From Ferrovibrio sp. (GTDB lineage Bacteria; Pseudomonadota; Alphaproteobacteria; Ferrovibrionales; Ferrovibrionaceae), in contig JAGOQS010000001.1 in assembly GCA_017991315.1 (NCBI GenBank), positions 806,001 through 870,000 of the forward strand: DNA of 64,000 nucleotides, in the 5' to 3' direction. The notes under the pieces were generated by a model. That model did no database searches and was not told the DNA's origin. It saw nothing but the letters and a program-made list of their open reading frames with translations. This document shows, in pieces, positions 1 to 64,000 of the stretch. The stretch's first letter is position 1; every line of letters starts with the position of its first letter. Made by a program: the position numbers and the translations under genes.

Positions 1-118
1 TTTCGAGTTCCGCAACCGCATCCTGCAAAAGACGATAGAGTTACTGTTCAGTGAAGCCGTGCGGCGCATGGTCGCGGCCTTTGAAACCCGCGCCGAGGCA
101 TTATACGGTAAGAAGTAA
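1..118 (+). CDS. COQ10/RatA-family ubiquinone-binding protein, 3' end only
   Basis: The window opens inside a reading frame that ends at the TAA at 116-118. The 38 visible residues run from FEFRNRILQ through EAVRRMVAAFETRA to LYGKK. This matches the C-terminal helix of the START-like COQ10/RatA family, which usually ends in a similar EAVRRMVAAFE helix. Family members bind ubiquinone or its precursors and support respiratory electron transfer; some were first described as ribosome-association toxins. A position just before pncC-pgpA-ispDF is usual in alphaproteobacteria. The start lies outside the window, so length and upstream context cannot be judged. Confidence 0.7.
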   Translation, partial: FEFRNRILQKTIELLFSEAVRRMVAAFETRAEALYGKK

Positions 119-151
119 GCGTCCCGCCCACCGAACGATGGGAGTCCGCCA

Positions 152-1579
152 ATGCTTGCCTTGCCGCCGACCAGTAACCTGATCTCCAGCAGCCTGATCG
201 AGAAGGGCCTCAAGGGCCTGCGCGATGCCTGGCGCGGCATTTCTGGCGGCGACGCCAGCCTGGGCCGAGATGGCATATTGGGGCCGAAGGACCGCGACAG
301 GTTGCTGGCTCTGTTCCGCGATTGCCTGGAGGAACGCGGCGGCGAAGTGACCGCCCGGGCCCGCGCTGCTTCGCTCGGGCGGCTCTATCTCGGGCTCAAC
401 GAAGAAGGCCGATTGGCTTTCCTGCAGGCGTTGGCGAGCGATTTTGGTGCGGCGCCGGCTGGTGTCCAAAGTGCTATCGATGCAGTACTCAAAGCCGACG
501 ATCCGGTGGCGCGACATAAGGCCGAGCGCCGCTTGCGCCAGTCGCTGACTCCGGCGCGGCATCGTTTGCTTACCCAGTTCACAGCCTTGCCGCAGGGCGT
601 GAAGTTTCTCGTCGACATGCGCGCCGATGCCAACCGCTTCACCCGGCAGGCGCCGGAACTGGCGATCTTGGATGCGGATTTGGAAGACCTGTTCGCTGCC
701 TGGTTTGATATCGGCTTCCTGGAATTGCAGCGCATCACCTGGAACAGCCCGGCGGCCCTGCTGGAAAAGCTGATCGCTTACGAGGCGGTGCATGCTATCG
801 AAAGCTGGGATGATCTGCGCAACCGATTGGACAGCGACCGCCGCTGCTATGCTTTCTTCCATCCGCGCATGCCGCTGGAGCCGCTGATCTTCGTGGAAGT
901 GGCCCTGGTGCGCGGCATTGCCGGTAATGTGCAGGCGTTACTCGACCAGAGCCAGCCGGTGCTGGAAGCCGCCGCCGCCGATACCGCGATCTTCTATTCG
1001 ATCTCGAACACGCAAACCGGCCTGCGCGGCATCTCGTTCGGCAACTTCCTGATCAAGCGCGTGGTCGATGACCTGAGCCGCGAATTGCCAAACCTGAAAA
1101 CCTTCTCCACGCTATCACCGATCCCGGGCTTCCGCTCCTGGCTCAAGGAAGCCATCGCCGAAGGCCTGCCCAATGTGGTGAAGAGTGCCGAGCGCGATGC
1201 GCTCTCGGCCGCACTCGGCAAGCGTTTCTCCAAGGGTATGCTGCCGGAAATCCTGGCCGACAATGCCTGGGCCGATAACGAGGAACTGGCGGCGGCCTTG
1301 AAGGCACCGCTGCTGCGGCTTTGCGCGCGTTACCTGCTCACCGCGCAGAGCAAGGGCAAGCCGCGCGATCCGGTGGCGCGTTTTCACCTGAGCAACGGCT
1401 CGCAGGTGCATCGCCTCAATTGGCTCGGCGATCGCTCGAAGAAGGGCTTCAAGGAATCCGCCGGCCTGATGGTGAATTACCTCTACCGGCTGGATGAGAT
1501 CGACGCCAACCACGAACGCTTCGTGCGCGATGGCACCATCGCCGCGTCCGGCGAAGTAAAGCGGCAGGCGGATATATAA
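152..1579 (+). CDS. malonyl-CoA decarboxylase
   Basis: The 475-aa product matches malonyl-CoA decarboxylase (malonyl-CoA to acetyl-CoA plus CO2). An all-helical N-terminal region of about 180 residues is followed by an acetyltransferase-fold catalytic half. Recognisable blocks are HPRMPLEPL, the FYSISNTQTGLRGISFGN stretch, TLSPIPGF, and near the C terminus ARFHLSNGS and NYLYRLDEI, which carry the His and Tyr positions expected of the family active site. The ATG at 152 follows a GGAG at 141-144. There are 33 nt between this gene and the COQ10-like stop. It probably controls malonyl-CoA levels or consumes malonate-derived CoA esters; no malonate-activating gene lies next to it. Confidence 0.93.
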   Translation: MLALPPTSNLISSSLIEKGLKGLRDAWRGISGGDASLGRDGILGPKDRDRLLALFRDCLEERGGEVTARARAASLGRLYLGLNEEGRLAFLQALASDFGAAPAGVQSAIDAVLKADDPVARHKAERRLRQSLTPARHRLLTQFTALPQGVKFLVDMRADANRFTRQAPELAILDADLEDLFAAWFDIGFLELQRITWNSPAALLEKLIAYEAVHAIESWDDLRNRLDSDRRCYAFFHPRMPLEPLIFVEVALVRGIAGNVQALLDQSQPVLEAAAADTAIFYSISNTQTGLRGISFGNFLIKRVVDDLSRELPNLKTFSTLSPIPGFRSWLKEAIAEGLPNVVKSAERDALSAALGKRFSKGMLPEILADNAWADNEELAAALKAPLLRLCARYLLTAQSKGKPRDPVARFHLSNGSQVHRLNWLGDRSKKGFKESAGLMVNYLYRLDEIDANHERFVRDGTIAASGEVKRQADI

Positions 1580-1586
1580 ATCCGCT

Positions 1587-1679
1587 CGTCATGCCCTGCG
1601 GAGGCAGGGCATCCATGAGTTGATTTCTTTAAAATGCAAAAAAGAACGCGTGGATGGTCTGCCTGCGCGGACCATGACG
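1587..1679. repeat. dispersed inverted-repeat element, copy A
   Basis: A palindromic intergenic element between convergent genes. CGTCATG at 1587-1593 is mirrored by CATGACG at 1673-1679. The left arm forms an 8-bp hairpin (TGCCCTGC 1592-1599, GGAG loop, GCAGGGCA 1604-1611). The right arm contains ATGGTC (1654-1659) and GACCAT (1670-1675). Related elements with the same CGTCATGCCC opening occur near 44630 and 60306. It may also act as a transcription stop between malonyl-CoA decarboxylase and pncC. Confidence 0.6.
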
Positions 1680-1681
1680 GT

Positions 1682-2182
1682 TTACTGGGTGGCTGTCGCC
1701 ATTTCCATCGCCATGGTGAGGGCATCGCGTACGGTTGCCAGACGTACCTTGCCGCGACCGATATCGCCGTAATCCATCTGGGCATGGCGCGTTTCCGCGC
1801 CCTTGCGTGCCACTGCTATATGCACGCGACCGGCCGGCTTGCGGCCAGAGGCGCCGGGGCCGGCAACGCCGGTGCAGGCGATGGCGATATCGGCGAGGCT
1901 ACGGCGCAATGTGCCTTCCGCCATGGCGCGGGCGACCGGCTCCGAGACCGCGCCATGGCCGGCGACGATCTCCGCCGGCACGCCGATACTGGCTGATTTG
2001 GCCTCATTGGAATAGGTAACGAAGCCGCGCTCGAACACATCCGAGGAACCGGCGATTTCGGTCAGCGTGGCGGAGATCAGGCCGCCGGTGCAGCTTTCAG
2101 CCGTGGCGAGTTTCAGCTCGCGCTCACGGCAGGCCTGCAGCAGCGTTTCGGCGAGGCGGAGATTTTCATCGGTCATCATCAT
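1682..2182 (-). CDS. pncC: CinA-family nicotinamide-nucleotide amidohydrolase (PncC)
   Basis: The 166-aa protein is a stand-alone CinA C-terminal domain, without the N-terminal molybdopterin-binding-like domain of full CinA. Motifs include TAESCTGGLISATLTEIAGSS, the GFVTYSNEAKS stretch and CTGVAGPGA. The family deamidates nicotinamide mononucleotide to nicotinate mononucleotide in the pyridine nucleotide cycle. Three consecutive ATG codons (2182, 2179, 2176) could each start it; the first lies 2 nt after the pgpA stop, so translation is probably coupled. It is the last gene of the ispDF-pgpA-pncC minus-strand operon. Confidence 0.9.
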   Translation of the reverse strand: MMMTDENLRLAETLLQACRERELKLATAESCTGGLISATLTEIAGSSDVFERGFVTYSNEAKSASIGVPAEIVAGHGAVSEPVARAMAEGTLRRSLADIAIACTGVAGPGASGRKPAGRVHIAVARKGAETRHAQMDYGDIGRGKVRLATVRDALTMAMEMATATQ

Positions 2183-2184
2183 TG

Positions 2185-2634
2185 TCACCAGTAATGCACA
2201 AGCAGCGCCATCGCGATGGCGCCATAAACCGCCGCAAGGACATCGTCGAGGAAAACGCCGGCGGTGCCGGAGAGTGTGCCATCGGCCCAGGAGGCGGGCC
2301 AGGGCTTGGTGATGTCCAGCACGCGGAACAACACGAAGCCGATGGCATAGAGAGCCAAGTCGGGCGGCACGAAGAGCAGCACCAGCCATTGCCCGGCGAC
2401 TTCGTCGATGACGATTTCCTGCGGGTCTTCGCCGGGCCAGCGGTGCAGGAAATCGCTGATCGACCACCAGCCAATGACGCAGATGACCAGGAAGCCGATG
2501 CCGAGTGCCAGCGGGCCGCCATAGCTCTGCATGGCCCAGGCGAAGGGCAGGGCACCAAGCGAGCCCCAGGTGCCCGGCGCCTTCGGCAGCTTGCCGAGGC
2601 CGAACCAGGTGGCGAGGAGAAAACTCAGACTCAC
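2185..2634 (-). CDS. pgpA: phosphatidylglycerophosphatase A
   Basis: The 149-aa membrane protein matches PgpA, which dephosphorylates phosphatidylglycerophosphate to phosphatidylglycerol in the inner membrane. The conserved N-terminal [14 protein letters not shown] block, the [15 protein letters not shown] metal-binding segment and the C-terminal [13 protein letters not shown] segment are all present. Several hydrophobic helices lie between them. Its start overlaps the end of ispDF by 4 nt and its stop is 2 nt from pncC, so it is the middle gene of the operon. Confidence 0.93.
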
Positions 2635-3812
2635 AGCGGCAGCCGCAGGGTGGCGAGCGCCTGTGCCGCAATGCCTTCGCGCCGGCCGGTGAAGCCCAGG
2701 CCCTCGGTGGTGGTGGCCTTCACCGCGACACGGCTGATATCAATGCGGCAGATTTCGGCGATGCGTGCGCGCATGGCATCGCGATGCGGCCCGATCTTCG
2801 GCGCTTCACAGATGAAGGTGAGGTCGAGATGGGCGATGACGCCGCCGCGTGCCCGCACCAGGTCGGCGGCATGCTGCAGGAAACGGTCGGAGGCAGCGTT
2901 TTTCCAGCGCATGTCGCTCGGCGGGAAATGCTTGCCGATATCGCCATCGGCCAGCGCGCCGAGAATGGCATCGGTGAGTGCATGCAGGCCGACATCGGCA
3001 TCGGAATGGCCAGCCAGCGAGCGGCTATGCGGCACTTCGATGCCAGCCAGCATCAGCTTGCGGCCAGGTTCATCGCCGAAGGCGTGCACGTCATAGCCCT
3101 GGCCCATGCGGATATCGCCGAGGCTCAGCAGCAACTGCCGCTCGGCACGGGCGAAATCGCCGGGTTCCGTCAGCTTGAAATTCTCTTCCTCGCCTAAGAC
3201 CAGCTGCACCGCCAGGCCGGCCTGTTCAGCCACCGCCGCATCGTCCGTGTGCGTTCCATTTCGGGCTGCCTGATGCGCTTCCAGGATGGCGCCGAAATGG
3301 AATGCCTGCGGTGTCTGGGCCCGCCACAGGCCTTGGCGGTCGGCGCTGCCCTGGATCAGGCCATCTTGCCCTGCGGCGCGTTTCAGCGTATCCACCACCG
3401 GCACCGCAAGGATCGCGCCCGGGCTCTGGCCCAGGGCAGTGAGCAGGCGGTCGATGGCGGCGGCCTTCAGGAAGGGCCGTGCGGCATCATGGATCAGCAC
3501 GGTAGCTGGCGGTTCGGGCAGAGCATTCAGGGCCTCAAGGCCAAGACGTGTGGACTCCTGCCTGGTTTCGCCGCCAAAACAGGCAACGGCCAATTTTTCA
3601 GCAGACGGCAGGCCCTGGGTTGCTTCATGGTAGAGGGCCTGATCGTCGGGATGGATCACCACCTGCACCAGGCCGATGGCATCATGGGTCAGGCAGGCAA
3701 TAAGGCTATGCCGCAACACGGGGATACCGCCAAGATATTGGTATTGCTTGGGGATTCCGCCACCGGCGCGCAGGCCGCGGCCCCCGGCGACGATCAGGGC
3801 GGCATGTTTCAT
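2631..3812 (-). CDS. ispDF: bifunctional IspD/IspF, MEP isoprenoid pathway
   Basis: This 393-aa protein fuses two non-consecutive enzymes of the methylerythritol phosphate pathway. Residues 1 to about 230 are the IspD cytidylyltransferase ([26 protein letters not shown]). Residues from about 235 to the end are IspF, 2-C-methyl-D-erythritol 2,4-cyclodiphosphate synthase ([29 protein letters not shown], metal-binding Asp/His). The fusion is common in alphaproteobacteria. An in-frame GTG lies at 3821, but the ATG at 3812 has an AGGG about 8 nt upstream and is preferred. The gene is divergent from dusB. Confidence 0.93.
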
Positions 3813-3940
3813 GGCCGGCACCCTAACCGAGGCGGGGCGGGTCTGGCAAATCGTAGGGTAGCGCTGGATTCATGTTGCAGCGCAGTAAAAACACCGGTAC
3901 CATGGTCAACAAGTGGGCAGCTAAGGCTGATGTCTAAAAA
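3813..3940. promoter_or_regulatory. divergent intergenic region ispDF / dusB
   Basis: These 128 bases must hold outward promoters for the ispDF operon and for the dusB-ntrBC operon. I could not assign convincing -35/-10 or sigma-54 elements by eye. The stretch just before dusB (TGTCTAAAAA) has only a weak ribosome-binding site. Confidence 0.35.
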
Positions 3941-4927
3941 ATGAGCATAGAAATTGGTTCGGTAAAGATCGAGGATCCGGTGATCCTTGCGCCGATGTCT
4001 GGCGTGACGGATTTGCCGTTCCGCCGGCTGGTCAAGCGCTCCGGCGCGGGCCTTGTCGTGTCCGAGATGATTGCCTCGGAGGCGATGGTGCGCGCGTCGC
4101 GCCAGTCGCTGAAGATGGCCGAGAATAGCCCTGAGGAATTCCCGTTGTCGATGCAGCTTGCCGGCTGCGAGGGCCATGTCATGGCCGAGGCGGCGAAGCT
4201 GAACGAGGACAAGGGCTTCGCCATCATCGATATCAACATGGGTTGCCCGGTGAAGAAGGTGGTGAACGGCTATGCCGGTTCCGCCCTGATGCGCGACCTA
4301 GCTCATGCCAAGACCCTGATCACCGCCACGGTGAATGCCGTGAAGCTGCCAGTGACGTTGAAGATGCGCACCGGCTGGGATGAGCAGAGCCGCAATGCGC
4401 CGGAACTTGCCCGTATCGCCGAAGGCGAGGGCATCAAGATGCTCACCGTGCACGGCCGCACCCGCTGCCAGATGTATAATGGTCGCGCCGACTGGAGCTT
4501 CGTGCGCCGCGTGAAGGAAGCCGTATCGATCCCGGTGATCGTGAACGGCGATATCACTACGCTGGAAGAAGCCCGTGCCGCGCTGGATCAATCCGGCGCC
4601 GATGGCGTGATGATTGGCCGCGGCGCCTATGGCCGCCCCTGGTTCCTGGCGCAGGTGATGGAATATCTGCGCAGCGGCACGGTGATGCCGGACCCGAGCC
4701 TGGATGAGCAGGAGCGTATTGTGCTCGAGCATTACGATGCGATGCTGGAATTCTACGGCCTGCAGACGGGCGTGAAAATCGCACGCAAGCATGTCGCCTG
4801 GTATTCCAAAGGCCTGCCTGGCTCGGCGGATTTCCGTACCCGGATCATGCAGATCGAGCAGCCCGATGACGTGCGCCGTGCGGTGCGCGACTTCTACGCG
4901 CCGCAGCTCGACCGGTTGGCAGCGTGA
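3941..4927 (+). CDS. dusB: tRNA-dihydrouridine synthase B (NifR3 family)
   Basis: The 328-aa protein is a TIM-barrel flavoenzyme that reduces specific uridines in the tRNA D-loop. Blocks seen: [13 protein letters not shown], the SEMIASEAM segment, [10 protein letters not shown] with the catalytic Cys, [18 protein letters not shown] and VNGDI, then [11 protein letters not shown] for FMN phosphate binding. Its stop overlaps the GTG start of ntrB by 4 nt. Coupling of dusB to ntrBC is classic in alphaproteobacteria, where the gene was first called nifR3. Confidence 0.95.
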
Positions 4928-6066
4928 CCGTGATGCCTGAGACCGCCGAGAAACGCAGCATGCTCGACCCCTCCCTGGTATTGGGCGCCATTCCCAACCC
5001 GATCCTGGTGCTGGATGGTACCGGTGACATCGAATACGCCAATCCAGCGGCTGAGCAGTTCTTCGATTCCGGCCTGGCGATGCTGAGCCGGCAGAATATC
5101 CGCGACGTGGTGCCGTTCGGCAGCCCGATCCTGGAACTGGTGAGCCAGGTGCAGCGCGACCGCTACGTGGTGTCGGAATACGATGTCGATCTCGGTTCGC
5201 CGCGGCTTGGTGAACGCCTGGTTGATGTGCAGGTTTCGCCGGTGCCGGAAAAGGAAGACTTTGTCATCCTGCGCCTGGATGAGCGCAGTATGGCGGCGAA
5301 GATCGACCGCCAGTTGACCCATCGTGGCGCGGCACGCTCCGTCACCGGCATGGCCGCGATCCTGGCGCATGAAGTGAAGAATCCGCTCTCCGGCATCCGT
5401 GGCGCGGCGCAGCTTCTGGAAGCCAGCGTCAGCCAGGCTGATCGTGAGTTGACGCGGCTGATCTGCGATGAAGCCGACCGTATTTGTGCCTTGGTCGATG
5501 GCATGGAAGTGTTCTCCGACAAGCGCCCGATTGAGCGCGGCCCGGTGAATATCCATCAGGTGCTGGAACATGTGCGCCGCGTGGCGCAGGCCGGCTTCGG
5601 CAAGAATGTACGCTTCATCGAGCGCTACGATCCGTCGCTGCCGCCGGTCTACGGCAACCGTGACCAGTTGGTGCAGGTGTTCCTCAATCTGGTGAAGAAT
5701 GCTGCCGAGGCTATCGACGGCGATTCGGGCGGCGAGATCATTCTCACCACGGCCTACCGCCATGGCGTGCGTTTGGCGGTGCGCGGCTCGCGTGATCGTC
5801 TGCACCTGCCGCTCGAAGTAACCGTGCAGGATAACGGCCCCGGTGTGCCCGAGGATATCCGGCCTTATCTGTTTGACGCATTTGTGACCTCCAAACCGCA
5901 GGGTTCTGGCCTGGGGCTTGCATTGGTGGCGAAGATTATCGGCGACCATGGCGGCGTCATCGAATGCGACAGCCGTCCCCGCCGAACGGTGTTTAGTGCG
6001 CGGCTGCCGGTCCATACCACTGCGGTGGATGCGATCACGGCAGACGAAATTGGAGAGCAGGCATGA
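4924..6066 (+). CDS. ntrB: nitrogen regulation sensor kinase NtrB
   Basis: The 380-aa cytosolic kinase has an N-terminal PAS domain (about 15-125, starting [14 protein letters not shown]), a HisKA dimerisation domain with His149 in [18 protein letters not shown], and an HATPase domain (N-box [10 protein letters not shown], then [10 protein letters not shown] and [13 protein letters not shown]). No membrane segment is present. NtrB phosphorylates or dephosphorylates NtrC under the control of PII, which is encoded at 63.2 kb. The GTG at 4924 overlaps the dusB stop; ATG at 4933 is an alternative. Confidence 0.95.
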
Positions 6067-7511
6067 GCAACAAAGGTACGATCCTGGTCGCAGACGATGA
6101 TCGCTCGATTAGGACCGTGCTGGACCAGGCTTTGGGCCGGGTCGGCTATCAGGTACGTTCCACCGGCAATGCGGCGACGCTGTGGCGCTGGACCTCGGAA
6201 GGTGAGGGCGACCTGATCATCACCGACGTGGTGATGCCGGACGAGAATGGCCTGGACCTGCTGCCGCGCATCAAGCGTATCCGGCCCGATCTGCCGATCA
6301 TCGTGATGAGCGCACAGAAGACCCTGCTTACCGCCGTGAAGGCGGCCGAGCGCGGCGCCTACGATTACCTGCCCAAGCCCTTCGACCTCAAGGAATTGCT
6401 GCGCGTTGTCGAGCGCGCGCTGAGCCAGCCTAAGGCGATGCCGTCGGAAGCCGCCGAGGCGGCGAATGACGAGGAAAAGCTGCCGCTGATCGGCCGTTCG
6501 CCCTCGATGCAGGAAATCTACCGCGTCATGGCGCGCCTGATGGGCACCGATCTGACGGTGCTGATCTCGGGCGAGAGCGGCACCGGCAAGGAACTGGTGG
6601 CGCGCGCGCTGCATGATTACGGCAAGCGCCGCAATGGCCCCTTCGTGGCGATCAACATGGCGGCGATTCCGCGCGAGCTGATCGAGTCTGAATTGTTCGG
6701 TCACGAAAAGGGCGCCTTTACCGGTGCTAATGCGCGCTATGCCGGCCGCTTCGAGCAGTCGGAGGGTGGTACGCTGTTCCTGGACGAAATCGGCGATATG
6801 CCGATCGAGGCGCAGACCCGCCTGCTGCGCGTGCTGCAGCAGGGTGAATACACTACCGTGGGCGGCCGCACCGCGATCCGCACCGATGTACGCATTGTCG
6901 CCGCCACCAACCGCGACCTGCGCCAGTTGGTGAACCAGGGCCTGTTCCGCGAGGACTTGTTCTATCGCCTGAACGTTGTGCCGCTGCGCCTGCCGCCGCT
7001 GCGCGAGCGTGGCGAGGACATCCCGGATCTGGTGCGGCATTTCCTTAATCAGGCCCATGCCCAGGGGCTGCCGCTCAAGACCGTGTCGCCGGAAGCCATG
7101 GAGCGGCTGCGCCGCTACCGCTGGCCGGGCAATGTGCGTGAGCTGGAGAATCTGGTGCGCCGCCTGGCCGCGCTTTACGCCGAGGATGTGATCGGCGTGG
7201 AGGTGATCGAGAACGAGCTGGCCGAGCCGCCGCAGGCTGCCCGGGCGCCGGAGCCGAACGAGGAGGAGACCCTCGCCGGTGCGATTGAACGCCATATCAC
7301 GAAGTATTTTGCCGCCCATGGCGACGATCTGCCGCCCAACGGGCTTTACGACCGCATGCTGCGCGAACTGGAAATACCGCTGATCTCGCTTAGCCTGGCG
7401 GCGACGCGGGGCAACCAGATCAAGGCGGCCTCAATGCTGGGGCTGAACCGCAACACGCTGCGCAAGAAGATCCGCGACCACAACATCCAGGTCATTCGCG
7501 GTCTGAAATAG
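6063..7511 (+). CDS. ntrC: nitrogen regulation response regulator NtrC
   Basis: The 482-aa protein is a sigma-54 activator. The receiver domain carries Asp55 (IITDVVMPD). The AAA+ domain has Walker A GESGTGKE (170-177) and an intact sigma-54 contact loop GAFTGA (217-222). The C terminus is a Fis-type helix-turn-helix ([20 protein letters not shown]). The start overlaps ntrB by 4 nt. A likely target is the sigma-54 type promoter in front of glnB at 63.58 kb. Confidence 0.96.
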
Positions 7512-7595
7512 CCTGTCTGGCTCTGCCGGGCGGCTGTTTGCCGGCCGGGCCGGCTGATTCACAGGCGCTGCCGGGTGGTATAGACTGCCCGGCCA

Positions 7596-9947
7596 ATGAC
7601 CCTGGACCCTGCCGTAAACGATCCATCCGCTAAGCCCGCCGGGACAGCCCCCGGGGTGCTGTTATGGCGTCGTCTGGTCGCCTGGATCGCGCGCCACCGG
7701 GTGATGCGCTATTTCGAGATCGCCGTCGCGGTTTCAGCCCTGGCGCTCGGCATTGTCACCTATGTGGCGATGACCCCAGGCGCGATGCGCGAACTCAGCC
7801 CGCGCGAAATCCAGTTCATGCTGCTCTCCGACCTGGTGGCTCTGCTGGCGCTGATTGCCGTGGTGGCGCGCCGCCTGGTGATGCTGTGGATGCAGCGCCG
7901 GCGCGGCGCGGCGGGTTCGCGTCTGCATGCCCGGCTGGTGGTGATTTTCGCCGTGCTGTCCTCGTTGCCGGCGGTGTTGATGTCGGTGTTTGCCGTGCTG
8001 TTCTTCAGCCTCGGCCTGCAAACCTGGTTCAGCGACCGTGTGAACACGGCGGTGAAGGCATCGGTGGCGGTGGCAGAGGCCTATTCCCAGGAGCACCGCA
8101 AGACGATCCGCGCCGATATACTGGGCATGGCGGTCGATCTCAACCGTGAAGCCTCGCGCCTGGGGCGCAACCCGATCCTGTTCCAGCAGGCGGTGCTCAC
8201 CCTGGCCCGGCTGCGCGGCCTGGGCGAGGCCATGGTCTTCACCTCGACGCGCGAAATCCTGGCCCAGACGCGGCTCGGCATGCAGTTCGACCTGGATCAG
8301 ATCACCGATCCGATGCTGTTCGATGCCGCCAACGGCCAGCTTGTGTTTATCGCTGCTGACTCCGACGAGCGCGTGCGCGGCCTGATCAAACTTGATGGCT
8401 TCGTCGATGCCTTCCTCTATGTCGGCCGCTTCATCGACCCGCAGGTGCTGGCCAACCTGGATCGCACCCGTGCGGCGGCCGCGCAATATAACCGCCTGGA
8501 GCAGGAGCGTTCCGGCCTGGAAGTCCGCTTCGCCGGCCTGTTCATCCTGGTATCGCTGCTGCTGCTGCTGGCCTCGATCTGGCTCAGCCTCACCATGGCC
8601 ACCCGGCTGGCGACGCCGATAGGCGAGGTCGTATCCGCTGCCGAGCGGATCAGTACTGGCGAACTTGGGGTGCGCGTTACCGAACAGCCGGGCGAGGACG
8701 AGATCGGCAATCTCGGTCGTGCCTTCAACCGTATGACTGGCCAGCTTGCGGCGCAGCAGGCACAGCTCATCAGTGCCAACCGCCAACTCGACGAGCGCCG
8801 CCGCTTCACCGAAACCGTACTGGCTGGTGTCTCGGCTGGTGTCATCGGCGTTGATCTCAGCGGCAAGGTCACGTTGCCGAACCCTTCTGCTCTGCATCTG
8901 CTTGAGGCCGGGTTCGACGATGTGGTGGGCAAGCCGTTCATTGATGTGGCGCCCGAGATGGCACCCCTGTTTCTGCAACTTCGAGATAATCCTGCCGAAC
9001 AAGTCGCACGCGGTCAGGTGGTGGTTCAGCGCGGCGAAGCGCCGCGCAGCCTGCTGGTCCGCGTGGCGCGCGAGATCACTGGCAATGAGCTGCTGGGCTA
9101 CGTCGTCACCTTCGATGACGTAACTGAACTGATGGCGGCGCAGCGCAATGCCGCCTGGGCCGATATCGCCCGGCGCATCGCCCATGAGATCAAGAATCCG
9201 CTTACCCCGATCCAGCTTTCCGCCGAGCGGCTGAAGCGCAAGTATCTCAAGGAAGTCAGTACGGATCCGGAAATCTTCGCGCAATGCACCGATACCATCA
9301 TCCGCCAGGTGGGTGATATCGGCCGCATGGTGGATGAATTCTCCGCCTTCGCCCGCATGCCGCGCCCGGTCTACCGCGAGGAAGACCTCACCCAGATCGT
9401 GCGGCAGTCAGTGTTCATGCAGCAGGTGGCGCGCGGCGATATCGGTTTCGAGAGCCGTTTCCCAGCCGATCCGGTGCTGCTGAAATGCGATGCACGGCAG
9501 ATTTCGCAAGTGCTGACCAATGTGCTGCAGAATGCGCTGGATGCCATCGATGGTCGCGAACGCCGCGAGGATACCGCATTGCCGCCGGGCCGCATCCGGA
9601 TCGAGTTGCGGCTGGAACAGGCCGAGGCGCAGCTTCTGATCTGCGACAACGGCAAGGGCCTGCCGGCGGAATTGCGGGGCCGGCTATTCGAGCCTTATGT
9701 GACGACGCGTGTCAAAGGCACCGGCCTCGGCCTTGCCATTGTGAAGAAGATCATCGAGGAGCATGGCGGCCAGATCACGCTGGAGGATGCCCGGGCGTTT
9801 GATCCGGAAGCGAAAAGTGGTAGTTTGGCGAGGATTCGATTGCCGCTCATGCCCGCCATCGGGCAGCAGCAGGGGGGCGGCGCCGAAACCACGAACCATA
9901 TCGAGACGACGAAGCAGATGGTTGGCGTGAGCAGTCATGGCGCGTGA
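7596..9947 (+). CDS. ntrY: membrane sensor kinase NtrY
   Basis: The 783-aa protein is the membrane-bound partner of NtrX. It has about three N-terminal transmembrane segments within the first 130 residues, a periplasmic sensor part, a further membrane helix near residue 310 (FAGLFILVSLLLLLASIWLSL, in part), a HAMP domain (RLATPIGEVVSAAERIS), a PAS domain, HisKA (RRIAHEIKNPLTPIQLSAERL) and HATPase (GTGLGLAIVKKIIEEHGG). It is 84 nt from ntrC and overlaps ntrX by 11 nt. NtrY/X systems link nitrogen, redox and envelope control in alphaproteobacteria. Confidence 0.95.
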   Translation: MTLDPAVNDPSAKPAGTAPGVLLWRRLVAWIARHRVMRYFEIAVAVSALALGIVTYVAMTPGAMRELSPREIQFMLLSDLVALLALIAVVARRLVMLWMQRRRGAAGSRLHARLVVIFAVLSSLPAVLMSVFAVLFFSLGLQTWFSDRVNTAVKASVAVAEAYSQEHRKTIRADILGMAVDLNREASRLGRNPILFQQAVLTLARLRGLGEAMVFTSTREILAQTRLGMQFDLDQITDPMLFDAANGQLVFIAADSDERVRGLIKLDGFVDAFLYVGRFIDPQVLANLDRTRAAAAQYNRLEQERSGLEVRFAGLFILVSLLLLLASIWLSLTMATRLATPIGEVVSAAERISTGELGVRVTEQPGEDEIGNLGRAFNRMTGQLAAQQAQLISANRQLDERRRFTETVLAGVSAGVIGVDLSGKVTLPNPSALHLLEAGFDDVVGKPFIDVAPEMAPLFLQLRDNPAEQVARGQVVVQRGEAPRSLLVRVAREITGNELLGYVVTFDDVTELMAAQRNAAWADIARRIAHEIKNPLTPIQLSAERLKRKYLKEVSTDPEIFAQCTDTIIRQVGDIGRMVDEFSAFARMPRPVYREEDLTQIVRQSVFMQQVARGDIGFESRFPADPVLLKCDARQISQVLTNVLQNALDAIDGRERREDTALPPGRIRIELRLEQAEAQLLICDNGKGLPAELRGRLFEPYVTTRVKGTGLGLAIVKKIIEEHGGQITLEDARAFDPEAKSGSLARIRLPLMPAIGQQQGGGAETTNHIETTKQMVGVSSHGA

Positions 9948-11325
9948 CATTCTGATTGTCGATGACGAAGCGGATATCCGCAACCTGATCGCTGGCATCC
10001 TGGAGGATGAGGGTTATGAAACCCGCATGGCCGGCGATTCCGATGCCGCTCTCCGCGAAGTTGACTCCCGCCGCCCCAGTGCCGTGATCCTTGATATCTG
10101 GTTGCAGGGTAGCAGGCTCGATGGCCTGGAAATCCTTGACCGCATCGCTCGCGATCATCCCAATGTGCCGGTGATCATCATTTCCGGTCATGGCAATATC
10201 GAAACCGCCGTGTCGGCGATCAAGCGTGGCGCCTACGATTACATCGAGAAGCCGTTCAAGAGCGACCGCCTGCTGCTGCTGGTGGAGCGCGCACTGGAGC
10301 AGGCCCGCCTGCGCCGCGAGAACGAGGAACTGCGCCAGCGTTCCGGCAGCATCACCGAGATGATCGGCCATTCGCCGGCGATCAACGCGCTGCGTCAGGC
10401 CGTGGATCGGGTGGCGCCAAGCAACAGCCGCGTGCTGATTTCCGGCCCGCCGGGTTCCGGCAAGGAACTGGTGGCGCGGCTGCTGCACGCCCGTTCGCGC
10501 CGTGCCGGTGGCCGGCTGGTGGCGCTGAATGCGGCGGCCATGACGCCGGACCGCATGGAAACCGAACTGTTCGGCGTTGAAGAGGCCAGCGGCGGCTCGC
10601 ATCGTGTCGGTGTGCTTGAAGAGGCCCATGGCGGCACGCTGTTTCTTGATGAAGTGGCTGACATGCCGCTGGAGACCCAGGCCAAGATCCTGCGCGTGCT
10701 GACCGAGCAGAGCTTCGAGCGCGTTGGTGGTCGCACCCGCGTGCAGGTGGACGTGCGCGTGGTCAGCGGCACCAGCCATGATCTTGCCGGCCGGGTGCAA
10801 CAGGGCCTGTTCCGCCAGGATCTCTATCATCGCCTCAATGTCGTGCCGCTGAAGGTGCCCGCGCTCCGCGACCGGCGCGAGGATATTCCCGAACTGGCCA
10901 AGTATTTCGTGCATTTCGAGGCCCAGCGTCAGGGCGTGCCGGAGCGTGAGCTGGCCGAGGATGCGCTGCTGGCGCTGCAATCGGCGGAATGGCCGGGCAA
11001 TGTGCGCGAGCTGCGCAATGCCGTGGCGCGGCTGCTGATCATGATGCCGGGCGAGCAGCGCGGCGCCATCCATGCCGACATGCTGCCGGCCGATCTTGGC
11101 GCAACGCCGCCAGTGGCTTTGCGGCCCGAGACCACCACGGAAGTGATGGCACTGCCGCTGCGCGATGCCCGCGAGGTGTTCGAGCGCGAATACCTGCTGG
11201 CGCAGATCACCCGCTTCGGCGGCAATGTTTCGCGCACCGCCAGCTTCATCGGCATGGAACGCTCCGCGCTGCACCGCAAGCTCAAGGCGCTGGGTGTTGC
11301 CAATCTCGACCGCAACGGCAGCTAG
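9937..11325 (+). CDS. ntrX: response regulator NtrX
   Basis: The 462-aa regulator has a receiver domain with Asp53 (VILDIWLQG), an AAA+ domain with Walker A GPPGSGKE (170-177), Walker [13 protein letters not shown], and a C-terminal Fis-type helix-turn-helix. The sigma-54 contact loop is missing: after LFG (211-213) the sequence is VEEASGGSHRVG where NtrC has HEKGAFTGA. The protein is therefore unlikely to activate sigma-54 promoters directly and probably acts as a conventional DNA-binding activator or repressor. The start overlaps the end of ntrY by 11 nt. Confidence 0.94.
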   Translation: MARDILIVDDEADIRNLIAGILEDEGYETRMAGDSDAALREVDSRRPSAVILDIWLQGSRLDGLEILDRIARDHPNVPVIIISGHGNIETAVSAIKRGAYDYIEKPFKSDRLLLLVERALEQARLRRENEELRQRSGSITEMIGHSPAINALRQAVDRVAPSNSRVLISGPPGSGKELVARLLHARSRRAGGRLVALNAAAMTPDRMETELFGVEEASGGSHRVGVLEEAHGGTLFLDEVADMPLETQAKILRVLTEQSFERVGGRTRVQVDVRVVSGTSHDLAGRVQQGLFRQDLYHRLNVVPLKVPALRDRREDIPELAKYFVHFEAQRQGVPERELAEDALLALQSAEWPGNVRELRNAVARLLIMMPGEQRGAIHADMLPADLGATPPVALRPETTTEVMALPLRDAREVFEREYLLAQITRFGGNVSRTASFIGMERSALHRKLKALGVANLDRNGS

Positions 11326-11376
11326 GCCATGAAGGTGATCGCGCCATGAAAGTCATCGCGCCATGAAAGTCATCGT
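11326..11376 (+). repeat. 17-bp tandem repeat over the trkA start, with two 6-codon mini-cistrons
   Basis: Three copies of GCCATGAAAGTCATCGC lie head to tail (11326-11342, 11343-11359, 11360-11376). The first differs from the second at two positions and the third at its last base. Because 17 is not a multiple of three, the first two ATGs (11329, 11346) each open a reading frame MKVIAP followed by TGA, and each TGA overlaps the next ATG as ATGA. The third ATG (11363) starts trkA. Translation into trkA may therefore pass through two coupled mini-cistrons. Confidence 0.75.
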
Positions 11377-12736
11377 TTGTGGCGCCGGCCTGGTTGGCAC
11401 CACCATCGCCCGGCAGCTTGCTGCCGAGGGCAATGAGGTGACGGTGATCGACCAGTCGGCGGAGCAGGCGCATAAGGTCGCCGAGACCTACGATCTCCGC
11501 TCCATTGTCGGCCATGCCTCGCATCCGGATGTGCTGGACCGTGCCGGTGCCGCCGATGCCGACATGCTGATCGCGGTGACCTATGCCGACGAGGTCAACA
11601 TGATCGCCTGCGAGGTCGGCCGCGCCATTTTCAAGGTGCCGACCAAGATCGCCCGTATCCGCGCCCAGAGCTATCTGAAGCCGGAATGGTCCGATCTGTT
11701 CAATGGCGAGAATATCTCCATTGACTACATCATCTCGCCGGAAATCGAGGTGGCGCGCGCGATTCACCGCCGCATCCTGACGCCCGGCGCCTTCGACATG
11801 ATTCCCTTCGCAGGTGACCGTCTGCGCCTGATCGGCGTGCGCCTGGAAGAAGAATGCCCGGTGCTGAACACGCCGCTGCGCCAGCTTACCGAGCTGTTCC
11901 CGGACCTCAACATCAATGTCTGCGGCATCGTGCGCAACGACGAGATGATCGTGCCCGAGGCCGACGATCACATGGAGGCGGGCGACGAAATCTATTTTCT
12001 CGCCATGACCAGCCATGTGCAGCGCGCCATGCGGCTGTTTGGCCATGAGGAGCGCGAGGCGCGGCGTATCGTTCTGGCCGGCGGCGGCAATATCGGCCTG
12101 TTCCTGGCACGTGAGATCGAGGCACAGAAATCCGTCAAGCTGAAGCTCATCGAGGCCAATCGTGCCCGTGCCGAAAGCATTGCCGGCCAGTTGCAGGATA
12201 CCGTGGTGATCCAGGGCGATACGCTCGACATGGATATTCTGAATGAGGCCAAGATCTCGCGCGCCGAGGCAATCATTGCGCTGACCAATGATGACGAAGT
12301 GAATATCCTCGCTTCCCTGCTTGCCAAGCGTGCCGGCTGCCAGCGTGCCATCACCCTGGTGAACAATCCGGCCTATGAGAACCTGATCGGCTCGCTGGGT
12401 ATCGATGTGGTGGTCAATCCGCGTTCCACTACCGTATCTTCGATCCTGCAGCATGTGCGGCGCGGCCGTATCCGCGGCGTTTACAGCCTGCGTGATGGCG
12501 CGGCGGAAGTAGTGGAGGCGGTGGCGATCCAGACCAGCGCATTGGTGGGCAAGCCGTTGCGTGAGTTGAAGCTGCCTGTCGGCATTATGATCGGCGCCAT
12601 CGTGCGCGGTGAGGATGTGGAAATCGCGCGCGGCGATTCCGAGATCGAGGCCGGCGACCGGCTGATCCTGTTCGCGCGCAAGGATGCGGTGAAGAAGGTC
12701 GAGAAGCTCTTCGCCGTGCGGCTTGAATTCTTCTGA
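11363..12736 (+). CDS. trkA: Trk potassium uptake regulator TrkA
   Basis: The 457-aa cytosolic protein has the duplicated RCK architecture: an N-terminal Rossmann unit (MKVIVCGAGLVGTTIA) with its RCK_C domain, then a second unit (RRIVLAGGGNIGLFLAREIE) with its own RCK_C. TrkA binds NAD(H) and gates TrkH/TrkG potassium channels, which are not in this window. It sits downstream of ntrX, an arrangement often seen in Rhodospirillales. The start is the third ATG of a 17-bp tandem repeat. Confidence 0.95.
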   Translation: MKVIVCGAGLVGTTIARQLAAEGNEVTVIDQSAEQAHKVAETYDLRSIVGHASHPDVLDRAGAADADMLIAVTYADEVNMIACEVGRAIFKVPTKIARIRAQSYLKPEWSDLFNGENISIDYIISPEIEVARAIHRRILTPGAFDMIPFAGDRLRLIGVRLEEECPVLNTPLRQLTELFPDLNINVCGIVRNDEMIVPEADDHMEAGDEIYFLAMTSHVQRAMRLFGHEEREARRIVLAGGGNIGLFLAREIEAQKSVKLKLIEANRARAESIAGQLQDTVVIQGDTLDMDILNEAKISRAEAIIALTNDDEVNILASLLAKRAGCQRAITLVNNPAYENLIGSLGIDVVVNPRSTTVSSILQHVRRGRIRGVYSLRDGAAEVVEAVAIQTSALVGKPLRELKLPVGIMIGAIVRGEDVEIARGDSEIEAGDRLILFARKDAVKKVEKLFAVRLEFF

Positions 12737-12753
12737 TCCGTGGAGATATCGCG

Positions 12754-13647
12754 ATGTCGCGCGTTGCTTATGTCAATGGCCGTTACCAGCCCTATCGCAA
12801 TGCCATGGTGCATGTGGAGGATCGCGGCTTCCAGTTCGCCGATGGCGTTTATGAAGTGATCGCGGTGATCGGTGGCCGGATGGTGGATGCCGAGGGCCAT
12901 ATCGTACGGCTGGAGCGCAACCTCGATGAGCTGCGCATCGCGCATCCGATGAGCCGGGCCGCACTGCAGGTGGTGTTCGAGGAGACTATCCGCCGCAACC
13001 GGGTCGATTTCGGCAGCATCTATGTGCAGGTGACGCGCGGTGCAGCGCGCCGCGATTTCCCATTCCCGGCTGGTGTGCGCCCAACCCTGGTGGCCATCGC
13101 CAAGCCGCTGGACCGTGCCAAGATCGCCGCCAATGCCGCCAAGGGTGTCGCCGCCATCACCACGCGCGATCAGCGCTGGGCCCGCTGCGACATCAAGAGT
13201 GTCGGCCTGCTGCCGGCGGCGCTGGCCAAGCAGCAAGCCAAGGAAGCCGGCGCCTTCGAGGCCTGGCTGGTGGATGGCGAGGGCAGGGTGACGGAGGGCT
13301 CGTCCTCCAATGCCTGGATCGTCACCAAGGATGGCGCGCTGGTCACCCGCCAGCTCGATAATGGCATCCTCAGCGGCATCACCCGCTCGGCCATCCTGGC
13401 CCTGGCCAAGGCGGAGGGATTGAAGATCGAGCAGCGTGCTTTCACGCCCGCCGAGGCCTATGAGGCGCGGGAAGCCTTCGTCACTTCCACCACGGCCTTT
13501 CTGATGCCGGTGACCAGTCTGGATGGCAGACCGATCGGCAATGGCGCGCCGGGCCTGCTTTCAGGAAAAATCCGTGCGCTTTATGAGGTTTATGCCGATT
13601 CTCAGGCGGCTGGCGAATTGCCTTCCGCGCCCTATCTTTCCCCCTGA
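12754..13647 (+). CDS. dat: class IV aminotransferase, D-amino-acid transaminase type
   Basis: The 297-aa fold-type IV PLP enzyme has the catalytic Lys148 in CDIKSVGLLP, the conserved VEDRGFQFADGVYE segment near residue 20, and VTEGSSSNAW plus the NGILSGITR segment that contact the cofactor. The sequence resembles D-amino-acid transaminases, which make D-Glu or D-Ala from 2-oxo acids, more than branched-chain aminotransferases, but substrate cannot be fixed from motifs. It lies 17 nt after trkA, probably in the same transcript. Confidence 0.82.
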   Translation: MSRVAYVNGRYQPYRNAMVHVEDRGFQFADGVYEVIAVIGGRMVDAEGHIVRLERNLDELRIAHPMSRAALQVVFEETIRRNRVDFGSIYVQVTRGAARRDFPFPAGVRPTLVAIAKPLDRAKIAANAAKGVAAITTRDQRWARCDIKSVGLLPAALAKQQAKEAGAFEAWLVDGEGRVTEGSSSNAWIVTKDGALVTRQLDNGILSGITRSAILALAKAEGLKIEQRAFTPAEAYEAREAFVTSTTAFLMPVTSLDGRPIGNGAPGLLSGKIRALYEVYADSQAAGELPSAPYLSP

Positions 13648-13721
13648 AACACTCCCTGGCCGCTGCATTATGTTGCAGTGCGGCATGGCGTCGCGGGGCT
13701 GCACCCGGCAGGGTTGGGCCA

Positions 13722-13749
13722 TTGTTTTGCCATACTTCGTATCTATGTT
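13722..13749 (+). promoter_or_regulatory. candidate hfq promoter
   Basis: TTGTTT at 13722-13727 and TATGTT at 13744-13749 are separated by 16 nt and resemble a weak sigma-70 promoter upstream of hfq. Other pairings are possible in this AT-rich patch, so the assignment is tentative. A small inverted repeat (CTGCA and TGCAG near 13660-13677) lies further upstream. Confidence 0.3.
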
Positions 13750-13805
13750 AGCACTATGGGTATTGCACGGTCGGCAACTTGTTAGCCGCGCCGTTCTTTC
13801 GGCAA

Positions 13806-13857
13806 ACCCGACAACAAAAACAAGAACGCGATAACAACAACAAACAAAAAAGAAAGG
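13806..13857 (+). promoter_or_regulatory. ACA/AAC-rich hfq 5' leader
   Basis: The leader just upstream of hfq is almost free of T and consists of runs such as ACAACAAAAACAAGAAC and ATAACAACAACAAACAAA, ending in AAAGAAAGG that serves as the ribosome-binding site. Repeated A-R-N / A-A-N triplets are the known RNA target of the Hfq distal face. The composition contrasts sharply with the surrounding GC-rich genome, which suggests autoregulation by Hfq binding to its own mRNA; this is an inference. Confidence 0.5.
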
Positions 13858-13864
13858 TCCAACG

Positions 13865-14164
13865 ATGGCCGCCGAAAAGCCGCAAAACGTCCAAGACGTT
13901 TTCCTCAACCACATCCGCAAGACCAAGACCCCGGTCACCGTCTTCCTCGTCAATGGCGTGAAGCTGCAGGGCATCATCAGCTGGTTCGACAATTTCTCGG
14001 TGCTGCTGCGCCGCGATGGTCACATGCAGCTGGTCTACAAGCATGCCATCTCCACCGTGATGCCGTCTGGCCCGATCCAGCTGTTCGACCCGGCCGCCCA
14101 GGGTGGCGCTGGCGGCGCGCAGGGTGGTTCGGCTGGTGGCGCCGCTGGCGGGCACCACGACTGA
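13865..14164 (+). CDS. hfq: RNA chaperone Hfq
   Basis: The 99-aa protein has the Sm1 and Sm2 motifs of Hfq ([20 protein letters not shown], then [12 protein letters not shown]), including the Tyr-Lys-His that lines the proximal uridine pocket. A Gly/Ala-rich tail of about 25 residues ending GHHD follows the core. Hfq is a hexameric chaperone for small RNA pairing and, in alphaproteobacteria, also influences nitrogen control. It is followed directly by hflX, the usual order. Confidence 0.97.
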
Positions 14165-14168
14165 TCCC

Positions 14169-15479
14169 TTGAGCGATCAAACCGCGAGCCCGTCCGGCGG
14201 CAATGGCGCCGGACGGGCACTGGTCATCCATCCTGTTCTGAAGGGCGCCGCGCCCGAGAAGCGACAGCCGGAAGCCCGGTTGGCGGAGGCTGTCGGCTTG
14301 ACTCGCGCCATCGACCTCGAGGTGCGCCATGCCGAGGTGATCAACGTCTCGGCATGGCGGCCCGGCACCCTGATCGGGCCGGGCAAGGTTGAGGAACTGG
14401 CGCAGCTTATCCAGGAGCAGCCGGTGGATGTGGTGGTGGTGGATGCCGCTGTCACGCCGGTGCAGCAGCGCAATCTCGAGCGTGGCCTGAAGACCAAGGT
14501 GATCGACCGTACTGGCCTGATCCTCGAGATCTTCGGTGCCCGCGCTCGCACGCGCGAGGGCCGGCTGCAGGTCGAGTTGGCGCATCTCACCTATCAGCGC
14601 TCGCGCCTGGTGCGGTCCTGGACCCACCTTGAGCGCCAGCGCGGCGGCTTCGGCTTCCTCGGCGGCCCTGGCGAAAGCCAGCTTGAAATGGACCGCCGCA
14701 TCATCGGCGACCGCATCACCCGCATCAAGGCGGAGCTGGAACATGTGGTGACGACGCGTGGCCTGCACCGCCGCGCACGCCAGAAGGTGCCTTATCCGGT
14801 GGTCGCCCTGGTCGGCTATACCAATGCCGGCAAATCCACGCTGTTCAACCGCCTGACCCGCGCCGACGTGTTCGCCAAGGACCTGCTGTTCGCGACGCTG
14901 GATCCGACCATGCGCGTGGTGAAGCTGCCCTCGGGCCGCAAGGTGATCCTGTCCGATACCGTGGGTTTCATCTCCGATCTCCCGACCCATCTGGTTGCCG
15001 CCTTCCGCGCCACCCTGGAAGAGGTGGTGGCCGCCGACCTGGTGCTGCATGTGCGCGACATGGCGCATCCCGACTGGGCGGCACAGGGCAGCGATGTGGA
15101 TGCCGTACTGGCCTCCCTCGGCATCACCGACACTTCCGGTCACAAGCTGATGCAGGCCTGGAACAAGATCGACCAGATGGAGCCGGAAGCCCGCGAGACG
15201 CTGCTGAATCAGGCCGAGCGGCAGGATGAGGTGGTGGCGATTTCGGCTCTGGATGGCAGCGGCTGCGACCTGCTGTTGGCCCGCATCGACGCCCGGCTTG
15301 GCGATGACCGGGTGGAGTTGGACCTGACGCTGCCGGCCGCCGATGGCGCCGCGCTGGCCTGGCTGCATCGCCACGGCGAGGTGCGCAGCATGGCGGAGAA
15401 GGACGGGGAACTGCATCTGGCGGTCAGCCTCAGTCCCGGCGAGTATGGCCGCTGGCAGAAGCGGCAGCAGGGAGCTTAG
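14169..15479 (+). CDS. hflX: GTPase HflX
   Basis: The 436-aa GTPase has an N-terminal HflX domain (about 1-175, with GPGKVEEL and a glycine-rich GGFGFLGGPGESQLE loop) and a Ras-like G domain (G1 GYTNAGKSTL, G3 DTVGFI, G4 NKID). HflX binds 50S or 70S ribosomes and rescues stalled or heat-damaged ones. The in-frame ORF extends upstream into hfq, but the TTG at 14169, 4 nt after the hfq stop, is the most reasonable start. Start confidence is moderate. Confidence 0.92.
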   Translation: MSDQTASPSGGNGAGRALVIHPVLKGAAPEKRQPEARLAEAVGLTRAIDLEVRHAEVINVSAWRPGTLIGPGKVEELAQLIQEQPVDVVVVDAAVTPVQQRNLERGLKTKVIDRTGLILEIFGARARTREGRLQVELAHLTYQRSRLVRSWTHLERQRGGFGFLGGPGESQLEMDRRIIGDRITRIKAELEHVVTTRGLHRRARQKVPYPVVALVGYTNAGKSTLFNRLTRADVFAKDLLFATLDPTMRVVKLPSGRKVILSDTVGFISDLPTHLVAAFRATLEEVVAADLVLHVRDMAHPDWAAQGSDVDAVLASLGITDTSGHKLMQAWNKIDQMEPEARETLLNQAERQDEVVAISALDGSGCDLLLARIDARLGDDRVELDLTLPAADGAALAWLHRHGEVRSMAEKDGELHLAVSLSPGEYGRWQKRQQGA

Positions 15480-15481
15480 GG

Positions 15482-16303
15482 ATGATCGACATGTCGGCGG
15501 TGAACCGCCTGCTGGTGGAGGCGGCGAAGAAAACCATCCTGCCGCATTTTCGCCAGCTCAAGGCCGGCGAGGTGGATACCAAGGCCGGGCCGCATGATGT
15601 CGTCACTGTTGCCGACCGTGCCGCCGAAGCCTGGCTTGGCCCGAAGCTGAAGGCATTGGCGCCGGATTCCGTGATTGTCGGCGAGGAAGCCGCCAGTGCC
15701 GATGAAAGCGTGATGGAAGCCCTGCGCCGCCCGGGCATTGCCTGGCTGATCGATCCGGTGGATGGCACGGCCAATTTTGCCGTCGGCTCGGCCTTGTTCG
15801 CCGTCATGGTTACCATGGTGCGCGATGGCGAGGCGGAGGCGAGCTGGATTCACGATCCGGTGCGTGGCGTCACCGCCATGGCGCGACGCGGGCATGGCGC
15901 CTGGATGCTGGAAGCCGATGGGACAGAGCGGCGTTTCCAGTTATCGAAACCCGCCAGCCTGGCGCATCTCTCAGGCGCGCCGAATATCCGCTATGGCGAG
16001 CGCGATTTCGCCGCACGCATCGCGCATCGGCTCGATCGCACCGCGGGTGTGTTCATCCTGCGCTGTGCCGGCCAGGAATACATGGCCATTGCCGAAGGGC
16101 ACATCCATTACGCGCTCTATAACCGCGCCTTGCCCTGGGATCATGCTGCCGGCTGCCTGCTGATCGAGGAAGCCGGAGGGGTGGCGAAGCGGCTGGATGG
16201 CAGCCGGTATCGCGCCGCCGACAAGCCCTGGGGCAGCCCGCTTGTCGTGGCCTGCGGCGACGATGCTTGGAACTGGCTGAAATCAGGCGTTTTTGACCCC
16301 TGA
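15482..16303 (+). CDS. inositol monophosphatase family phosphatase
   Basis: The 273-aa protein has the magnesium-dependent sugar phosphatase signatures: VGEEA, WLIDPVDGTANFA (metal-binding Asp-x-Asp-Gly-Thr) and the C-terminal WDHAAGCLLIEEAGG. Possible substrates are inositol-1-phosphate, histidinol phosphate or another sugar phosphate; none can be chosen from motifs. The start is 2 nt after hflX, so it is co-transcribed. Confidence 0.88.
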   Translation: MIDMSAVNRLLVEAAKKTILPHFRQLKAGEVDTKAGPHDVVTVADRAAEAWLGPKLKALAPDSVIVGEEAASADESVMEALRRPGIAWLIDPVDGTANFAVGSALFAVMVTMVRDGEAEASWIHDPVRGVTAMARRGHGAWMLEADGTERRFQLSKPASLAHLSGAPNIRYGERDFAARIAHRLDRTAGVFILRCAGQEYMAIAEGHIHYALYNRALPWDHAAGCLLIEEAGGVAKRLDGSRYRAADKPWGSPLVVACGDDAWNWLKSGVFDP

Positions 16304-16306
16304 TTT
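16280..16306 (+). terminator. possible terminator hairpin over the phosphatase stop codon
   Basis: AAATCAGG (16280-16287) and CCTGATTT (16299-16306) form an 8-bp stem with an 11-nt loop that contains TTTTT and spans the TGA at 16301-16303. A C-rich/G-rich pair (CCCCCCC...GGGGG, 16307-16324) follows. There is no clean U tract after the stem, so termination is only possible, not certain. Confidence 0.35.
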
Positions 16307-16446
16307 CCCCCCCTGTAAAGGGGGCCGCGGCGTTGCCCGGAGAAGCCCGGATATGCTAGTTTTCTCAGCCTGATTCCACCGCCGAAAACCGGGGCGAGTC
16401 GAGGCCATTTCCGCCTTGTTCCCGACCTTTACCCGGATCCCGTCCA

Positions 16447-19169
<2,723 letters not shown>

Positions 19170-19173
<4 letters not shown>

Positions 19174-19691
19174 GCAAGACCCGTATCGGTCTCTACCCGG
19201 GCACGTTCGATCCGGTTACCAAGGGCCATTACGACATCATCAAGCGCGCCGCCAAGCTGGTGGACAAGCTGGTGGTTGGCGTGGCGGTGAATGCCGGCAA
19301 GGGCCCACTTTTCTCGCTTGAAGAACGCGTCGCCATGGTGCGTGAGGAAATCGGGCCGCTGATGCCCGGCGCCACCGAATTCGAGGTCAAGCCGTTCTCC
19401 AACCTGCTGATGCATTTCGCCATGGATATCGGCGCGGCGGTAATCATCCGCGGCCTGCGCGCCGTGTCGGACTTCGAATACGAATTCCAGATGGTGGGCA
19501 TGAATGCCCGCCTCAATTCCGAAATCGAGACCGTGTTCCTCATGGCCTCGGATAACCACCAGTTCATCGCCTCGCGCCTGGTCAAGGAGATCGGCATGCT
19601 GGGCGGCGATGTGGCTCCCTTCGTGTCGCCGCGTGTCGCCGAGCGGCTGCTGGCGCGGGTTGCCGCGTTGAAGGAAGGCCGTTCCGAATGA
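19170..19691 (+). CDS. coaD: phosphopantetheine adenylyltransferase
   Basis: The 173-aa nucleotidyltransferase catalyses the fourth step of coenzyme A synthesis (4'-phosphopantetheine plus ATP to dephospho-CoA). The N-terminal [18 protein letters not shown] holds the nucleotide-binding T/H-x-G-H motif. [15 protein letters not shown] and the SRLVKEI segment near residue 130 are family signatures. It overlaps gyrA by 4 nt and the next cyclophilin by 4 nt. Confidence 0.96.
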
Positions 19692-20239
19692 TCCGCCGTC
19701 AGTTCCTGGTTGCCGCTGCCGCCCTTTGGGCTGCTCTGCCGTTTGCCGCCCGGGCGCAGGTGACGGACCCGGAGAATACGCTGTATCTCGACCTGGAATG
19801 GGGCCGCGTGGTCATCGCCATGCGCCCCGATCTGGCGCCGCGCCATGTGGCCCGGATCAAGGAACTGGTGCGCCAGGGCTTCTACGACGGGATCGTGTTC
19901 CACCGCGTGATCCGCGGCTTCATGGCGCAGGCCGGCGATCCCAACGGCCGAGGCGATGGCGGCTCGGGTCAGAAGCTGCCGGCTGAATTCAGTTCGCAGA
20001 GCCATGTGCGCGGCACCGTGTCGATGGCCCGCACCAACGATCCGAACAGCGCCGATAGCCAGTTCTTTATCTGCCTGGATGCCGCCACCTACCTTGACCG
20101 CCAGTACACGGTCTGGGGCAAGGTGGTGTCGGGCATGGAATTCGTTGACCGCATCAAGAAGGGCGCGCCGGGCAGCGGCATTGTCGATGGCCCTGACAAG
20201 ATCGTCCGCATGCGCGTCGCCGCCGACGTGAAATCCTGA
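19688..20239 (+). CDS. exported cyclophilin-type peptidylprolyl isomerase
   Basis: The 183-aa protein begins with a Sec signal peptide ([20 protein letters not shown], cleavage likely after ARA) followed by a compact cyclophilin domain. Motifs include [21 protein letters not shown] and [12 protein letters not shown]. It should catalyse cis-trans proline isomerisation in the periplasm. A cytosolic paralogue follows after 23 nt, so a gene duplication has split the two compartments. Confidence 0.92.
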
Positions 20240-20262
20240 ACCTATAAGCCGGAGCCGCCACT

Positions 20263-20742
20263 ATGAGCGCCGATCTCGAGAACACCCTCTACCTCGAACT
20301 CAAGGATGGCCGCGTCACCATCGCCCTGCGCCCCGATCTGGCGCCGAAGCATGTGGCGCGGATCAAGGAATTGGCGCGGCAGCATTTCTATGATGGCCTC
20401 AAGTTCCATCGCGTGATCGATGGCTTCATGGCGCAGACCGGCTGCCCGCGCGGCACTGGCACCGGCGGCTCGGGCCAGAATCTCAAGGCCGAATTCAACA
20501 AGGAGTCGCATCAGCGCGGCACCTGTTCGATGGCCCGGGCGCAGAACCCGGATAGCGCCGACAGCCAGTTCTTCATCTGCTTCGACGATGCCAGCTTCCT
20601 TGATGGCCAGTATACCGTCTGGGGCCAGGTCATCGACGGCATGGAGCGCGTCGATGGCATCAAGAAGGGCGATCAGCGCAACAACGGCTCCGTGAGCGAT
20701 CCGGACAAGATCGTGTCGCTGCGCGTCGCCGCCGACGTCTGA
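20263..20742 (+). CDS. cytosolic cyclophilin-type peptidylprolyl isomerase
   Basis: The 159-aa cyclophilin has no signal peptide. It shares long stretches with the upstream paralogue ([47 protein letters not shown]). The catalytic Arg in FHRVI and the Gln-Phe-Phe-Ile segment are kept. It is probably a cytosolic protein-folding helper. Confidence 0.93.
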   Translation: MSADLENTLYLELKDGRVTIALRPDLAPKHVARIKELARQHFYDGLKFHRVIDGFMAQTGCPRGTGTGGSGQNLKAEFNKESHQRGTCSMARAQNPDSADSQFFICFDDASFLDGQYTVWGQVIDGMERVDGIKKGDQRNNGSVSDPDKIVSLRVAADV

Positions 20743-20773
20743 TCCGCCGGGCCTTGTGCCCGGCACTTGAACC

Positions 20774-21820
20774 ATGCTGGTCGACGACTTTGATTTTCCC
20801 CTGCCGGCGGCCCTGATCGCCGAGCGGCCTGTGTCGCCGCGCGATGCCGCGCGACTGCTGCTCTGGCCGTCTGATGGCCATGCGCATCATGTCCGCGACC
20901 TGCCGGATCTGCTGCGGCCGGGCGACCTGCTGGTGTTCAACGATACCAAGGTAATCCCGGCGCGGCTGTTCGGCCGCCGCGAGCGCGAGCCGCTGGTGGC
21001 GGTAGAAGTGCTGCTGCTCAAATCATTGGGCCAGCGACTATGGTCGGCGATGGCGCGACCGGCCCGCCGCCTCAAGCCGGGCGACCGGCTGCTGCTGGAT
21101 GGTGGTCTGGTCGCCGAGGTGGCCGAGCGGCTGCCCGGCGTCGATGGCCTGAGCCTGCGCATCGACCGCGAGGATGCCGACTTGCTGCCGCTGCTGGAGC
21201 GCGCCGGTGCCATGCCGTTGCCGCCCTATATCGTCGCCCAGCGCCCGGCGGATGCCCGCGACCATGCCGATTACCAGACTGTCTATGCAGCAAAGCCCGG
21301 CGCCGTGGCCGCGCCCACGGCAGGGCTGCATTTCACCCCGGAGCTGCTGCGCCGCCTGGAGCAGCGCGGCATCGGTCGTGCCACGGTGACGCTGCATGTC
21401 GGCGCCGGCACCTTCCTGCCGGTGAAAGCCGAGCGGGTGGAAGAACACCGCATGCATGCCGAATGGGGCGAGGTGGATGAGGCGGCGGCCCAAGCGATCC
21501 GTGCCGCCAAGGCGCAGGGCGGCCGCGTCGTGGCGGTCGGCACTACCAGCCTGCGGCTGCTGGAAACCGCGGCGCGCGAGCATGGCGATGTGCGGCCCTG
21601 GCGCGGCGATACCGATATCTTCATTACGCCCGGCTTTCGTTTCCGCGCCGTGGATGCGCTGATGACCAATTTCCACCTGCCGCGCTCCACCCTGGTCATG
21701 CTGGTGGCGGCCTTTGTCGGGCAGGAAGCGCAACGCGCCCTCTATGCCAGGGCCATTGCGGAAGGCTATCGTTTCTATTCCTACGGCGATTCCTCGCTGC
21801 TGTTCAGGGCTGCCTCATGA
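20774..21820 (+). CDS. queA: S-adenosylmethionine:tRNA ribosyltransferase-isomerase
   Basis: The 348-aa enzyme transfers and isomerises the ribosyl group of SAM onto 7-aminomethyl-7-deazaguanine in tRNA to give epoxyqueuosine. Signatures are [44 protein letters not shown] and [10 protein letters not shown]. It overlaps tgt by 4 nt; queA-tgt is a widespread queuosine operon. Confidence 0.96.
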
Positions 21821-22941
21821 GCCTCGCTTTTACTGTCCATGCCCGCGATGGCGCCGCGCGTCTCGGCAAGCTCGAGACCGCCCATGGCGTGATCGATACG
21901 CCGGTCTTCATGCCGGTGGGTACGGCGGCCACGGTCAAGGCGATGACGCCCGAAGCGGTTGCCGCCACCGGCGCGCAGATCATTCTCGGCAACACCTACC
22001 ACCTGATGCTGCGGCCCGGTGCCGAGCGCGTGGCGCGGCTTGGCGGCCTGCACAGGTTCATGCATTGGCCGGGGCCGATCCTCACCGATTCCGGCGGCTT
22101 CCAGGTGATGTCGCTTGGGGCCCTGGCCAAGGTCACCGAGCGTGGCGTCGCCTTCCAGTCGCATATCGATGGCGCGAAATACGATCTCACGCCGGAGCGC
22201 TCGGTGGAAATCCAGCATCTGCTCGATGCCACCATCACCATGCAGCTTGATGAATGCGTGTCCTATCCGGCGGAGGAAAAGCGCGCGGCGGATGCCATGC
22301 GGTTGAGTTTGCGCTGGGCCGAACGCTGCAAGGCGGCCTTCGATGCACGGCCGGGCTATGGCCTGTTCGGCATTGTTCAGGGCAGCACCTTCCAGGCTCT
22401 GCGCGAGGAATCCGCCGCTGGCTTGCAGCGCATCGGTTTCGATGGCTATGCCATCGGCGGCCTGGCGGTGGGCGAACCGCAGGAAGCGATGTTCAAGACC
22501 CTGGAAGAAACCGTACCGCATCTCACCGAGGCGCGGCCGCGCTATCTGATGGGCGTCGGCAAGCCCTCCGATCTGGTCGGCGCGGTGCAGCGCGGGGTCG
22601 ACATGTTCGACTGCGTGCTGCCGACCCGCTCGGGCCGCACCGGCCAGGCCTTCACGCGGCGCGGCAGCGTCAATATCCGCAATGCCCGCCATGCCGAGGA
22701 TACGCGACCGCTGGATGCGCTATGCCGCTGCCCCGCCTGCACCAACCATAGCCGTGCCTACCTGCATCACTTGGTGCGCTCGAACGAGATTCTCGGCAGC
22801 GTGCTGATGACCTGGCATAACCTGACGTATTTCCAGGATCTGATGGCCGGCATGCGTGCTGCCATCGCGGAGGGGCGGCTGGCTGCCTTTGCGGCCGATT
22901 TCCATGCCGGCCAGACGGCCGGCGATATAGAACCGCTCTGA
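21817..22941 (+). CDS. tgt: tRNA-guanine transglycosylase
   Basis: The 374-aa TIM-barrel enzyme exchanges guanine-34 for preQ1 in tRNAs with GUN anticodons. Catalytic and binding segments seen are [11 protein letters not shown] (Asp nucleophile region), [26 protein letters not shown], and the zinc site [17 protein letters not shown]. It is the second gene of the queA-tgt pair and is followed by a 37-aa membrane peptide. Confidence 0.97.
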
Positions 22942-22956
22942 TTGGAAGAGACGTGA

Positions 22957-23070
22957 ATGGACAAGCTGCGCCGTCACGCCCGGGTTTTCGCCATCGCCTT
23001 CGTCTTCGCGATGCTGGCCTATGGCCTTACCCATGGCGTGGTGTGGCTGACGCGCGGCTGGTGGCAGTAG
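22957..23070 (+). CDS. 37-aa single-span membrane peptide
   Basis: A short ORF, ATG at 22957 to TAG at 23068-23070, begins 15 nt after tgt and has a GGAAGAG ribosome-binding site at 22944-22950. The peptide has a positively charged start (MDKLRRHARV), one hydrophobic helix (about residues 10-30) and a Trp-rich end (GWWQ). The charge pattern predicts an inside N terminus. No function is recognised. Spacing and a good ribosome-binding site favour translation with queA-tgt. Confidence 0.55.
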   Translation: MDKLRRHARVFAIAFVFAMLAYGLTHGVVWLTRGWWQ

Positions 23071-23071
23071 T

Positions 23072-23602
23072 TCAGAGTCCGGCTTTGCCGCGATAGGGCA
23101 GGCGGGGCATATCGGTGCCATAGAGCTGTGCGATCAGCAGGCGGTCGATGCCGCCACTGGCCGAAGGCGCCAGGGGCAGGAGCAGGTAATCCACCGGATA
23201 GCGGCGGCCCTCGAAGCGGCGCTTTGCCTGCATCTGCACCGGCTGGCGCGTCTCCACCGCCAGGCGGCAGACAATAGGGCCGGTACTGGCGACCATCGGG
23301 TCTTCATGTTCATGCATCCAGCCGCCGGTATTGTCGTGGCCGCGCCGCGCCACCAGGTCGGTGCCGATCAGCCGGTAATTGAAGCGCATGCCGCCATCGC
23401 CATCGCGCACCACGCCGATAATGGTCAGGCTGCCGAGCAGGTAGTTGAGTTTCAGCGGATCGATGAAGCTGTGCGGCGGCAGGCCAGCCGGCAGCACAGC
23501 GGCACGCCAGTCCGCGAGCAGCCGTTGCAACAGCGGATGCCCAGGCTGCTCGCCAGCGGCAAGCACGCCGTATTTTGGACTGACAATTCCATCCCCCGGC
23601 AT
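23072..23602 (-). CDS. PAS-domain protein (PAS_5 type)
   Basis: The 176-aa protein resembles the small stand-alone PAS family common in Rhodospirillales: an N-terminal LLQRLLADWRAA helix, HSFIDPLKLNYLLGSLTIIGVV, then FNYRLIGTDLVARRGHDNTGGW and a C-terminal YLLLPLAPSASGG strand. Such proteins have no output domain and their role is unknown. The ATG at 23602 has GGGAG 8 nt upstream and is preferred over two earlier in-frame starts (TTG 23671, ATG 23629). It is convergent with the tgt-side peptide. Confidence 0.75.
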   Translation of the reverse strand: MPGDGIVSPKYGVLAAGEQPGHPLLQRLLADWRAAVLPAGLPPHSFIDPLKLNYLLGSLTIIGVVRDGDGGMRFNYRLIGTDLVARRGHDNTGGWMHEHEDPMVASTGPIVCRLAVETRQPVQMQAKRRFEGRRYPVDYLLLPLAPSASGGIDRLLIAQLYGTDMPRLPYRGKAGL

Positions 23603-23691
23603 CGCCGCGACTCCCGCGCAGCCTTGCATTGGGTAAAGCCTAGCGAGGGCGCGGGTGAGGGCGCAATGCAAATTCGATCACAAAGAGAAGT

Positions 23692-23767
23692 TGGTGACCC
23701 CGGCGGGATTCGAACCCGCGACCTCTCGATTAAAAGTCGCTTGCTCTACCAGCTGAGCTACGGGGTC
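23692..23767 (-). tRNA. tRNA-Lys (anticodon TTT), CCA encoded
   Basis: Read on the minus strand, 76 nt fold into a standard cloverleaf: acceptor GACCCCG/CGGGGTC, D-stem GCTC/GAGC, anticodon loop CTTTTAA (TTT, lysine), T-arm GCGGG-TTCGAAT-CCCGC and an encoded CCA end. The anticodon stem is AGCGA against TCGAG, so only three canonical pairs form; positions 27-43 and 28-42 are A-G and G-A mismatches. Confidence 0.96.
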
Positions 23768-23880
23768 ACGCGGGGCGGACCATAAAGGCCGCTCCATGCC
23801 CCGTCAACCGCTCGGAAAGCTGCAGAAATCCAGTAATTATCGCATGCGTCAGGACTGCTGGCCGGATGCGCCATGCACAA

Positions 23881-23911
23881 ACGAAAACGGCGGCCCCGAA
23901 AGGGGCCGCCG
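23881..23911 (-). terminator. intrinsic terminator of the flagellin gene
   Basis: A 10-bp perfect stem (CGGCGGCCCC 23888-23897, GAAA, GGGGCCGCCG 23902-23911) is followed on the minus strand by TTTTCGT. It lies about 30 nt beyond the flagellin stop and fits a strong factor-independent terminator for a highly expressed gene. Confidence 0.85.
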
Positions 23912-23940
23912 TATCGTCAGGCCGGAAAAGGTTGGCGCTA

Positions 23941-24765
23941 TTAGCGGAACAGGCTGAGCAGGGTGTTGGGCTGCTGGTTGGCGATCGAGAGCGCCTGGAC
24001 GCCGAGCTGTTGGCGGACCTGCAGGGACTGCAGGGCAGCGGATTCGGCGGCGACGTCCGCGTCCACCAGGGCGCCGAGGCCCTTCTTGGTCGCGTCCACC
24101 AGGTCGTTCACGAAGCTGCGCTGCAGCGACAGCGAACGGCTCTGCGCGGCAACCTGCGCGGAGATCGAGTTCACGAAGCCTTCGAAGGTGCTCAGGTTGG
24201 CCAGCGAGGCCGAGTACTGCGCGGCATCGGTGAAGCCGGTGATCACGGAGCCGAGATTGGTGGCTTCGTTGAGCAGGGTGGTGGTGCCGGTCGACAGGGT
24301 CAAGGTGGTGCCGGACACGTCGGCCACGAAGGTCACCGTGGCAGCCGTGTTCAACAGGTTCTTGCCGTTGTAGGTCGCCTGGTTCACGAAGTTCGTGATC
24401 TGCTGCAGGATCTGGCTGGCGTCGTTCTGGTAGGTGGTGCGCTGTTCAGCGGTCAGCGAGCCGTCCGCCAGGTTGGCGAACTTGGCCTTGAGGTCACCCA
24501 CGAGGTTCGAAATGCCGGTCAGCGCGGCTGCCGAAACCTGGCCGAGGCCTTCACCGGCAGCCAGCGAGGACTGCACCGAGGCATAGGCCTTGACGTTGCC
24601 GCGGATACCCTGGGCGACGGCGAAAACGGCGGCGTCATCCTGGGCGTCCGCAACGCGGTAGCCGGTCTGGATGCGCTTGGAGGTCTTGTCGAGTTCGGTG
24701 TTGGTCGAGCGCAGCGAAGAAAGCGCGACGAGCGCGCCGATATTGGTGTTGACTGAGTTTGCCAT
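23941..24765 (-). CDS. flagellin
   Basis: The 274-aa protein has the conserved D0/D1 ends of flagellin: N-terminal MANSVNTNIGALVALSSLR through ELDKTSKRIQTGYRV, and C-terminal SLQVRQQLGVQALSIANQQP ending LLSLFR. The middle domain is short. The ATG at 24765 is preceded by AAAGGA. A strong terminator follows. It stands alone, with no other flagellar gene nearby, and its codon use looks typical of a highly expressed gene. Confidence 0.95.
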   Translation of the reverse strand: MANSVNTNIGALVALSSLRSTNTELDKTSKRIQTGYRVADAQDDAAVFAVAQGIRGNVKAYASVQSSLAAGEGLGQVSAAALTGISNLVGDLKAKFANLADGSLTAEQRTTYQNDASQILQQITNFVNQATYNGKNLLNTAATVTFVADVSGTTLTLSTGTTTLLNEATNLGSVITGFTDAAQYSASLANLSTFEGFVNSISAQVAAQSRSLSLQRSFVNDLVDATKKGLGALVDADVAAESAALQSLQVRQQLGVQALSIANQQPNTLLSLFR

Positions 24766-24881
24766 AGTTAAGGTTCCTTTCTGGTCCTTTGACGATGGCT
24801 AACTTTTTAAACCCGACTCCTTAACAATCCCTGAACGGATAAGTGTCATATTTTCTCTGATTTCTGGCAAAAATATGTCGC
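24766..24881 (-). promoter_or_regulatory. flagellin upstream region
   Basis: This AT-richer region between the MscS stop and flagellin should hold the flagellin promoter and a 5' leader. I found no convincing sigma-28 (TAAA/GCCGATAA) or sigma-54 (TGGCAC/TTGC) element by eye, so the promoter class is open. Confidence 0.3.
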
Positions 24882-25676
24882 TTATTCTGGCTGCGGCATA
24901 ATTTTCTGCTCACGCAAGGCCTGCAGAATCGCGGTATTTGCTGCGTAGCGCATCTGGAAATACTGCCGGCTGGGCACCCAGTAGCGCACCCCCAGCACGA
25001 TGCCGGTGGCAGTGAATTCATGGATGCCGATCTGCGCCGGCGGGCCGTCCACGATCTCGGGGAAGCCGTTCAGGGCCTGGCGCACGGCGGCAGCGGCACG
25101 GTCATGGTTGGCGTCGGTGGGCAGATGCACCCGGGTCTCCACGACATGATGGGCGCGCGAGTTGACGATGATCTCGCCGTTGATCGATTTGTTCGGCACG
25201 GTGATTTCTTCGCCATCCTGGTTGCGCAGCACCGTGGCGGCCAGCGTCACTTCCTCCACCACGCCGCTCACGCCTTTCACCGCGATGGTGTTGCCAACCA
25301 CGAAGGGGCGGCTGAGGATGATGGCAAGGCCGGCGCCGTAATTCGACAGCGGCCCCTGGATCGCCAGGGTGGCGCCAAAGGCGCTGGCGCCGGCAAGTGC
25401 GATCAGCGGTGCAATCGAGATGCCGAAATTGCCAAGCGTGATCAGCACCACTGCCGCCAGCACGCCGATCTTCACCACATTGCCGAACAGCCGGGCCAGG
25501 GTGATGTCGATGCTTTTGCGTTCGGCGAGTTCCGTGGTGCGGGTGCCGAGCCATATGGCCAGTTTCAGGCCGATGAAAAAGACCACCAGCGCGCCGAGGA
25601 TCTGCAATCCATAGCGGACCAGGAAGTCCATCGCCACCTCGGCCATGCGGGTCAGTGCGGTGATTTCCTTGTCCAT
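24882..25676 (-). CDS. MscS-family small-conductance mechanosensitive channel
   Basis: The 264-aa protein has three N-terminal helices (about 22-44, 66-86 and 88-120), the last being the Gly/Ala-rich pore helix (ALAGASAFGATLAIQGPLSN), followed by the MscS beta domain (RPFVVGNTIAV, GVVEEVTLAATVLRNQDGEEI, VPNKSI). It opens under membrane tension to release solutes in osmotic downshock. The ATG at 25676 has GAGGAG upstream and is preferred over an earlier in-frame start at 25745. Confidence 0.9.
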   Translation of the reverse strand: MDKEITALTRMAEVAMDFLVRYGLQILGALVVFFIGLKLAIWLGTRTTELAERKSIDITLARLFGNVVKIGVLAAVVLITLGNFGISIAPLIALAGASAFGATLAIQGPLSNYGAGLAIILSRPFVVGNTIAVKGVSGVVEEVTLAATVLRNQDGEEITVPNKSINGEIIVNSRAHHVVETRVHLPTDANHDRAAAAVRQALNGFPEIVDGPPAQIGIHEFTATGIVLGVRYWVPSRQYFQMRYAANTAILQALREQKIMPQPE

Positions 25677-25952
25677 GGCGGTCTCCTCGGGTTCAGGCTT
25701 GGGTGCAGGCCGGCGAATCAAGGGCTGCCGGCCAATCGTAGCCAAAGACCAATCCTAGCCAAAGATATGGCGGTTGCCGCTAGTGCTCAGCCTGGTTTTG
25801 TCTGGTTATTGGCGGTTTGGCGGGGCAGGCCAGCCATATTACGCAACAGTCACTTGCTTCCGGCCGGCGGCTCCAGGAGACTATACGGCATGGCCGACCC
25901 GGTAACAGGGCCGGCAGACACAGTCGTAACAGCGAGGTCAAGGAGGCCGGCG
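25677..25952. other. intergenic region mscS / DUF4170 gene
   Basis: These 276 bases separate divergent genes and must hold promoters for the MscS channel (minus) and the DUF4170-like gene (plus). An AAGGAGG at 25940-25946 is a strong ribosome-binding site for the latter. I saw no RNA gene or clear operator. Confidence 0.4.
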
Positions 25953-26138
25953 ATGGCGAAATTTTACGTCGAAGGCGGCATTTTCAAGGATTTAGCCGAT
26001 CCGAAGCCGATGCCCGGCACGGAGGAGAGCTATGGCCCGTTCGAGAGCGAACGGGAGGCGGACAAGGTCTGGCGCGCTCGCATGGCGGAGAAGATCGACA
26101 TCTGCAACCACCGCCTGCGGGTCTTCGAGCGCGACTGA
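25953..26138 (+). CDS. DUF4170-like small protein
   Basis: The 61-aa protein (MAKFYVEGGIFKDL, YGPFESEREADKVWRARMAE, NHRLRVFE) resembles DUF4170, a small domain found across alphaproteobacteria. The function is unknown. The ATG at 25953 follows an AAGGAGG; the longer frame that runs in from 25020 is antisense to the MscS gene and is not real. Confidence 0.75.
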   Translation: MAKFYVEGGIFKDLADPKPMPGTEESYGPFESEREADKVWRARMAEKIDICNHRLRVFERD

Positions 26139-26217
26139 TCCGGCTACGCCAGCGACCCGAAGGGCGTCCCGGAGGGATTCACGGCTGCGTTAAATACTTG
26201 ATAACGGCTTCTGTCGT

Positions 26218-26256
26218 CACAATACACTATTGTGCGGGGGCGAATCGGTGCCCCCG
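26218..26256 (+). promoter_or_regulatory. two adjacent inverted repeats upstream of the 26275 operon
   Basis: CACAAT (26218-26223) and ATTGTG (26229-26234) form a perfect 6-bp repeat with a 5-nt spacer. Directly after it CGGGGGC (26235-26241) and GCCCCCG (26250-26256) form a 7-bp stem. Together they could be an operator followed by an RNA hairpin in the leader of the downstream operon. Confidence 0.3.
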
Positions 26257-26274
26257 TCGGACGGAAGCTGCGCT

Positions 26275-26928
26275 ATGCTGAATGCCCAGTCATCAGGGAA
26301 GATCATCGCCAATCGAGGCGACCTGAAGCGGCGCGCTGTCAATTTCCGCCGCGGCCAGGAACTCCGACTGACGCCGGAAATGCGCGACAAGATCGAGAAG
26401 GTGATCGTGGAAACCCAGAGCGATTTCGAGATGGCGGCGGACGACGCGCTCCGCAACATGCGTGACGCCTATTCCTCGGCGGCCTTCAACCAGGTAGGCC
26501 GTGCCAGCTACTACGAGTGGATTCACGATCTGGCGGTGGAGATGAAGGGGCAGGGCGGATTGTTCAACTATCCGCTGCTCACCACCTATGCCGATATTCT
26601 GCGCCAGCTCACCGCCAATCTGAACGAGAATAACCCGCGCCTGCACAAGATCATCGGCCTCAACATCGATGCCATCAATGTTGTGGTGCGGCGCAAGCTG
26701 ACCGGCCTTGGTGGCGCCACCGAGCACAAGGTGGCGGATGCGCTGAAGGAAGCCTACCAGCATTTCCGCTTGGGCGGCGGCAAGGCGCCGGCTGGCATGG
26801 AGCGCAAACTTGCCACCGCCGTGCGCAAGCTGGATGGCAAGCCGGATCCGAAGGCGGGCGAAATCCTGCCGCCGCTCACCGATACGGCACGCACCTGGCC
26901 GGCTGGCCGCCGCGTACCGGCCAATTGA
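26275..26928 (+). CDS. conserved helical protein of unknown function
   Basis: The 217-aa product is mostly helical and soluble, without signal peptide or membrane segment. Notable stretches are KIEKVIVETQSDFEMAADDA, SYYEWIHDLAVEMKGQGGLF and NPRLHKIIGLNIDAINVV; the C-terminal 60 residues are Lys/Pro-rich and probably disordered. I do not recognise the family. It is the first gene of a four-gene run with gaps of 21, 43 and -1 nt, so the four are probably one operon. Confidence 0.75.
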   Translation: MLNAQSSGKIIANRGDLKRRAVNFRRGQELRLTPEMRDKIEKVIVETQSDFEMAADDALRNMRDAYSSAAFNQVGRASYYEWIHDLAVEMKGQGGLFNYPLLTTYADILRQLTANLNENNPRLHKIIGLNIDAINVVVRRKLTGLGGATEHKVADALKEAYQHFRLGGGKAPAGMERKLATAVRKLDGKPDPKAGEILPPLTDTARTWPAGRRVPAN

Positions 26929-26949
26929 TCGAGTAGGGCAGGTTGGCCA

Positions 26950-27273
26950 ATGGCGGCGAATACCGATGACGATGATGGCGAAGCCCAGTTTGACTGGAAG
27001 CCGCAGAATATCCGGCCCATCGCCGCGCAGCAGGTGATCGCGGAGGCGATCAAGGCTGCCGATACCAGTTATTTCTTTGAGAACTACACCAAGCAGTCGA
27101 ATGCCGTGATCAAGGCTCTGCGCCAGAGTGGCTATGTCATTGTGCCGTATTATCCGACGGTGGATATGGTGCGGGCGGCCATGGAAGAACTGCAATACGG
27201 TTCGAACAAATTCACCAATGTGGTGATGCCGATGTATCTGGCGATGATGAAGGCGGCGCCGAAGTCGCGCTGA
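26950..27273 (+). CDS. small soluble protein of unknown function
   Basis: The 107-aa protein has an acidic N terminus (TDDDDGEAQFDW) followed by helices (IAAQQVIAEAIKAADTSYFF, NAVIKALRQSGYVIVPYYP). No known domain is recognised. It lies 21 nt after the preceding gene and is likely translated with it. Confidence 0.68.
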   Translation: MAANTDDDDGEAQFDWKPQNIRPIAAQQVIAEAIKAADTSYFFENYTKQSNAVIKALRQSGYVIVPYYPTVDMVRAAMEELQYGSNKFTNVVMPMYLAMMKAAPKSR

Positions 27274-27316
27274 TCATTCCTGCCAGGACAGATGCAAGAA
27301 GAGGGATGTTCCGGCC

Positions 27317-27520
27317 ATGAGCCGCGACAAGCTGGTCGCTTTCCTGCGTGCTGCGGGACCCGAGCGCGCTAACGTGATCCTGAACCGCCTGCCGCCGCAG
27401 GAGGCGCAGGCGATCCGTCAGGCCATGGATCAAAGCCCGGCCGTGCCAGCAGCCGTGGTGGAGCAGGCAGCGGATGCGGCCGCCTCTTTCGTTGCCGCGA
27501 TAACCCACAACAAGCGCTGA
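27317..27520 (+). CDS. 67-aa helical protein of unknown function
   Basis: The short protein (MSRDKLVAFLRAAGPERANV, LNRLPPQEAQAIRQAMD) is predicted to be two or three helices with a basic end. The pattern of a short helical unit with LPPQEAQAIR slightly resembles the N-terminal repeats of FliG-like proteins but is too short to assign. Its stop codon overlaps the start of the next gene by one base. Confidence 0.6.
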   Translation: MSRDKLVAFLRAAGPERANVILNRLPPQEAQAIRQAMDQSPAVPAAVVEQAADAAASFVAAITHNKR

Positions 27521-28053
27521 TGCGCTGCCGCGTCGCGATACTGTTCAGTCTGCTGCTGGCAGTGGCTAGCGATGCCCAGGCGCAGCAGGACCCGGCCTTC
27601 GGCCTTGGCCCCGGCAATCGCCCGAAGCGCGTGTTGCCATGCATGGACGATCGCGAGCAGAAGGCGGAGGCGCTGATCCGCACCGGCATCATCCTGCGCG
27701 AGATCGGCCGCGAATGTCAGCGCCGCCGCGTCGACATCACTCTGCTGCCGGCCTGGCAGGCGTTCGACCAGGCCAATGCCGAGCAGATCCAGGCGGCGGC
27801 GCGGCTGCGCGGCGAGGCGCTGGAACGCAACTATCCGGATATTCCCGATATCGCGCTGCGGCTCGATTCCCGGCTGATTGCCTCAACCGGCCTGCAGCGC
27901 ATGGCGAATGAGGAATGTCACGTCGCCAACAGGCTGGTCAGCGGCTTTGCCGAATACAATGATTTCGTGCTGCATGCCCAGCGCACCGAGCTTGGCCGCG
28001 TGAAGAATACCTATCCGCGCTGCCGCACGCGCAACGACCGTGGTGACCGTTAA
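27520..28053 (+). CDS. exported protein of unknown function
   Basis: The 177-aa protein starts with a signal peptide (MRCRVAILFSLLLAVASDAQ, cleavage near AQA), then a soluble helical domain with three conserved-looking Cys (PCMDDRE, GRECQRR, ECHVANR). It should be periplasmic. It is the last gene of the four-gene operon; the next gene is on the other strand. Confidence 0.7.
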   Translation: MRCRVAILFSLLLAVASDAQAQQDPAFGLGPGNRPKRVLPCMDDREQKAEALIRTGIILREIGRECQRRRVDITLLPAWQAFDQANAEQIQAAARLRGEALERNYPDIPDIALRLDSRLIASTGLQRMANEECHVANRLVSGFAEYNDFVLHAQRTELGRVKNTYPRCRTRNDRGDR

Positions 28054-28065
28054 TTTGGATGACCG

Positions 28066-28554
28066 CTAGTTCGTCGGCACGACAATGACGCGGCCATTGT
28101 CCAGCACGATGGAACCGGCGCGGAATACCGAGGCACCGTAAGGATCGAGCTGGCCGACGACGCGGATACGGTCGCCGGCCTTGAGCCGGGTCAGTTCCTG
28201 CCAGCTTGGCCCCAGATTGACCACGATGGATGCATTGCCATCGTTGAGCACGAAGGTGCGCGGCTGCGGTGCGGAGAGCACACCGGCCAGCAGCACGGTC
28301 TGGCCGCGCGGAATTTCGGCAATCGGCGTCGGGTTCGGCAGGCCAATGGTGTTGGCGGGCGCGCCGGTGGCAGGGCGACGCTGCTGCTGAGCCGGCTGTT
28401 GTGCTGCCGGCTGCTGTTGGCCCTGCGCGGGGGCTTGCTGCGCCGGGGCCTGCTGTGCCGGTGTCTGTTGTGCCGGTGTCTGTTGTGTTTGGGCCAACGC
28501 TGCGCCGGCCCCCAGCAGCATCAGAAGTGTCGCGCTTATACTGGTCAGATGCAT
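28066..28554 (-). CDS. exported OB-fold (BOF-like) protein with QQTPA repeats
   Basis: The 162-aa product has a signal peptide (MHLTSISATLLMLLGAGAAL), a low-complexity linker built from repeated QQTPA/QQAPA units (DNA period 15 bp near 28440-28500) and a C-terminal OB-fold-like domain (GQTVLLAGVLSAPQPRTFVL, GDRIRVVGQLDPYG). Small periplasmic BOF/YgiW-type proteins bind ligands or stress signals; the exact role here is unknown. Its 5' end overlaps the end of the SDR gene upstream by 10 nt. Confidence 0.7.
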   Translation of the reverse strand: MHLTSISATLLMLLGAGAALAQTQQTPAQQTPAQQAPAQQAPAQGQQQPAAQQPAQQQRRPATGAPANTIGLPNPTPIAEIPRGQTVLLAGVLSAPQPRTFVLNDGNASIVVNLGPSWQELTRLKAGDRIRVVGQLDPYGASVFRAGSIVLDNGRVIVVPTN

Positions 28555-29303
28555 CGGCCGCCATCAACCTCCATGCAGACGCCGGTGATGAAATCGGCCT
28601 CGTCAGAAGCCAGGTAGAGCGCGGCATTGGCAATGTCGCGCGGCGTGCTGAAGCGGCCGATGGGAATCGTCGAAACGAATTTCGCCTTCATCTCCTCGGT
28701 CTCCTCGCCGCCCATGAATTCCTTCAGCATCGGCGTCAGGCCAGCCACCGGGTTCAGCGCATTGACGCGGATCTGCTCCGGCGCCAATTCCACTGCCATG
28801 GCGCGGGTGATGGTGATAACCGCGCCCTTCGAGCCGTTATACCACACCAGGCCGGGGCGCGGGCGCACGCCGGCGGTGGAGGCAATATTGATGAAGGCAC
28901 CACGGCCGCGCTTGCGCATTTCCGGCACGGCATGCATCGCCGAGAGATAGATGCTCTTTACGTTGACGGCGAAGATCTTGTCGAAGGTGGCTTCATCGGT
29001 ATTCAGCAACGGCGCGTTTCGTTGCGGCATGCCGGCATTGTTGACCACAATGTCCAGGCCGCCGAATGCCTGCACCGTGGCGGCCACCATGGCCTGCATC
29101 GGGCCGGACTGGCTGACATCCACCTGTACCGCGATGGCCTTGCCGCCGGCGGCCTTGATTTCGCCGGCGACACGCTCGGCGCTGGCGGGATTGAGATCGG
29201 CCACAGCGACGGCCGCACCCTCGGCAGCGAAACGCTTGGCAATGCCTTCGCCGAAGCCCGAACCACCGCCGGTAACGATCGCCACCTTATTCGCCAGACG
29301 CAT
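28545..29303 (-). CDS. short-chain dehydrogenase/reductase
   Basis: The 252-aa classical SDR has the nucleotide motif TGGGSGFGEG, NNAG, the catalytic Ser in INIAST, the YNGSK (YxxxK) active site and a C-terminal GVCMEVDGG. The Asp after the second strand (VADLN) suggests NAD(H). The substrate is unknown; family members act on sugars, alcohols or 3-oxoacyl groups. It overlaps the downstream OB-fold gene by 10 nt. Confidence 0.88.
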   Translation of the reverse strand: MRLANKVAIVTGGGSGFGEGIAKRFAAEGAAVAVADLNPASAERVAGEIKAAGGKAIAVQVDVSQSGPMQAMVAATVQAFGGLDIVVNNAGMPQRNAPLLNTDEATFDKIFAVNVKSIYLSAMHAVPEMRKRGRGAFINIASTAGVRPRPGLVWYNGSKGAVITITRAMAVELAPEQIRVNALNPVAGLTPMLKEFMGGEETEEMKAKFVSTIPIGRFSTPRDIANAALYLASDEADFITGVCMEVDGGRCI

Positions 29304-29327
29304 GCTGATTCCTCCGGGTCCCGTTTT

Positions 29328-31298
29328 CTAGATATGCGCCGGCATGTCGATAACGCGGGCCGGCGGAAAAGTCATGGTGGCCACTGTACCCTGGCCCGGC
29401 CTGCTTGCAAGCGTGAGGCTGCCGCCATGGGCTTCCATCAGGCGGCGCGACAATGGCAGGCCGAGGCCGGTGCCTTCGAAGCGCCGGTTATGCGAGCCAT
29501 CGGCCTGCACGAAGGGCTCGAACATGCGTCCGAGGTCTGCCGTTTCGATGCCGATGCCGGTATCGCGCACCACAAGCGAGAGACCGCCATCTTCGCTGCG
29601 GCTGATCGCCATGGTCACTTCGCCGCCCGGCGGCGTGAACTTGGTGGCATTGGACAGGAGGTTGAGAATCACCTGCCGGCTCATGCGCGCATCGGCGAGC
29701 AGCAGCGGCGGTTCCGGGCCGATATCGAGCTGGTCCACCAGCTTGAGCGAACGGCTCTCGGCAATCTCCTGCATCGAACGCAGGCAGACGCGGCCCAGCG
29801 CCAGAAGATCAATTTCCTCTTCGTTCAACACCAGCTTGCCGGCCTCGACGCGGCTCCAGTCCAGCACCGCGTTGATCAGCGACAACAGATGCCGGCCGCT
29901 ATCCAGGATGTCGCGGACATATTCCTGATACTTCGGCGCACCGAGCGGTCCGAGATGTTGGCGGTCGAGCAGTTCCGCGAAGCCGATGATGGAATTCAGC
30001 GGCGTGCGCAACTCATGGCTCATATGCGCCAGGAATTCGCTCTTGGACTTGCTCGCCATCACGGCGGCAACGCGGGCATTCTCCAGTTCGCTTTCGATGC
30101 GGTCTTGTTCGGTGATGTCGTAGAACACGCTCAGCACCACCTGACGGTCGTCGAACAGGATCGGTCGGCCTTGCACGCGCACAGTCATCGGCTCACCATT
30201 CAGGCGATGGGCCTGCATCCGCATCATCTCCGGCACCACGCCTTCCTGCTGGATGCGCCGTGTCCGTTCACGGGCGATGGGGCGGAATTCCGGCCCGACG
30301 ATTGTGAACAGGTCCCAGCCAATCAACTGCGCCAGGCTTTCGGCCCGGAGCATATGCACGGCACCCGGATTGGCGAACAGCACGCGGCCAAGGTCATGCA
30401 CGATGAAGGCATCGGGCACCAGGTCGAACACGGCGCGGATCTGGTGTTCACGCGCCACCAGATCAGATTGCATCCGGCGATGCTCGCGCAAGATGCGCAC
30501 CAGTCGCGCCGCCATCAGGCCGGCAGCACCGAAGCAGGCGATCACCACTACCGCCAGCAGCAAAAACCGCTGCCCATTCAGCCGCCACCAAAGCATCACG
30601 GGGCTTTCCGTCGGGCAGGCGACATCGAGTTCCAGGTCATAGTCGTCGAGTTGTGGCGGCCGCAGACTGAACCAGAGGGCATCGCCGGAAAGCGGCAGCC
30701 CGAGCCAGGTGGTGCCGCTGGGCAGCCGCCAATGCAGGTTCAGGCCGGTATTGGCCAGCCAGGTTGTCGCCTCCGGCAACCGGAACCCGACCACCACCCA
30801 GTCGCTTGTGGTGTCGTCGCCCCTGTAGGTGATGGCATGGATGAAGGTGGCGCAAAGCTGTGAGCCACAGGCATAGGGGGCACCGAGGCGGTCGCTGCCG
30901 GTATGCCCAACCGACCTGCTTTGGCGCAGAATTTCGGGAATATCTGGTGGTGGCGGGAGGTCGCCGATGCTGCCGATGCTGCGTCCTGAGGGATCCACGA
31001 GGTGTACCGACTGGCCCTCCAGCAGCACATCGGCCAGGGTCGGCCCCCCCACCAGCAGCAGCCCTTCGGCGGCTGTTGTAAGGTTGGCCAGGCCATCCAC
31101 TACCTGGGCGATGTGGCGGGCTTCGCGGATCGCGGCGGCCATCGCCTCGGCTTTTACCGCCGCTTCGGTTTCACCCAGGCGGCGCGTGGCCTCCCGTTCC
31201 CGCGCGATATCGGCCGCAGCCCAGAGGGCCAGGGCGGCGATAGCGAGCAGGGGGAGCAGCAGGACGGTCCTAAGGTTGGTGCCTTGGGTTATTTTCAT
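29328..31298 (-). CDS. membrane-bound PAS sensor histidine kinase
   Basis: The 656-aa kinase has a first membrane helix near residue 15, a periplasmic sensor region of about 200 residues, a second helix near residue 255, a PAS domain (IRAVFDLVPDAFIVHDLGRV), HisKA (FLAHMSHELRTPLNSIIGFA) and HATPase (GTGLGLPLSRRLMEAHGG). No receiver domain and no adjacent response regulator are seen, so the partner is elsewhere. The ATG at 31298 is preferred; an in-frame TTG at 31334 is an alternative. Confidence 0.88.
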   Translation of the reverse strand: MKITQGTNLRTVLLLPLLAIAALALWAAADIAREREATRRLGETEAAVKAEAMAAAIREARHIAQVVDGLANLTTAAEGLLLVGGPTLADVLLEGQSVHLVDPSGRSIGSIGDLPPPPDIPEILRQSRSVGHTGSDRLGAPYACGSQLCATFIHAITYRGDDTTSDWVVVGFRLPEATTWLANTGLNLHWRLPSGTTWLGLPLSGDALWFSLRPPQLDDYDLELDVACPTESPVMLWWRLNGQRFLLLAVVVIACFGAAGLMAARLVRILREHRRMQSDLVAREHQIRAVFDLVPDAFIVHDLGRVLFANPGAVHMLRAESLAQLIGWDLFTIVGPEFRPIARERTRRIQQEGVVPEMMRMQAHRLNGEPMTVRVQGRPILFDDRQVVLSVFYDITEQDRIESELENARVAAVMASKSKSEFLAHMSHELRTPLNSIIGFAELLDRQHLGPLGAPKYQEYVRDILDSGRHLLSLINAVLDWSRVEAGKLVLNEEEIDLLALGRVCLRSMQEIAESRSLKLVDQLDIGPEPPLLLADARMSRQVILNLLSNATKFTPPGGEVTMAISRSEDGGLSLVVRDTGIGIETADLGRMFEPFVQADGSHNRRFEGTGLGLPLSRRLMEAHGGSLTLASRPGQGTVATMTFPPARVIDMPAHI

Positions 31299-31440
31299 TA
31301 CCGCCAGCGTAACAGGCGGGGTTTGCTGCGACAATCCGCCATAGTTGCTAAGCCTCGGAAATTCCTTGTCTCAAATGCCTGGGCAGACTATAGAAAGCGC
31401 GTTTTCCGGCTCTCTCTCGCGGATTCGCTCTCCAACTCCG

Positions 31441-32217
31441 ATGCAGCCCTCTGAAACCCCGCCGGGACAGCCCGCGGCGGTCGCATCCGGCCCGGATTTG
31501 TCTGTGGTCATTCCCGTGCACAACGAGGCCGCCAATATCGGTTCGTTGCTCGAGGAAGTGTGCGCCGCGTTGCGTGGCCGCATCGCCTTCGAGATCGTGG
31601 CGGTTGATGACTGCTCGAGCGATGGCTCCACCGAGATGCTGAAGCAGCTTGCCGCTGCCATGCCGGAGTTGCGGCCGATCCGGCATCGCCGCAATGCCGG
31701 CCAGTCGATGGCGGTGTTGAGTGGCGTGCGTGCCGCCCGCGCGCCTTTCATCGCGACACTGGATGGTGATGGTCAGAACGATCCTGCCGATCTGCCAGCT
31801 TTGTGGGCGATGCTGCGTGCCGAGAGCGATGGCGGCATGCGCCTGCTGGTGGCCGGCCACCGCACCAAGCGCCGCGATACCTGGGTGAAGCGTTATTCCT
31901 CGCGCATCGCCAATGGCGTGCGCGCCCGGCTGCTCGGCGATGCCACGCCGGATACCGGCTGCGGCCTGAAAATGCTGTCGCGGTCGCTGTTCCTGGAATT
32001 GCCGGCCTTTGATCACATGCACCGCTTCCTGCCGGCCCTGGTGCTGCGCCATGGCGGGCGGGTACGCTCGGTGCCGGTGAATCACCGCCCGCGCGGTGGT
32101 GGCGCCTCGCATTACGGCACCTGGGGCCGCCTCAAGGCGGGCCTAGTGGATATGGTTGGGGTCATCTGGCTGCAGCGCCGCTGGCGCGATAGTGGCGGCA
32201 GCGACCCCCTGGCGTGA
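31441..32217 (+). CDS. family 2 glycosyltransferase (ArnC/DPM1-like)
   Basis: The 258-aa GT-A enzyme has SVVIPVHNEAANIGSLL, the metal-binding VDDCSSDGS, DGDGQNDPADLP and the conserved DTGCGLKMLSR. This matches glycosyltransferases that load a sugar onto undecaprenyl phosphate (ArnC type) or dolichol phosphate. No large C-terminal membrane domain is visible. It is followed by a LABN protein and a GT39 transferase, which use such lipid-linked sugars. An ATG at 31441 is preferred over the upstream 31345 start. Confidence 0.85.
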   Translation: MQPSETPPGQPAAVASGPDLSVVIPVHNEAANIGSLLEEVCAALRGRIAFEIVAVDDCSSDGSTEMLKQLAAAMPELRPIRHRRNAGQSMAVLSGVRAARAPFIATLDGDGQNDPADLPALWAMLRAESDGGMRLLVAGHRTKRRDTWVKRYSSRIANGVRARLLGDATPDTGCGLKMLSRSLFLELPAFDHMHRFLPALVLRHGGRVRSVPVNHRPRGGGASHYGTWGRLKAGLVDMVGVIWLQRRWRDSGGSDPLA

Positions 32218-32246
32218 TGCCGGGATAATTTTTGGGAGTAGGCGCC

Positions 32247-32558
32247 ATGCTGGCGGAATTCTGGGACCGTGTAATCGATAACCTGAGCTTCTGGGCCATT
32301 GTCGGCTTTGGCGGCCAGGCGATCTTTGCCTCGCGCTTCATCGTGCAGTGGATTCATGCCGAACGCGTCCGCCGCAGCGAAATCCCGCTGGCCTTCTGGT
32401 ACATCAGCCTGTTCGGCGGCGTCACGCTGCTGGTCTATGCCATCCATCGCGCCGACTTGGTGTTCATCCTCGGCCAGATCAGTGGCCTGGTGGTGTATGC
32501 CCGTAACCTGCATCTGATCTACCGCGAGCGCCGCAAGCTCGCCGCCGAGATCACCTGA
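32247..32558 (+). CDS. LABN-domain membrane protein
   Basis: The 103-aa protein consists of hydrophobic helices with the signature SRFIVQWIHAERVRRSEIPL and FWYISLFGGVTLLVYAIHR of the lipid A biosynthesis N-terminal domain, originally noted as an N-terminal piece of lipid-A-disaccharide synthase homologues. It follows GGGAG upstream of the ATG at 32247. Its neighbours suggest a flippase or accessory role for a lipid-linked sugar, but this is not proven. Confidence 0.78.
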   Translation: MLAEFWDRVIDNLSFWAIVGFGGQAIFASRFIVQWIHAERVRRSEIPLAFWYISLFGGVTLLVYAIHRADLVFILGQISGLVVYARNLHLIYRERRKLAAEIT

Positions 32559-34210
32559 TGCAGCCGTCGCTCGGCTCCCGTCCGCTGCTGCCCGCCACTT
32601 TCGCTTTGTGGCTGCTGGTGGTTGTGGCGGCGCTGGTGGCGCGGCCGATCATGCCGATTGACGAGACCCGCTACATCACTGTGGCGTGGGAGATGCACCT
32701 GGCCGATCATTGGCTGGTGCCGCTGCTGAATGGCGAAGCCTATCACCACAAGCCGCCGCTGCTGTTCTGGCTGATCCGTCTCGGCTGGATGATCTTCGGC
32801 GTGTCGGAGACCTGGGCGCGCCTGGTGGCACCGCTTTTCGGCCTCGGCGCCCTGGGTTTGAGCGTAGTGCTGGCGCGGCTGCTCTGGCCGGGGCAACTGG
32901 GCCGCGATGTGAGTGCGCTGGCGCCGCTGCTGCTGCTCACCGGTGCATGGTGGATGCTGTTCGCCACGCTCACCATGTTCGACCTGATGATGGCCTTTTT
33001 TGCGCTGGCCGGCTGGATCGGGCTGACGCTGGCTTTGCGCCACGGCCAGATGAAGCGCGGCCTGCTGCTCACCGGTCTTGCCATCGGCATCGGCATCCTG
33101 GCCAAGGGGCCGGTGATCCTGGTCTATGTGCTGCCGCCCGCCGTGCTGGCGCCGCTCTGGGCCGATGCTGCCAACCGGCCCGGCTGGCTTTCCTGGTATT
33201 TCGGCCTGCTCGGCAGCATCGTGTTTGGCGCATTGATTGGCCTTGCCTGGGCCCTGCCGGCGGCGGAAGCCGGCGGGCCGGAATTCAAGCAGGCGCTGCT
33301 GTGGGGCCAGACCGCCGGCCGCATGAAGGACAGCTTCGCGCATAAGCGCGGCTTCTTCTGGTATTTCCCGATGCTGCCGCTGCTGTTGCTGCCGTGGCTG
33401 TTCTGGCGCCCGAGCTGGCGCGCGCTGTGGCTGAATGATGGTGCCTGGCGCGACAGCGGCCTGCGCTTCTGCCTCATCGTCGGCGGCAGCGGCCTGCTGA
33501 TCTTCTCGGCGATCAGCGGCAAGCAGCCGCATTACCTGCTGCCGCTGGCGCCGGCCTTCGCGCTGATCGTGGCGCATGGGCTGTTGGTTGGCCGCACGGA
33601 GACGCGCCGTTGGGATGCCTGGCCGTCGATTGCTGTGCTGCTCGTCCTCACCATTGCGCTGGCCGCCTTGCCCTGGCTGTTGCACAAGCAGCCGCAACTC
33701 GGCGACAAGCTCGATCTGCCGGACTGGGCGCTGGAGCAGCATTTCGAAGTGGTGTCGGCGCTGGTCGTGGTCGCGGTCTTCGCCATCTGGCTGTCGCTGA
33801 AGCCGACGCTGCTGCGCCAGATCGCGGCCGTTGTCACCGTAGGCGTTGGCCTGTTTCTCACCGTGCATCTCGGCGTCTTTCCGCCGGCCCGCTTAAGCTA
33901 CGATGGCACACCGGCGGCACTGGAAATCAAGCGCGCCCAGGATGCCGGCCGGCCGGTGGCGTTTGCCGGCGATTATCACGGCGAATACCAGTTCCTTGGC
34001 CGCCTGACCAAGCCGTTGCCGGAAGTCGCCTATCGCGACATCCCGGCCTGGTTCATCGCCAATCCCACTGGCCTGATGGTGGCGCGCTACACCGAAGAGC
34101 GTCTCGCCACCGGTCCGAAGCCGGTCTACACCCAGCCCAAGCGTGGCCGTGTCATGGTCATTTGGGATGCAAAAGCCGTAGCTGAACAGCCGGAATTCTT
34201 CCGGCACTGA
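32558..34210 (+). CDS. GT39-family lipid-linked sugar transferase (ArnT-like)
   Basis: The 550-aa polytopic membrane protein has the GT39/ArnT features: an N-terminal hydrophobic region with PIDETRYITVAWEMHLADHW (acidic pair in the first periplasmic loop), HKPPLLFWL, about 12 membrane spans and a small C-terminal periplasmic domain. The ATG overlaps the LABN stop. Family members add 4-amino-arabinose, galacturonate or mannose from polyprenyl carriers to lipid A or proteins; the sugar here is unknown. Confidence 0.85.
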   Translation: MQPSLGSRPLLPATFALWLLVVVAALVARPIMPIDETRYITVAWEMHLADHWLVPLLNGEAYHHKPPLLFWLIRLGWMIFGVSETWARLVAPLFGLGALGLSVVLARLLWPGQLGRDVSALAPLLLLTGAWWMLFATLTMFDLMMAFFALAGWIGLTLALRHGQMKRGLLLTGLAIGIGILAKGPVILVYVLPPAVLAPLWADAANRPGWLSWYFGLLGSIVFGALIGLAWALPAAEAGGPEFKQALLWGQTAGRMKDSFAHKRGFFWYFPMLPLLLLPWLFWRPSWRALWLNDGAWRDSGLRFCLIVGGSGLLIFSAISGKQPHYLLPLAPAFALIVAHGLLVGRTETRRWDAWPSIAVLLVLTIALAALPWLLHKQPQLGDKLDLPDWALEQHFEVVSALVVVAVFAIWLSLKPTLLRQIAAVVTVGVGLFLTVHLGVFPPARLSYDGTPAALEIKRAQDAGRPVAFAGDYHGEYQFLGRLTKPLPEVAYRDIPAWFIANPTGLMVARYTEERLATGPKPVYTQPKRGRVMVIWDAKAVAEQPEFFRH

Positions 34211-34233
34211 CATAAAAACAGGAGGCGAGGGCG

Positions 34234-35109
34234 ATGCTGTTTGAGGGCTTCGAAACCAGACGGATCGCCGGCGCCGGGGCTGAGATTTTCTGCCGCATCG
34301 GCGGCTCAGGCCCGCCCTTGCTGCTGCTGCACGGCTATCCGCAGACCCATGCCATGTGGCACAAGGTGGCGCCGCGCCTGGCCGAGAAGTTCACGGTTGT
34401 CTGCGCCGACCTGCGCGGCTATGGCGATTCATCGAAGCCTGACTCCGATGCCGCCCATCGTGTCTATTCCAAGCGCGCCACTGCTGCCGACATGGTGGCG
34501 GTGATGCAGGCGCTGGGCTATCCGCGCTTCCGCCTTGCCGGCCATGACCGTGGCGGCCGCGTGTCGCATCGCCTGGCGCTGGATTTTCCGGGCGCCATCG
34601 AGCGTGTCGCTGTCCTCGACATCATCCCGACACTGACGCTGTTCAACACCGTGAACCAGGCGGTGGCGACGTCCTATTACCACTGGTTTTTCCTGGCGCA
34701 GCCGAACCCGCATCCGGAGCGCATGATCGGTGCCGACCCGGACTATTATCTCGAGAGCAAGCTGCGCGCCTGGTCGGCGGCGGCTGCCGACATCTACGCC
34801 CCGGAAGCCATGGCGGAATACAAACGCTGCTTCCGCGATCCGCGCTGCATTCATGCCACCTGCGAGGATTACCGCGCCGGTGCCAGCATCGACCTTGACG
34901 ATGACCGTGCCGATTCCCATATGCGCGTGGAGGCGCCGCTTCTGGTGCTATGGGGGGCTAACGGCGCTATGCAGAAGAATTACGACGTGCTGGCCACCTG
35001 GCGCGAGAAAGCCCGCGATGTGCGCGGCGAAGCCTTGCCCTGCGGCCATTTTCTGCCCGAGGAAGCGCCGCAAGAAACCTTCCGCGCGCTCAACGCCTTT
35101 TTCGCCTGA
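34234..35109 (+). CDS. haloacetate (fluoroacetate) dehalogenase-like hydrolase
   Basis: The 291-aa alpha/beta hydrolase keeps every key position known for fluoroacetate dehalogenases: nucleophile Asp105 with carboxylate-binding Arg106 and Arg109 (GHDRGGR), charge-relay Asp129 (VLDIIPT), halide pocket His150-Trp151 (YYHWFF) and Tyr213 (EDYRAGAS), and the general base His272 (CGHFLPEE). Such enzymes turn fluoroacetate or chloroacetate into glycolate. A strong ribosome-binding site (AGGAGG) precedes the ATG. It is the first gene after the sugar cassette. Confidence 0.85.
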   Translation: MLFEGFETRRIAGAGAEIFCRIGGSGPPLLLLHGYPQTHAMWHKVAPRLAEKFTVVCADLRGYGDSSKPDSDAAHRVYSKRATAADMVAVMQALGYPRFRLAGHDRGGRVSHRLALDFPGAIERVAVLDIIPTLTLFNTVNQAVATSYYHWFFLAQPNPHPERMIGADPDYYLESKLRAWSAAAADIYAPEAMAEYKRCFRDPRCIHATCEDYRAGASIDLDDDRADSHMRVEAPLLVLWGANGAMQKNYDVLATWREKARDVRGEALPCGHFLPEEAPQETFRALNAFFA

Positions 35110-35126
35110 TAGGACAGCCCAGCAAG

Positions 35127-35828
35127 ATGCCAGACCAGCCCCAGTTCGACCCGGACAAGCCGGCGATCATCCTGCCCTTGCCGCGACCGAGCCTGTGGGC
35201 CAGGCTGCGCAACTGGTTCCTGGCGGGCATCATCATCACCGCGCCGATCGGCCTTACCATCTATCTGGTGGTGATCATCATCGAGGCGATTGACCGCAAC
35301 GTCAAAAGCCTGATCCCGCATGGCTATGAGCCGGAACGCCTGCTGCCGCCCAACCTGCCGTTCAGCGTTCCGGGCCTGGGCGTCATCGGCGCCGTGGTGC
35401 TGCTGACCCTGATCGGCTTCCTGTTCACCAATTTCCTTGGTCGCAGCCTGCTCGGTTTCGGCGAGGGGCTGGTGGCGCGGATGCCGATCATCCGTGGCCT
35501 CTATAGCGGCCTGAAGCAGATTTTCGAAACCGTGTTCAGCCAGTCCGGCCAGTCCTTCCGCCAGGTCGCCCTGGTGCCCTGGCCGGCCAAGGGCTCCTGG
35601 ACACTCGCCTTCGTCACCAGCGAGTTGACCGGCGAGGTGGGTGGCCGTCTGGGCCGCGATATCGTCGCCTGCTATGTGCCGACGACGCCGAACCCGACCG
35701 GCGGCTACATGGTCTATTTCCCCCGCGAGGATATCCAGATCCTTTCGATGAGCGTCGACCAGGCGATGAAACTGATCATCTCCTGTGGCGTCATCGTGCC
35801 GCCGGAACGTCTCGAACCCCCGAAGTAA
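35127..35828 (+). CDS. DUF502 membrane protein
   Basis: The 233-aa protein has two membrane helices (about 27-53 and 83-105) and the DUF502 signatures ITAPIGLTIYL, LLGFGEGLVARMPIIRGLYSG and VYFPREDIQ. The function of the family is unknown. It lies 17 nt after the dehalogenase-like gene and probably shares its transcript. Confidence 0.85.
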   Translation: MPDQPQFDPDKPAIILPLPRPSLWARLRNWFLAGIIITAPIGLTIYLVVIIIEAIDRNVKSLIPHGYEPERLLPPNLPFSVPGLGVIGAVVLLTLIGFLFTNFLGRSLLGFGEGLVARMPIIRGLYSGLKQIFETVFSQSGQSFRQVALVPWPAKGSWTLAFVTSELTGEVGGRLGRDIVACYVPTTPNPTGGYMVYFPREDIQILSMSVDQAMKLIISCGVIVPPERLEPPK

Positions 35829-35892
35829 TGCCTTGAATTCATTGGTTGGCGGGCCGGGCACAGGCTCTTGCCAATTCCTGGCTTGTTGATTG

Positions 35893-35906
35893 AATTGAAT
35901 TCAATT
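35893..35906. promoter_or_regulatory. 14-bp palindrome, likely TetR operator
   Basis: AATTGAATTCAATT is a perfect palindrome 11 nt before the ATG of the TetR gene at 35918. Its position suggests autorepression, with control of the Rieske oxygenase gene downstream. Confidence 0.5.
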
Positions 35907-35917
35907 AAAATCCAGGC

Positions 35918-36580
35918 ATGGGACGCCCGAAAGCACAGAAAACCGTGCCGGCCAACGATGCCGGCACGATCGAGCGCGGCAGTCTCGAACGAGGCCGCGC
36001 CGATACGCGCCGCCGGCTGCTGGAGGCAGCCGCCGCCGAATTGGTGGCGGGCGATGGCGCGCTCGAGATCGGCGATGTGGCCCGTCGCGCCGGTGTCTCG
36101 GTCGGCCTCAGCTATCACTATTTCGGCTCCAAGGCCGGTTTGATCGCAGCGGCGGTGCAGGATTTCTACGACCGCTTCGATGCCCGCGTGATGGCGGTGA
36201 ACCCGCAGCCCGGTGTCGACTGGGGCCGTCGCGAACAGCGCCGCCTGGAGGCCATGGTGGCTTTCCATTATGCCGAACCGCTTTCGCCGATTGTGCTGGC
36301 GCGCCTGAGCCGCGAGCCGGAAGTGGCGGCGGAAGAAGCGCGCCGGCTGCAGGCGCATATCGAACTGGCGGCACAGAATATCGCGCTGGCGCAGAGGCGC
36401 GGCGAAATCCCGGACAGCCTCGATCCGCACCTGCTCGGCGCCATGATCCTCGGCGGTTTGCGTCAGGGTATCGGTCAGGCGCTGGCACAGAAGGAACGTC
36501 CGGATCAGGCGGCAATCGCGGCACAGCTTTGGGATTTCGTCGCTGCCATGGCACGGTTCAAGACAATAAAAAGCGGGTAG
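35918..36580 (+). CDS. TetR-family transcriptional regulator
   Basis: The 220-aa regulator has an N-terminal helix-turn-helix (about 28-75: RRRLLEAAAAEL, IGDVARRAGVSVGLSYHYFG) and a C-terminal ligand-binding domain. A perfect 14-bp palindrome lies just upstream. The Rieske oxygenase gene follows after 12 nt, so the regulator very likely controls that enzyme in response to a small-molecule inducer that is not identifiable here. Confidence 0.88.
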   Translation: MGRPKAQKTVPANDAGTIERGSLERGRADTRRRLLEAAAAELVAGDGALEIGDVARRAGVSVGLSYHYFGSKAGLIAAAVQDFYDRFDARVMAVNPQPGVDWGRREQRRLEAMVAFHYAEPLSPIVLARLSREPEVAAEEARRLQAHIELAAQNIALAQRRGEIPDSLDPHLLGAMILGGLRQGIGQALAQKERPDQAAIAAQLWDFVAAMARFKTIKSG

Positions 36581-36592
36581 GGGGATGGGCGG

Positions 36593-37744
36593 ATGGATCA
36601 GGCAACGCAGACGGCGTGGCTATCGCGCACGCTGAAGCATATCGAGGGCGGCACCACCGATCAGGGCGAGGTGGTGACGCGCATTGCCGTGCAACGGTAT
36701 ATCGATCCCGATTTCCTGGCGCGCGAACGCGATACCGTGTTCCGCAACCATCCCATCGCGGTCAGTTTTTCTTCCAAGCTTGCCAAGCCCGGCGATTTTG
36801 TCACCCATGATCACCTCGGCCTGCCGCTGCTGTTGCTGCGTGGCCGCGATGGGCAGGTGCATGCCTATCTGAATGTCTGCCGCCATCGCGGTGCGCGCCT
36901 GGTGACGGCGCGCGAGGGCTGCGGCAGGCATCGCTTCACCTGCCCGTATCATGCCTGGACGTATGACGATGCCGGCACCCTGCTGAGCCTGCCGCATGAA
37001 GCGGGTTTCGGCGATCTGGATAAGGGACAGCATGGCCTGGTGCGGCTGCCGGTGGCGGAAGCCTTCGGCGTGGTGTTTGTGCTGCCGCGCCAGGATGGCG
37101 ACCTTGATCTCGACAAGGTGCTCGGGCCGCTGAAGCACGACATGGTGAGTTTCGGGCTATCGGACCACGTCGTTTATGACGAACGCGAGATCGGCCTGCG
37201 CTGCAATTGGAAAGTGGTGATTGAGGGCGGGCTCGAAACCTATCATGTGCGCCATGCCCATGGCCGCACCATCGCGCCGATGTTCCTCGATAATGTCAGT
37301 GTCATGGAGCGCTTTGATCCCCATGCGCGACTCTATTTCACCAAGCGCGAGGCGGCGAAGCTGAAGATGCAGGCGCTGGATGGGCTGCGCGTGCGCGATT
37401 TCGGCAACCCGCTCTATTTCTTCTTCCCCAACCTGATCGTGCTGGTGCAGCCCGATCATGCCACGGTGATGATCACGTCCCCGCAAGGCACCGATGCCTG
37501 CATGATCCAGGGCGCAGCGCTGATTCCGGAACCGGCGTTGACCGAGAAGGCGCGGGCGCATTGGGATAAGAATGTGAAGATCTTCTGGGATGCGCTGGAC
37601 GAGGATTTCCAGATGGGCCAGTCGATTCAGGCCGGCTTCCGCTCCGGTGCCAACAGCCACATCACCTTCGGGCGTTTCGAGCATCCCTGCGGCTGGTTCC
37701 ATGCCGCGCTCGACAAGGCCATGACAGCCGGGGCGATGGCCTGA
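36593..37744 (+). CDS. Rieske non-heme iron oxygenase, alpha subunit
   Basis: The 383-aa protein has the Rieske cluster motif C96-R-H98 and C117-P-Y-H120, then the mononuclear iron site NWK (205-207) and E215-T-Y-H218-x4-H223. The residue that bridges the two metal centres is Glu215 rather than the common Asp. That feature is shared with quaternary-ammonium oxygenases such as the carnitine and betaine demethylating enzymes. No reductase or beta subunit lies next to it. It is 12 nt after the TetR gene. Confidence 0.88.
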   Translation: MDQATQTAWLSRTLKHIEGGTTDQGEVVTRIAVQRYIDPDFLARERDTVFRNHPIAVSFSSKLAKPGDFVTHDHLGLPLLLLRGRDGQVHAYLNVCRHRGARLVTAREGCGRHRFTCPYHAWTYDDAGTLLSLPHEAGFGDLDKGQHGLVRLPVAEAFGVVFVLPRQDGDLDLDKVLGPLKHDMVSFGLSDHVVYDEREIGLRCNWKVVIEGGLETYHVRHAHGRTIAPMFLDNVSVMERFDPHARLYFTKREAAKLKMQALDGLRVRDFGNPLYFFFPNLIVLVQPDHATVMITSPQGTDACMIQGAALIPEPALTEKARAHWDKNVKIFWDALDEDFQMGQSIQAGFRSGANSHITFGRFEHPCGWFHAALDKAMTAGAMA

Positions 37745-38608
37745 CTACCAGGAGGAGTCGTTGTTGCGGCCGATCCGGCCGGCGCGCATCATCAGGTCGC
37801 GCAGGGCCTCGAAGGCCATCATCTTCGCCATGTGATCGACACTGGCGCGGGTTTCCGCCATCTGCTGCGCCACCGTGGTGGCGGCAGGGGTCTGCCCGCC
37901 ATTAGCCGTCTGCCCCGGCGCCTCGGCGAATTGCTCCAGGCCCTCGGCATGGGCTTCCAGCTTGCGGGTGAAATAGGCGTGGATGTCGCCGACGCTGCGC
38001 TTGCGGCCCATGCTGTCGAAGAACACGCCGCTATTGCTGGCGGCTGCATCCGGCAGCAGATCCGCCGCCGGCATGTCGGGGCGGTCGCGCAGTGCCGTGA
38101 GAAACTTGGTGGCGCCGTTGCTGCCGAGGAAATGGCCGAGATACAGTTCTGTCTTGCCGACCTCGACGCCGAATTCACGCGACAGCATGGCCTGGTTGCC
38201 ACGGGCATATTCGGCGGCCATGGCGGCGGCAACGCGTGGGTCGTCGCGCAAGGCCAGGATCGCCTGGCGGTCGGCTGCGTCGGCGACACGCGGGCGGCCA
38301 TCGCTGCTGGTGGTGATCTTGGCGGCCTGGTCGGCGAGGCCGTATTTGCCGCCGTGGTCGCGCACCATCTCCAGCCAGGTGCTCTCGATGAACTGGAACA
38401 TGCCGCGCGCCGAGCTGGTGCGGGCCTGGGCATCAGTGCGGAAACCGCTTTCCTGCGCCGCCTGCGACACCAGATAGGCGAAATCCACGCCAGTGCTGCG
38501 GCTGGCCTGGCGCAGCGTGTCGAGGATTTCTGTGCTCACCTTGTGCTGGCCGACCCGGACATGGTCGGGGCGGGAGGCGAGGGAACTGGGCGGGATCGGC
38601 GCGGCCAT
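37745..38608 (-). CDS. lytic transglycosylase-like protein
   Basis: The 287-aa protein has an SLT-like domain: LRQASRSTGVDFAYLVSQAA, QESGFRTDAQARTSSARGMF and IESTWLEMVRDHG, including the catalytic Glu in AAQESGF. No signal peptide is seen, so export could depend on another route, as in flagellum- or secretion-associated transglycosylases. The C-terminal 80 residues are likely disordered. Its stop codon touches the end of the Rieske gene. Confidence 0.75.
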   Translation of the reverse strand: MAAPIPPSSLASRPDHVRVGQHKVSTEILDTLRQASRSTGVDFAYLVSQAAQESGFRTDAQARTSSARGMFQFIESTWLEMVRDHGGKYGLADQAAKITTSSDGRPRVADAADRQAILALRDDPRVAAAMAAEYARGNQAMLSREFGVEVGKTELYLGHFLGSNGATKFLTALRDRPDMPAADLLPDAAASNSGVFFDSMGRKRSVGDIHAYFTRKLEAHAEGLEQFAEAPGQTANGGQTPAATTVAQQMAETRASVDHMAKMMAFEALRDLMMRAGRIGRNNDSSW

Positions 38609-38705
38609 GGTCTCTTTGCGGTTAGACTCATCCGATTCGCAGCTTGATCCCGGTTGGCAAAGAAACCGTTAATGTGGGGGCATTGAGTCGCGTGGAGGCA
38701 GCAGG

Positions 38706-39776
38706 TTGCAAGCAGTGATCGAGGCTATCGACTGGCAGCAGGATGGGCCCTGGCTGGCCTTGCTTGGGCTGCTGCTCGGGCTTGGACTGCTGCTGGCCGT
38801 ATTCGACCTGCTCGACCGCTGGGCGGCCTCGCATCTCGCCATCGACCGCGTGGCGCTGGCGACCCGGTATGGCGGTTTCATGAATTCCTGGGCGGTGTTC
38901 GGGCGTGGCGCCACCGATTACCGTGACCTCAAGCCAATGTTTCCCGGTGCCGAGGCAGCCGAGATGGCACGCTACGGCGATGGCACCGCCTGCATCGTGG
39001 CGCGGTTCAACGATCCGGCCCTGGCGCGGGCGCAGATCGAGCGCGGCAATGGCCGTTCGCTCGGCAGTTTCGCGGCTGCCGGTGTCGAGATCGGCGAGGC
39101 CGGCCTGACTTTCGCCACCGTCGAGTCCGGCGAGCGTGCGCGCTACCGCGTCGGGCAATGGCTGGCGGTGGAAGACACCTTGCTGGCGGTCTATGGCCCG
39201 GATGCGGCGGCATTGGCGAAGCGGCGGCGGCAATTGCCGTGCCTGCAACAGCGCCATGTGCTGCCCGCGCTGGTCTGGCTGCGCAGTCGCGCCGGTTTCT
39301 CGCTGCTTGCCGCGTTGTGGCTGCTGCTGCTCGGCGCCGGCCTGGTGCCGCTGCTGGAGCGCGTGCAGGCGGTGAAGCCGGCGGCGGGCACGGTGGTGCA
39401 GGAGTTGGCCGCTTTGCGTAGTGCGCTGCTGGCACTGGGCGAGCGGCGCAGCGTGCTGCGCGTGTCCGAGGAAGGCGATGCGTTGCGTATCGCGCGGCGC
39501 CTGGATGATCCGCGCCTTGCCGATTTGCTGGATTTGAGCGAAGGCGGGCGCTTCATTGCCGCGCTGGAATTGCGCTTTGATGATACGGCCAAGACTGTGG
39601 CGGTGTTGCGCCTCGCCGGCCGGCTGCAGGCAGCGGCCAATGCCGGTGAGCCACCTTTGCCACCGGCCCGCTGGCTCAACCTGGCTGGACTTGGGCCCGA
39701 TGACGGTGCCCTGCGCGACGCGGCACGTGCCGTGGTGCTGGCTGCCGGCTGGCAATGGCAGCCCCGGCTGTTCTGA
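38706..39776 (+). CDS. membrane protein of unknown function
   Basis: The 356-aa protein has two hydrophobic helices (about 17-37 and 198-220) that flank soluble parts rich in Ala, Arg and Leu. No domain is recognised. TTG at 38706, with GGAGG at 38693-38697, is the best start. The 3' end carries a 14-bp tandem duplication over the stop codon. A short intrinsic terminator follows at 39807-39825. Confidence 0.7.
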   Translation: MQAVIEAIDWQQDGPWLALLGLLLGLGLLLAVFDLLDRWAASHLAIDRVALATRYGGFMNSWAVFGRGATDYRDLKPMFPGAEAAEMARYGDGTACIVARFNDPALARAQIERGNGRSLGSFAAAGVEIGEAGLTFATVESGERARYRVGQWLAVEDTLLAVYGPDAAALAKRRRQLPCLQQRHVLPALVWLRSRAGFSLLAALWLLLLGAGLVPLLERVQAVKPAAGTVVQELAALRSALLALGERRSVLRVSEEGDALRIARRLDDPRLADLLDLSEGGRFIAALELRFDDTAKTVAVLRLAGRLQAAANAGEPPLPPARWLNLAGLGPDDGALRDAARAVVLAAGWQWQPRLF

Positions 39777-39792
39777 GACGGCTGTTCTGAGG
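39765..39792 (+). repeat. 14-bp tandem duplication at a stop codon
   Basis: CGGCTGTTCTGAGA (39765-39778) is followed at once by CGGCTGTTCTGAGG (39779-39792). The TGA in the first copy is the stop codon of the upstream gene; the second copy repeats it out of use. It is a recent-looking local duplication similar in kind to the one at trkA. Confidence 0.75.
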
Positions 39793-39806
39793 CAGAAGGC
39801 GAGCCG

Positions 39807-39825
39807 CGCGGTTTGCCGCGTTTTT
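39807..39825 (+). terminator. short intrinsic terminator
   Basis: CGCGG (39807-39811), TTTG loop, CCGCG (39816-39820) and TTTTT (39821-39825). The stem is short but GC-rich and is followed by a clean U tract, so it can end transcription of the 38706 gene. Confidence 0.6.
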
Positions 39826-39919
39826 CGGCAGAATCAAACTTTCGTTAGGTAAGGCTGGCAAAGCCCCGCTCGGGCTTGCTAACCTTGGGCTTAACCCTGG
39901 AGTTGGGAGGAACAAAACC

Positions 39920-40330
39920 ATGGCCATTGGCTATAAGCAGATGGTGGCCGAAGCGCTGGCGGAAATCGTCACGCTGACGCCGGAACAGGCCGCCGCCAAA
40001 CTCGGCCAGCCCGATGTGGTGCTGGTCGATATCCGCGATCCGCGCGAACTGGAGCGTGATGGCGCGGTGCCGGGCGCGTTCCATTGCACGCGCGGCATGC
40101 TGGAATTCTGGATCGATCCGGAAAGTCCCTATCACAAGCCGGTTTTCGCCGAGGGCAAGGAATACGTGTTCTTCTGCGCCGGTGGCCTGCGTTCGGCGCT
40201 GGCCGGTCACACCGCCAAGCGGATGGGGCTGGAGAAGGTGTCGCATATCGATGGCGGCTTCGGCGCCTGGAAGAAACAGGGCCTGCCTACCGTCGAATGG
40301 GCACCCAAGCAGCATGGAGAAAAGAAATGA
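39920..40330 (+). CDS. rhodanese-like protein
   Basis: The 136-aa single rhodanese domain has the active-site Cys86 in FFCAGGLRSA and the DIRDPRELERDGAVPGAFH segment. It may act as a sulfurtransferase or a persulfide carrier. Its stop codon overlaps the start of the acyl-CoA racemase/transferase gene by 4 nt, so it belongs to that operon. A GGGAGG ribosome-binding site lies upstream. Confidence 0.88.
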   Translation: MAIGYKQMVAEALAEIVTLTPEQAAAKLGQPDVVLVDIRDPRELERDGAVPGAFHCTRGMLEFWIDPESPYHKPVFAEGKEYVFFCAGGLRSALAGHTAKRMGLEKVSHIDGGFGAWKKQGLPTVEWAPKQHGEKK

Positions 40331-41487
40331 GCGGTCCGCTTACCGGCCTGAAGGTCATTGAAATGCCGGCAATCGGCCCGGTGCCGTTCTGCGGTATGCT
40401 GCTGGCCGATCTGGGGGCCGATGTGCTGCGCCTGGAGCGTTTGGGCGATTCCGGCCTCGGCCTGCCGGTGGAGCCGAAATACGAGTTGCTGGCACGCGGC
40501 AAGCGTTCGGTGCCGGTGGACCTGAAGAAGCCCGCTGGCATTGCCATGGTGCTGGACCTGATCGGCAAGGCCGATGTGGTGCTGGAAGGTTTCCGCCCCG
40601 GCGTGATGGAGCGGCTCGGCCTTGGCCCCGATGTGGCGCTGAAGCGCAATCCCGGCCTGGTCTATGGCCGCATGACCGGCTGGGGCCAGGATGGCCCGCT
40701 GGCCCAGGCGGCAGGCCATGACATCAACTATATCGCGCTGACCGGCGCGCTCGGCGCCATCGGCCCGGCTGGTGGTGCGCCCGTCGCGCCGCTCAATCTG
40801 GTTGGTGATTTTGGCGGCGGCTCGCTCTATCTCGCCATGGGCCTGCTGGCGGCGTTGTTCGAGCGCCAGAACAGCGGCAAGGGCCAGGTGGTGGATAGCG
40901 CCATGGTGGATGGTGCCGCCTCGCTGATGACCATGTTCTATGCCTTCCGTGCCTCGGGCCGGTGGCAGGACCAGCGCGGCGTCAACATGCTGGATGGCGG
41001 CGCGCCGTGGTATGGCAGCTATGAATGCGCTTGCGGTGGCTATATCTGCATCGGTTCGATCGAGACCAAGTTCTATGCCGAACTGATCGAGAAGCTGGGC
41101 CTCGATCCCAAGGTGCTCCCCAAGCAGCATGACCGCGCCCGCTGGGGCGACCTGCGCGCCGCATTCGCCGCCGCCTTCCGCACCCGCAGCCGCGCGGAAT
41201 GGTGCAAGCTGATGGAAGGCAGCGACATCTGCTTCGCGCCGGTGCTGAACCTGGAGGAAGCGACGCAGCATCCGCATATGCAGGCGCGCAACACCTTCGT
41301 CACTCTGGATGGTGTGACACAGCCCAATCCGGCGCCGCGCTTCTCGCGCACGCCGGGCGCGATCCGTCGCGGCCCGCCCGGTGCCGAGGGCACCGACAAG
41401 GCCGCCGATGGCCGCGCTGCGCTGAAAGAGTGGGGCGTCGATACCTCGGCAGCCGCTGCTGCCGGCGCCCTGGGCACGGCAGCTTGA
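40327..41487 (+). CDS. CaiB/BaiF CoA-transferase family, alpha-methylacyl-CoA racemase-like
   Basis: The 386-aa protein has the family III CoA-transferase fold. His131 (AGHDINY) and Asp161 (LVGDFGGGS) match the catalytic pair of alpha-methylacyl-CoA racemases, which epimerise the 2-methyl carbon so that branched acyl-CoAs can be degraded. A plain CoA-transferase role cannot be excluded. It overlaps the rhodanese and the next SDR by 4 nt each. The operon suggests branched, isoprenoid or steroid-like acyl-CoA breakdown. Confidence 0.85.
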   Translation: MSGPLTGLKVIEMPAIGPVPFCGMLLADLGADVLRLERLGDSGLGLPVEPKYELLARGKRSVPVDLKKPAGIAMVLDLIGKADVVLEGFRPGVMERLGLGPDVALKRNPGLVYGRMTGWGQDGPLAQAAGHDINYIALTGALGAIGPAGGAPVAPLNLVGDFGGGSLYLAMGLLAALFERQNSGKGQVVDSAMVDGAASLMTMFYAFRASGRWQDQRGVNMLDGGAPWYGSYECACGGYICIGSIETKFYAELIEKLGLDPKVLPKQHDRARWGDLRAAFAAAFRTRSRAEWCKLMEGSDICFAPVLNLEEATQHPHMQARNTFVTLDGVTQPNPAPRFSRTPGAIRRGPPGAEGTDKAADGRAALKEWGVDTSAAAAAGALGTAA

Positions 41488-42239
41488 GCCGGCTCGCCGG
41501 CAAAGTCGCCTTGATTACCGGTGGCGCGTCCGGCTTCGGCCGCGCCACTGCCGGCCTGTTCCTGAAGGAAGGCGCGCGCGTCGTCATCACCGACCGCAAT
41601 GCCGCAGAGGGCAAGGCGGCGGAAGCTGAACTCGGCTGCCGTTTCGTTGAACAGGATGTGACGGACGAGGCTTCCTGGCCGCTGCTGATCGATGGCATCG
41701 CCGCCATGGAAGGGCGCCTCGATATCCTGGTGAACAATGCCGGCATCGGCGTGTTCCGCAGCGTCACCGAGATGAGCCTGAAGGAATGGCGCCGGGTGCA
41801 GGCAGTTAATGCCGATGCTGTATTCCTCGGCTGCAAATACGCCATTCCATTGATGGAACGCGCCGGCGGCGGCTCAATCATCAATGTCGCTTCCATTGCC
41901 GGCAAGGTTGGCGCTCCACTGATGGCAGCTTATTGCGCCTCCAAGGGCGCGGTAACGCTGTTTACCAAGGCGCTGGCGATGGAATGTGCCGCCGCGCGGA
42001 ACAATATCCGGGTCAATTCCGTGCATCCTGGCTATGTCGAAACCGCGATGGTGCAGGGGCATATCGCGGCTGGCGCCGACCCGGAGCGCACGCGCAAGCA
42101 TCTCGAACGCCTGCATCCCATCGGCCGCATGGGCCAGGCAGAGGAAATCGCCCGCGGAATCCTCTATCTTGCGGGCGATGAATCCAGTTTCATGACTGGC
42201 GCCGAGCTGGTGCTCGATGGTGGGCTGACGGCGCAGTAG
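41484..42239 (+). CDS. short-chain dehydrogenase/reductase
   Basis: The 251-aa SDR has TGGASGFGRA, NNAG, the catalytic Ser in INVAS, YCASK and a C-terminal AELVLDGG. The TTG at 41484 overlaps the stop of the preceding gene as TTGA, so it is translationally coupled. The Asp after beta-2 (ITDRN) favours NAD(H). It probably oxidises a hydroxyacyl-CoA or alcohol of the same pathway. Confidence 0.88.
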   Translation: MSRLAGKVALITGGASGFGRATAGLFLKEGARVVITDRNAAEGKAAEAELGCRFVEQDVTDEASWPLLIDGIAAMEGRLDILVNNAGIGVFRSVTEMSLKEWRRVQAVNADAVFLGCKYAIPLMERAGGGSIINVASIAGKVGAPLMAAYCASKGAVTLFTKALAMECAAARNNIRVNSVHPGYVETAMVQGHIAAGADPERTRKHLERLHPIGRMGQAEEIARGILYLAGDESSFMTGAELVLDGGLTAQ

Positions 42240-42265
42240 TTTCGTTTTCTTTTTGGGAGGAACAG

Positions 42266-43048
42266 ATGGATCTCGGTATCAAGGGCCGCAACGCCCTGGT
42301 TTGCGCGTCGAGCAAGGGGCTGGGGCTTGGCTGTGCTGAAGCATTGGCCAAGGAAGGCGTCAACATCACCATGACGGCGCGCGGCAAGGAAACGCTGGAA
42401 GCAGCGGCGGCCCGCGTGCGTGCAATGGCGCCCGGCGTTACCGTGAAGACCGTCGCCGGCGATATCGCAACGCCGCAAGGCCGCGCCGATGCGCTTGGTA
42501 CTGCCGGCGCGGTTGATATCCTGGTGAACAATGCCGGTGGTCCGCCGCCGGGCGACTTCCGCGATTGGGATCGCGATGCCTGGATCAAGGCGCTGGATGC
42601 CAACATGCTGGCGCCGATCGAACTGATCAAGGCGACGCTGGACGGCATGATCGCGCGCAAATGGGGCCGCGTGGTCAACATCACTTCGTCCTCGGTGAAG
42701 GCGCCGATTGCCATTCTCGGCCTGTCCAACGGCGCCCGCTCCGGCCTCACCGGCTTCGTCGCCGGTCTGGCGCGTCAGGTGGCGCCGCATGGCGTCACCA
42801 TCAATGGCCTGCTGCCGGGCCGCTACCTGACTGACCGCCTCAAGGGCACCATCGCCGCCCAGAGCAAGAAGAGCGGGGCTGAACTCGAAGCTGAATTCGC
42901 CAAGCAGGCCGCTTCAATTCCGGCTGGCCGCTTCGGCACGGCCGAGGAATTCGGCGAAGTCTGCGCCTTCATGTGCTCGGAACGCGCCGCCTATCTCACC
43001 GGCCAGAATATCCTGCTCGATGGCGGCAATTACCCGGGCACTTACTAA
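42266..43048 (+). CDS. divergent SDR lacking the YxxxK active site
   Basis: The 260-aa protein has an SDR fold but an altered dinucleotide loop (CASSKGLGLG) and, where YxxxK should be, Ser154-x3-Arg158 (LSNGARSG). NNAG and the C-terminal NILLDGG are kept. A group of 3-oxoacyl-ACP-reductase-like SDRs with an imperfect catalytic tetrad is known. It may use other residues, act as a binding protein, or have a changed reaction. It has a GGGAGG ribosome-binding site and lies 26 nt after the previous SDR. Confidence 0.82.
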   Translation: MDLGIKGRNALVCASSKGLGLGCAEALAKEGVNITMTARGKETLEAAAARVRAMAPGVTVKTVAGDIATPQGRADALGTAGAVDILVNNAGGPPPGDFRDWDRDAWIKALDANMLAPIELIKATLDGMIARKWGRVVNITSSSVKAPIAILGLSNGARSGLTGFVAGLARQVAPHGVTINGLLPGRYLTDRLKGTIAAQSKKSGAELEAEFAKQAASIPAGRFGTAEEFGEVCAFMCSERAAYLTGQNILLDGGNYPGTY

Positions 43049-43070
43049 AACCAACCAAACGGGGCGGGAA

Positions 43071-44618
43071 ATGAGCTGGGAAGCGGAAATCGAGGAACTG
43101 CGCCGGCGTGAGGAATTCGCCCGGCAGATGGGCGGGCCGGACAAGATCAAGCGCCAGCATGACGGCGGCAAGCTGACGGTGCGCGAGCGCATCACCCAGC
43201 TTCTCGACTCCGGCAGTTTCCACGAGATCGGTGCCATCGCCGGCCGTGCCCGTTATGGCGATAACGGCGAGTTGCTCGATCTCAGCCCGACCAACTTCGT
43301 TTTTGGTCGCGGCAAGCTGGATGGTCGCCCCGTGGTGGTGGGCGGCGACGACTTCACCGTGCGCGGCGGTGCCGCCGATGCCGCGATCTGGCAGAAGCAG
43401 GTGATGAGCGAGCAGATGGCGCGCGAATTGCGCATCCCCATCGTGCGGCTGGTGGATGGCACCGGCGGCGGCGGCTCGGTGCGCTCGCTGGAAAGCGAAG
43501 GCCGCACCTATGTACCGGCCAATCCAGGCTGGGACCATGTCGTCGCCAATCTCGGCACCGTGCCGGTGGTGGCGCTTGCGCTCGGCTCGGTCGCCGGGCT
43601 TGGGGCGGCGCGCACTGTCTCGAGCCATTTCTCGGTGATGGTGGAAGGCATTTCGCAGATGTTCATTGCCGGCCCGCCGGTGGTGGCGCGGGCGGGCGAG
43701 ACGCTGACCAAGGAGGAACTCGGTGGCGTCGAGATTCACACCCGCTCCGGCGCCGTCGATCTGGCCGTGAGCAGCGAGGCGGAAGCCTTCGCCGCCGGCA
43801 GGCGTTTCCTGTCCTATTTGCCGAGTTCGGTCTATGAGCTGCCGCCGCGCGGGCCGCTGATTGATCCGCCGGACCGCCGCGAGGAGAAGTTGATCAGCGC
43901 CATCCCGCGTGATCGCCGCCGCGTCTACAAGATGCGCGAGATCATCGACGCAGTGGTCGATCTCGGCAGCTTCTTCGAGATGGGCAAGATGTATGGCCGC
44001 TCGGTGATCACCGGGCTGGCGCGGCTGGATGGCTGGCCGGTCGCCATCCTCGCCAGTGACCCGTATCACTATGGCGGCGGCTGGACGGCCGATGCCTCGA
44101 TCAAGGTCGAGCGTTTTGTCGACATGGCCGAGACCTTCCATCTGCCGGTGGTGCATCTCGTGGATGTGCCGGGCTTTGTCATCGGCCTCGATTCCGAGAA
44201 GGCGGGCACCATCCGCCATGGCGCGCGCGCCATGGCTGCGGTGTATCAGGCCAGCGTGCCGTGGTGTTCGATCCTGGTGCGCAAGGCGTTTGGTGTTGCT
44301 GGTGCGGCCAATTCCAATGCGGCGCGGCTGCATTACCGCTATGCCTGGCCGTCAGGCGACTGGGGCAGCCTGCCGCTGGAAGGCGGCATTGAGGCGGCTT
44401 ATCGCGCCGACCTTGAGGCCGCTGCGGATCCAGTGGCGCTGAAGGCGGATATCGAGGAGCGCTTGAACCGCGTCCGCTCGCCGTTCCGCACCGCCGAGAG
44501 CTTCTGGGTCGAGGAAATCATCGACCCACGCGACACCAGGCCCTTGCTCTGCGAATTCGCCAACCTCGCCGCGCCGCTGCGGCAGGCCGGGCCGGCGGCT
44601 TTGCCGTATCGGCCTTAG
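43071..44618 (+). CDS. acyl-CoA carboxylase carboxyltransferase (beta) subunit
   Basis: The 515-aa carboxyltransferase has the two-lobed crotonase-like fold of the propionyl-/methylcrotonyl-CoA carboxylase beta family: KLTVRERITQLLDSGSFHEI, VDGTGGGGSVRSLE, SVAGLGAARTVSSHF and VDVPGFVIGLDSEKAG. The biotin carboxylase partner is not adjacent. The ATG at 43071 has a GGGCGGG upstream. Together with the racemase and SDRs it suggests a branched acyl-CoA route. Confidence 0.88.
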   Translation: MSWEAEIEELRRREEFARQMGGPDKIKRQHDGGKLTVRERITQLLDSGSFHEIGAIAGRARYGDNGELLDLSPTNFVFGRGKLDGRPVVVGGDDFTVRGGAADAAIWQKQVMSEQMARELRIPIVRLVDGTGGGGSVRSLESEGRTYVPANPGWDHVVANLGTVPVVALALGSVAGLGAARTVSSHFSVMVEGISQMFIAGPPVVARAGETLTKEELGGVEIHTRSGAVDLAVSSEAEAFAAGRRFLSYLPSSVYELPPRGPLIDPPDRREEKLISAIPRDRRRVYKMREIIDAVVDLGSFFEMGKMYGRSVITGLARLDGWPVAILASDPYHYGGGWTADASIKVERFVDMAETFHLPVVHLVDVPGFVIGLDSEKAGTIRHGARAMAAVYQASVPWCSILVRKAFGVAGAANSNAARLHYRYAWPSGDWGSLPLEGGIEAAYRADLEAAADPVALKADIEERLNRVRSPFRTAESFWVEEIIDPRDTRPLLCEFANLAAPLRQAGPAALPYRP

Positions 44619-44629
44619 CACTACACCAG

Positions 44630-44699
44630 CGTCATGCCCGCGAAAGCGGGCATCCCATTTGTTCAATGAAATGGGACCCTCGCTTGCGCGAGGGTGACG
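44630..44699. repeat. dispersed inverted-repeat element, copy B
   Basis: CGTCA (44630-44634) and TGACG (44695-44699) close the element. Inside are three hairpins: ATGCCCGC-GAAA-GCGGGCAT (44634-44653), CCCATTT/AAATGGG (44654-44660, 44669-44675) and CCCTCGC-TTGC-GCGAGGG (44677-44694). It shares the CGTCATGCCC opening with copies near 1587 and 60306. It may also terminate transcription of the carboxyltransferase operon. Confidence 0.7.
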
Positions 44700-44708
44700 A
44701 GAATGGCC

Positions 44709-44736
44709 TTGTCATAACTAGACCAGTCTGTATAAT
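44709..44736 (+). promoter_or_regulatory. sigma-70 promoter with embedded TetR operator; leaderless start predicted
   Basis: TTGTCA (44709-44714) and a perfect TATAAT (44731-44736) are 16 nt apart. Between them lies AGACCAGTCT (44720-44729), a half-site pair typical of the LmrA/QdoR-type TetR group. The expected transcription start is about 44743, one base before the ATG at 44744, so the mRNA should have almost no 5' leader. Confidence 0.65.
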
Positions 44737-44743
44737 TCCAGTT

Positions 44744-45313
44744 ATGGCCAAACGCACCCAATCGAGCCGAGACCGCTTCGTGGAAATGGCGGCGAAGCTG
44801 TTTTCGCGCCATGGCTATGCCGCCGTAGGCCTCAATCGCATCATCGAGAAAAGTGGCGCCCCGAAAGGCTCGCTGTATCACCATTTTCCAGACGGCAAGG
44901 AGCAGCTTGCCGCCGAGGCGGTGGCCTGGGCGGCGGAAAGCTTCACCGAAACCCTGCGCGCCGAGATCGATGCCGCGCCGAGCGTGGCGGTGGCGATCTG
45001 GCGCACCGCTGACCGCATTGCCGGCTGGCTGGAAAAATCGGGATTCCGCGATGGCTCGCCGCTCACCATCGTCGCGGTCGAGACCGGTGCCTTCAACGCA
45101 GCTCTGCGCGAGGCCTGCCGCCAGGGCTATGCGCAATGGGCTGCCATCCTCAGCGCCGCCTTGCTGGCGGAAGGGCGCAGTGAGCAGCGCGCCGAGGCGC
45201 GCGCTGACCTCATTCTCGCCGCCTTCGAGGGCGCGATGATTCTCTGCCGCGTGCAGGCTTCCGGCGAGCCGCTGCGTGGCATTGGCCGGCAACTTGAGGA
45301 GATACTGCAATGA
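44744..45313 (+). CDS. TetR-family regulator (LmrA/YxaF-like)
   Basis: The 189-aa regulator has a helix-turn-helix in FVEMAAKLFSRHGYAAVGLN through SGAPKGSLYHHFPDGKEQL, a form typical of the LmrA/YxaF subgroup. The gene appears to have a leaderless mRNA and an operator inside its own promoter, which implies tight autorepression. It overlaps the thioesterase gene by 4 nt. The longer in-frame ORF from 44666 starts inside the repeat element and is not preferred. Confidence 0.88.
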   Translation: MAKRTQSSRDRFVEMAAKLFSRHGYAAVGLNRIIEKSGAPKGSLYHHFPDGKEQLAAEAVAWAAESFTETLRAEIDAAPSVAVAIWRTADRIAGWLEKSGFRDGSPLTIVAVETGAFNAALREACRQGYAQWAAILSAALLAEGRSEQRAEARADLILAAFEGAMILCRVQASGEPLRGIGRQLEEILQ

Positions 45314-45729
45314 CCGATATCGCCAAGCTGCCGCCATCGCGTGAATTGCTCGAAGCGGCGATGAAGACCAGCCCGTTCACCACCTGGATCGGCACGGAAC
45401 TGCTGCATTTCGAACCCGGACAGGTGGAGATCGCTGCCAATCTGCGCAGCGAGATGACGCAGCATCATGGCTTCGCCCATGGCGCCGTGGTCGGCTACAT
45501 GGCGGATACGGTCTGTGCCTGGGCGGCGGCCTCGGTGGCCGGCGACGTGGTGACGGCGGAATACAAGCTCAACATGCTGGCGCCGGCGGTGGGACAGCGT
45601 CTATACGCCACCGGCTCGGTGATCAAGGCCGGCAAGGCGCAGGTGGTGACGCGCGCCGATGTCTTCGCCGAACACCAGGGCACGAAGAAGATCGTCGCCA
45701 CCGCGCTCGCTACCATTGTTCGCGTCTAG
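45310..45729 (+). CDS. PaaI-family thioesterase
   Basis: The 139-aa hotdog-fold protein has MTQHHGFAHGAVVGYMADT, which holds the catalytic region of the PaaI family, and TAEYKLNMLAPAVGQRL. It probably hydrolyses an acyl-CoA or aryl-CoA ester. Its position directly behind the TetR gene suggests that its substrate or product is the effector. Its stop overlaps the end of the convergent SLC13 gene. Confidence 0.86.
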   Translation: MTDIAKLPPSRELLEAAMKTSPFTTWIGTELLHFEPGQVEIAANLRSEMTQHHGFAHGAVVGYMADTVCAWAAASVAGDVVTAEYKLNMLAPAVGQRLYATGSVIKAGKAQVVTRADVFAEHQGTKKIVATALATIVRV

Positions 45730-47156
45730 AGCCAGCCGAGCAGGCGCCACCACAGCAGGTCGAGCGGTATCAGCACAACGGAGCTGATGGCGAACAGCCA
45801 CAGGCAGAGCTTGGTGGCGGCAGCCATTGGCACGCGGCCGAGCTGCGTCGAGAGCAGCAAAGGTGGCGACTGGTAGGGCACCAGAATGTTGGAGAAGCCG
45901 AGCACCTGGCTCATCAGCACACTGGCCAGCGGCAGGCCGGTGGCGCGCGCCAGTTCCTCGGCCATTGGCGTCATGATGGTGGGCACACCGGCCAGCGTGG
46001 TGACAACGCCGATGGCGCTGGAAACGGTTGCCAGCATGCCGACATTCCAGAACGGCGTATCATGGGAGAAATGCGCCACGCGCTCGAAGCCATGCACCAG
46101 CAGCGGCCCCAGGCCGGAACCGGCGACGATGGCGCCGAGTCCCATTACGCCGGCGAGGAAGAACAGCGACGCGAAGCCGATCTCCTCGTTGAACACCCGC
46201 TTCGAGGTCAGGCCGAGGCTTGGCAGCAGGCAGACCAGGGCCGCGCCAAGGCTGACCCAGGCTGGCGAGACATGATGCAGCGCGTCGGTGATCCACAGGA
46301 TCAGGCTGAGGCCGAGTATGACACTCAAGCGCCATTGCGGCGCCGTCATCGGCCCCAACGCGGTGCTGTCCGCATCCTTGGCCGCTTCCGCGTCGCGGTC
46401 CGGGAACAGCCACAGGATCAGCACCACCATCACGGCGGATTTCAGCAGTCCGAGTACCGGGAAATGCAGCAGCAGATACTGGCCATAGGTGGTGGTGTAG
46501 CCGTAGAGGGTTTCCGCGCTGCCGGCCAGGATGGTGTTCGGGATGTTGGAAGGCAGGATCGAGAAGGTTGGCACATGGCTGCCGAAGCAGGCGGCGAGCA
46601 GCATGCCGATGCGGCCGTTGCGGCCTTCCGCGTAGCCCATACGGTCGGCCAGCGCCATGGTGATTGGCACCAGCAGCACGGCGCGGCCCATGGAGGAAGG
46701 CATCAGGAAGCCCAGCAGCAGCCCGACCAGCGCGATGCCGAGCACGATATTGCGGTAGCGCATTCCTAAGGCGCGCGCCATCAGCAGCGCGATGCGCTGG
46801 CCGAGACCGGTGAAGCGAATGGCGGCACCGATCACCAGGCCGCCCAGCACCAGCCAGAAGGTGGTGGAGTGAAAGCCGGAAAAGATCACCGCCGGCGGCG
46901 CCACATGCAGCAGCACGGCGAACAAAAAGAAGGCCAGCGTGGTCCAGTATTCCGGCAGCGCGCCGCTGGCCCACAGGCCGATGCCGAACACGCCCAGCGC
47001 TGCGGTCAGCGCCATCTCCTGCGGGATATGCTGCTTTGTCAGGACCCAGGTCAGCAGCGCGGCGACAACCACGCCCAGTGCGGTCCAGAGTTTGTGGGCG
47101 GGAATAGTTTCCGCGCCGCCGGGCGGCTTGGCCGCAGCGCCGGGCATTGACGACAT
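45726..47156 (-). CDS. SLC13/DASS-family anion transporter
   Basis: The 476-aa membrane protein has about 11-12 helices with the SLC13 signatures SNIPNTILAGSAETLYG and the C-terminal STIG-like region (GVVTTLAGVPTIMTPMAEEL). Family members move di- or tricarboxylates, sulfate or related anions with sodium. The gene is divergent from the URC1-like gene, so it may move a substrate or product of that pathway, which is an inference. Confidence 0.84.
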   Translation of the reverse strand: MSSMPGAAAKPPGGAETIPAHKLWTALGVVVAALLTWVLTKQHIPQEMALTAALGVFGIGLWASGALPEYWTTLAFFLFAVLLHVAPPAVIFSGFHSTTFWLVLGGLVIGAAIRFTGLGQRIALLMARALGMRYRNIVLGIALVGLLLGFLMPSSMGRAVLLVPITMALADRMGYAEGRNGRIGMLLAACFGSHVPTFSILPSNIPNTILAGSAETLYGYTTTYGQYLLLHFPVLGLLKSAVMVVLILWLFPDRDAEAAKDADSTALGPMTAPQWRLSVILGLSLILWITDALHHVSPAWVSLGAALVCLLPSLGLTSKRVFNEEIGFASLFFLAGVMGLGAIVAGSGLGPLLVHGFERVAHFSHDTPFWNVGMLATVSSAIGVVTTLAGVPTIMTPMAEELARATGLPLASVLMSQVLGFSNILVPYQSPPLLLSTQLGRVPMAAATKLCLWLFAISSVVLIPLDLLWWRLLGWL

Positions 47157-47305
47157 GAGTACAAATCCTTGTTCTGCTTTTCTGGGTACTAGGCGCGGGG
47201 CGGAGCCAGTAGAAGGGGAAATAGTACTCTAGGCGGCATGGTCTAGGGGCGCTATGGCTAGATCGGGTGCCTTGGCGATCCAGCGATCCGGCGTTAGGAT
47301 GGGGG
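47157..47305. promoter_or_regulatory. divergent region SLC13 / URC genes
   Basis: These 149 bases must contain promoters in both directions. A GGATGGGGG stretch just before the ATG at 47306 can serve as the ribosome-binding site. No inverted repeat strong enough to name as an operator was found. Confidence 0.3.
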
Positions 47306-48595
47306 ATGAAGACCGAGACCGACCTGCCGGCCAAGAAGCCGGCAATCAAGCCCATCGTTCTCACCTCGCATCCCGGCGGCAGCGGACCGAAGCCCTTGCC
47401 CATCGACTGGGGTGCCGCCGATCCGCTACGCCGCGGCCCGATCATCGCGACCGTGCATACCGGCGAGGGCGCCGCCATCGCCGCAAAGAATGCCATTGGC
47501 ACCCATGCCGGTGCCTATGCGCTGTATCGCGCGCTGGCTATCGCCGCCGGGCAGCTCAAGGCCGATCACAAGCCCGATCTCACCAACACCGCGCCGGCCG
47601 AGGCCATCGGGCCGTTTCCGCAATGGGCCGATCCGGCGAAGATCGTGTCCATGGACCCGTTCGGCCACATGGTCAGCGAGGCCTATGCCGACCTGATCCG
47701 GCTCGGTGCCGATATCCGCCCGAGCATCGCGGTGACCAAGGCGCATATCAACATGCCTGAGTTGCTGGATGCCATGCGCGCTGGCCGCCTCAAGGCCGAT
47801 GGCGAAGTGCTGGCGGCGAATGGCGATGTGCGCGTCACCAAGGTCGCCATCGAGCCGGTATGGTGGCTGCCCGGCGTGGCGGCGCGATTCAAGATCAGCG
47901 AGACCGACTTGCGCCGCAATCTGTTCGAGCAGACCGCCGGCATGTTCCCGGAACTGGTGACGCGGCCCGATCTCAAGGTATTCCTGCCGCCGATCGGCGG
48001 CATGACGGTGTATCTGTTTGGCGATATCGCCAAGCTCGGCAAGCCGGAAACCCGCATCGCCTGCCGCATCCATGATGAATGCAACGGTTCCGACGTGTTC
48101 GGCTCCGATATCTGCACCTGCAGGCCTTACCTCGCCCATGGCATCGAAGTCTGCATCGAGATGGCGCAGCGGGGCGGCGTCGGCGTCATTGTCTATAACC
48201 GGAAGGAGGGCAGGGCGCTCGGCGAAGTGACCAAGTTCCTGGTCTACAATGCCCGCAAGCGTCAGGCCGGCGGCGACCGTGCCGAGGCTTATTTCGAGCG
48301 CACCGAGTGCGTTGCCGGCGTGCAGGACATGCGCTTCCAGGAATTGATGCCCGATGTGCTGCACTGGCTCGGCATCACCCGTGTCGACAAGCTGGTGTCG
48401 ATGAGCAATCTGAAATTCCAGCCGCTGGTGGATAGCGGCATCGAGGTGGTGGAGCGCATCCCGATCCCGGACGAATTGATCCCCGCCGATGCGCGGGTGG
48501 AAATGGATGCCAAGAAGGCGGCCGGCTATTTCACCGACAAGGTGCCCGATGCCGCCGAACTGAAGCAGAGCAAGGGCCGCCGGCTGGATGAGTGA
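47306..48595 (+). CDS. GTP cyclohydrolase II-like protein of uracil catabolism (URC1)
   Basis: The 429-aa protein has a C-terminal GTP cyclohydrolase II domain with the three zinc Cys in HDECNGSDVFGSDICTCRPY, the RACRIHDE segment and the arginine-rich EGRALGEVTKF loop, plus an N-terminal extension of about 200 residues that normal RibA does not have. The next genes are a DUF1688 protein and upp. That trio is the URC pathway known from the yeast Lachancea kluyveri and some bacteria, where URC1 opens the pyrimidine ring of a uridine nucleotide. Riboflavin synthesis is an unlikely role. Confidence 0.85.
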   Translation: MKTETDLPAKKPAIKPIVLTSHPGGSGPKPLPIDWGAADPLRRGPIIATVHTGEGAAIAAKNAIGTHAGAYALYRALAIAAGQLKADHKPDLTNTAPAEAIGPFPQWADPAKIVSMDPFGHMVSEAYADLIRLGADIRPSIAVTKAHINMPELLDAMRAGRLKADGEVLAANGDVRVTKVAIEPVWWLPGVAARFKISETDLRRNLFEQTAGMFPELVTRPDLKVFLPPIGGMTVYLFGDIAKLGKPETRIACRIHDECNGSDVFGSDICTCRPYLAHGIEVCIEMAQRGGVGVIVYNRKEGRALGEVTKFLVYNARKRQAGGDRAEAYFERTECVAGVQDMRFQELMPDVLHWLGITRVDKLVSMSNLKFQPLVDSGIEVVERIPIPDELIPADARVEMDAKKAAGYFTDKVPDAAELKQSKGRRLDE

Positions 48596-49808
48596 GTTGC
48601 TTGACTGGCTGCTCAGCCCGGTGGCGATCCGTGCCCGCGCCGAGCAGCTCTATGCCCATGTTGCTGCCGGCAAGTCGGCGTATTTCACGCTCGATGTCGG
48701 CCGGCTGGAAGCTGCGGCGGATTACGTCGCAGAGGTCATCCGCGCGAATTACCCCTCCTTGAAGATTCCCTATCACGCCCGCTGGCGCCATTTCGGCGAC
48801 CGCTGGGACAAGCTGGCGCCGCGTTTCCAGGGCATCCACCCGGATGAACTGGCGCGCATCCGTTTCGATCTCGCCGTGGTGTCGGTGCTGCTCGATGCCG
48901 GCGCGGGCGCGGCATGGAAATACGAGGAGCCGGGTACGGGCCAGGTGCTGGCGCGTTCGGAAGGCTTGGCGGTGGCCAGCCTGCATGCCTTCCAGAAGGG
49001 TGTGTTCTCGCGCCTGCCGGAAGCCTTGCCCTGCCGCGCCGATGCCGAAGGCCTGGAGCGTATCGCCACGGAGGATATCGCCCAGGCTTTCCAGGTGACG
49101 GCGGATAATCCGCTCGATGGCCTGGAAGGGCGCACTAAGCTGCTGCGCGATCTTGGCGCCGCATTACGCAAGAGCCCGGATTACTTCGGCCGTGCCGATG
49201 AGGTGCCGCGCATCGGTTTCCTGTTCGATCACCTGAAGGCGCAGGCGCGCGATGGCGTGCTGCCGGCGGATGCCATCCTCAAGGCGTTGCTGCGCGGCCT
49301 TGGCCCAGTCTGGCCGGGGCGGATCGAGTTCGAGGGCGTCAATCTTGGCGATTGCTGGCGCCATGCGGCGGCCATCGCGCCGGATGCCAGCAATGGCCTG
49401 GTGCCGTTCCACAAGCTGTCGCAATGGCTGGCCTATTCGCTGGTCGAGCCGCTGGAGGAGGCGGGTATCCGCGTCGCTGATCTGGATGCGCTGACCGGCC
49501 TGCCGGAATACCGCAATGGCGGCCTGTTCCTCGATCTTGGCGTGTTGCGCCTGAAGGATTCGGCCCTGGCCGCCGAGCGGCTGCCGCCAGCCCATGAGGC
49601 TGTCGTGGAATGGCGTGCCCTGACTGTGGTGTTGCTGGACCGCCTGGCCGATCCGCTACGCCGCCGCTTGGGCAAAACCCGAGCCGAGCTGCCGCTGGCA
49701 AGCCTGCTCGAAGGCGGCACCTGGGCCGCGGGACGGCGCATCGCCGCCGAGCGCCGGCCTGGCGGGCCGCCACCACTCAACATCATCAGCGATGGCACGG
49801 TTTTCTAA
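48588..49808 (+). CDS. DUF1688 protein, URC4-like
   Basis: The 406-aa protein ([63 protein letters not shown]) matches the DUF1688 family, which includes Urc4 of the uracil-catabolism pathway. Its biochemical role is thought to be a step between ring opening and release of urea and a C3 product. The ATG overlaps the URC1-like stop by 8 nt, showing tight coupling. Confidence 0.85.
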
Positions 49809-49821
49809 GGGAGTTAAGCGA

Positions 49822-50451
49822 ATGTCGAACGTGCATGTGATCGATCACCCGCTGGTGCAGCACAAGCTGACGCTGCTGCGCCGCAAGGAAGTGTCGACCG
49901 CCGAATTCCGTGGCCTGGTGCGCGAGGTCAGCCTGCTGATGGCCTATGAGGTGCTGCGCGACCTGCCGACCGAGCTGGTGAGCATTGAGACGCCGCTGGA
50001 GCAGATGCAGGCGCCGCTGCTGTTGGGCAAGAAGCTCTGCTTCGTCTCCATCCTGCGCGCTGGCAACGGCATTCTGGATGGCATGCTCGATCTGGTGCCT
50101 TCTGCCCGCGTCGGGCATGTCGGGCTCTACCGCGATCCCGCTACCCTGGTGCCGGTGGAGTATTACCTCAAGCTGCCCGACGATGTGAGCCAGCGCCTTG
50201 TCGTGGTGGTGGATCCGATGCTGGCCACCGGCCATTCCGCTGCGGCAGCAGTGTCCCGCCTGAAGCAGGCTGGTGCCACGCAGATCAAGTTTGTCTGCCT
50301 GCTCACCGTGCCGGAAGGCCTGCGCGTGTTCCATGACAGCCACCCGGACGTGCCGGTCTATACCGCCGCTGTGGACCGCCAGCTCGACGACCATGGCTAT
50401 ATCCGTCCCGGTCTCGGCGATGCCGGCGACCGGCTTTACGGCACCAAATAG
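49822..50451 (+). CDS. upp: uracil phosphoribosyltransferase
   Basis: The 209-aa enzyme converts uracil plus PRPP to UMP. Signatures are [36 protein letters not shown], the PRPP loop [17 protein letters not shown] and the uracil-binding [13 protein letters not shown]. Within the URC set it supplies the nucleotide that enters catabolism. The ATG at 49822 has AAGGGAG upstream, so a longer start at 49792 is not preferred. Confidence 0.95.
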
Positions 50452-50580
50452 CGAATTCCACCGGTCACATCGGAGTCTAGTGTGTCGGCTGTCACAGGCT
50501 GGCCCTCGACTTGCGCCGCCACGCTCCCATTTGTCGGGCTAAGACATACACCAAGCCCAGACAAATCAAAGGAACGTGCC

Positions 50581-51207
50581 ATGGCCTTCCTCTATCGCCG
50601 CCTCGTCCGTATCGGACTCACTCTTGCCGTTGCCACCGCTGCCGGCCTTGCCGCGCCGGCTTTTGCCGCCTCGCCGGACAGCCTGTCCGCCGAGCCGCTG
50701 GCGATTGCCGCCAGCCCGGTGCCGCGCGTGGTGGGCCATGACCAGCGCCGCAACGTCTCCGTGGTACTCGGCCAGCGGCTCGCTGCCGGCCCCGGCTCCG
50801 GCATCGCCGTGCGGCTTGCCGATGGCACCAATGTGGTGATTGGCCCGAACAGCGCCATCAGCGTCGACGAATATGCCCCCGACCGCATCGTGCTGCGGCT
50901 GGAGCGGGGCAGCTTCCATGTCGATTCCGCCAACCCTGGCCTGGTGTATGTGGTGCTGCCCTCGGGCAGTGTCAGCATTCGTGCCGCGGCGGTTGCAGGT
51001 CGCGTCACGCCGGATGTAACGGACGTGGTGATGCTGAGCCCTGGCCGCGCCGAGGTTACCGGCTTCGGTGGCCGCAGCGTGCGGCTCGACCGCCAGGGCC
51101 TCGCCACGCGGATTCAGGGCCTTGGCAGCCCGAGCAGCCCGGCGATGCTGCCGGCGGAGCGGCTGAAGGACTTTGCCGGCATCGTCTCCCAGGTTGCCTC
51201 GCGCTGA
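50581..51207 (+). CDS. exported FecR-domain protein
   Basis: The 208-aa protein starts with a signal peptide (LVRIGLTLAVATAAGLAAPA, cleavage after AFA) and has a FecR-like domain: VRLADGTNVVIGPNSAISVD, DRIVLRLERGSFHVD and VLPSGSVSIRAA. Lone FecR-like domains occur as periplasmic or surface proteins without an ECF sigma factor; none is adjacent. The role is unknown. An ATG at 50581 is preferred over the longer frame from 50482. Confidence 0.75.
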   Translation: MAFLYRRLVRIGLTLAVATAAGLAAPAFAASPDSLSAEPLAIAASPVPRVVGHDQRRNVSVVLGQRLAAGPGSGIAVRLADGTNVVIGPNSAISVDEYAPDRIVLRLERGSFHVDSANPGLVYVVLPSGSVSIRAAAVAGRVTPDVTDVVMLSPGRAEVTGFGGRSVRLDRQGLATRIQGLGSPSSPAMLPAERLKDFAGIVSQVASR

Positions 51208-51327
51208 CCCGACTCCGTTGCCCTTTCCTCCACGGCGACCCGCCGCTGGGGAAAAGGGCCGGTTTTAGCCTCGCCGGAGTCGTTTTGTGACACACTTCGG
51301 CGGCGTTTTCGGCCCAGCGCTCGAATA

Positions 51328-51360
51328 GCAAGAAAGCCGCATGAATTGCGGCTTTCTTGC
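51328..51360. terminator. long inverted repeat, likely terminator
   Basis: A 13-bp perfect repeat: GCAAGAAAGCCGC (51328-51340), a 7-nt loop, GCGGCTTTCTTGC (51348-51360), followed by ATTTCT. It lies about 120 nt after the FecR-like gene and insulates the ornithine decarboxylase leader. The U tract is imperfect. Confidence 0.65.
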
Positions 51361-51477
51361 ATTTCTGTGGGTGCTGTGTCCTCCCCGGCAGTGACCCCTG
51401 GGACACAGTGAGCGAAAAAAAATTTCGCGAGGGGGCAGTTTGCTATTGCGTTGGGGGGCAAATGTTGTAAATAGCAC

Positions 51478-51600
51478 CTCATGTGACGCACCCGCACGTG
51501 CCGATGGCCCCTGGCAGGTTATGCAACGACGAACGCGTCTCTTTTGGTGGCACAGCGCAAGCTGTGTCGGGTTCAGAGCCGGTCCGAGAGGGAGGTTTCG
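51478..51600 (+). ncRNA. speF-type leader of ornithine decarboxylase
   Basis: The leader from about 51478 to the start codon contains CACCTCATGTGACGCAC, then GGCCCCTGGCAGGTTATGC and ACGACGAACGCG, and a 6-bp hairpin CACAGC-GCAA-GCTGTG (51551-51566). From memory this pattern matches the speF RNA motif reported upstream of alphaproteobacterial ornithine decarboxylases. The exact boundary is uncertain; a covariance-model search would settle it. Confidence 0.6.
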
Positions 51601-51628
51601 ATGCTTGCAGCCAATGGTGGCCGCGTGA
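51521..51628 (+). CDS. 35-aa Arg-rich upstream ORF in the ornithine decarboxylase leader
   Basis: An ATG at 51521, 2 nt after GGCAGGTT, opens a 35-codon frame starting MQRRTRLFWW and rich in Arg, Trp and Cys. It ends at 51628, 28 nt inside the decarboxylase gene and in another frame. The conserved segments of the leader lie inside it. A regulatory peptide that senses arginine, ornithine or polyamines is a reasonable guess, but translation is unproven. Confidence 0.4.
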   Translation: MQRRTRLFWWHSASCVGFRAGPRGRFRCLQPMVAA

Positions 51629-52806
51629 AGACCCGTCTGCGAAATTCGCCCGTGAAGCGTTTTGAGCAGGGGCAGATCACTCCGAAGATTCAGAAGTTCC
51701 TCGCCGATTGCCAGGACACCGAGCCGTTCCTCGTGGTCGATGTCGATGTGGTTGAGCACAACTACCGCACGCTGCGCCGTTTGCTGCCGCTGGCCAAGGT
51801 GTTCTATGCCACCAAGGCGAACCCGGCTGAGGAAATCGTGCGCCGCCTGGCCGATCTCGGCTCCAGCTTCGATGTCGCCTCCACCGGCGAGATTGAGCTG
51901 TGCCTGAGCCAGGGCGTGACCGCCGACCGCATTTCCTATGGCTCGACCATCAAGAAGCGCAGCGATATCGCCGTGGCCTTCAACAAGGGTGTGCGCCTCT
52001 ATGCCTTCGACTCCGAAGCCGAGCTGCTGAAGCTGGCTGACGTGGCGCCGGGCTCGCGCGTGTTCTGCCGCGTGCTGATGGAGTGCGAGGGCGCCGAATG
52101 GCCGCTGTCGCGCAAGTTCGGCTGCTCGCCGCGCATGGCTGCGGATCTGCTGGTACAGGCGCGCCGTCTGGGCCTGGAGCCCTACGGCATCTCCTTCCAT
52201 GTCGGCTCGCAGCAGACCGATCTCGGCCAGTGGGACAAGGCTGTGGCCCAGGTGGCGCAGATGTTCACCATCCTGCAGGAAGCGGATGTGGAGCTGCGCA
52301 TGATCAACCTGGGCGGCGGCTTCCCGGCCCGCTATCGCTCGGACGTGCCGATGCTTGAGGCCTATGCCAAGGCGATCTCGGACGCGATGACGAAGCATTT
52401 CGGCAACAAGTTGCCGGAAATGATCGTCGAGCCGGGCCGTGGTCTGGTTGGCGATGCCGGCGTGATCCAGGCCGAGGTGGTGCTGATCTCGCGCAAGGAC
52501 TATGACGAGGACCGCCGCTGGGTCTATCTCGACATCGGCAAGTTCTCCGGCCTGGCCGAGACCATGGACGAGGCGATCAAGTACCGCCTGGTGACGCCGC
52601 GTGACGGCGGCCCCACCGGTCCGGTCTCGATCGCGGGTCCGACCTGCGATAGCGCCGACATCCTGTATGAGAAGGCTGACTACCAGATGCCGCTCGACCT
52701 CCAGGTCGGCGACAAGGTGCAGATCCTCTCGACCGGCGCCTACACCACCACCTACTCCTCGGTGGGCTTCAACGGCTTCCCGCCGCTGAAGAGCTACTGC
52801 ATCTAA
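51601..52806 (+). CDS. ornithine (lysine/ornithine) decarboxylase, fold type III
   Basis: The 401-aa PLP enzyme has the fold type III decarboxylase features: the PLP Lys in FYATKANPAEEI, HVGSQ, the glycine-rich INLGGGFPA and EPGRGLVGDAGV, and GPTCDSADIL, with the catalytic Cys of the second subunit. This type decarboxylates ornithine (some also lysine) to putrescine (cadaverine). ATG at 51601 follows GGGAGG. A speF-type leader and a 14-bp-stem hairpin terminator flank the gene, so it is a single-gene unit. Confidence 0.92.
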   Translation: MLAANGGRVKTRLRNSPVKRFEQGQITPKIQKFLADCQDTEPFLVVDVDVVEHNYRTLRRLLPLAKVFYATKANPAEEIVRRLADLGSSFDVASTGEIELCLSQGVTADRISYGSTIKKRSDIAVAFNKGVRLYAFDSEAELLKLADVAPGSRVFCRVLMECEGAEWPLSRKFGCSPRMAADLLVQARRLGLEPYGISFHVGSQQTDLGQWDKAVAQVAQMFTILQEADVELRMINLGGGFPARYRSDVPMLEAYAKAISDAMTKHFGNKLPEMIVEPGRGLVGDAGVIQAEVVLISRKDYDEDRRWVYLDIGKFSGLAETMDEAIKYRLVTPRDGGPTGPVSIAGPTCDSADILYEKADYQMPLDLQVGDKVQILSTGAYTTTYSSVGFNGFPPLKSYCI

Positions 52807-52866
52807 GCAGCGAACCCAAGACGGGTAGCGCTGGGCGCAATGCCCTGGCGATGCTCGTCTTTTCGC

Positions 52867-52910
52867 GCCGGAACCCCGGACTACCGCTTGGCGGACTCCG
52901 GGGTTCCGGC
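52867..52910 (+). terminator. intrinsic-type hairpin after ornithine decarboxylase
   Basis: GCCGGAACCCCGGA (52867-52880) and TCCGGGGTTCCGGC (52897-52910) form a perfect 14-bp stem. The 16-nt loop holds a small inner stem (CCGC/GCGG). No long U tract follows, but the strength of the stem fits a terminator. Confidence 0.7.
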
Positions 52911-53189
52911 TGCGACTAAAGGCTGTGGAATCTCACCACTGCTGCGCGTTTTACTGCAATTCCGCTTGCCGCAAACGTCAAGCTGTGTGACAAATTTCGC
53001 GTGATTCCGTCAGTTTGTCGGAAGCGATGGGAGAAGCTTTCTCCTCAAAAACAGAAGAACGGTGGGAGGCCATGGCCCGCCGGGCGCCAGGGCGCCGGGT
53101 ACATGGAACCGGGGTGGGGCGAATGCTTCCAAAATTCAGGGTGAGTCCGTGAACGGACGGGTGACTTGCCATGCTACGGGGAATCTCCC
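52911..53189. other. intergenic region before the PAS kinase
   Basis: About 280 bases separate the decarboxylase terminator from the kinase. They hold a small inverted repeat GGAGAA-GCT-TTCTCC (53030-53044) and a 26-codon ORF (ATG 53072, TGA ending 53152; MARRAPGRRV...) behind GGGAGG, with spacing too short for efficient initiation. No RNA gene was recognised. Confidence 0.35.
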
Positions 53190-54962
53190 ATGAGCGGAGC
53201 CGGGCCCATGACCGGAGCCGGGGAGGATGATTTCCTGCTGGCACTGGGCGCCCGTCATCGCCGGGAACAGCTCGACGCCGCCCTGCTGCAACTCCGCCCC
53301 CGCGATGATACCTCGGACCTGTTTCTCGCCGCGCTGGATGGCATCGGCGAGGCTTTGGCGGTGTGGGATGAGGGGCCGCGGCTGCTGCGCTTCAACCGCC
53401 GCCTGCCGGAAATCTTCGGGCTGTCGCCAGCCGATCTTGTGCCTGGTCTCCCGGCCAAGGATTTCCTGTTTCTGCTGATCGACCAGGGCGTGGTCAATCT
53501 GCGCGCCGAGGAAGCCGAGGCCTGGGTGGAAGCCTATGTCGATGCCTCGACGCGCGCCGACCGCAAGCAGGAAGTGCGGCTGGCCGATGGCACCTGGCTG
53601 AGCTTCGACTGGCGCCGCATGCCACCGGGTCTCGGCAGCGGCGGCTATGTCTCGGTGTTCAGCGACATCACCGCACGCAAGCGGGCGCAACTCCGCCTGC
53701 GCCATGCCGAAGCCAAGTATCGCCAGATTTTCGATAACGTGCAGGAAGGCATCCTGCAGGTGACGCCAGAAGGCCGCATCCTGTCAGTGAACAAGGCCGG
53801 TGCCCGCGTGTTCGGCTATGCCTCGCCGGAGGTGATGCTGCGCGAGGTGACCAATATCGGCCGCCAGCTCTACCTGCAGAGCACGCGCCAGCGCGAATTG
53901 ATGGACCTGCTCGAGCGCAACGGCGCGGTGCAGGATTTCCGTTCGCAGATGCGCCGGCGTGACGGTGGCATCATCTGGGTGGCCAAGACCTTGCGCCGCG
54001 TGGTCGATGACCGTGGCAACACGGTGATGATCGAAGGCATGTTCCGCGATGTCTCCAGCCAGCGCCGCGCCGAAGAGGCGCTGATGCAGGCGAAGGATCA
54101 GGCCGAGGCGGCGAACCGTGCCAAGAGCGATTTCCTTGCCAATATGAGCCATGAGCTGCGCACGCCGCTGAATGCCATTCTCGGCTTCTCGCAGATTCTT
54201 TCCGAAGGCATGCTGGGGCCGCTCGGCAATGCGAAATACACCGAATATTGCCGCGACATCCTGGCTTCTGGCCGGCATCTCCTGGCGCTGATCAACGACA
54301 TCCTGGATATGGCCAAGGTCGAGGCCGGCAAGATGGCGCTCGATGAAGAATGGCTCGATCTTGAGGACAGCATCGATGCTGCCTTGCTGCTGGTGCGCGA
54401 GCGTGCTGCGCAGGGCAGCATTCACCTGTCGAAGACATTGCCGAAGCCACCGCCCACCGTGTGGGGCGATACCCGCCGCCTGCGCCAGGTATGGATCAAC
54501 CTGCTGACCAATGCGGTGAAGTTCACGCCGGCCGAGGGGCGCGTGAATGTGAATGTATCGGTCAGCGAGGATGGAGCCATCGCCATTGCGGTATCGGATA
54601 CCGGCATCGGCATTGCCGCCGCCGATATCGAACGCGTGCTGCAGCCCTTCAGCCAGGTGGAAACCGCCTTGAGTCGTGGCCATGAAGGCACCGGCCTTGG
54701 CCTTGCCCTGACCCGCAGCTTGGTGGAGTTGCATGGCGGCCGGCTGGCCATCGACAGTGAAGTCGGCATCGGCACCACGGTCACTGTGATCCTGCCGGCG
54801 GATCGCCGCCGCACCGCGGCTTTGCTGCCGCAGCAGCTTTCAGGGGATGCGCAGGACCAGCTTGCCGACAACCTGGCGTTCGCCCAGGCGGACAATGGCG
54901 CGGGCAGCACGATTGAAGGGGTGGATTTCGCTCACCAGCGGACGCCCCTTGCCGCTGGCTAG
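53190..54962 (+). CDS. soluble PAS sensor histidine kinase
   Basis: The 590-aa kinase has two PAS domains (one starting DGIGEALAVWDEGPRLLRFN, one near YRQIFDNVQEGILQVTPEGR), a HisKA domain (FLANMSHELRTPLNAILGFS) and an HATPase domain (GTGLGLALTRSLVELHGG). No membrane helix or receiver domain is seen. The last 41 codons lie antisense to the 3' end of the quinone oxidoreductase gene. ATG at 53190 is preferred over an in-frame TTG at 53166. Confidence 0.88.
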   Translation: MSGAGPMTGAGEDDFLLALGARHRREQLDAALLQLRPRDDTSDLFLAALDGIGEALAVWDEGPRLLRFNRRLPEIFGLSPADLVPGLPAKDFLFLLIDQGVVNLRAEEAEAWVEAYVDASTRADRKQEVRLADGTWLSFDWRRMPPGLGSGGYVSVFSDITARKRAQLRLRHAEAKYRQIFDNVQEGILQVTPEGRILSVNKAGARVFGYASPEVMLREVTNIGRQLYLQSTRQRELMDLLERNGAVQDFRSQMRRRDGGIIWVAKTLRRVVDDRGNTVMIEGMFRDVSSQRRAEEALMQAKDQAEAANRAKSDFLANMSHELRTPLNAILGFSQILSEGMLGPLGNAKYTEYCRDILASGRHLLALINDILDMAKVEAGKMALDEEWLDLEDSIDAALLLVRERAAQGSIHLSKTLPKPPPTVWGDTRRLRQVWINLLTNAVKFTPAEGRVNVNVSVSEDGAIAIAVSDTGIGIAAADIERVLQPFSQVETALSRGHEGTGLGLALTRSLVELHGGRLAIDSEVGIGTTVTVILPADRRRTAALLPQQLSGDAQDQLADNLAFAQADNGAGSTIEGVDFAHQRTPLAAG

Positions 54963-55835
54963 CCAGGCCGCGAGGCTCTGGCGCTGCAGCGGTTCCAGCG
55001 CCGGATTACGGCGCAATTGTTCACCGGCACGCACGCCGATCAGCGAGGCGCCGCGCAGCAGCAGGCGGTTGGCGGCCAGGCTCGGGCGGTCGCCGGAAGC
55101 GAAACCGATCACCAGGTAGCGGCCATTCGGTGCCACGGTTTTCCATGCCGCATGGAAGGCATCGCCGCCCACCGGATCGAACACCACATCGGCGCCGTGC
55201 TGGTCGGTGAGATTCATCACCTCCATCGGCCAGTCGGGCTTGCTGGCATCCAGCACATAATCGGCGCCGGCCTGCCGCGCGGCGCGGCGCTTTTCCTCGG
55301 TGGAGGCAATGGCAATGACCCGTGCGCCGAGCTGATGCCCGAGCGCCACTGCCGCGAGGCCGGTGCCCCCGCCGGCGCCGAGCACCAGCAATCGTTCATT
55401 GCTGCGCAGATCGCCGCGCGCCACCAGGGCAGCCCAGGCGGTGCTGGCGCAGACCGGAAAGGCAGCGCCCTGCTCGAAGGTATAGTGTTCCGGTTTCGGT
55501 AGCAGGCTGGTATCGGGAACAACCAGTTCTTCGGCGAAGGCACCGGTACGGCAATTCGCCAGCACCGCCTGGCCGAGCCGCCAGCCGCTCACGTCTGGTG
55601 CCATCTCGATGATGGTGCCAGCGGCCTCGAAACCCGGAACGAAGGGCAGGCTCGGCTTGTACTGGTATTCGCCAGCCAGCATCAGCAGGTCGGGGAAATT
55701 GATGCCGGCGGCGCGCACTGCCACGCGCACATGGCCCGGCGGCAATGGCCCGCGCGGCCGCGTGGCGAAAGCAAGGGCCCGCTCAGGCTGGCCCAACTGC
55801 ACGCATTCGAGAACTGTGTACACGGCACTACTCAT
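54840..55835 (-). CDS. zinc-independent quinone oxidoreductase (MDR family)
   Basis: The 331-aa medium-chain dehydrogenase/reductase has AAGINFPDLLMLAGEYQYKP, the NADPH loop GAGGGTGLAAVALG and VVFDPVGGDAF, without the zinc-binding Cys set. It probably reduces quinones or enoyl groups with NADPH. Its 3' end overlaps the convergent kinase by 123 nt. It lies 7 nt from the MFS gene, so the two form a minus-strand operon. Confidence 0.9.
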   Translation of the reverse strand: MSSAVYTVLECVQLGQPERALAFATRPRGPLPPGHVRVAVRAAGINFPDLLMLAGEYQYKPSLPFVPGFEAAGTIIEMAPDVSGWRLGQAVLANCRTGAFAEELVVPDTSLLPKPEHYTFEQGAAFPVCASTAWAALVARGDLRSNERLLVLGAGGGTGLAAVALGHQLGARVIAIASTEEKRRAARQAGADYVLDASKPDWPMEVMNLTDQHGADVVFDPVGGDAFHAAWKTVAPNGRYLVIGFASGDRPSLAANRLLLRGASLIGVRAGEQLRRNPALEPLQRQSLAAWLASGKGRPLVSEIHPFNRAARAIVRLGERQVVGKLVLRIP

Positions 55836-55842
55836 CCGGCGC

Positions 55843-57006
55843 TTACCCGGCGTTTCCCTTGATCGATCGATAGAATACCACCAGGGTCAACAGCAGCAAC
55901 ACGCCGCCAGCAATATATGGCGCCTCGAGACTCACGGTTTCAAACAGGTAACCACCCAGCAAAGGCCCCAGCACGCGGCCGAGTGCCGCGAAACTCTGTG
56001 CCGCACCCATGGTGAGGCCCTGATGTTCCGGATCGGCTGCGCGGCTGATCAGGCTGGCGAGGCTGGGATTGATCATGGCGAAACTGGAAGCGGTGAACAG
56101 CACGCTCAGCGCCAGCATCGGCACATTCACCACCCACACCACCAGCAGCGTGCCGAAGCTCAGCCCCAGGATCCCGATGCGCAGCAGGTTGTTCTCGCCA
56201 AAGCGGCGACTCAATGGTCCGATCAGGCCGCCCTGCATCGCCAGCACGATACAGCCAATGCAGGCGAAGGCGATGCCGACCTCGAAGGCATGCCAATCGA
56301 AACGGGCGCGGGCGAAAAGCGGGAATAGCACTTCGATCTGCGCGAACACGAAATTGATCGAGAACTGCACCAGGATCAGGCCCAGCGCGATGCGGTTGAT
56401 CTTATCGAGATGCTTGAGCGGGTTGCGGCTGGCCGGCGGCAGGGTTCCGCTGCCGGGTTGCCGGGTTTCCGGCAGGCGCCACAGCGCAAAGCCGAAGGCG
56501 GCGAGGGAGGCCGCGGCGGCGGCGAAAGCCGGGAGGTGATAATTCGGATTGAGCGGGTCTGGCCCGGTCAGCAGGCCGCCCAGCACCGGCCCCAGGATCA
56601 TGCCGATGCCGAAAGCCGCACCAACCATGCCCATGCCCTTGGCGCGGGTTTCCGGCGTGGTGCTGTCGGCGATGATCGCCTGGGCGATGCCGATCTTGCC
56701 AGCACCGATACCGGCGAAGATGCGGGCCAGGAAGATGGCGACCAGGCTGTCGGCGAAAGCCAGGCCGATATAGGCGCAGCAGGATACCACCAGGCAGGCG
56801 AGAAAGACCGGTCGCCGGCCAACCCGGTCGGTCAGGGCACCGAGCAGCGGCGCGGTAAGGAACTGGGCGATGGAGAACACGGCGGCAAGCAGCGCCACGG
56901 TGGCCGGCGTGGCGCCGAAACTGATGGCGTAGAAGGGCAGCAGCGGCAGCACGATGCCGAAGCCGATCAGATCGACCACCACCGAAAGGAAAATTACGCC
57001 CAGCAT
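55843..57006 (-). CDS. MFS transporter, TetA-like drug/proton antiporter
   Basis: The 387-aa protein has 12 predicted helices and the MFS loop motif GALTDRVGRRPVFL between helices 2 and 3. The N-terminal VVVDLIGFGIVLPLLPFYA and GAAFGIGMILGPVLGGLL resemble tetracycline-type exporters, but substrate cannot be inferred. It is divergent from mtnA and co-oriented with the quinone oxidoreductase. Confidence 0.85.
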   Translation of the reverse strand: MLGVIFLSVVVDLIGFGIVLPLLPFYAISFGATPATVALLAAVFSIAQFLTAPLLGALTDRVGRRPVFLACLVVSCCAYIGLAFADSLVAIFLARIFAGIGAGKIGIAQAIIADSTTPETRAKGMGMVGAAFGIGMILGPVLGGLLTGPDPLNPNYHLPAFAAAAASLAAFGFALWRLPETRQPGSGTLPPASRNPLKHLDKINRIALGLILVQFSINFVFAQIEVLFPLFARARFDWHAFEVGIAFACIGCIVLAMQGGLIGPLSRRFGENNLLRIGILGLSFGTLLVVWVVNVPMLALSVLFTASSFAMINPSLASLISRAADPEHQGLTMGAAQSFAALGRVLGPLLGGYLFETVSLEAPYIAGGVLLLLTLVVFYRSIKGNAG

Positions 57007-57128
57007 GAAAAATGTCTCATTTATGACGGGTTTCCCGGTCCCGTTTGGAGGGCCGTCCGGCGATTGCTAGGGCGGGCCGAACCGGCTATTTTCCGGCCCG
57101 ATTTTCCGCTTTCCGAAAAGGGCCGGCC

Positions 57129-58226
57129 ATGAAGGTCAACGGCGTAGCCTACCGCACGATTTGGGTCAATGACGACGGCTGGTCGGTCGGCATCATCGAC
57201 CAGACCGGGCAGCCGCATCGGTTCGTCACCACCAGCCTCAGCACCATGGAAGAGGCGGCGCATGCCATCAAGGCGATGATCGTGCGCGGCGCGCCGCTGA
57301 TCGGCGCCACCGGCGCCTATGGCCTGGCGCTGGCGATGCGCCATGATCCCTCCGATGCGGCGCTGGCCAAGGCCTATGAGGTGCTGGTCGAGACCCGCCC
57401 GACGGCGATCAACCTGCGCTGGGCGCTGGACCGGGTGCGCAAGGTGCTGGAGCCGCTGGTGCCGAAGGAGCGTGCCGCCGCCGCCTACAAGCTTGCTGCC
57501 GAGATCTGCGATGAGGATGTGGAGGTCTGCTCCAGCATCGGCAATTACGGCCTTGGCCTGATCCAGGCGATGCATGCCGAGACCGGCCGCTCGCGCCCGG
57601 TGAATATCCTCACCCATTGCAATGCCGGCTGGCTCGCCTGCGTCGACTGGGGCACAGCGCTGGCACCGATCTACAAGGCGCATGATGCCGGCATCCCGGT
57701 GCATGTCTGGGTCGACGAGACCCGGCCGCGCAATCAGGGCGCCTCGCTCACCGCCTGGGAACTGGCCAGCCATGGCGTGCCGCATACGCTGATCGTCGAC
57801 AATGCCGGCGGCCACCTGATGCAGCATGGCATGGTGGATTTCTGCATCGTCGGCACCGACCGCACCACGCGGCGCGGCGATGTCTGCAACAAGATCGGCA
57901 CCTACCTGAAGGCCCTGGCGGCGAAGGATAACGGCGTGCCGTTCTATGTCGCGCTGCCCAGTTCCACCATCGACTGGACGATTGCCGACGGCGTGCGCGA
58001 GATTCCCATTGAGGAACGTGCAGAGAGCGAAGTGACCGTGATGAGCGGCAAGACCGCTGCCGGCGAGATCGTTTCGGTGCGTGTTGCGCCGGATGCCACC
58101 CGTGCCGCCAATTATGGTTTTGACGTCACCCCGGCCCGTCTCGTCACCGGTCTGATTACCGAGCGCGGCATCTGCCCGGCCTCCGAGGCCGGCTTGGTCT
58201 CGCTCTTTCCCGAACACGCCCTTTAA
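57129..58226 (+). CDS. mtnA: methylthioribose-1-phosphate isomerase
   Basis: The 365-aa protein isomerises 5-methylthioribose-1-phosphate (or 5-deoxyribose-1-phosphate) to the ribulose form in SAM by-product salvage. Catalytic Cys164 (THCNAGWLA) and Asp244 ([18 protein letters not shown]) match the family pair. No mtnB, mtnC, mtnD or mtnK is near, but an aldolase-SDR fusion follows after 12 nt, which points to the aldolase branch known as the DHAP shunt. The ATG at 57129 is preferred over the longer frame from 57045. Confidence 0.93.
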
Positions 58227-58238
58227 GGAACCGCCGCG

Positions 58239-60293
58239 ATGAAGAATCTCTGGTCCGACCGCGACGCCAAGGCCGCCATCAAGCATTACGCCCTGCAGGG
58301 CGTGAATGAGGATCTGGCCATACGCACCTACACCACGCGGCTGCTCGGCGGCGTGCCCGCCCTGGTGCAGCATGGCGGTGGCAATACCTCGGTGAAGACC
58401 AAGATGCGCGACATCCTGGGCAATCCGGTGGACGTGCTGTGCGTGAAGGGCTCGGGCTGGGACATGGCGGTGATCGAGCCGCCGGGGCTGCCCGCCGTGC
58501 GGCTGAAGCCGCTGCAGGCGTTGATCGACCTCAAGGCGCTGACCGATGAGGACATGGTCAACGTACAGCGTTGCAACCTGCTGGATTCGACCTCGCCGAA
58601 TCCTTCGGTGGAAACCCTGTTCCATGCCTTCCTGCCGCACAAGTTCATCGACCATACCCATGCCGACGCGGTGCTGGCGCTGACCGATCAGCCCGATGGC
58701 ATCGAGCAGGCGAAGAAGCTCTACGGCAAGCGCATCGCCGTGGTGGAATACGAAATGCCGGGCTTCGGCCTGGCCAAGAAGGCGGCGGAAGCCTTCCGCA
58801 AGCAGCCCGATGCCGAGGGCTTGGTGCTGGTGAAGCATGGCATCTTCACCTGGGGCGAGACCGCCAAGCAGGCCTACGACCGCATGATCGAGTATGTCTC
58901 GATGGCTGAGGCGCGTCTGGCCAAGGGCAAGAAGACCGTGTTCGTCCAGGCCAAGCAGCCGAAGAAGATAGCGGCGCCGGAAGACGTAATGCCGATCCTG
59001 CGCGGCCTGCTGGCCCTGCCGGTCAATCCCGATGACGGCCAGTATGCCCGCTGGGTGTTTGATCGCCGCCAGAGCCCGGAAATCGATGCTTTCGTGAATG
59101 GCAAGGATGTGGCGCGCTACAGCCAGGCCGGCACGGTGACGCCGGACCACGTGATCCGCACCAAGCCCTGGCCGGTGATCCTGCCGGCACCCGAGGCCGG
59201 TAAGCTTGATGTTTTCGCGGCCGAAGCCAAAAAGGCGGTGGATGGCTATATCGCCAAGTACAAGGCCTATTTCGAGCGCAACAATGCTGTGGCGCAGCCG
59301 AAGAAGATCATGCTCGATCCGATGCCGCGCGCCCTGCTGGTGCCGGGCCTCGGCCTGATCGGCGTCGGCAAGTCGCGCAAGGATGCCAGCATCGCCGCCG
59401 ATATCGCGCAGACCGCCGTGGCGGTGATCACTCGCGCTGAGGCCATCGGCAAGTTCACCTCGATTTCCGAGCGCGATATCTTCGATGTCGAATACTGGTC
59501 GCTGGAGCAGGCCAAGCTCGGCAAGGGCGGTGAGAAGCCGCTGGCCCGGCAGGTTGTGGTGGTGACGGGTGGGGCAGGGGCCATCGGCGCCGCCACCGCC
59601 AAGGCCTTTGCGTCGGAAGGCGCCGAAGTGGCAGTGCTCGATCTCGATGGTGCCAAGGCCGCTGAGATCGCCAAGAAGCTCGGCGGTATCGGCCTTGCCT
59701 GCGATGTCACCAAGGAAGCCGACGTGCGCGCGGCCTTTGCCAAGGTGGCGGCGCATTTCGGCGGCGTCGATATCGTGGTGTCGAATGCCGGCAATGCCTG
59801 GGGCGGCAAGATCGGCGAAGTTTCCGACGCGCTGCTGCGCCAGAGTTTCGATCTCAATTTCTTCAGCCACCAGTATGTCGCCCAGGCGGCGGTGGCGATC
59901 ATGCTGAAGCAGAAGACCGGCGGCTGCCTGTTGTTCAACGCCTCCAAGCAGGCGGTGAATCCGGGCCCGGATTTCGGCCCCTATGGCCTGCCCAAGGCGG
60001 CGACGCTGTTCCTCTCGCGCCAGTATGCGCTCGACTATGGCGCGGCTGGCATCCGCTCCAGCGCGGTGAATGCCGACCGCATCCGCTCAGGGCTGCTCAC
60101 CGATGAGATGGTAGCGAAGCGTTCCAAGGCGCGCGGCGTGTCGGAGAAGGACTACATGTCCGGCAACCTACTCGGCCGCGAGGTCAAGGCCGCCGATGTG
60201 GCCCAGGCCTTCGTGCAGCTCGCCGTGGCGCAGAAGACCACCGGCGGCGTCGCCGTGGTCGATGGCGGCAATATCGCGGCGGCGTTGCGGTAA
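58239..60293 (+). CDS. class II aldolase fused to short-chain dehydrogenase
   Basis: The 684-aa fusion has an N-terminal class II (zinc) aldolase: HGGGNTS, Glu125 (PSVETLFHAF), His139 and His141 (DHTHADAV), and His200 (VKHGIFTWG). From about residue 438 it has a full SDR domain: TGGAGAIG (443-450), NAG (516-518), Ser569, Tyr582 and Lys586 (YGLPK). Related fusions act as rhamnulose-1-phosphate aldolase plus lactaldehyde dehydrogenase. Here no rhamnose gene is near and mtnA lies directly upstream, so it may split 5-methylthioribulose-1-phosphate or 5-deoxyribulose-1-phosphate and convert the aldehyde. Confidence 0.9.
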   Translation: MKNLWSDRDAKAAIKHYALQGVNEDLAIRTYTTRLLGGVPALVQHGGGNTSVKTKMRDILGNPVDVLCVKGSGWDMAVIEPPGLPAVRLKPLQALIDLKALTDEDMVNVQRCNLLDSTSPNPSVETLFHAFLPHKFIDHTHADAVLALTDQPDGIEQAKKLYGKRIAVVEYEMPGFGLAKKAAEAFRKQPDAEGLVLVKHGIFTWGETAKQAYDRMIEYVSMAEARLAKGKKTVFVQAKQPKKIAAPEDVMPILRGLLALPVNPDDGQYARWVFDRRQSPEIDAFVNGKDVARYSQAGTVTPDHVIRTKPWPVILPAPEAGKLDVFAAEAKKAVDGYIAKYKAYFERNNAVAQPKKIMLDPMPRALLVPGLGLIGVGKSRKDASIAADIAQTAVAVITRAEAIGKFTSISERDIFDVEYWSLEQAKLGKGGEKPLARQVVVVTGGAGAIGAATAKAFASEGAEVAVLDLDGAKAAEIAKKLGGIGLACDVTKEADVRAAFAKVAAHFGGVDIVVSNAGNAWGGKIGEVSDALLRQSFDLNFFSHQYVAQAAVAIMLKQKTGGCLLFNASKQAVNPGPDFGPYGLPKAATLFLSRQYALDYGAAGIRSSAVNADRIRSGLLTDEMVAKRSKARGVSEKDYMSGNLLGREVKAADVAQAFVQLAVAQKTTGGVAVVDGGNIAAALR

Positions 60294-60305
60294 ACCCCAT
60301 CTATT

Positions 60306-60433
60306 CGTCATGCCCGCCTGGGCCCTTCGGGCCTGTGCGCCCACGAACGCCCCTGGCGTTCGTGCGCTTACAGTGACCCGGGCATCTTTTGCCATCAGGC
60401 ATGAGATGCGCGGGTCTGGGCCCGCGCATGACG
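60306..60433. repeat. dispersed inverted-repeat element, copy C
   Basis: CGTCATGC (60306-60313) and GCATGACG (60426-60433) are perfect terminal inverted repeats 128 bp apart. Inside is a 10-bp stem CACGAACGCC-CCT-GGCGTTCGTG (60342-60364) and smaller GGGCC/GGCCC repeats. It shares its ends with copies near 1587 and 44630 and sits between convergent genes. Confidence 0.7.
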
Positions 60434-60444
60434 CTTTCAATTGG

Positions 60445-60666
60445 TTAAACCTCGAGCCGCGCCAGCGCCTGGCCTTCCTTGACGCTGTCGCCCTCGGCGA
60501 CCAGCAGGGCGGCGAGCTTGCCGGCCTTCGGCGCCTCGACCGGGATTTCCATTTTCATCGATTCCAGGATCATCACCACGTCGCCGGCGCCGATGCTGTC
60601 GCCCGGCTGGGTTTCGATCTTCCACACCTTGCCGGTGACTTCCGCCTTGATATCGACGCTGGGCAT
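60445..60666 (-). CDS. biotinyl-domain carrier protein
   Basis: The 73-aa protein is a complete biotinyl/lipoyl domain: AEVTGKVWKIETQPGDSIG, the biotin-attachment motif ESMKME with Lys38, and a C-terminal VAEGDSVKEGQALARLEV. It is a small stand-alone carrier for a carboxylase, possibly the one whose beta subunit lies at 43 kb. AAGGGGAAGG precedes the ATG at 60666. It is divergent from the SPOR lipoprotein. Confidence 0.86.
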   Translation of the reverse strand: MPSVDIKAEVTGKVWKIETQPGDSIGAGDVVMILESMKMEIPVEAPKAGKLAALLVAEGDSVKEGQALARLEV

Positions 60667-60771
60667 TGCCTTCCCCTTAAGCTTTTTTGAATGTCGTTTC
60701 CCGAGTGTCGGGCCTGGGGCCAGATGGATCAAGCCTCGCCAAAGGGCAGGGGCAATGGCATCATCGCCGCC

Positions 60772-61560
60772 ATGAAGGATTCGCCCCGCCGCAACCCTGC
60801 TACCCTGCCGCTCCTGGTGCCCGCTGCCCTGGTTCTCGGCTTGCTGGCTGGCTGCGACACGCCCCAGGAGCAGGTTCAGGGCCAGGGCCAGGCCCAGCAA
60901 CGGCCACAACCGCTACACCCTTCTACCTGGACATTGACCAAGCCACAGCCTGCCACGGCACCACGGGTGGCGGAGCCTTACCCGATCCAGCCCCGCAGCT
61001 ACCCGGAGCAGACCAACACCACGCCGGTTGGCTGGGTGTCGCCCGAGGAACGTGCTGCCCAGGAGAAGGCGGCAGAGGAACGCCGTGCCGCCGAGCGCAA
61101 GGCGGCCGAGGAACGCGCGGCCCAGGCCGCCGCCGCACCGCCGCCACAGCCGGCCCGCAACACCCGTAGCAGCCAGCAGGGCGGCACCCGCACCGCTTCG
61201 GCCACACCATCACCGAATGCCTCGGCGGGATCGCGCCAGGCTTCGGCCCCGGCAGCCGCTGCCAAGCCGGCGGAGACCATGACCGCCGCTGCGACTCCCA
61301 ATCCCTATGCCGGACGCTGGCATGCCCATCTCGCCTCGCATCGCAGCGAGGAAGCGGCGATCAACGACTGGCAGGCACGGCTCAAGGCCAATCCGCAGGT
61401 CTACACAGAGCTGGAGCCGGCGATCCTCTGGGTCGACCTGCCGAACCGTGGCTCTTATGCCCGCTTGGTCGCCGGCAACTATGCCAGCAAGGCAGAAGCC
61501 GACGCCGCCTGCGCCAAGATCACCGGCCCGGGGCGCTACTGCACGGCAGTGGTCGAGTAA
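60772..61560 (+). CDS. SPOR-domain lipoprotein
   Basis: The 262-aa protein has a lipoprotein signal peptide with LLAGC and lipidated Cys28, a long Glu/Lys/Ala-rich and Pro-rich linker, and a C-terminal SPOR domain (WHAHLASHRSEEAAINDWQA, YARLVAGNYASKAEADAAC). SPOR domains bind denuded peptidoglycan, often at the septum. It probably sits on the inner face of the outer membrane. ATG at 60772 is preferred over the longer frame from 60691. Confidence 0.82.
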   Translation: MKDSPRRNPATLPLLVPAALVLGLLAGCDTPQEQVQGQGQAQQRPQPLHPSTWTLTKPQPATAPRVAEPYPIQPRSYPEQTNTTPVGWVSPEERAAQEKAAEERRAAERKAAEERAAQAAAAPPPQPARNTRSSQQGGTRTASATPSPNASAGSRQASAPAAAAKPAETMTAAATPNPYAGRWHAHLASHRSEEAAINDWQARLKANPQVYTELEPAILWVDLPNRGSYARLVAGNYASKAEADAACAKITGPGRYCTAVVE

Positions 61561-61641
61561 GCCAACCCCCATTCAATTCAATATGATGTGCTTCACTTAT
61601 GAAGTGATGTGTTGCCTTATGTCGCTCGGGGTGCGGCAAAG

Positions 61642-61671
61642 AAAAAAGCCCCGCCGGTTTCCCGGCGGGGC
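61642..61671 (-). terminator. intrinsic terminator of glnA
   Basis: A 10-bp stem (GCCCCGCCGG 61648-61657, TTTC loop, CCGGCGGGGC 61662-61671) is followed on the minus strand by TTTTTTC. It lies 26 nt beyond the glnA stop. Confidence 0.88.
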
Positions 61672-61697
61672 TTCTCCGTTAGACGATACGGCGTTGC

Positions 61698-63107
61698 TTA
61701 GACGCTGTAGTACATCGAGAACTCGATCGGGTGCGGGGTGTGCTCGAACGCGTACACCTCTTCCCACTTCAGTTCCATGTAGGCGTCGATGAAGTCGTCG
61801 TTGAACACGTTGCCGGCCTTGAGGAAGGCGCGGTCCTTGTCCAGGCTCTCGAGGGCTTCACGCAGCGAACCGCAAACCTGCGGCACCTTGGCCAGTTCTT
61901 CCGGCGGCAGGTCGTACAGGTTCTTGTCCATGGCGTCGCCGGGATGGATCTTGTTCTTGATGCCATCCAGACCGGCCATCAGCATGGCGGCATAGGCGAG
62001 GTAGGGGTTCGCGCCCGGATCGGGGAAGCGGACCTCGACGCGCTTGGCCTTCTCGCCGGCGCCGAACGGGATGCGGCAGGAAGCCGAGCGGTTGCGCGCC
62101 GAGTAGGCGAGCAGCACCGGGGCTTCGAAGCCGGGGATCAGGCGCTTGTAGCTGTTGGTCAGCGGGTTGGTGAAGGCGTTCAGCGCCTTGGCATGCTTGA
62201 TGATGCCGCCGATGTAGAACAGGGCCAGTTCCGACAGACCGGCATACTTGTTGCCGGCGAACAGCGGCTTGCCGCCCTTCCAGATCGACTGGTGCACATG
62301 CATGCCCGAGCCGTTGTCGCCCTTGATCGGCTTCGGCATGAAGGTCGCGGTCTTGCCCCAGGCATGCGCCACGTTGTGGACGCAGTACTTGTAGATCTGC
62401 ATGGAGTCAGCCGACTTCACCAGCGGGGCGAACTTGATGCCCAGCTCGTGCTGGCTGTTCGCGACTTCGTGGTGATGCTTTTCGACGGTCACGCCCATGC
62501 CGGCGATGGTCGCCAGCATTTCGCCGCGCAGGTCATTGCCCTGATCGAGCGGCGCCACCGGGAAGTAGCCGCCCTTGATCGGGGCGCGATGGCCCATGTT
62601 GCCGCCTTCGTAGGCCTTGCCGGAATTGTAGGCGCCTTCGATATCGTCGAGGTAGACGAAGGTCTCGTTCATCGACACCTTGAAGCGGGCGTCGTCGAAC
62701 ACGAAGAACTCGGCTTCCGGACCGAAATAGGCGACGTCGCCGACCTTGCTCGACTTGATGAAGGCCTCGGCGGCCTTGGCGATGGAGCGCGGGCAGCGGT
62801 TATAGGTGGTGCCGTCGCCCGGGTTCAGCACGTCGCAGAACAGGACCAGCATGGTCTGCGCTGAGAACGGATCGAAGGTAACGGTGTTGAGGTCCGGCTT
62901 CAGCAGCATGTCGGACTCGTTGATCGCCTTCCAGCCGGCAATCGACGAACCGTCGAACATGGTGCCTTCGTTGAGCAGATCATCATCGACCATGGCGATG
63001 TCGATGGCGAGATGCTGCCACTTGCCGCGCGGATCCGTGAACCGGAGGTCCACGAACTTCACGTCTTTGTCCTTGATCAGCTTAAGAATGGATTTCGCGT
63101 CAGCCAT
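61698..63107 (-). CDS. glnA: glutamine synthetase, type I
   Basis: The 469-aa enzyme makes glutamine from glutamate, ammonia and ATP. Signatures include [10 protein letters not shown], the metal-binding [10 protein letters not shown] region, [12 protein letters not shown] and [11 protein letters not shown]. The regulatory Tyr398 in NLYDLPPEE corresponds to the adenylylation site of E. coli glutamine synthetase, so the GlnE/PII switch should apply. It follows glnB on the minus strand with a 79-nt gap. Confidence 0.97.
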
Positions 63108-63186
63108 GGCTTTTTCCTGCTGCTCTTTCCTGATTCAGGTTAACTGGGTTGGGGTAATGATCAGGCGGTGGCGACCCGCCCAACCG

Positions 63187-63612
<426 letters not shown>

Positions 63613-63704
63613 TTAACGCGCTGAAAAGCGGCCTAACCCCAGGGGTGCGGTGGATGGTCTGACGTGCAAAAGGACGGATATTAAGCATAATGCCCTCATA
63701 TTAG

Positions 63705-63716
63705 GCAAATATTTGC
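63705..63716. repeat. 12-bp palindrome downstream of the aminotransferase
   Basis: GCAAATATTTGC is a perfect palindrome directly next to the aminotransferase stop codon (63717-63719). It could be a protein-binding site for the glnB upstream region; no function is assigned. Confidence 0.4.
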
Positions 63717-64000
63717 TCAATTATTCACCTTGTGCGCCGCCAGCCAATTTCCAACCCGCTGAAGCGCCTCCGAAATAGCCGCATCGTCGGCGGCAAAGGA
63801 GAAGCGCAGGTAGCCTTCGCCATGGCGCCCGAAGCTGGTGCCGGCGATGGTTGCCACACCGGCATCCTCCAGCAGCGCATCTTGCAGTTGCTTGGCGGAA
63901 TAACCGGTCTTGGCGATGTTCGGGAAGGCGTAGAAGGCGCCAGCGGGCTGGATGCAGCTTACACCCGGGAGCTTGTTCAGGCCTTCCACGGTCAGCTTGC
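63717..64000 (-). CDS. class I/II aminotransferase, C-terminal part only
   Basis: The frame runs off the window at 64000; its visible 94 residues are the C-terminal small domain of an AspC-like PLP aminotransferase (PAGAFYAFPNIAKTGYSAKQ, FGRHGEGYLRFSFAADDAAI). The Arg in YLRFS fits the substrate-carboxylate Arg of the fold type I family. Substrate and start are outside the window. It lies upstream of glnB on the same strand but is separated by 191 nt that include the glnB promoter. Confidence 0.8.
   Translation of the reverse strand, partial: KLTVEGLNKLPGVSCIQPAGAFYAFPNIAKTGYSAKQLQDALLEDAGVATIAGTSFGRHGEGYLRFSFAADDAAISEALQRVGNWLAAHKVNN

Follow-up and report, generated by a model that had tools for sequence, protein, structure and literature searches.

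The window analysed here, a 64,000-nucleotide stretch of a Ferrovibrio genome, carries mtnA immediately upstream of a gene in which a class II aldolase is fused to a short-chain dehydrogenase (SDR), and the fusion is very probably the terminal enzyme of the DHAP shunt for methylthioadenosine (MTA), probably also for 5'-deoxyadenosine. The genes, their domains and catalytic residues, their operon arrangements and a near-exclusion with the aldolase Ald2 are properties of the sequences themselves, and together they suggest that the fusion finishes the breakdown of MTA and similar by-products, a step that elsewhere in bacteria falls to an unfused aldolase and a putative dehydrogenase. In the proposed pathway, MtnP would phosphorolyse the nucleoside (MTA or 5'-deoxyadenosine), MtnA would convert the 1-phosphate to 5-methylthioribulose-1-phosphate (or 5-deoxyribulose-1-phosphate), the aldolase half would split this product into DHAP and an aldehyde, 2-(methylthio)acetaldehyde (or acetaldehyde), which the SDR half, of NAD(H) type, would then remove; both the identity of the substrate and the coupling of the two halves are what we infer. 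An earlier reading of the window (the sequence-only reading) had spoken of a possible "one-polypeptide" DHAP shunt, a description that has to be dropped because MtnP or MtnK and MtnA are also required.

The mtnA–fusion locus

The genes, domains and residues on which the analysis rests are as follows.

57129..58226 including the stop codon (57129–58223 plus stop), + strand: mtnA, S-methyl-5-thioribose-1-phosphate isomerase, 365 aa (TIGR00512, 410 bits against a cut-off of 279)
58239..60293 including the stop codon, + strand: bifunctional class II aldolase/SDR fusion, 684 aa, NF006192 type (1062 bits)
58239..58922, + strand: N-terminal class II aldolase domain, residues 1–228
58611..58613, + strand: Glu125, presumed catalytic acid/base (Glu in 63/63 NF006192-type proteins, Asp in 12/12 rhamnose-type proteins)
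58653..58661, + strand: His139-x-His141, presumed metal ligands (identical in 63/63 own-type and 12/12 rhamnose-type proteins)
58836..58838, + strand: His200, presumed third metal ligand (identical in 63/63 own-type and 12/12 rhamnose-type proteins)
58923..59528, + strand: middle region between aldolase and SDR, residues 229–430 (secondary structure from the model)
59529..60290, + strand: C-terminal short-chain dehydrogenase domain, residues 431–684
59640..59642, + strand: Asp468, NAD(H)-type position at the end of SDR strand 463–468 (Asp in 63/63 and 12/12; strand from the model)
59856..59858, + strand: Asn540 of the SDR tetrad (Asn in 63/63 own-type, Leu in 12/12 rhamnose-type proteins)
59943..59996, + strand: Ser569, Tyr582 and Lys586, SDR catalytic residues (Ser in 62/63, with Thr in one; Tyr and Lys in 63/63)

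The pair that the sequence-only reading had named was recovered with family models: mtnA and the fusion, on the same strand (+) and separated by 12 nt, exceed the cut-offs of TIGR00512 and NF006192, respectively, whereas the competing ribose-1,5-bisphosphate isomerase model TIGR00511 gave the mtnA product 149.8, below its cut-off of 314.1. The match of the fusion to NF006192, "bifunctional aldolase/short-chain dehydrogenase", covers residues 1–684 (1062.3 against 639), and Pfam places Aldolase_II at 41–225 and adh_short at 438–618. Both frames have a coding-type distribution of GC over the codon positions, with position 3 at 83–85%, while in an antisense ORF of 949 aa the GC peak falls on codon position 1. 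No RNA element matched Rfam at the gathering threshold between 54000 and 62000. The mtnP gene of this genome lies approximately 450 kb from the fusion and encodes an MTAP-type phosphorylase (TIGR01694, 306.9 against 274.85). Of the components expected of a DHAP shunt, the genome has mtnP, mtnA, and a class II aldolase with intact presumed metal-binding and catalytic residues.

Domain structure and conserved residues of the fusion

The AlphaFold2 model of the fusion had a pLDDT of 88.5 and a pTM of 0.89. A structure search with the fusion was dominated by its SDR half, with no PDB chain spanning both halves among the matches listed, and a sequence search of the PDB returned 3m4r (a T. acidophilum N-terminal domain) and SDRs. 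The complete SDR domain claimed earlier was located element by element in the translation: the glycine-rich loop TGGxGxIG (T443-G444..G450), Ser569, Tyr582 and Lys586, which with Asn540 give the loop and the Asn-Ser-Tyr-Lys tetrad of a classical SDR. The claim of full zinc ligands also holds, inasmuch as His139, His141 and His200 are identical in all 63 own-type proteins and are, by analogy with class II aldolases, presumably the metal ligands. We take Glu125 to be the acid/base, as in class II aldolases, and Asp468 to indicate a preference for NAD(H), on the cofactor rule that we assume. These residue counts are based on 63 type A rows (type A being the own fusion type, defined below), which include the protein studied here and from which L030–L032 and L074 (other types), L029 and L181 were left out, and on 12 rhamnose-type rows, one of which (L250, from genome G530) lies outside the rhamnose isomerase count.

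Relationship to rhamnose-type fusions

The architecture of the fusion is already known from RhaEW of rhamnose catabolism (PMC3870299). It could be argued that the Ferrovibrio protein is itself RhaEW, that is, rhamnulose-1-phosphate aldolase plus lactaldehyde dehydrogenase, with mtnA as a neighbour by coincidence, considering that the two-domain architecture is identical, that biochemically proven RhaEW proteins exist (PMC3870299), and that the fusion matches the RhaEW model TIGR02632 (RhaD_aldol-ADH) at 468 bits. That score (468.4) is nevertheless under the cut-off of 567.75, whereas the rhamnose-type fusion L032 scores 1086. The rhizobial rhamnose isomerase, sought with the rhizobial-type model TIGR02629 only, was found in none of the 54 type A genomes but in all 11 genomes with only a rhamnose-type fusion. 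In the phylogenetic tree, the rhamnose-type fusions formed a clade separate from the NF006192-type fusions, and Glu125 and Asn540 are unlike the residues of all 12 aligned rhamnose-type proteins. We rejected the rhamnose reading on these four grounds (TIGR02632 cut-off, isomerase distribution, separate clade and residues), and it is highly improbable. The sequence-only reading was to fall if rhamnose genes were found without co-occurrence with mtnA; the genomes instead show the rhizobial isomerase in 0/54 and mtnA in 52/54.

Co-occurrence and neighbourhood with mtn genes

Fusions with at least 46% identity were assigned to type A, and those with 32–37% identity to type B (rhamnose-type). Type A fusions occurred in 54 of 289 genomes of the class, including the own genome and a genome of the same species, and mtnA was present in 52 of these 54 as against 89 of the 235 genomes without the fusion. 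In 25 of the 54, mtnA immediately preceded the fusion on its strand, at most 250 nt away, and in 4 more it was within 0.6–1.7 kb; the intervening genes in two such near cases were two SDRs (G070) and a guanylate cyclase (G088). It was not directly adjacent in 29/54, and in 25/54 it was not within 1.7 kb: in 2 it was on the same contig but far away, in 21 on a different contig, and in 2 it went undetected. In a smaller sample with 25 fusion-bearing genomes, the own genome included, 18 had mtnA inside the 1.5 kb flanking the fusion. The check proposed with the sequence-only reading, whether the fusion adjoins mtnA in other genomes, thus came out in its favour. The pair was also kept where the other genes of the window had gone (e.g., L045, L047, L048 and L051), and because of this persistence a chance neighbourhood of mtnA and the fusion was ruled out.

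Among the 80 nearest named loci, out of 578 found, 70 extend more than 1.5 kb upstream of the fusion; in 26 of the 80, mtnA or mtnP was found ≤6 kb from the fusion (mtnA in 19, mtnP in 16), always upstream and on the same strand. Of 257 plasmid records found, eight loci were examined (many of the rest being Rhizobium), and mtnK-mtnA clustered with the fusion in five. The order mtnK-mtnA-fusion occurred in Gemmatirosa and mtnP-mtnA-fusion in Tistrella, and in a genome of another class (G365) a divergent fusion (36%) was the first gene of fusion-mtnP-apt-mtnA. On the fusion tree, the mtn label required at least seven changes, and the "none" label counts as a lower bound, since the flanks of many loci are short. 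For this tree, proteins shorter than 600 aa or with stops were left out; 159 were kept, 127 were non-identical, and 69 of the 127 entered after an 82% identity filter.

Not all neighbourhoods point to MTA. The R. leguminosarum fusion (54% identity) has glpD and a sugar ABC transporter as neighbours but no mtn genes, and in the Reyranella clade TauD, an MDR dehydrogenase and TctC take the place of mtnA. In 20 further fusion stretches, mtn genes occurred in 5, apt alone in 1 and neither in 14; outside the class, the proportion with mtn genes was 1/13. The glpD/transporter locus, the TauD context and the 14 stretches would suit a fusion that acts on another DHAP-yielding sugar phosphate, its linkage to mtnA being secondary. 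This is quite improbable, given that in Alphaproteobacteria, in Gemmatirosa and in another class the fusion is repeatedly linked, in varied company, to mtnA, mtnP or mtnK, and given the near-exclusion with Ald2.

Near-exclusion and operon exchange with an Ald2-like aldolase

Single-domain aldolases were sought with the protein of L078 as the probe, so that "Ald2-like" here means likeness to L078 and not to the Ald2 of R. palustris or R. rubrum. At E ≤ 1e-40, an Ald2-like aldolase was found in 2 of the 52 mtnA genomes that carry the fusion and in 80 of the 89 that lack it (Fisher p 2.9e-26, a value that ignores relatedness and uses a threshold chosen once scores were seen). At E ≤ 1e-20 the counts were 8/52 and 80/89, the six additional matches being 32–38% identical, and no match appeared in the own genome (G000), the same-species genome (G272) or G005. 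Among the 141 mtnA genomes, 9 had neither aldolase and 2 had both; in G046 the fusion and an Ald2 match were present and mtnA was not detected. The counts were made in two batches (50/54 fusion genomes and 30/89 controls from the top of the mtnA list, then the remainder of both), and some control mtnA matches, at approximately 35% identity (G170 and G250), may not be MtnA. A single-domain aldolase adjoined mtnA in at least 20 of 30 controls, counted by eye.

Both states were found inside each of six families (f30, f65, f69, f74, f75 and f104). Furthermore, the operon mtnP-apt-mtnA-fusion of L051, L066 and L067 parallels mtnP-apt-mtnA-ald2 of L076, L077 and L078, a comparison in which one mtnP and one apt were typed. 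We propose that in the DHAP shunt of fusion genomes the fusion has replaced an Ald2-type aldolase. The co-occurrence with mtnA, the near-exclusion and the operon with its last gene swapped lend genomic support to the DHAP-shunt reading advanced earlier.

Other fates of the MtnA product

The absence of mtnD and mtnB, asserted earlier for the neighbourhood, extends to the genomes searched. No mtnD-family dioxygenase matched in the own genome (72.6% complete), the same-species genome (99%) or G005, and of the two PF00596 proteins of the same-species genome, one is the fusion and the other a PRK07044-type protein with no mtnB match at 1e-10. Absence of mtnD is not specific to fusion genomes, because the gene is equally rare without the fusion (over 90 bits in 4/50 mtnA genomes with it and 3/30 without). 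The RuBisCO-like protein (PF00016) had no match in the same three genomes, and a RuBisCO-family match occurred in 12/54 fusion genomes. Accordingly, neither classical methionine salvage (mtnD and mtnB not found) nor the MTA-isoprenoid shunt (RuBisCO-like protein not found) is supported as the fate of the MtnA product in this organism.

The first enzyme also bears on which nucleoside is served. A fusion used only for disposal of 5'-deoxyadenosine, the radical-SAM by-product, and not for MTA sulfur salvage would fit the drdK-drdI-drdA system, in which the same kinds of enzyme act on 5-deoxyribose (PMC6079011), but this is unlikely, since the phosphorylase is of the MTAP type and the known shunt handles both MTA and 5'-deoxyadenosine (PMC10986504). 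By sequence, the two roles of the fusion cannot be separated.

Direction of the SDR reaction

Within the DHAP shunt, we lean slightly towards reduction of the aldehyde to the alcohol, because the own clade has the canonical Asn-Ser-Tyr-Lys tetrad and the rhamnose type, whose studied members oxidise lactaldehyde, has Leu in place of Asn. RhaEW of C. aurantiacus argues against this leaning, as its aldehyde is oxidised, not reduced; according to PMC3870299, the enzyme uses NAD+ only and forms no DHAP without it. By the same pattern, the SDR half here may use NAD+ to oxidise the aldehyde, giving 2-(methylthio)acetate or acetate, as RhaEW makes lactate, with aldol cleavage dependent on the oxidation. 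Asp468, common to both types, is compatible with this version, to which we give somewhat less than an even chance in view of the canonical Asn540 tetrad (Leu in all 12 rhamnose-type proteins) and of R. palustris, where the shunt with Ald2 yields an alcohol, 2-(methylthio)ethanol, in vivo (PMC5893883). More tentatively still, and with some doubt, the fusion could be a dedicated, obligately coupled enzyme whose SDR half uses NADH to reduce the (methylthio)acetaldehyde in situ as it forms, cleavage of 5-methylthioribulose-1-phosphate thereby releasing no free aldehyde; Glu125 and Asn540 would mark the switch from RhaE-type rhamnose fusions, and in the final slot of the operon the fusion would repeatedly have taken over from a single-domain Ald2-like aldolase, or the reverse.

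Significance and comparison with known systems

If the DHAP-shunt reading is correct, the fusion is a concrete candidate for the DHAP-shunt dehydrogenase, which for R. palustris is described in PMC5893883 only as a "putative alcohol dehydrogenase", and it would lend itself readily to assay. About a third of the mtnA-bearing genomes in the sampled class (52/141) would use it, giving the family known only as "bifunctional aldolase/short-chain dehydrogenase" a pathway other than rhamnose catabolism. The exchange of Ald2-like enzyme and fusion at one operon position would also make a clean case for why enzymes fuse. In openly licensed PMC literature, we found neither the fusion in MTA salvage, although an earlier mention elsewhere is possible, nor biochemistry of its clade. 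The "new enzyme arrangement" of the sequence-only reading stands in part: a fused aldolase/dehydrogenase would give the DHAP shunt a fused form, whereas the architecture itself is that of RhaEW (PMC3870299).

The closest system is the DHAP shunt known from R. rubrum, R. palustris and E. coli ATCC 25922, in which mtnP (or a nucleosidase together with mtnK) acts with mtnA and ald2; the proposed pathway shares with it the upstream genes, similar operons, the class II aldolase step and, by our inference, the product DHAP. There, Ald2 is a class II aldolase on its own, and the aldehyde-reducing enzyme of R. palustris is a putative, unassigned alcohol dehydrogenase, whereas here a RhaE-type aldolase is fused to an SDR. 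The 5-deoxyribose disposal system drdK-drdI-drdA of B. thuringiensis has the same kinase/isomerase/aldolase logic, but its DrdA is like fuculose-1-phosphate aldolase, whereas the route proposed here begins with a phosphorylase in Ferrovibrio and a kinase in rhizobia and ends with a fused SDR. RhaEW (YuxG of B. subtilis and Caur_2283) has the same two domains, class II aldolase and SDR, and the present fusion is 32–37% identical to the rhamnose-type fusions of the class; it differs in scoring under the TIGR02632 cut-off, in its linkage to mtnA, mtnP or mtnK and not to rhamnose genes, and in Glu125/Asn540 as against the Asp/Leu of the rhamnose type (YuxG and Caur_2283 lie outside this alignment). 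Finally, the fusion is a full-length, above-cut-off member of NCBIfam NF006192 (PRK08324.1-6), a family whose name carries no substrate or pathway; for a large part of it, we propose the DHAP shunt as that pathway.

Two types of the fusion and their linkage to mtnA

The aldolase-SDR fusion was present in 65 of the 289 class genomes (E <= 1e-60), in two types defined by identity to the fusion of the window: type A (46–100%; 54 genomes) and type B (32–37%; 13 genomes, 11 of them without type A). The rhizobial L-rhamnose isomerase TIGR02629 occurred in all 11 type-B-only genomes, directly adjoining the fusion in nine, and in none of the 54 type A genomes, which thus lack this mark of the rhamnose route that the sequence-only reading had named as the alternative. 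In a tree of 69 proteins, one branch with a support of 99 set apart 65 rows, among them type A and the fusions of loci L029 and L181; the rhamnose rows, three in number, formed a group with a support of 100. The isomerase distribution and this split indicate that most of type B is similar to RhaEW, the fusion of rhamnose catabolism, and that type A is something else.

The mtnA gene was found in 52 of the 54 type A genomes, as against 89 of 235 other genomes (Fisher p = 1.4e-16, with relatedness ignored) and one of the 11 type-B-only genomes. In 25 of 54 genomes it preceded the type A fusion on the same strand by no more than 250 nt, and in four by 0.6–1.7 kb; it was far away on the fusion's contig in two and on another contig in 21, and was undetected in two. 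Among the 80 nearest named loci, 26 had mtnA or mtnP (MTA phosphorylase) within 6 kb of the fusion, always upstream and on the same strand. The mtn-linked rows made up 38 of the 65 in the type A-side clade and were spread across its subclades, and the label requires 16 changes on the tree (at least seven forced by starred branches) versus 22.8 in shuffles, so the linkage is either old and frequently lost or was gained several times. Two single-domain SDR genes separate mtnA from the fusion in L071:6738-8169 (G070), and a guanylate cyclase gene does so in L072:6645-7979 (G088).

Apparent exchange of the fusion with an Ald2-like aldolase

In several relatives, an MTA phosphorylase gene lay upstream of mtnA, often with the adenine phosphoribosyltransferase gene apt between the two (families were typed for the MTAP of the genome itself, the MTAP and apt of L051, and the MTAPs of L069 and L046). 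The order mtnP-apt-mtnA-fusion was found in L051, L066, and L067, and mtnP-apt-mtnA-ald2 in L076, L077, and L078; in L046, L068, L069, and L070, the phosphorylase was upstream of the fusion and the stretch contained no mtnA. The single-domain aldolases of L078, L079, and L080 were FucA-like and below the mtnB cut-off, and that of L078 served as the probe for Ald2-like genes. With a threshold of E <= 1e-40, it detected one in two of the 52 mtnA genomes with a type A fusion (G192 and G128) versus 80 of the 89 without (Fisher p = 2.9e-26); at E <= 1e-20, the counts were 8/52 and 80/89. Neither aldolase was found in nine mtnA genomes, and G046, with a type A fusion and no mtnA, also had an Ald2-like match. 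Both states occurred inside each of six families (f30, f65, f69, f74, f75, and f104), so the pattern cannot be put down to common descent alone.

MTA salvage genes in the Ferrovibrio genome

The genome of the window (G000) encodes the phosphorylase at a distance:

C2:413129-413845: MTA phosphorylase (mtnP), ~450 kb from mtnA-fusion

A corresponding gene is present in G272, a 99% complete genome of the same species. Neither genome had a match to an mtnD-family dioxygenase, an Ald2-like aldolase, a RuBisCO-family protein, or the rhizobial rhamnose isomerase. The two PF00596 proteins of G272 were the fusion and a PRK07044 'aldolase II superfamily protein' (318.6 > 207), the latter without an mtnB match at 1e-10. 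In G289, G078, G144, and G131, the single PF00596 match is presumably the fusion. Because mtnD was about equally rare in control genomes (3/30) and fusion genomes (4/50), the lack of mtnD does not set fusion genomes apart.

Other features of the window were as follows:

47267-50451: consecutive genes for a GTP cyclohydrolase II-like protein, a DUF1688 protein, and uracil phosphoribosyltransferase, presumably the URC pyrimidine-degradation set
51544-52806: ornithine/diaminopimelate decarboxylase-family gene, ~4.3 kb upstream of mtnA and near mtnA in related genomes too (polyamine synthesis is one source of MTA)
57021-59870 (-): 949-aa antisense frame over mtnA and the fusion, rejected as spurious (GC peak at codon position 1)

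Other gene arrangements

Matches were found in 257 plasmid records, eight of which were inspected. Those of Shinella, Pararhizobium, Mariluticola, Ensifer, and R. rosettiformans carried a sugar-binding regulator, the fusion, a sugar ABC transporter, mtnK, and mtnA, followed in the last four by a transketolase-type gene (as annotated within the stretch). These mtnK-mtnA clusters of Hyphomicrobiales plasmids continue into the transketolase-type genes in L183–L186, and the regulator ahead of the fusion, where typed (L182 and L184), has a sugar-binding domain of family PF04198. Tistrella had mtnP-mtnA-fusion, and Gemmatirosa kalamazoonensis mtnK-mtnA-fusion (mtnK, TIGR01767, 498 > 275). In G365, from another class of the phylum, the order was fusion-mtnP-apt-mtnA, with a 36% identical fusion belonging to a different NCBI model, NF006196. 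Among 20 further fetched stretches, five had mtn genes (L218, L219, L220, L231, and L232), one apt alone (L224), and 14 neither.

No mtnK, mtnA, or mtnP was seen in the R. leguminosarum plasmid stretch (L181), where the fusion, also above the NF006195 cut-off, lies beside glpD, a second glycerol-3-phosphate dehydrogenase, and a sugar ABC transporter, and perhaps has a different substrate. In the Reyranella clade (L120:3488-8960 and relatives), the fusion occurs with a phosphoribosyltransferase, an MDR dehydrogenase, a TctC receptor, and a TauD dioxygenase, and these stretches had no mtnA or mtnP. L074 (G186) and L075 (G265) hold a further fusion, 34–37% identical, flanked in L074:3922-8420 by genes for a UPF0261 protein and an FGGY xylulokinase-like protein. 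The L074 stretch showed no mtn gene and neither genome had the rhizobial rhamnose isomerase, and this fusion possibly belongs to another sugar pathway.

Putative mechanism and comparison with known systems

The mechanism scheme follows the well-established chemistry of class II aldolases and SDRs. At the His139/His141/His200 site, cleavage would proceed through a metal-bound enediolate, Glu125 serving as the acid/base, and hydride transfer with NAD(H) would follow at the Asn540-Ser569-Tyr582-Lys586 site. The active-site residues of both halves were identical in 63/63 type A proteins but for one protein with Thr in place of Ser569, and all 12 rhamnose-type proteins had Asp at the Glu125 position and Leu at the Asn540 position. 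According to PMC3870299, RhaEW of C. aurantiacus uses NAD+ and not NADH, and releases DHAP only with NAD+; according to PMC5893883, the R. palustris shunt leads to 2-(methylthio)ethanol via a putative alcohol dehydrogenase. Because these precedents point in opposite directions, we lean only slightly towards reduction, rather than oxidation, by the fused SDR half.

The DHAP shunt and its relatives are described in PMC10986504, PMC12632272, PMC5893883, PMC6079011, and PMC6302742, the available parts of which do not mention a fused aldolase-dehydrogenase in the shunt. We found no report of the fusion in MTA salvage in the openly licensed PMC literature. The domains are ordinary and their combination is already known; the pathway assignment for the widespread type A clade is new and well supported, and it opens a testable chemistry question. 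Rodionova et al. place RhaEW orthologs always within rha loci (PMC3870299), and type A falls outside that statement.
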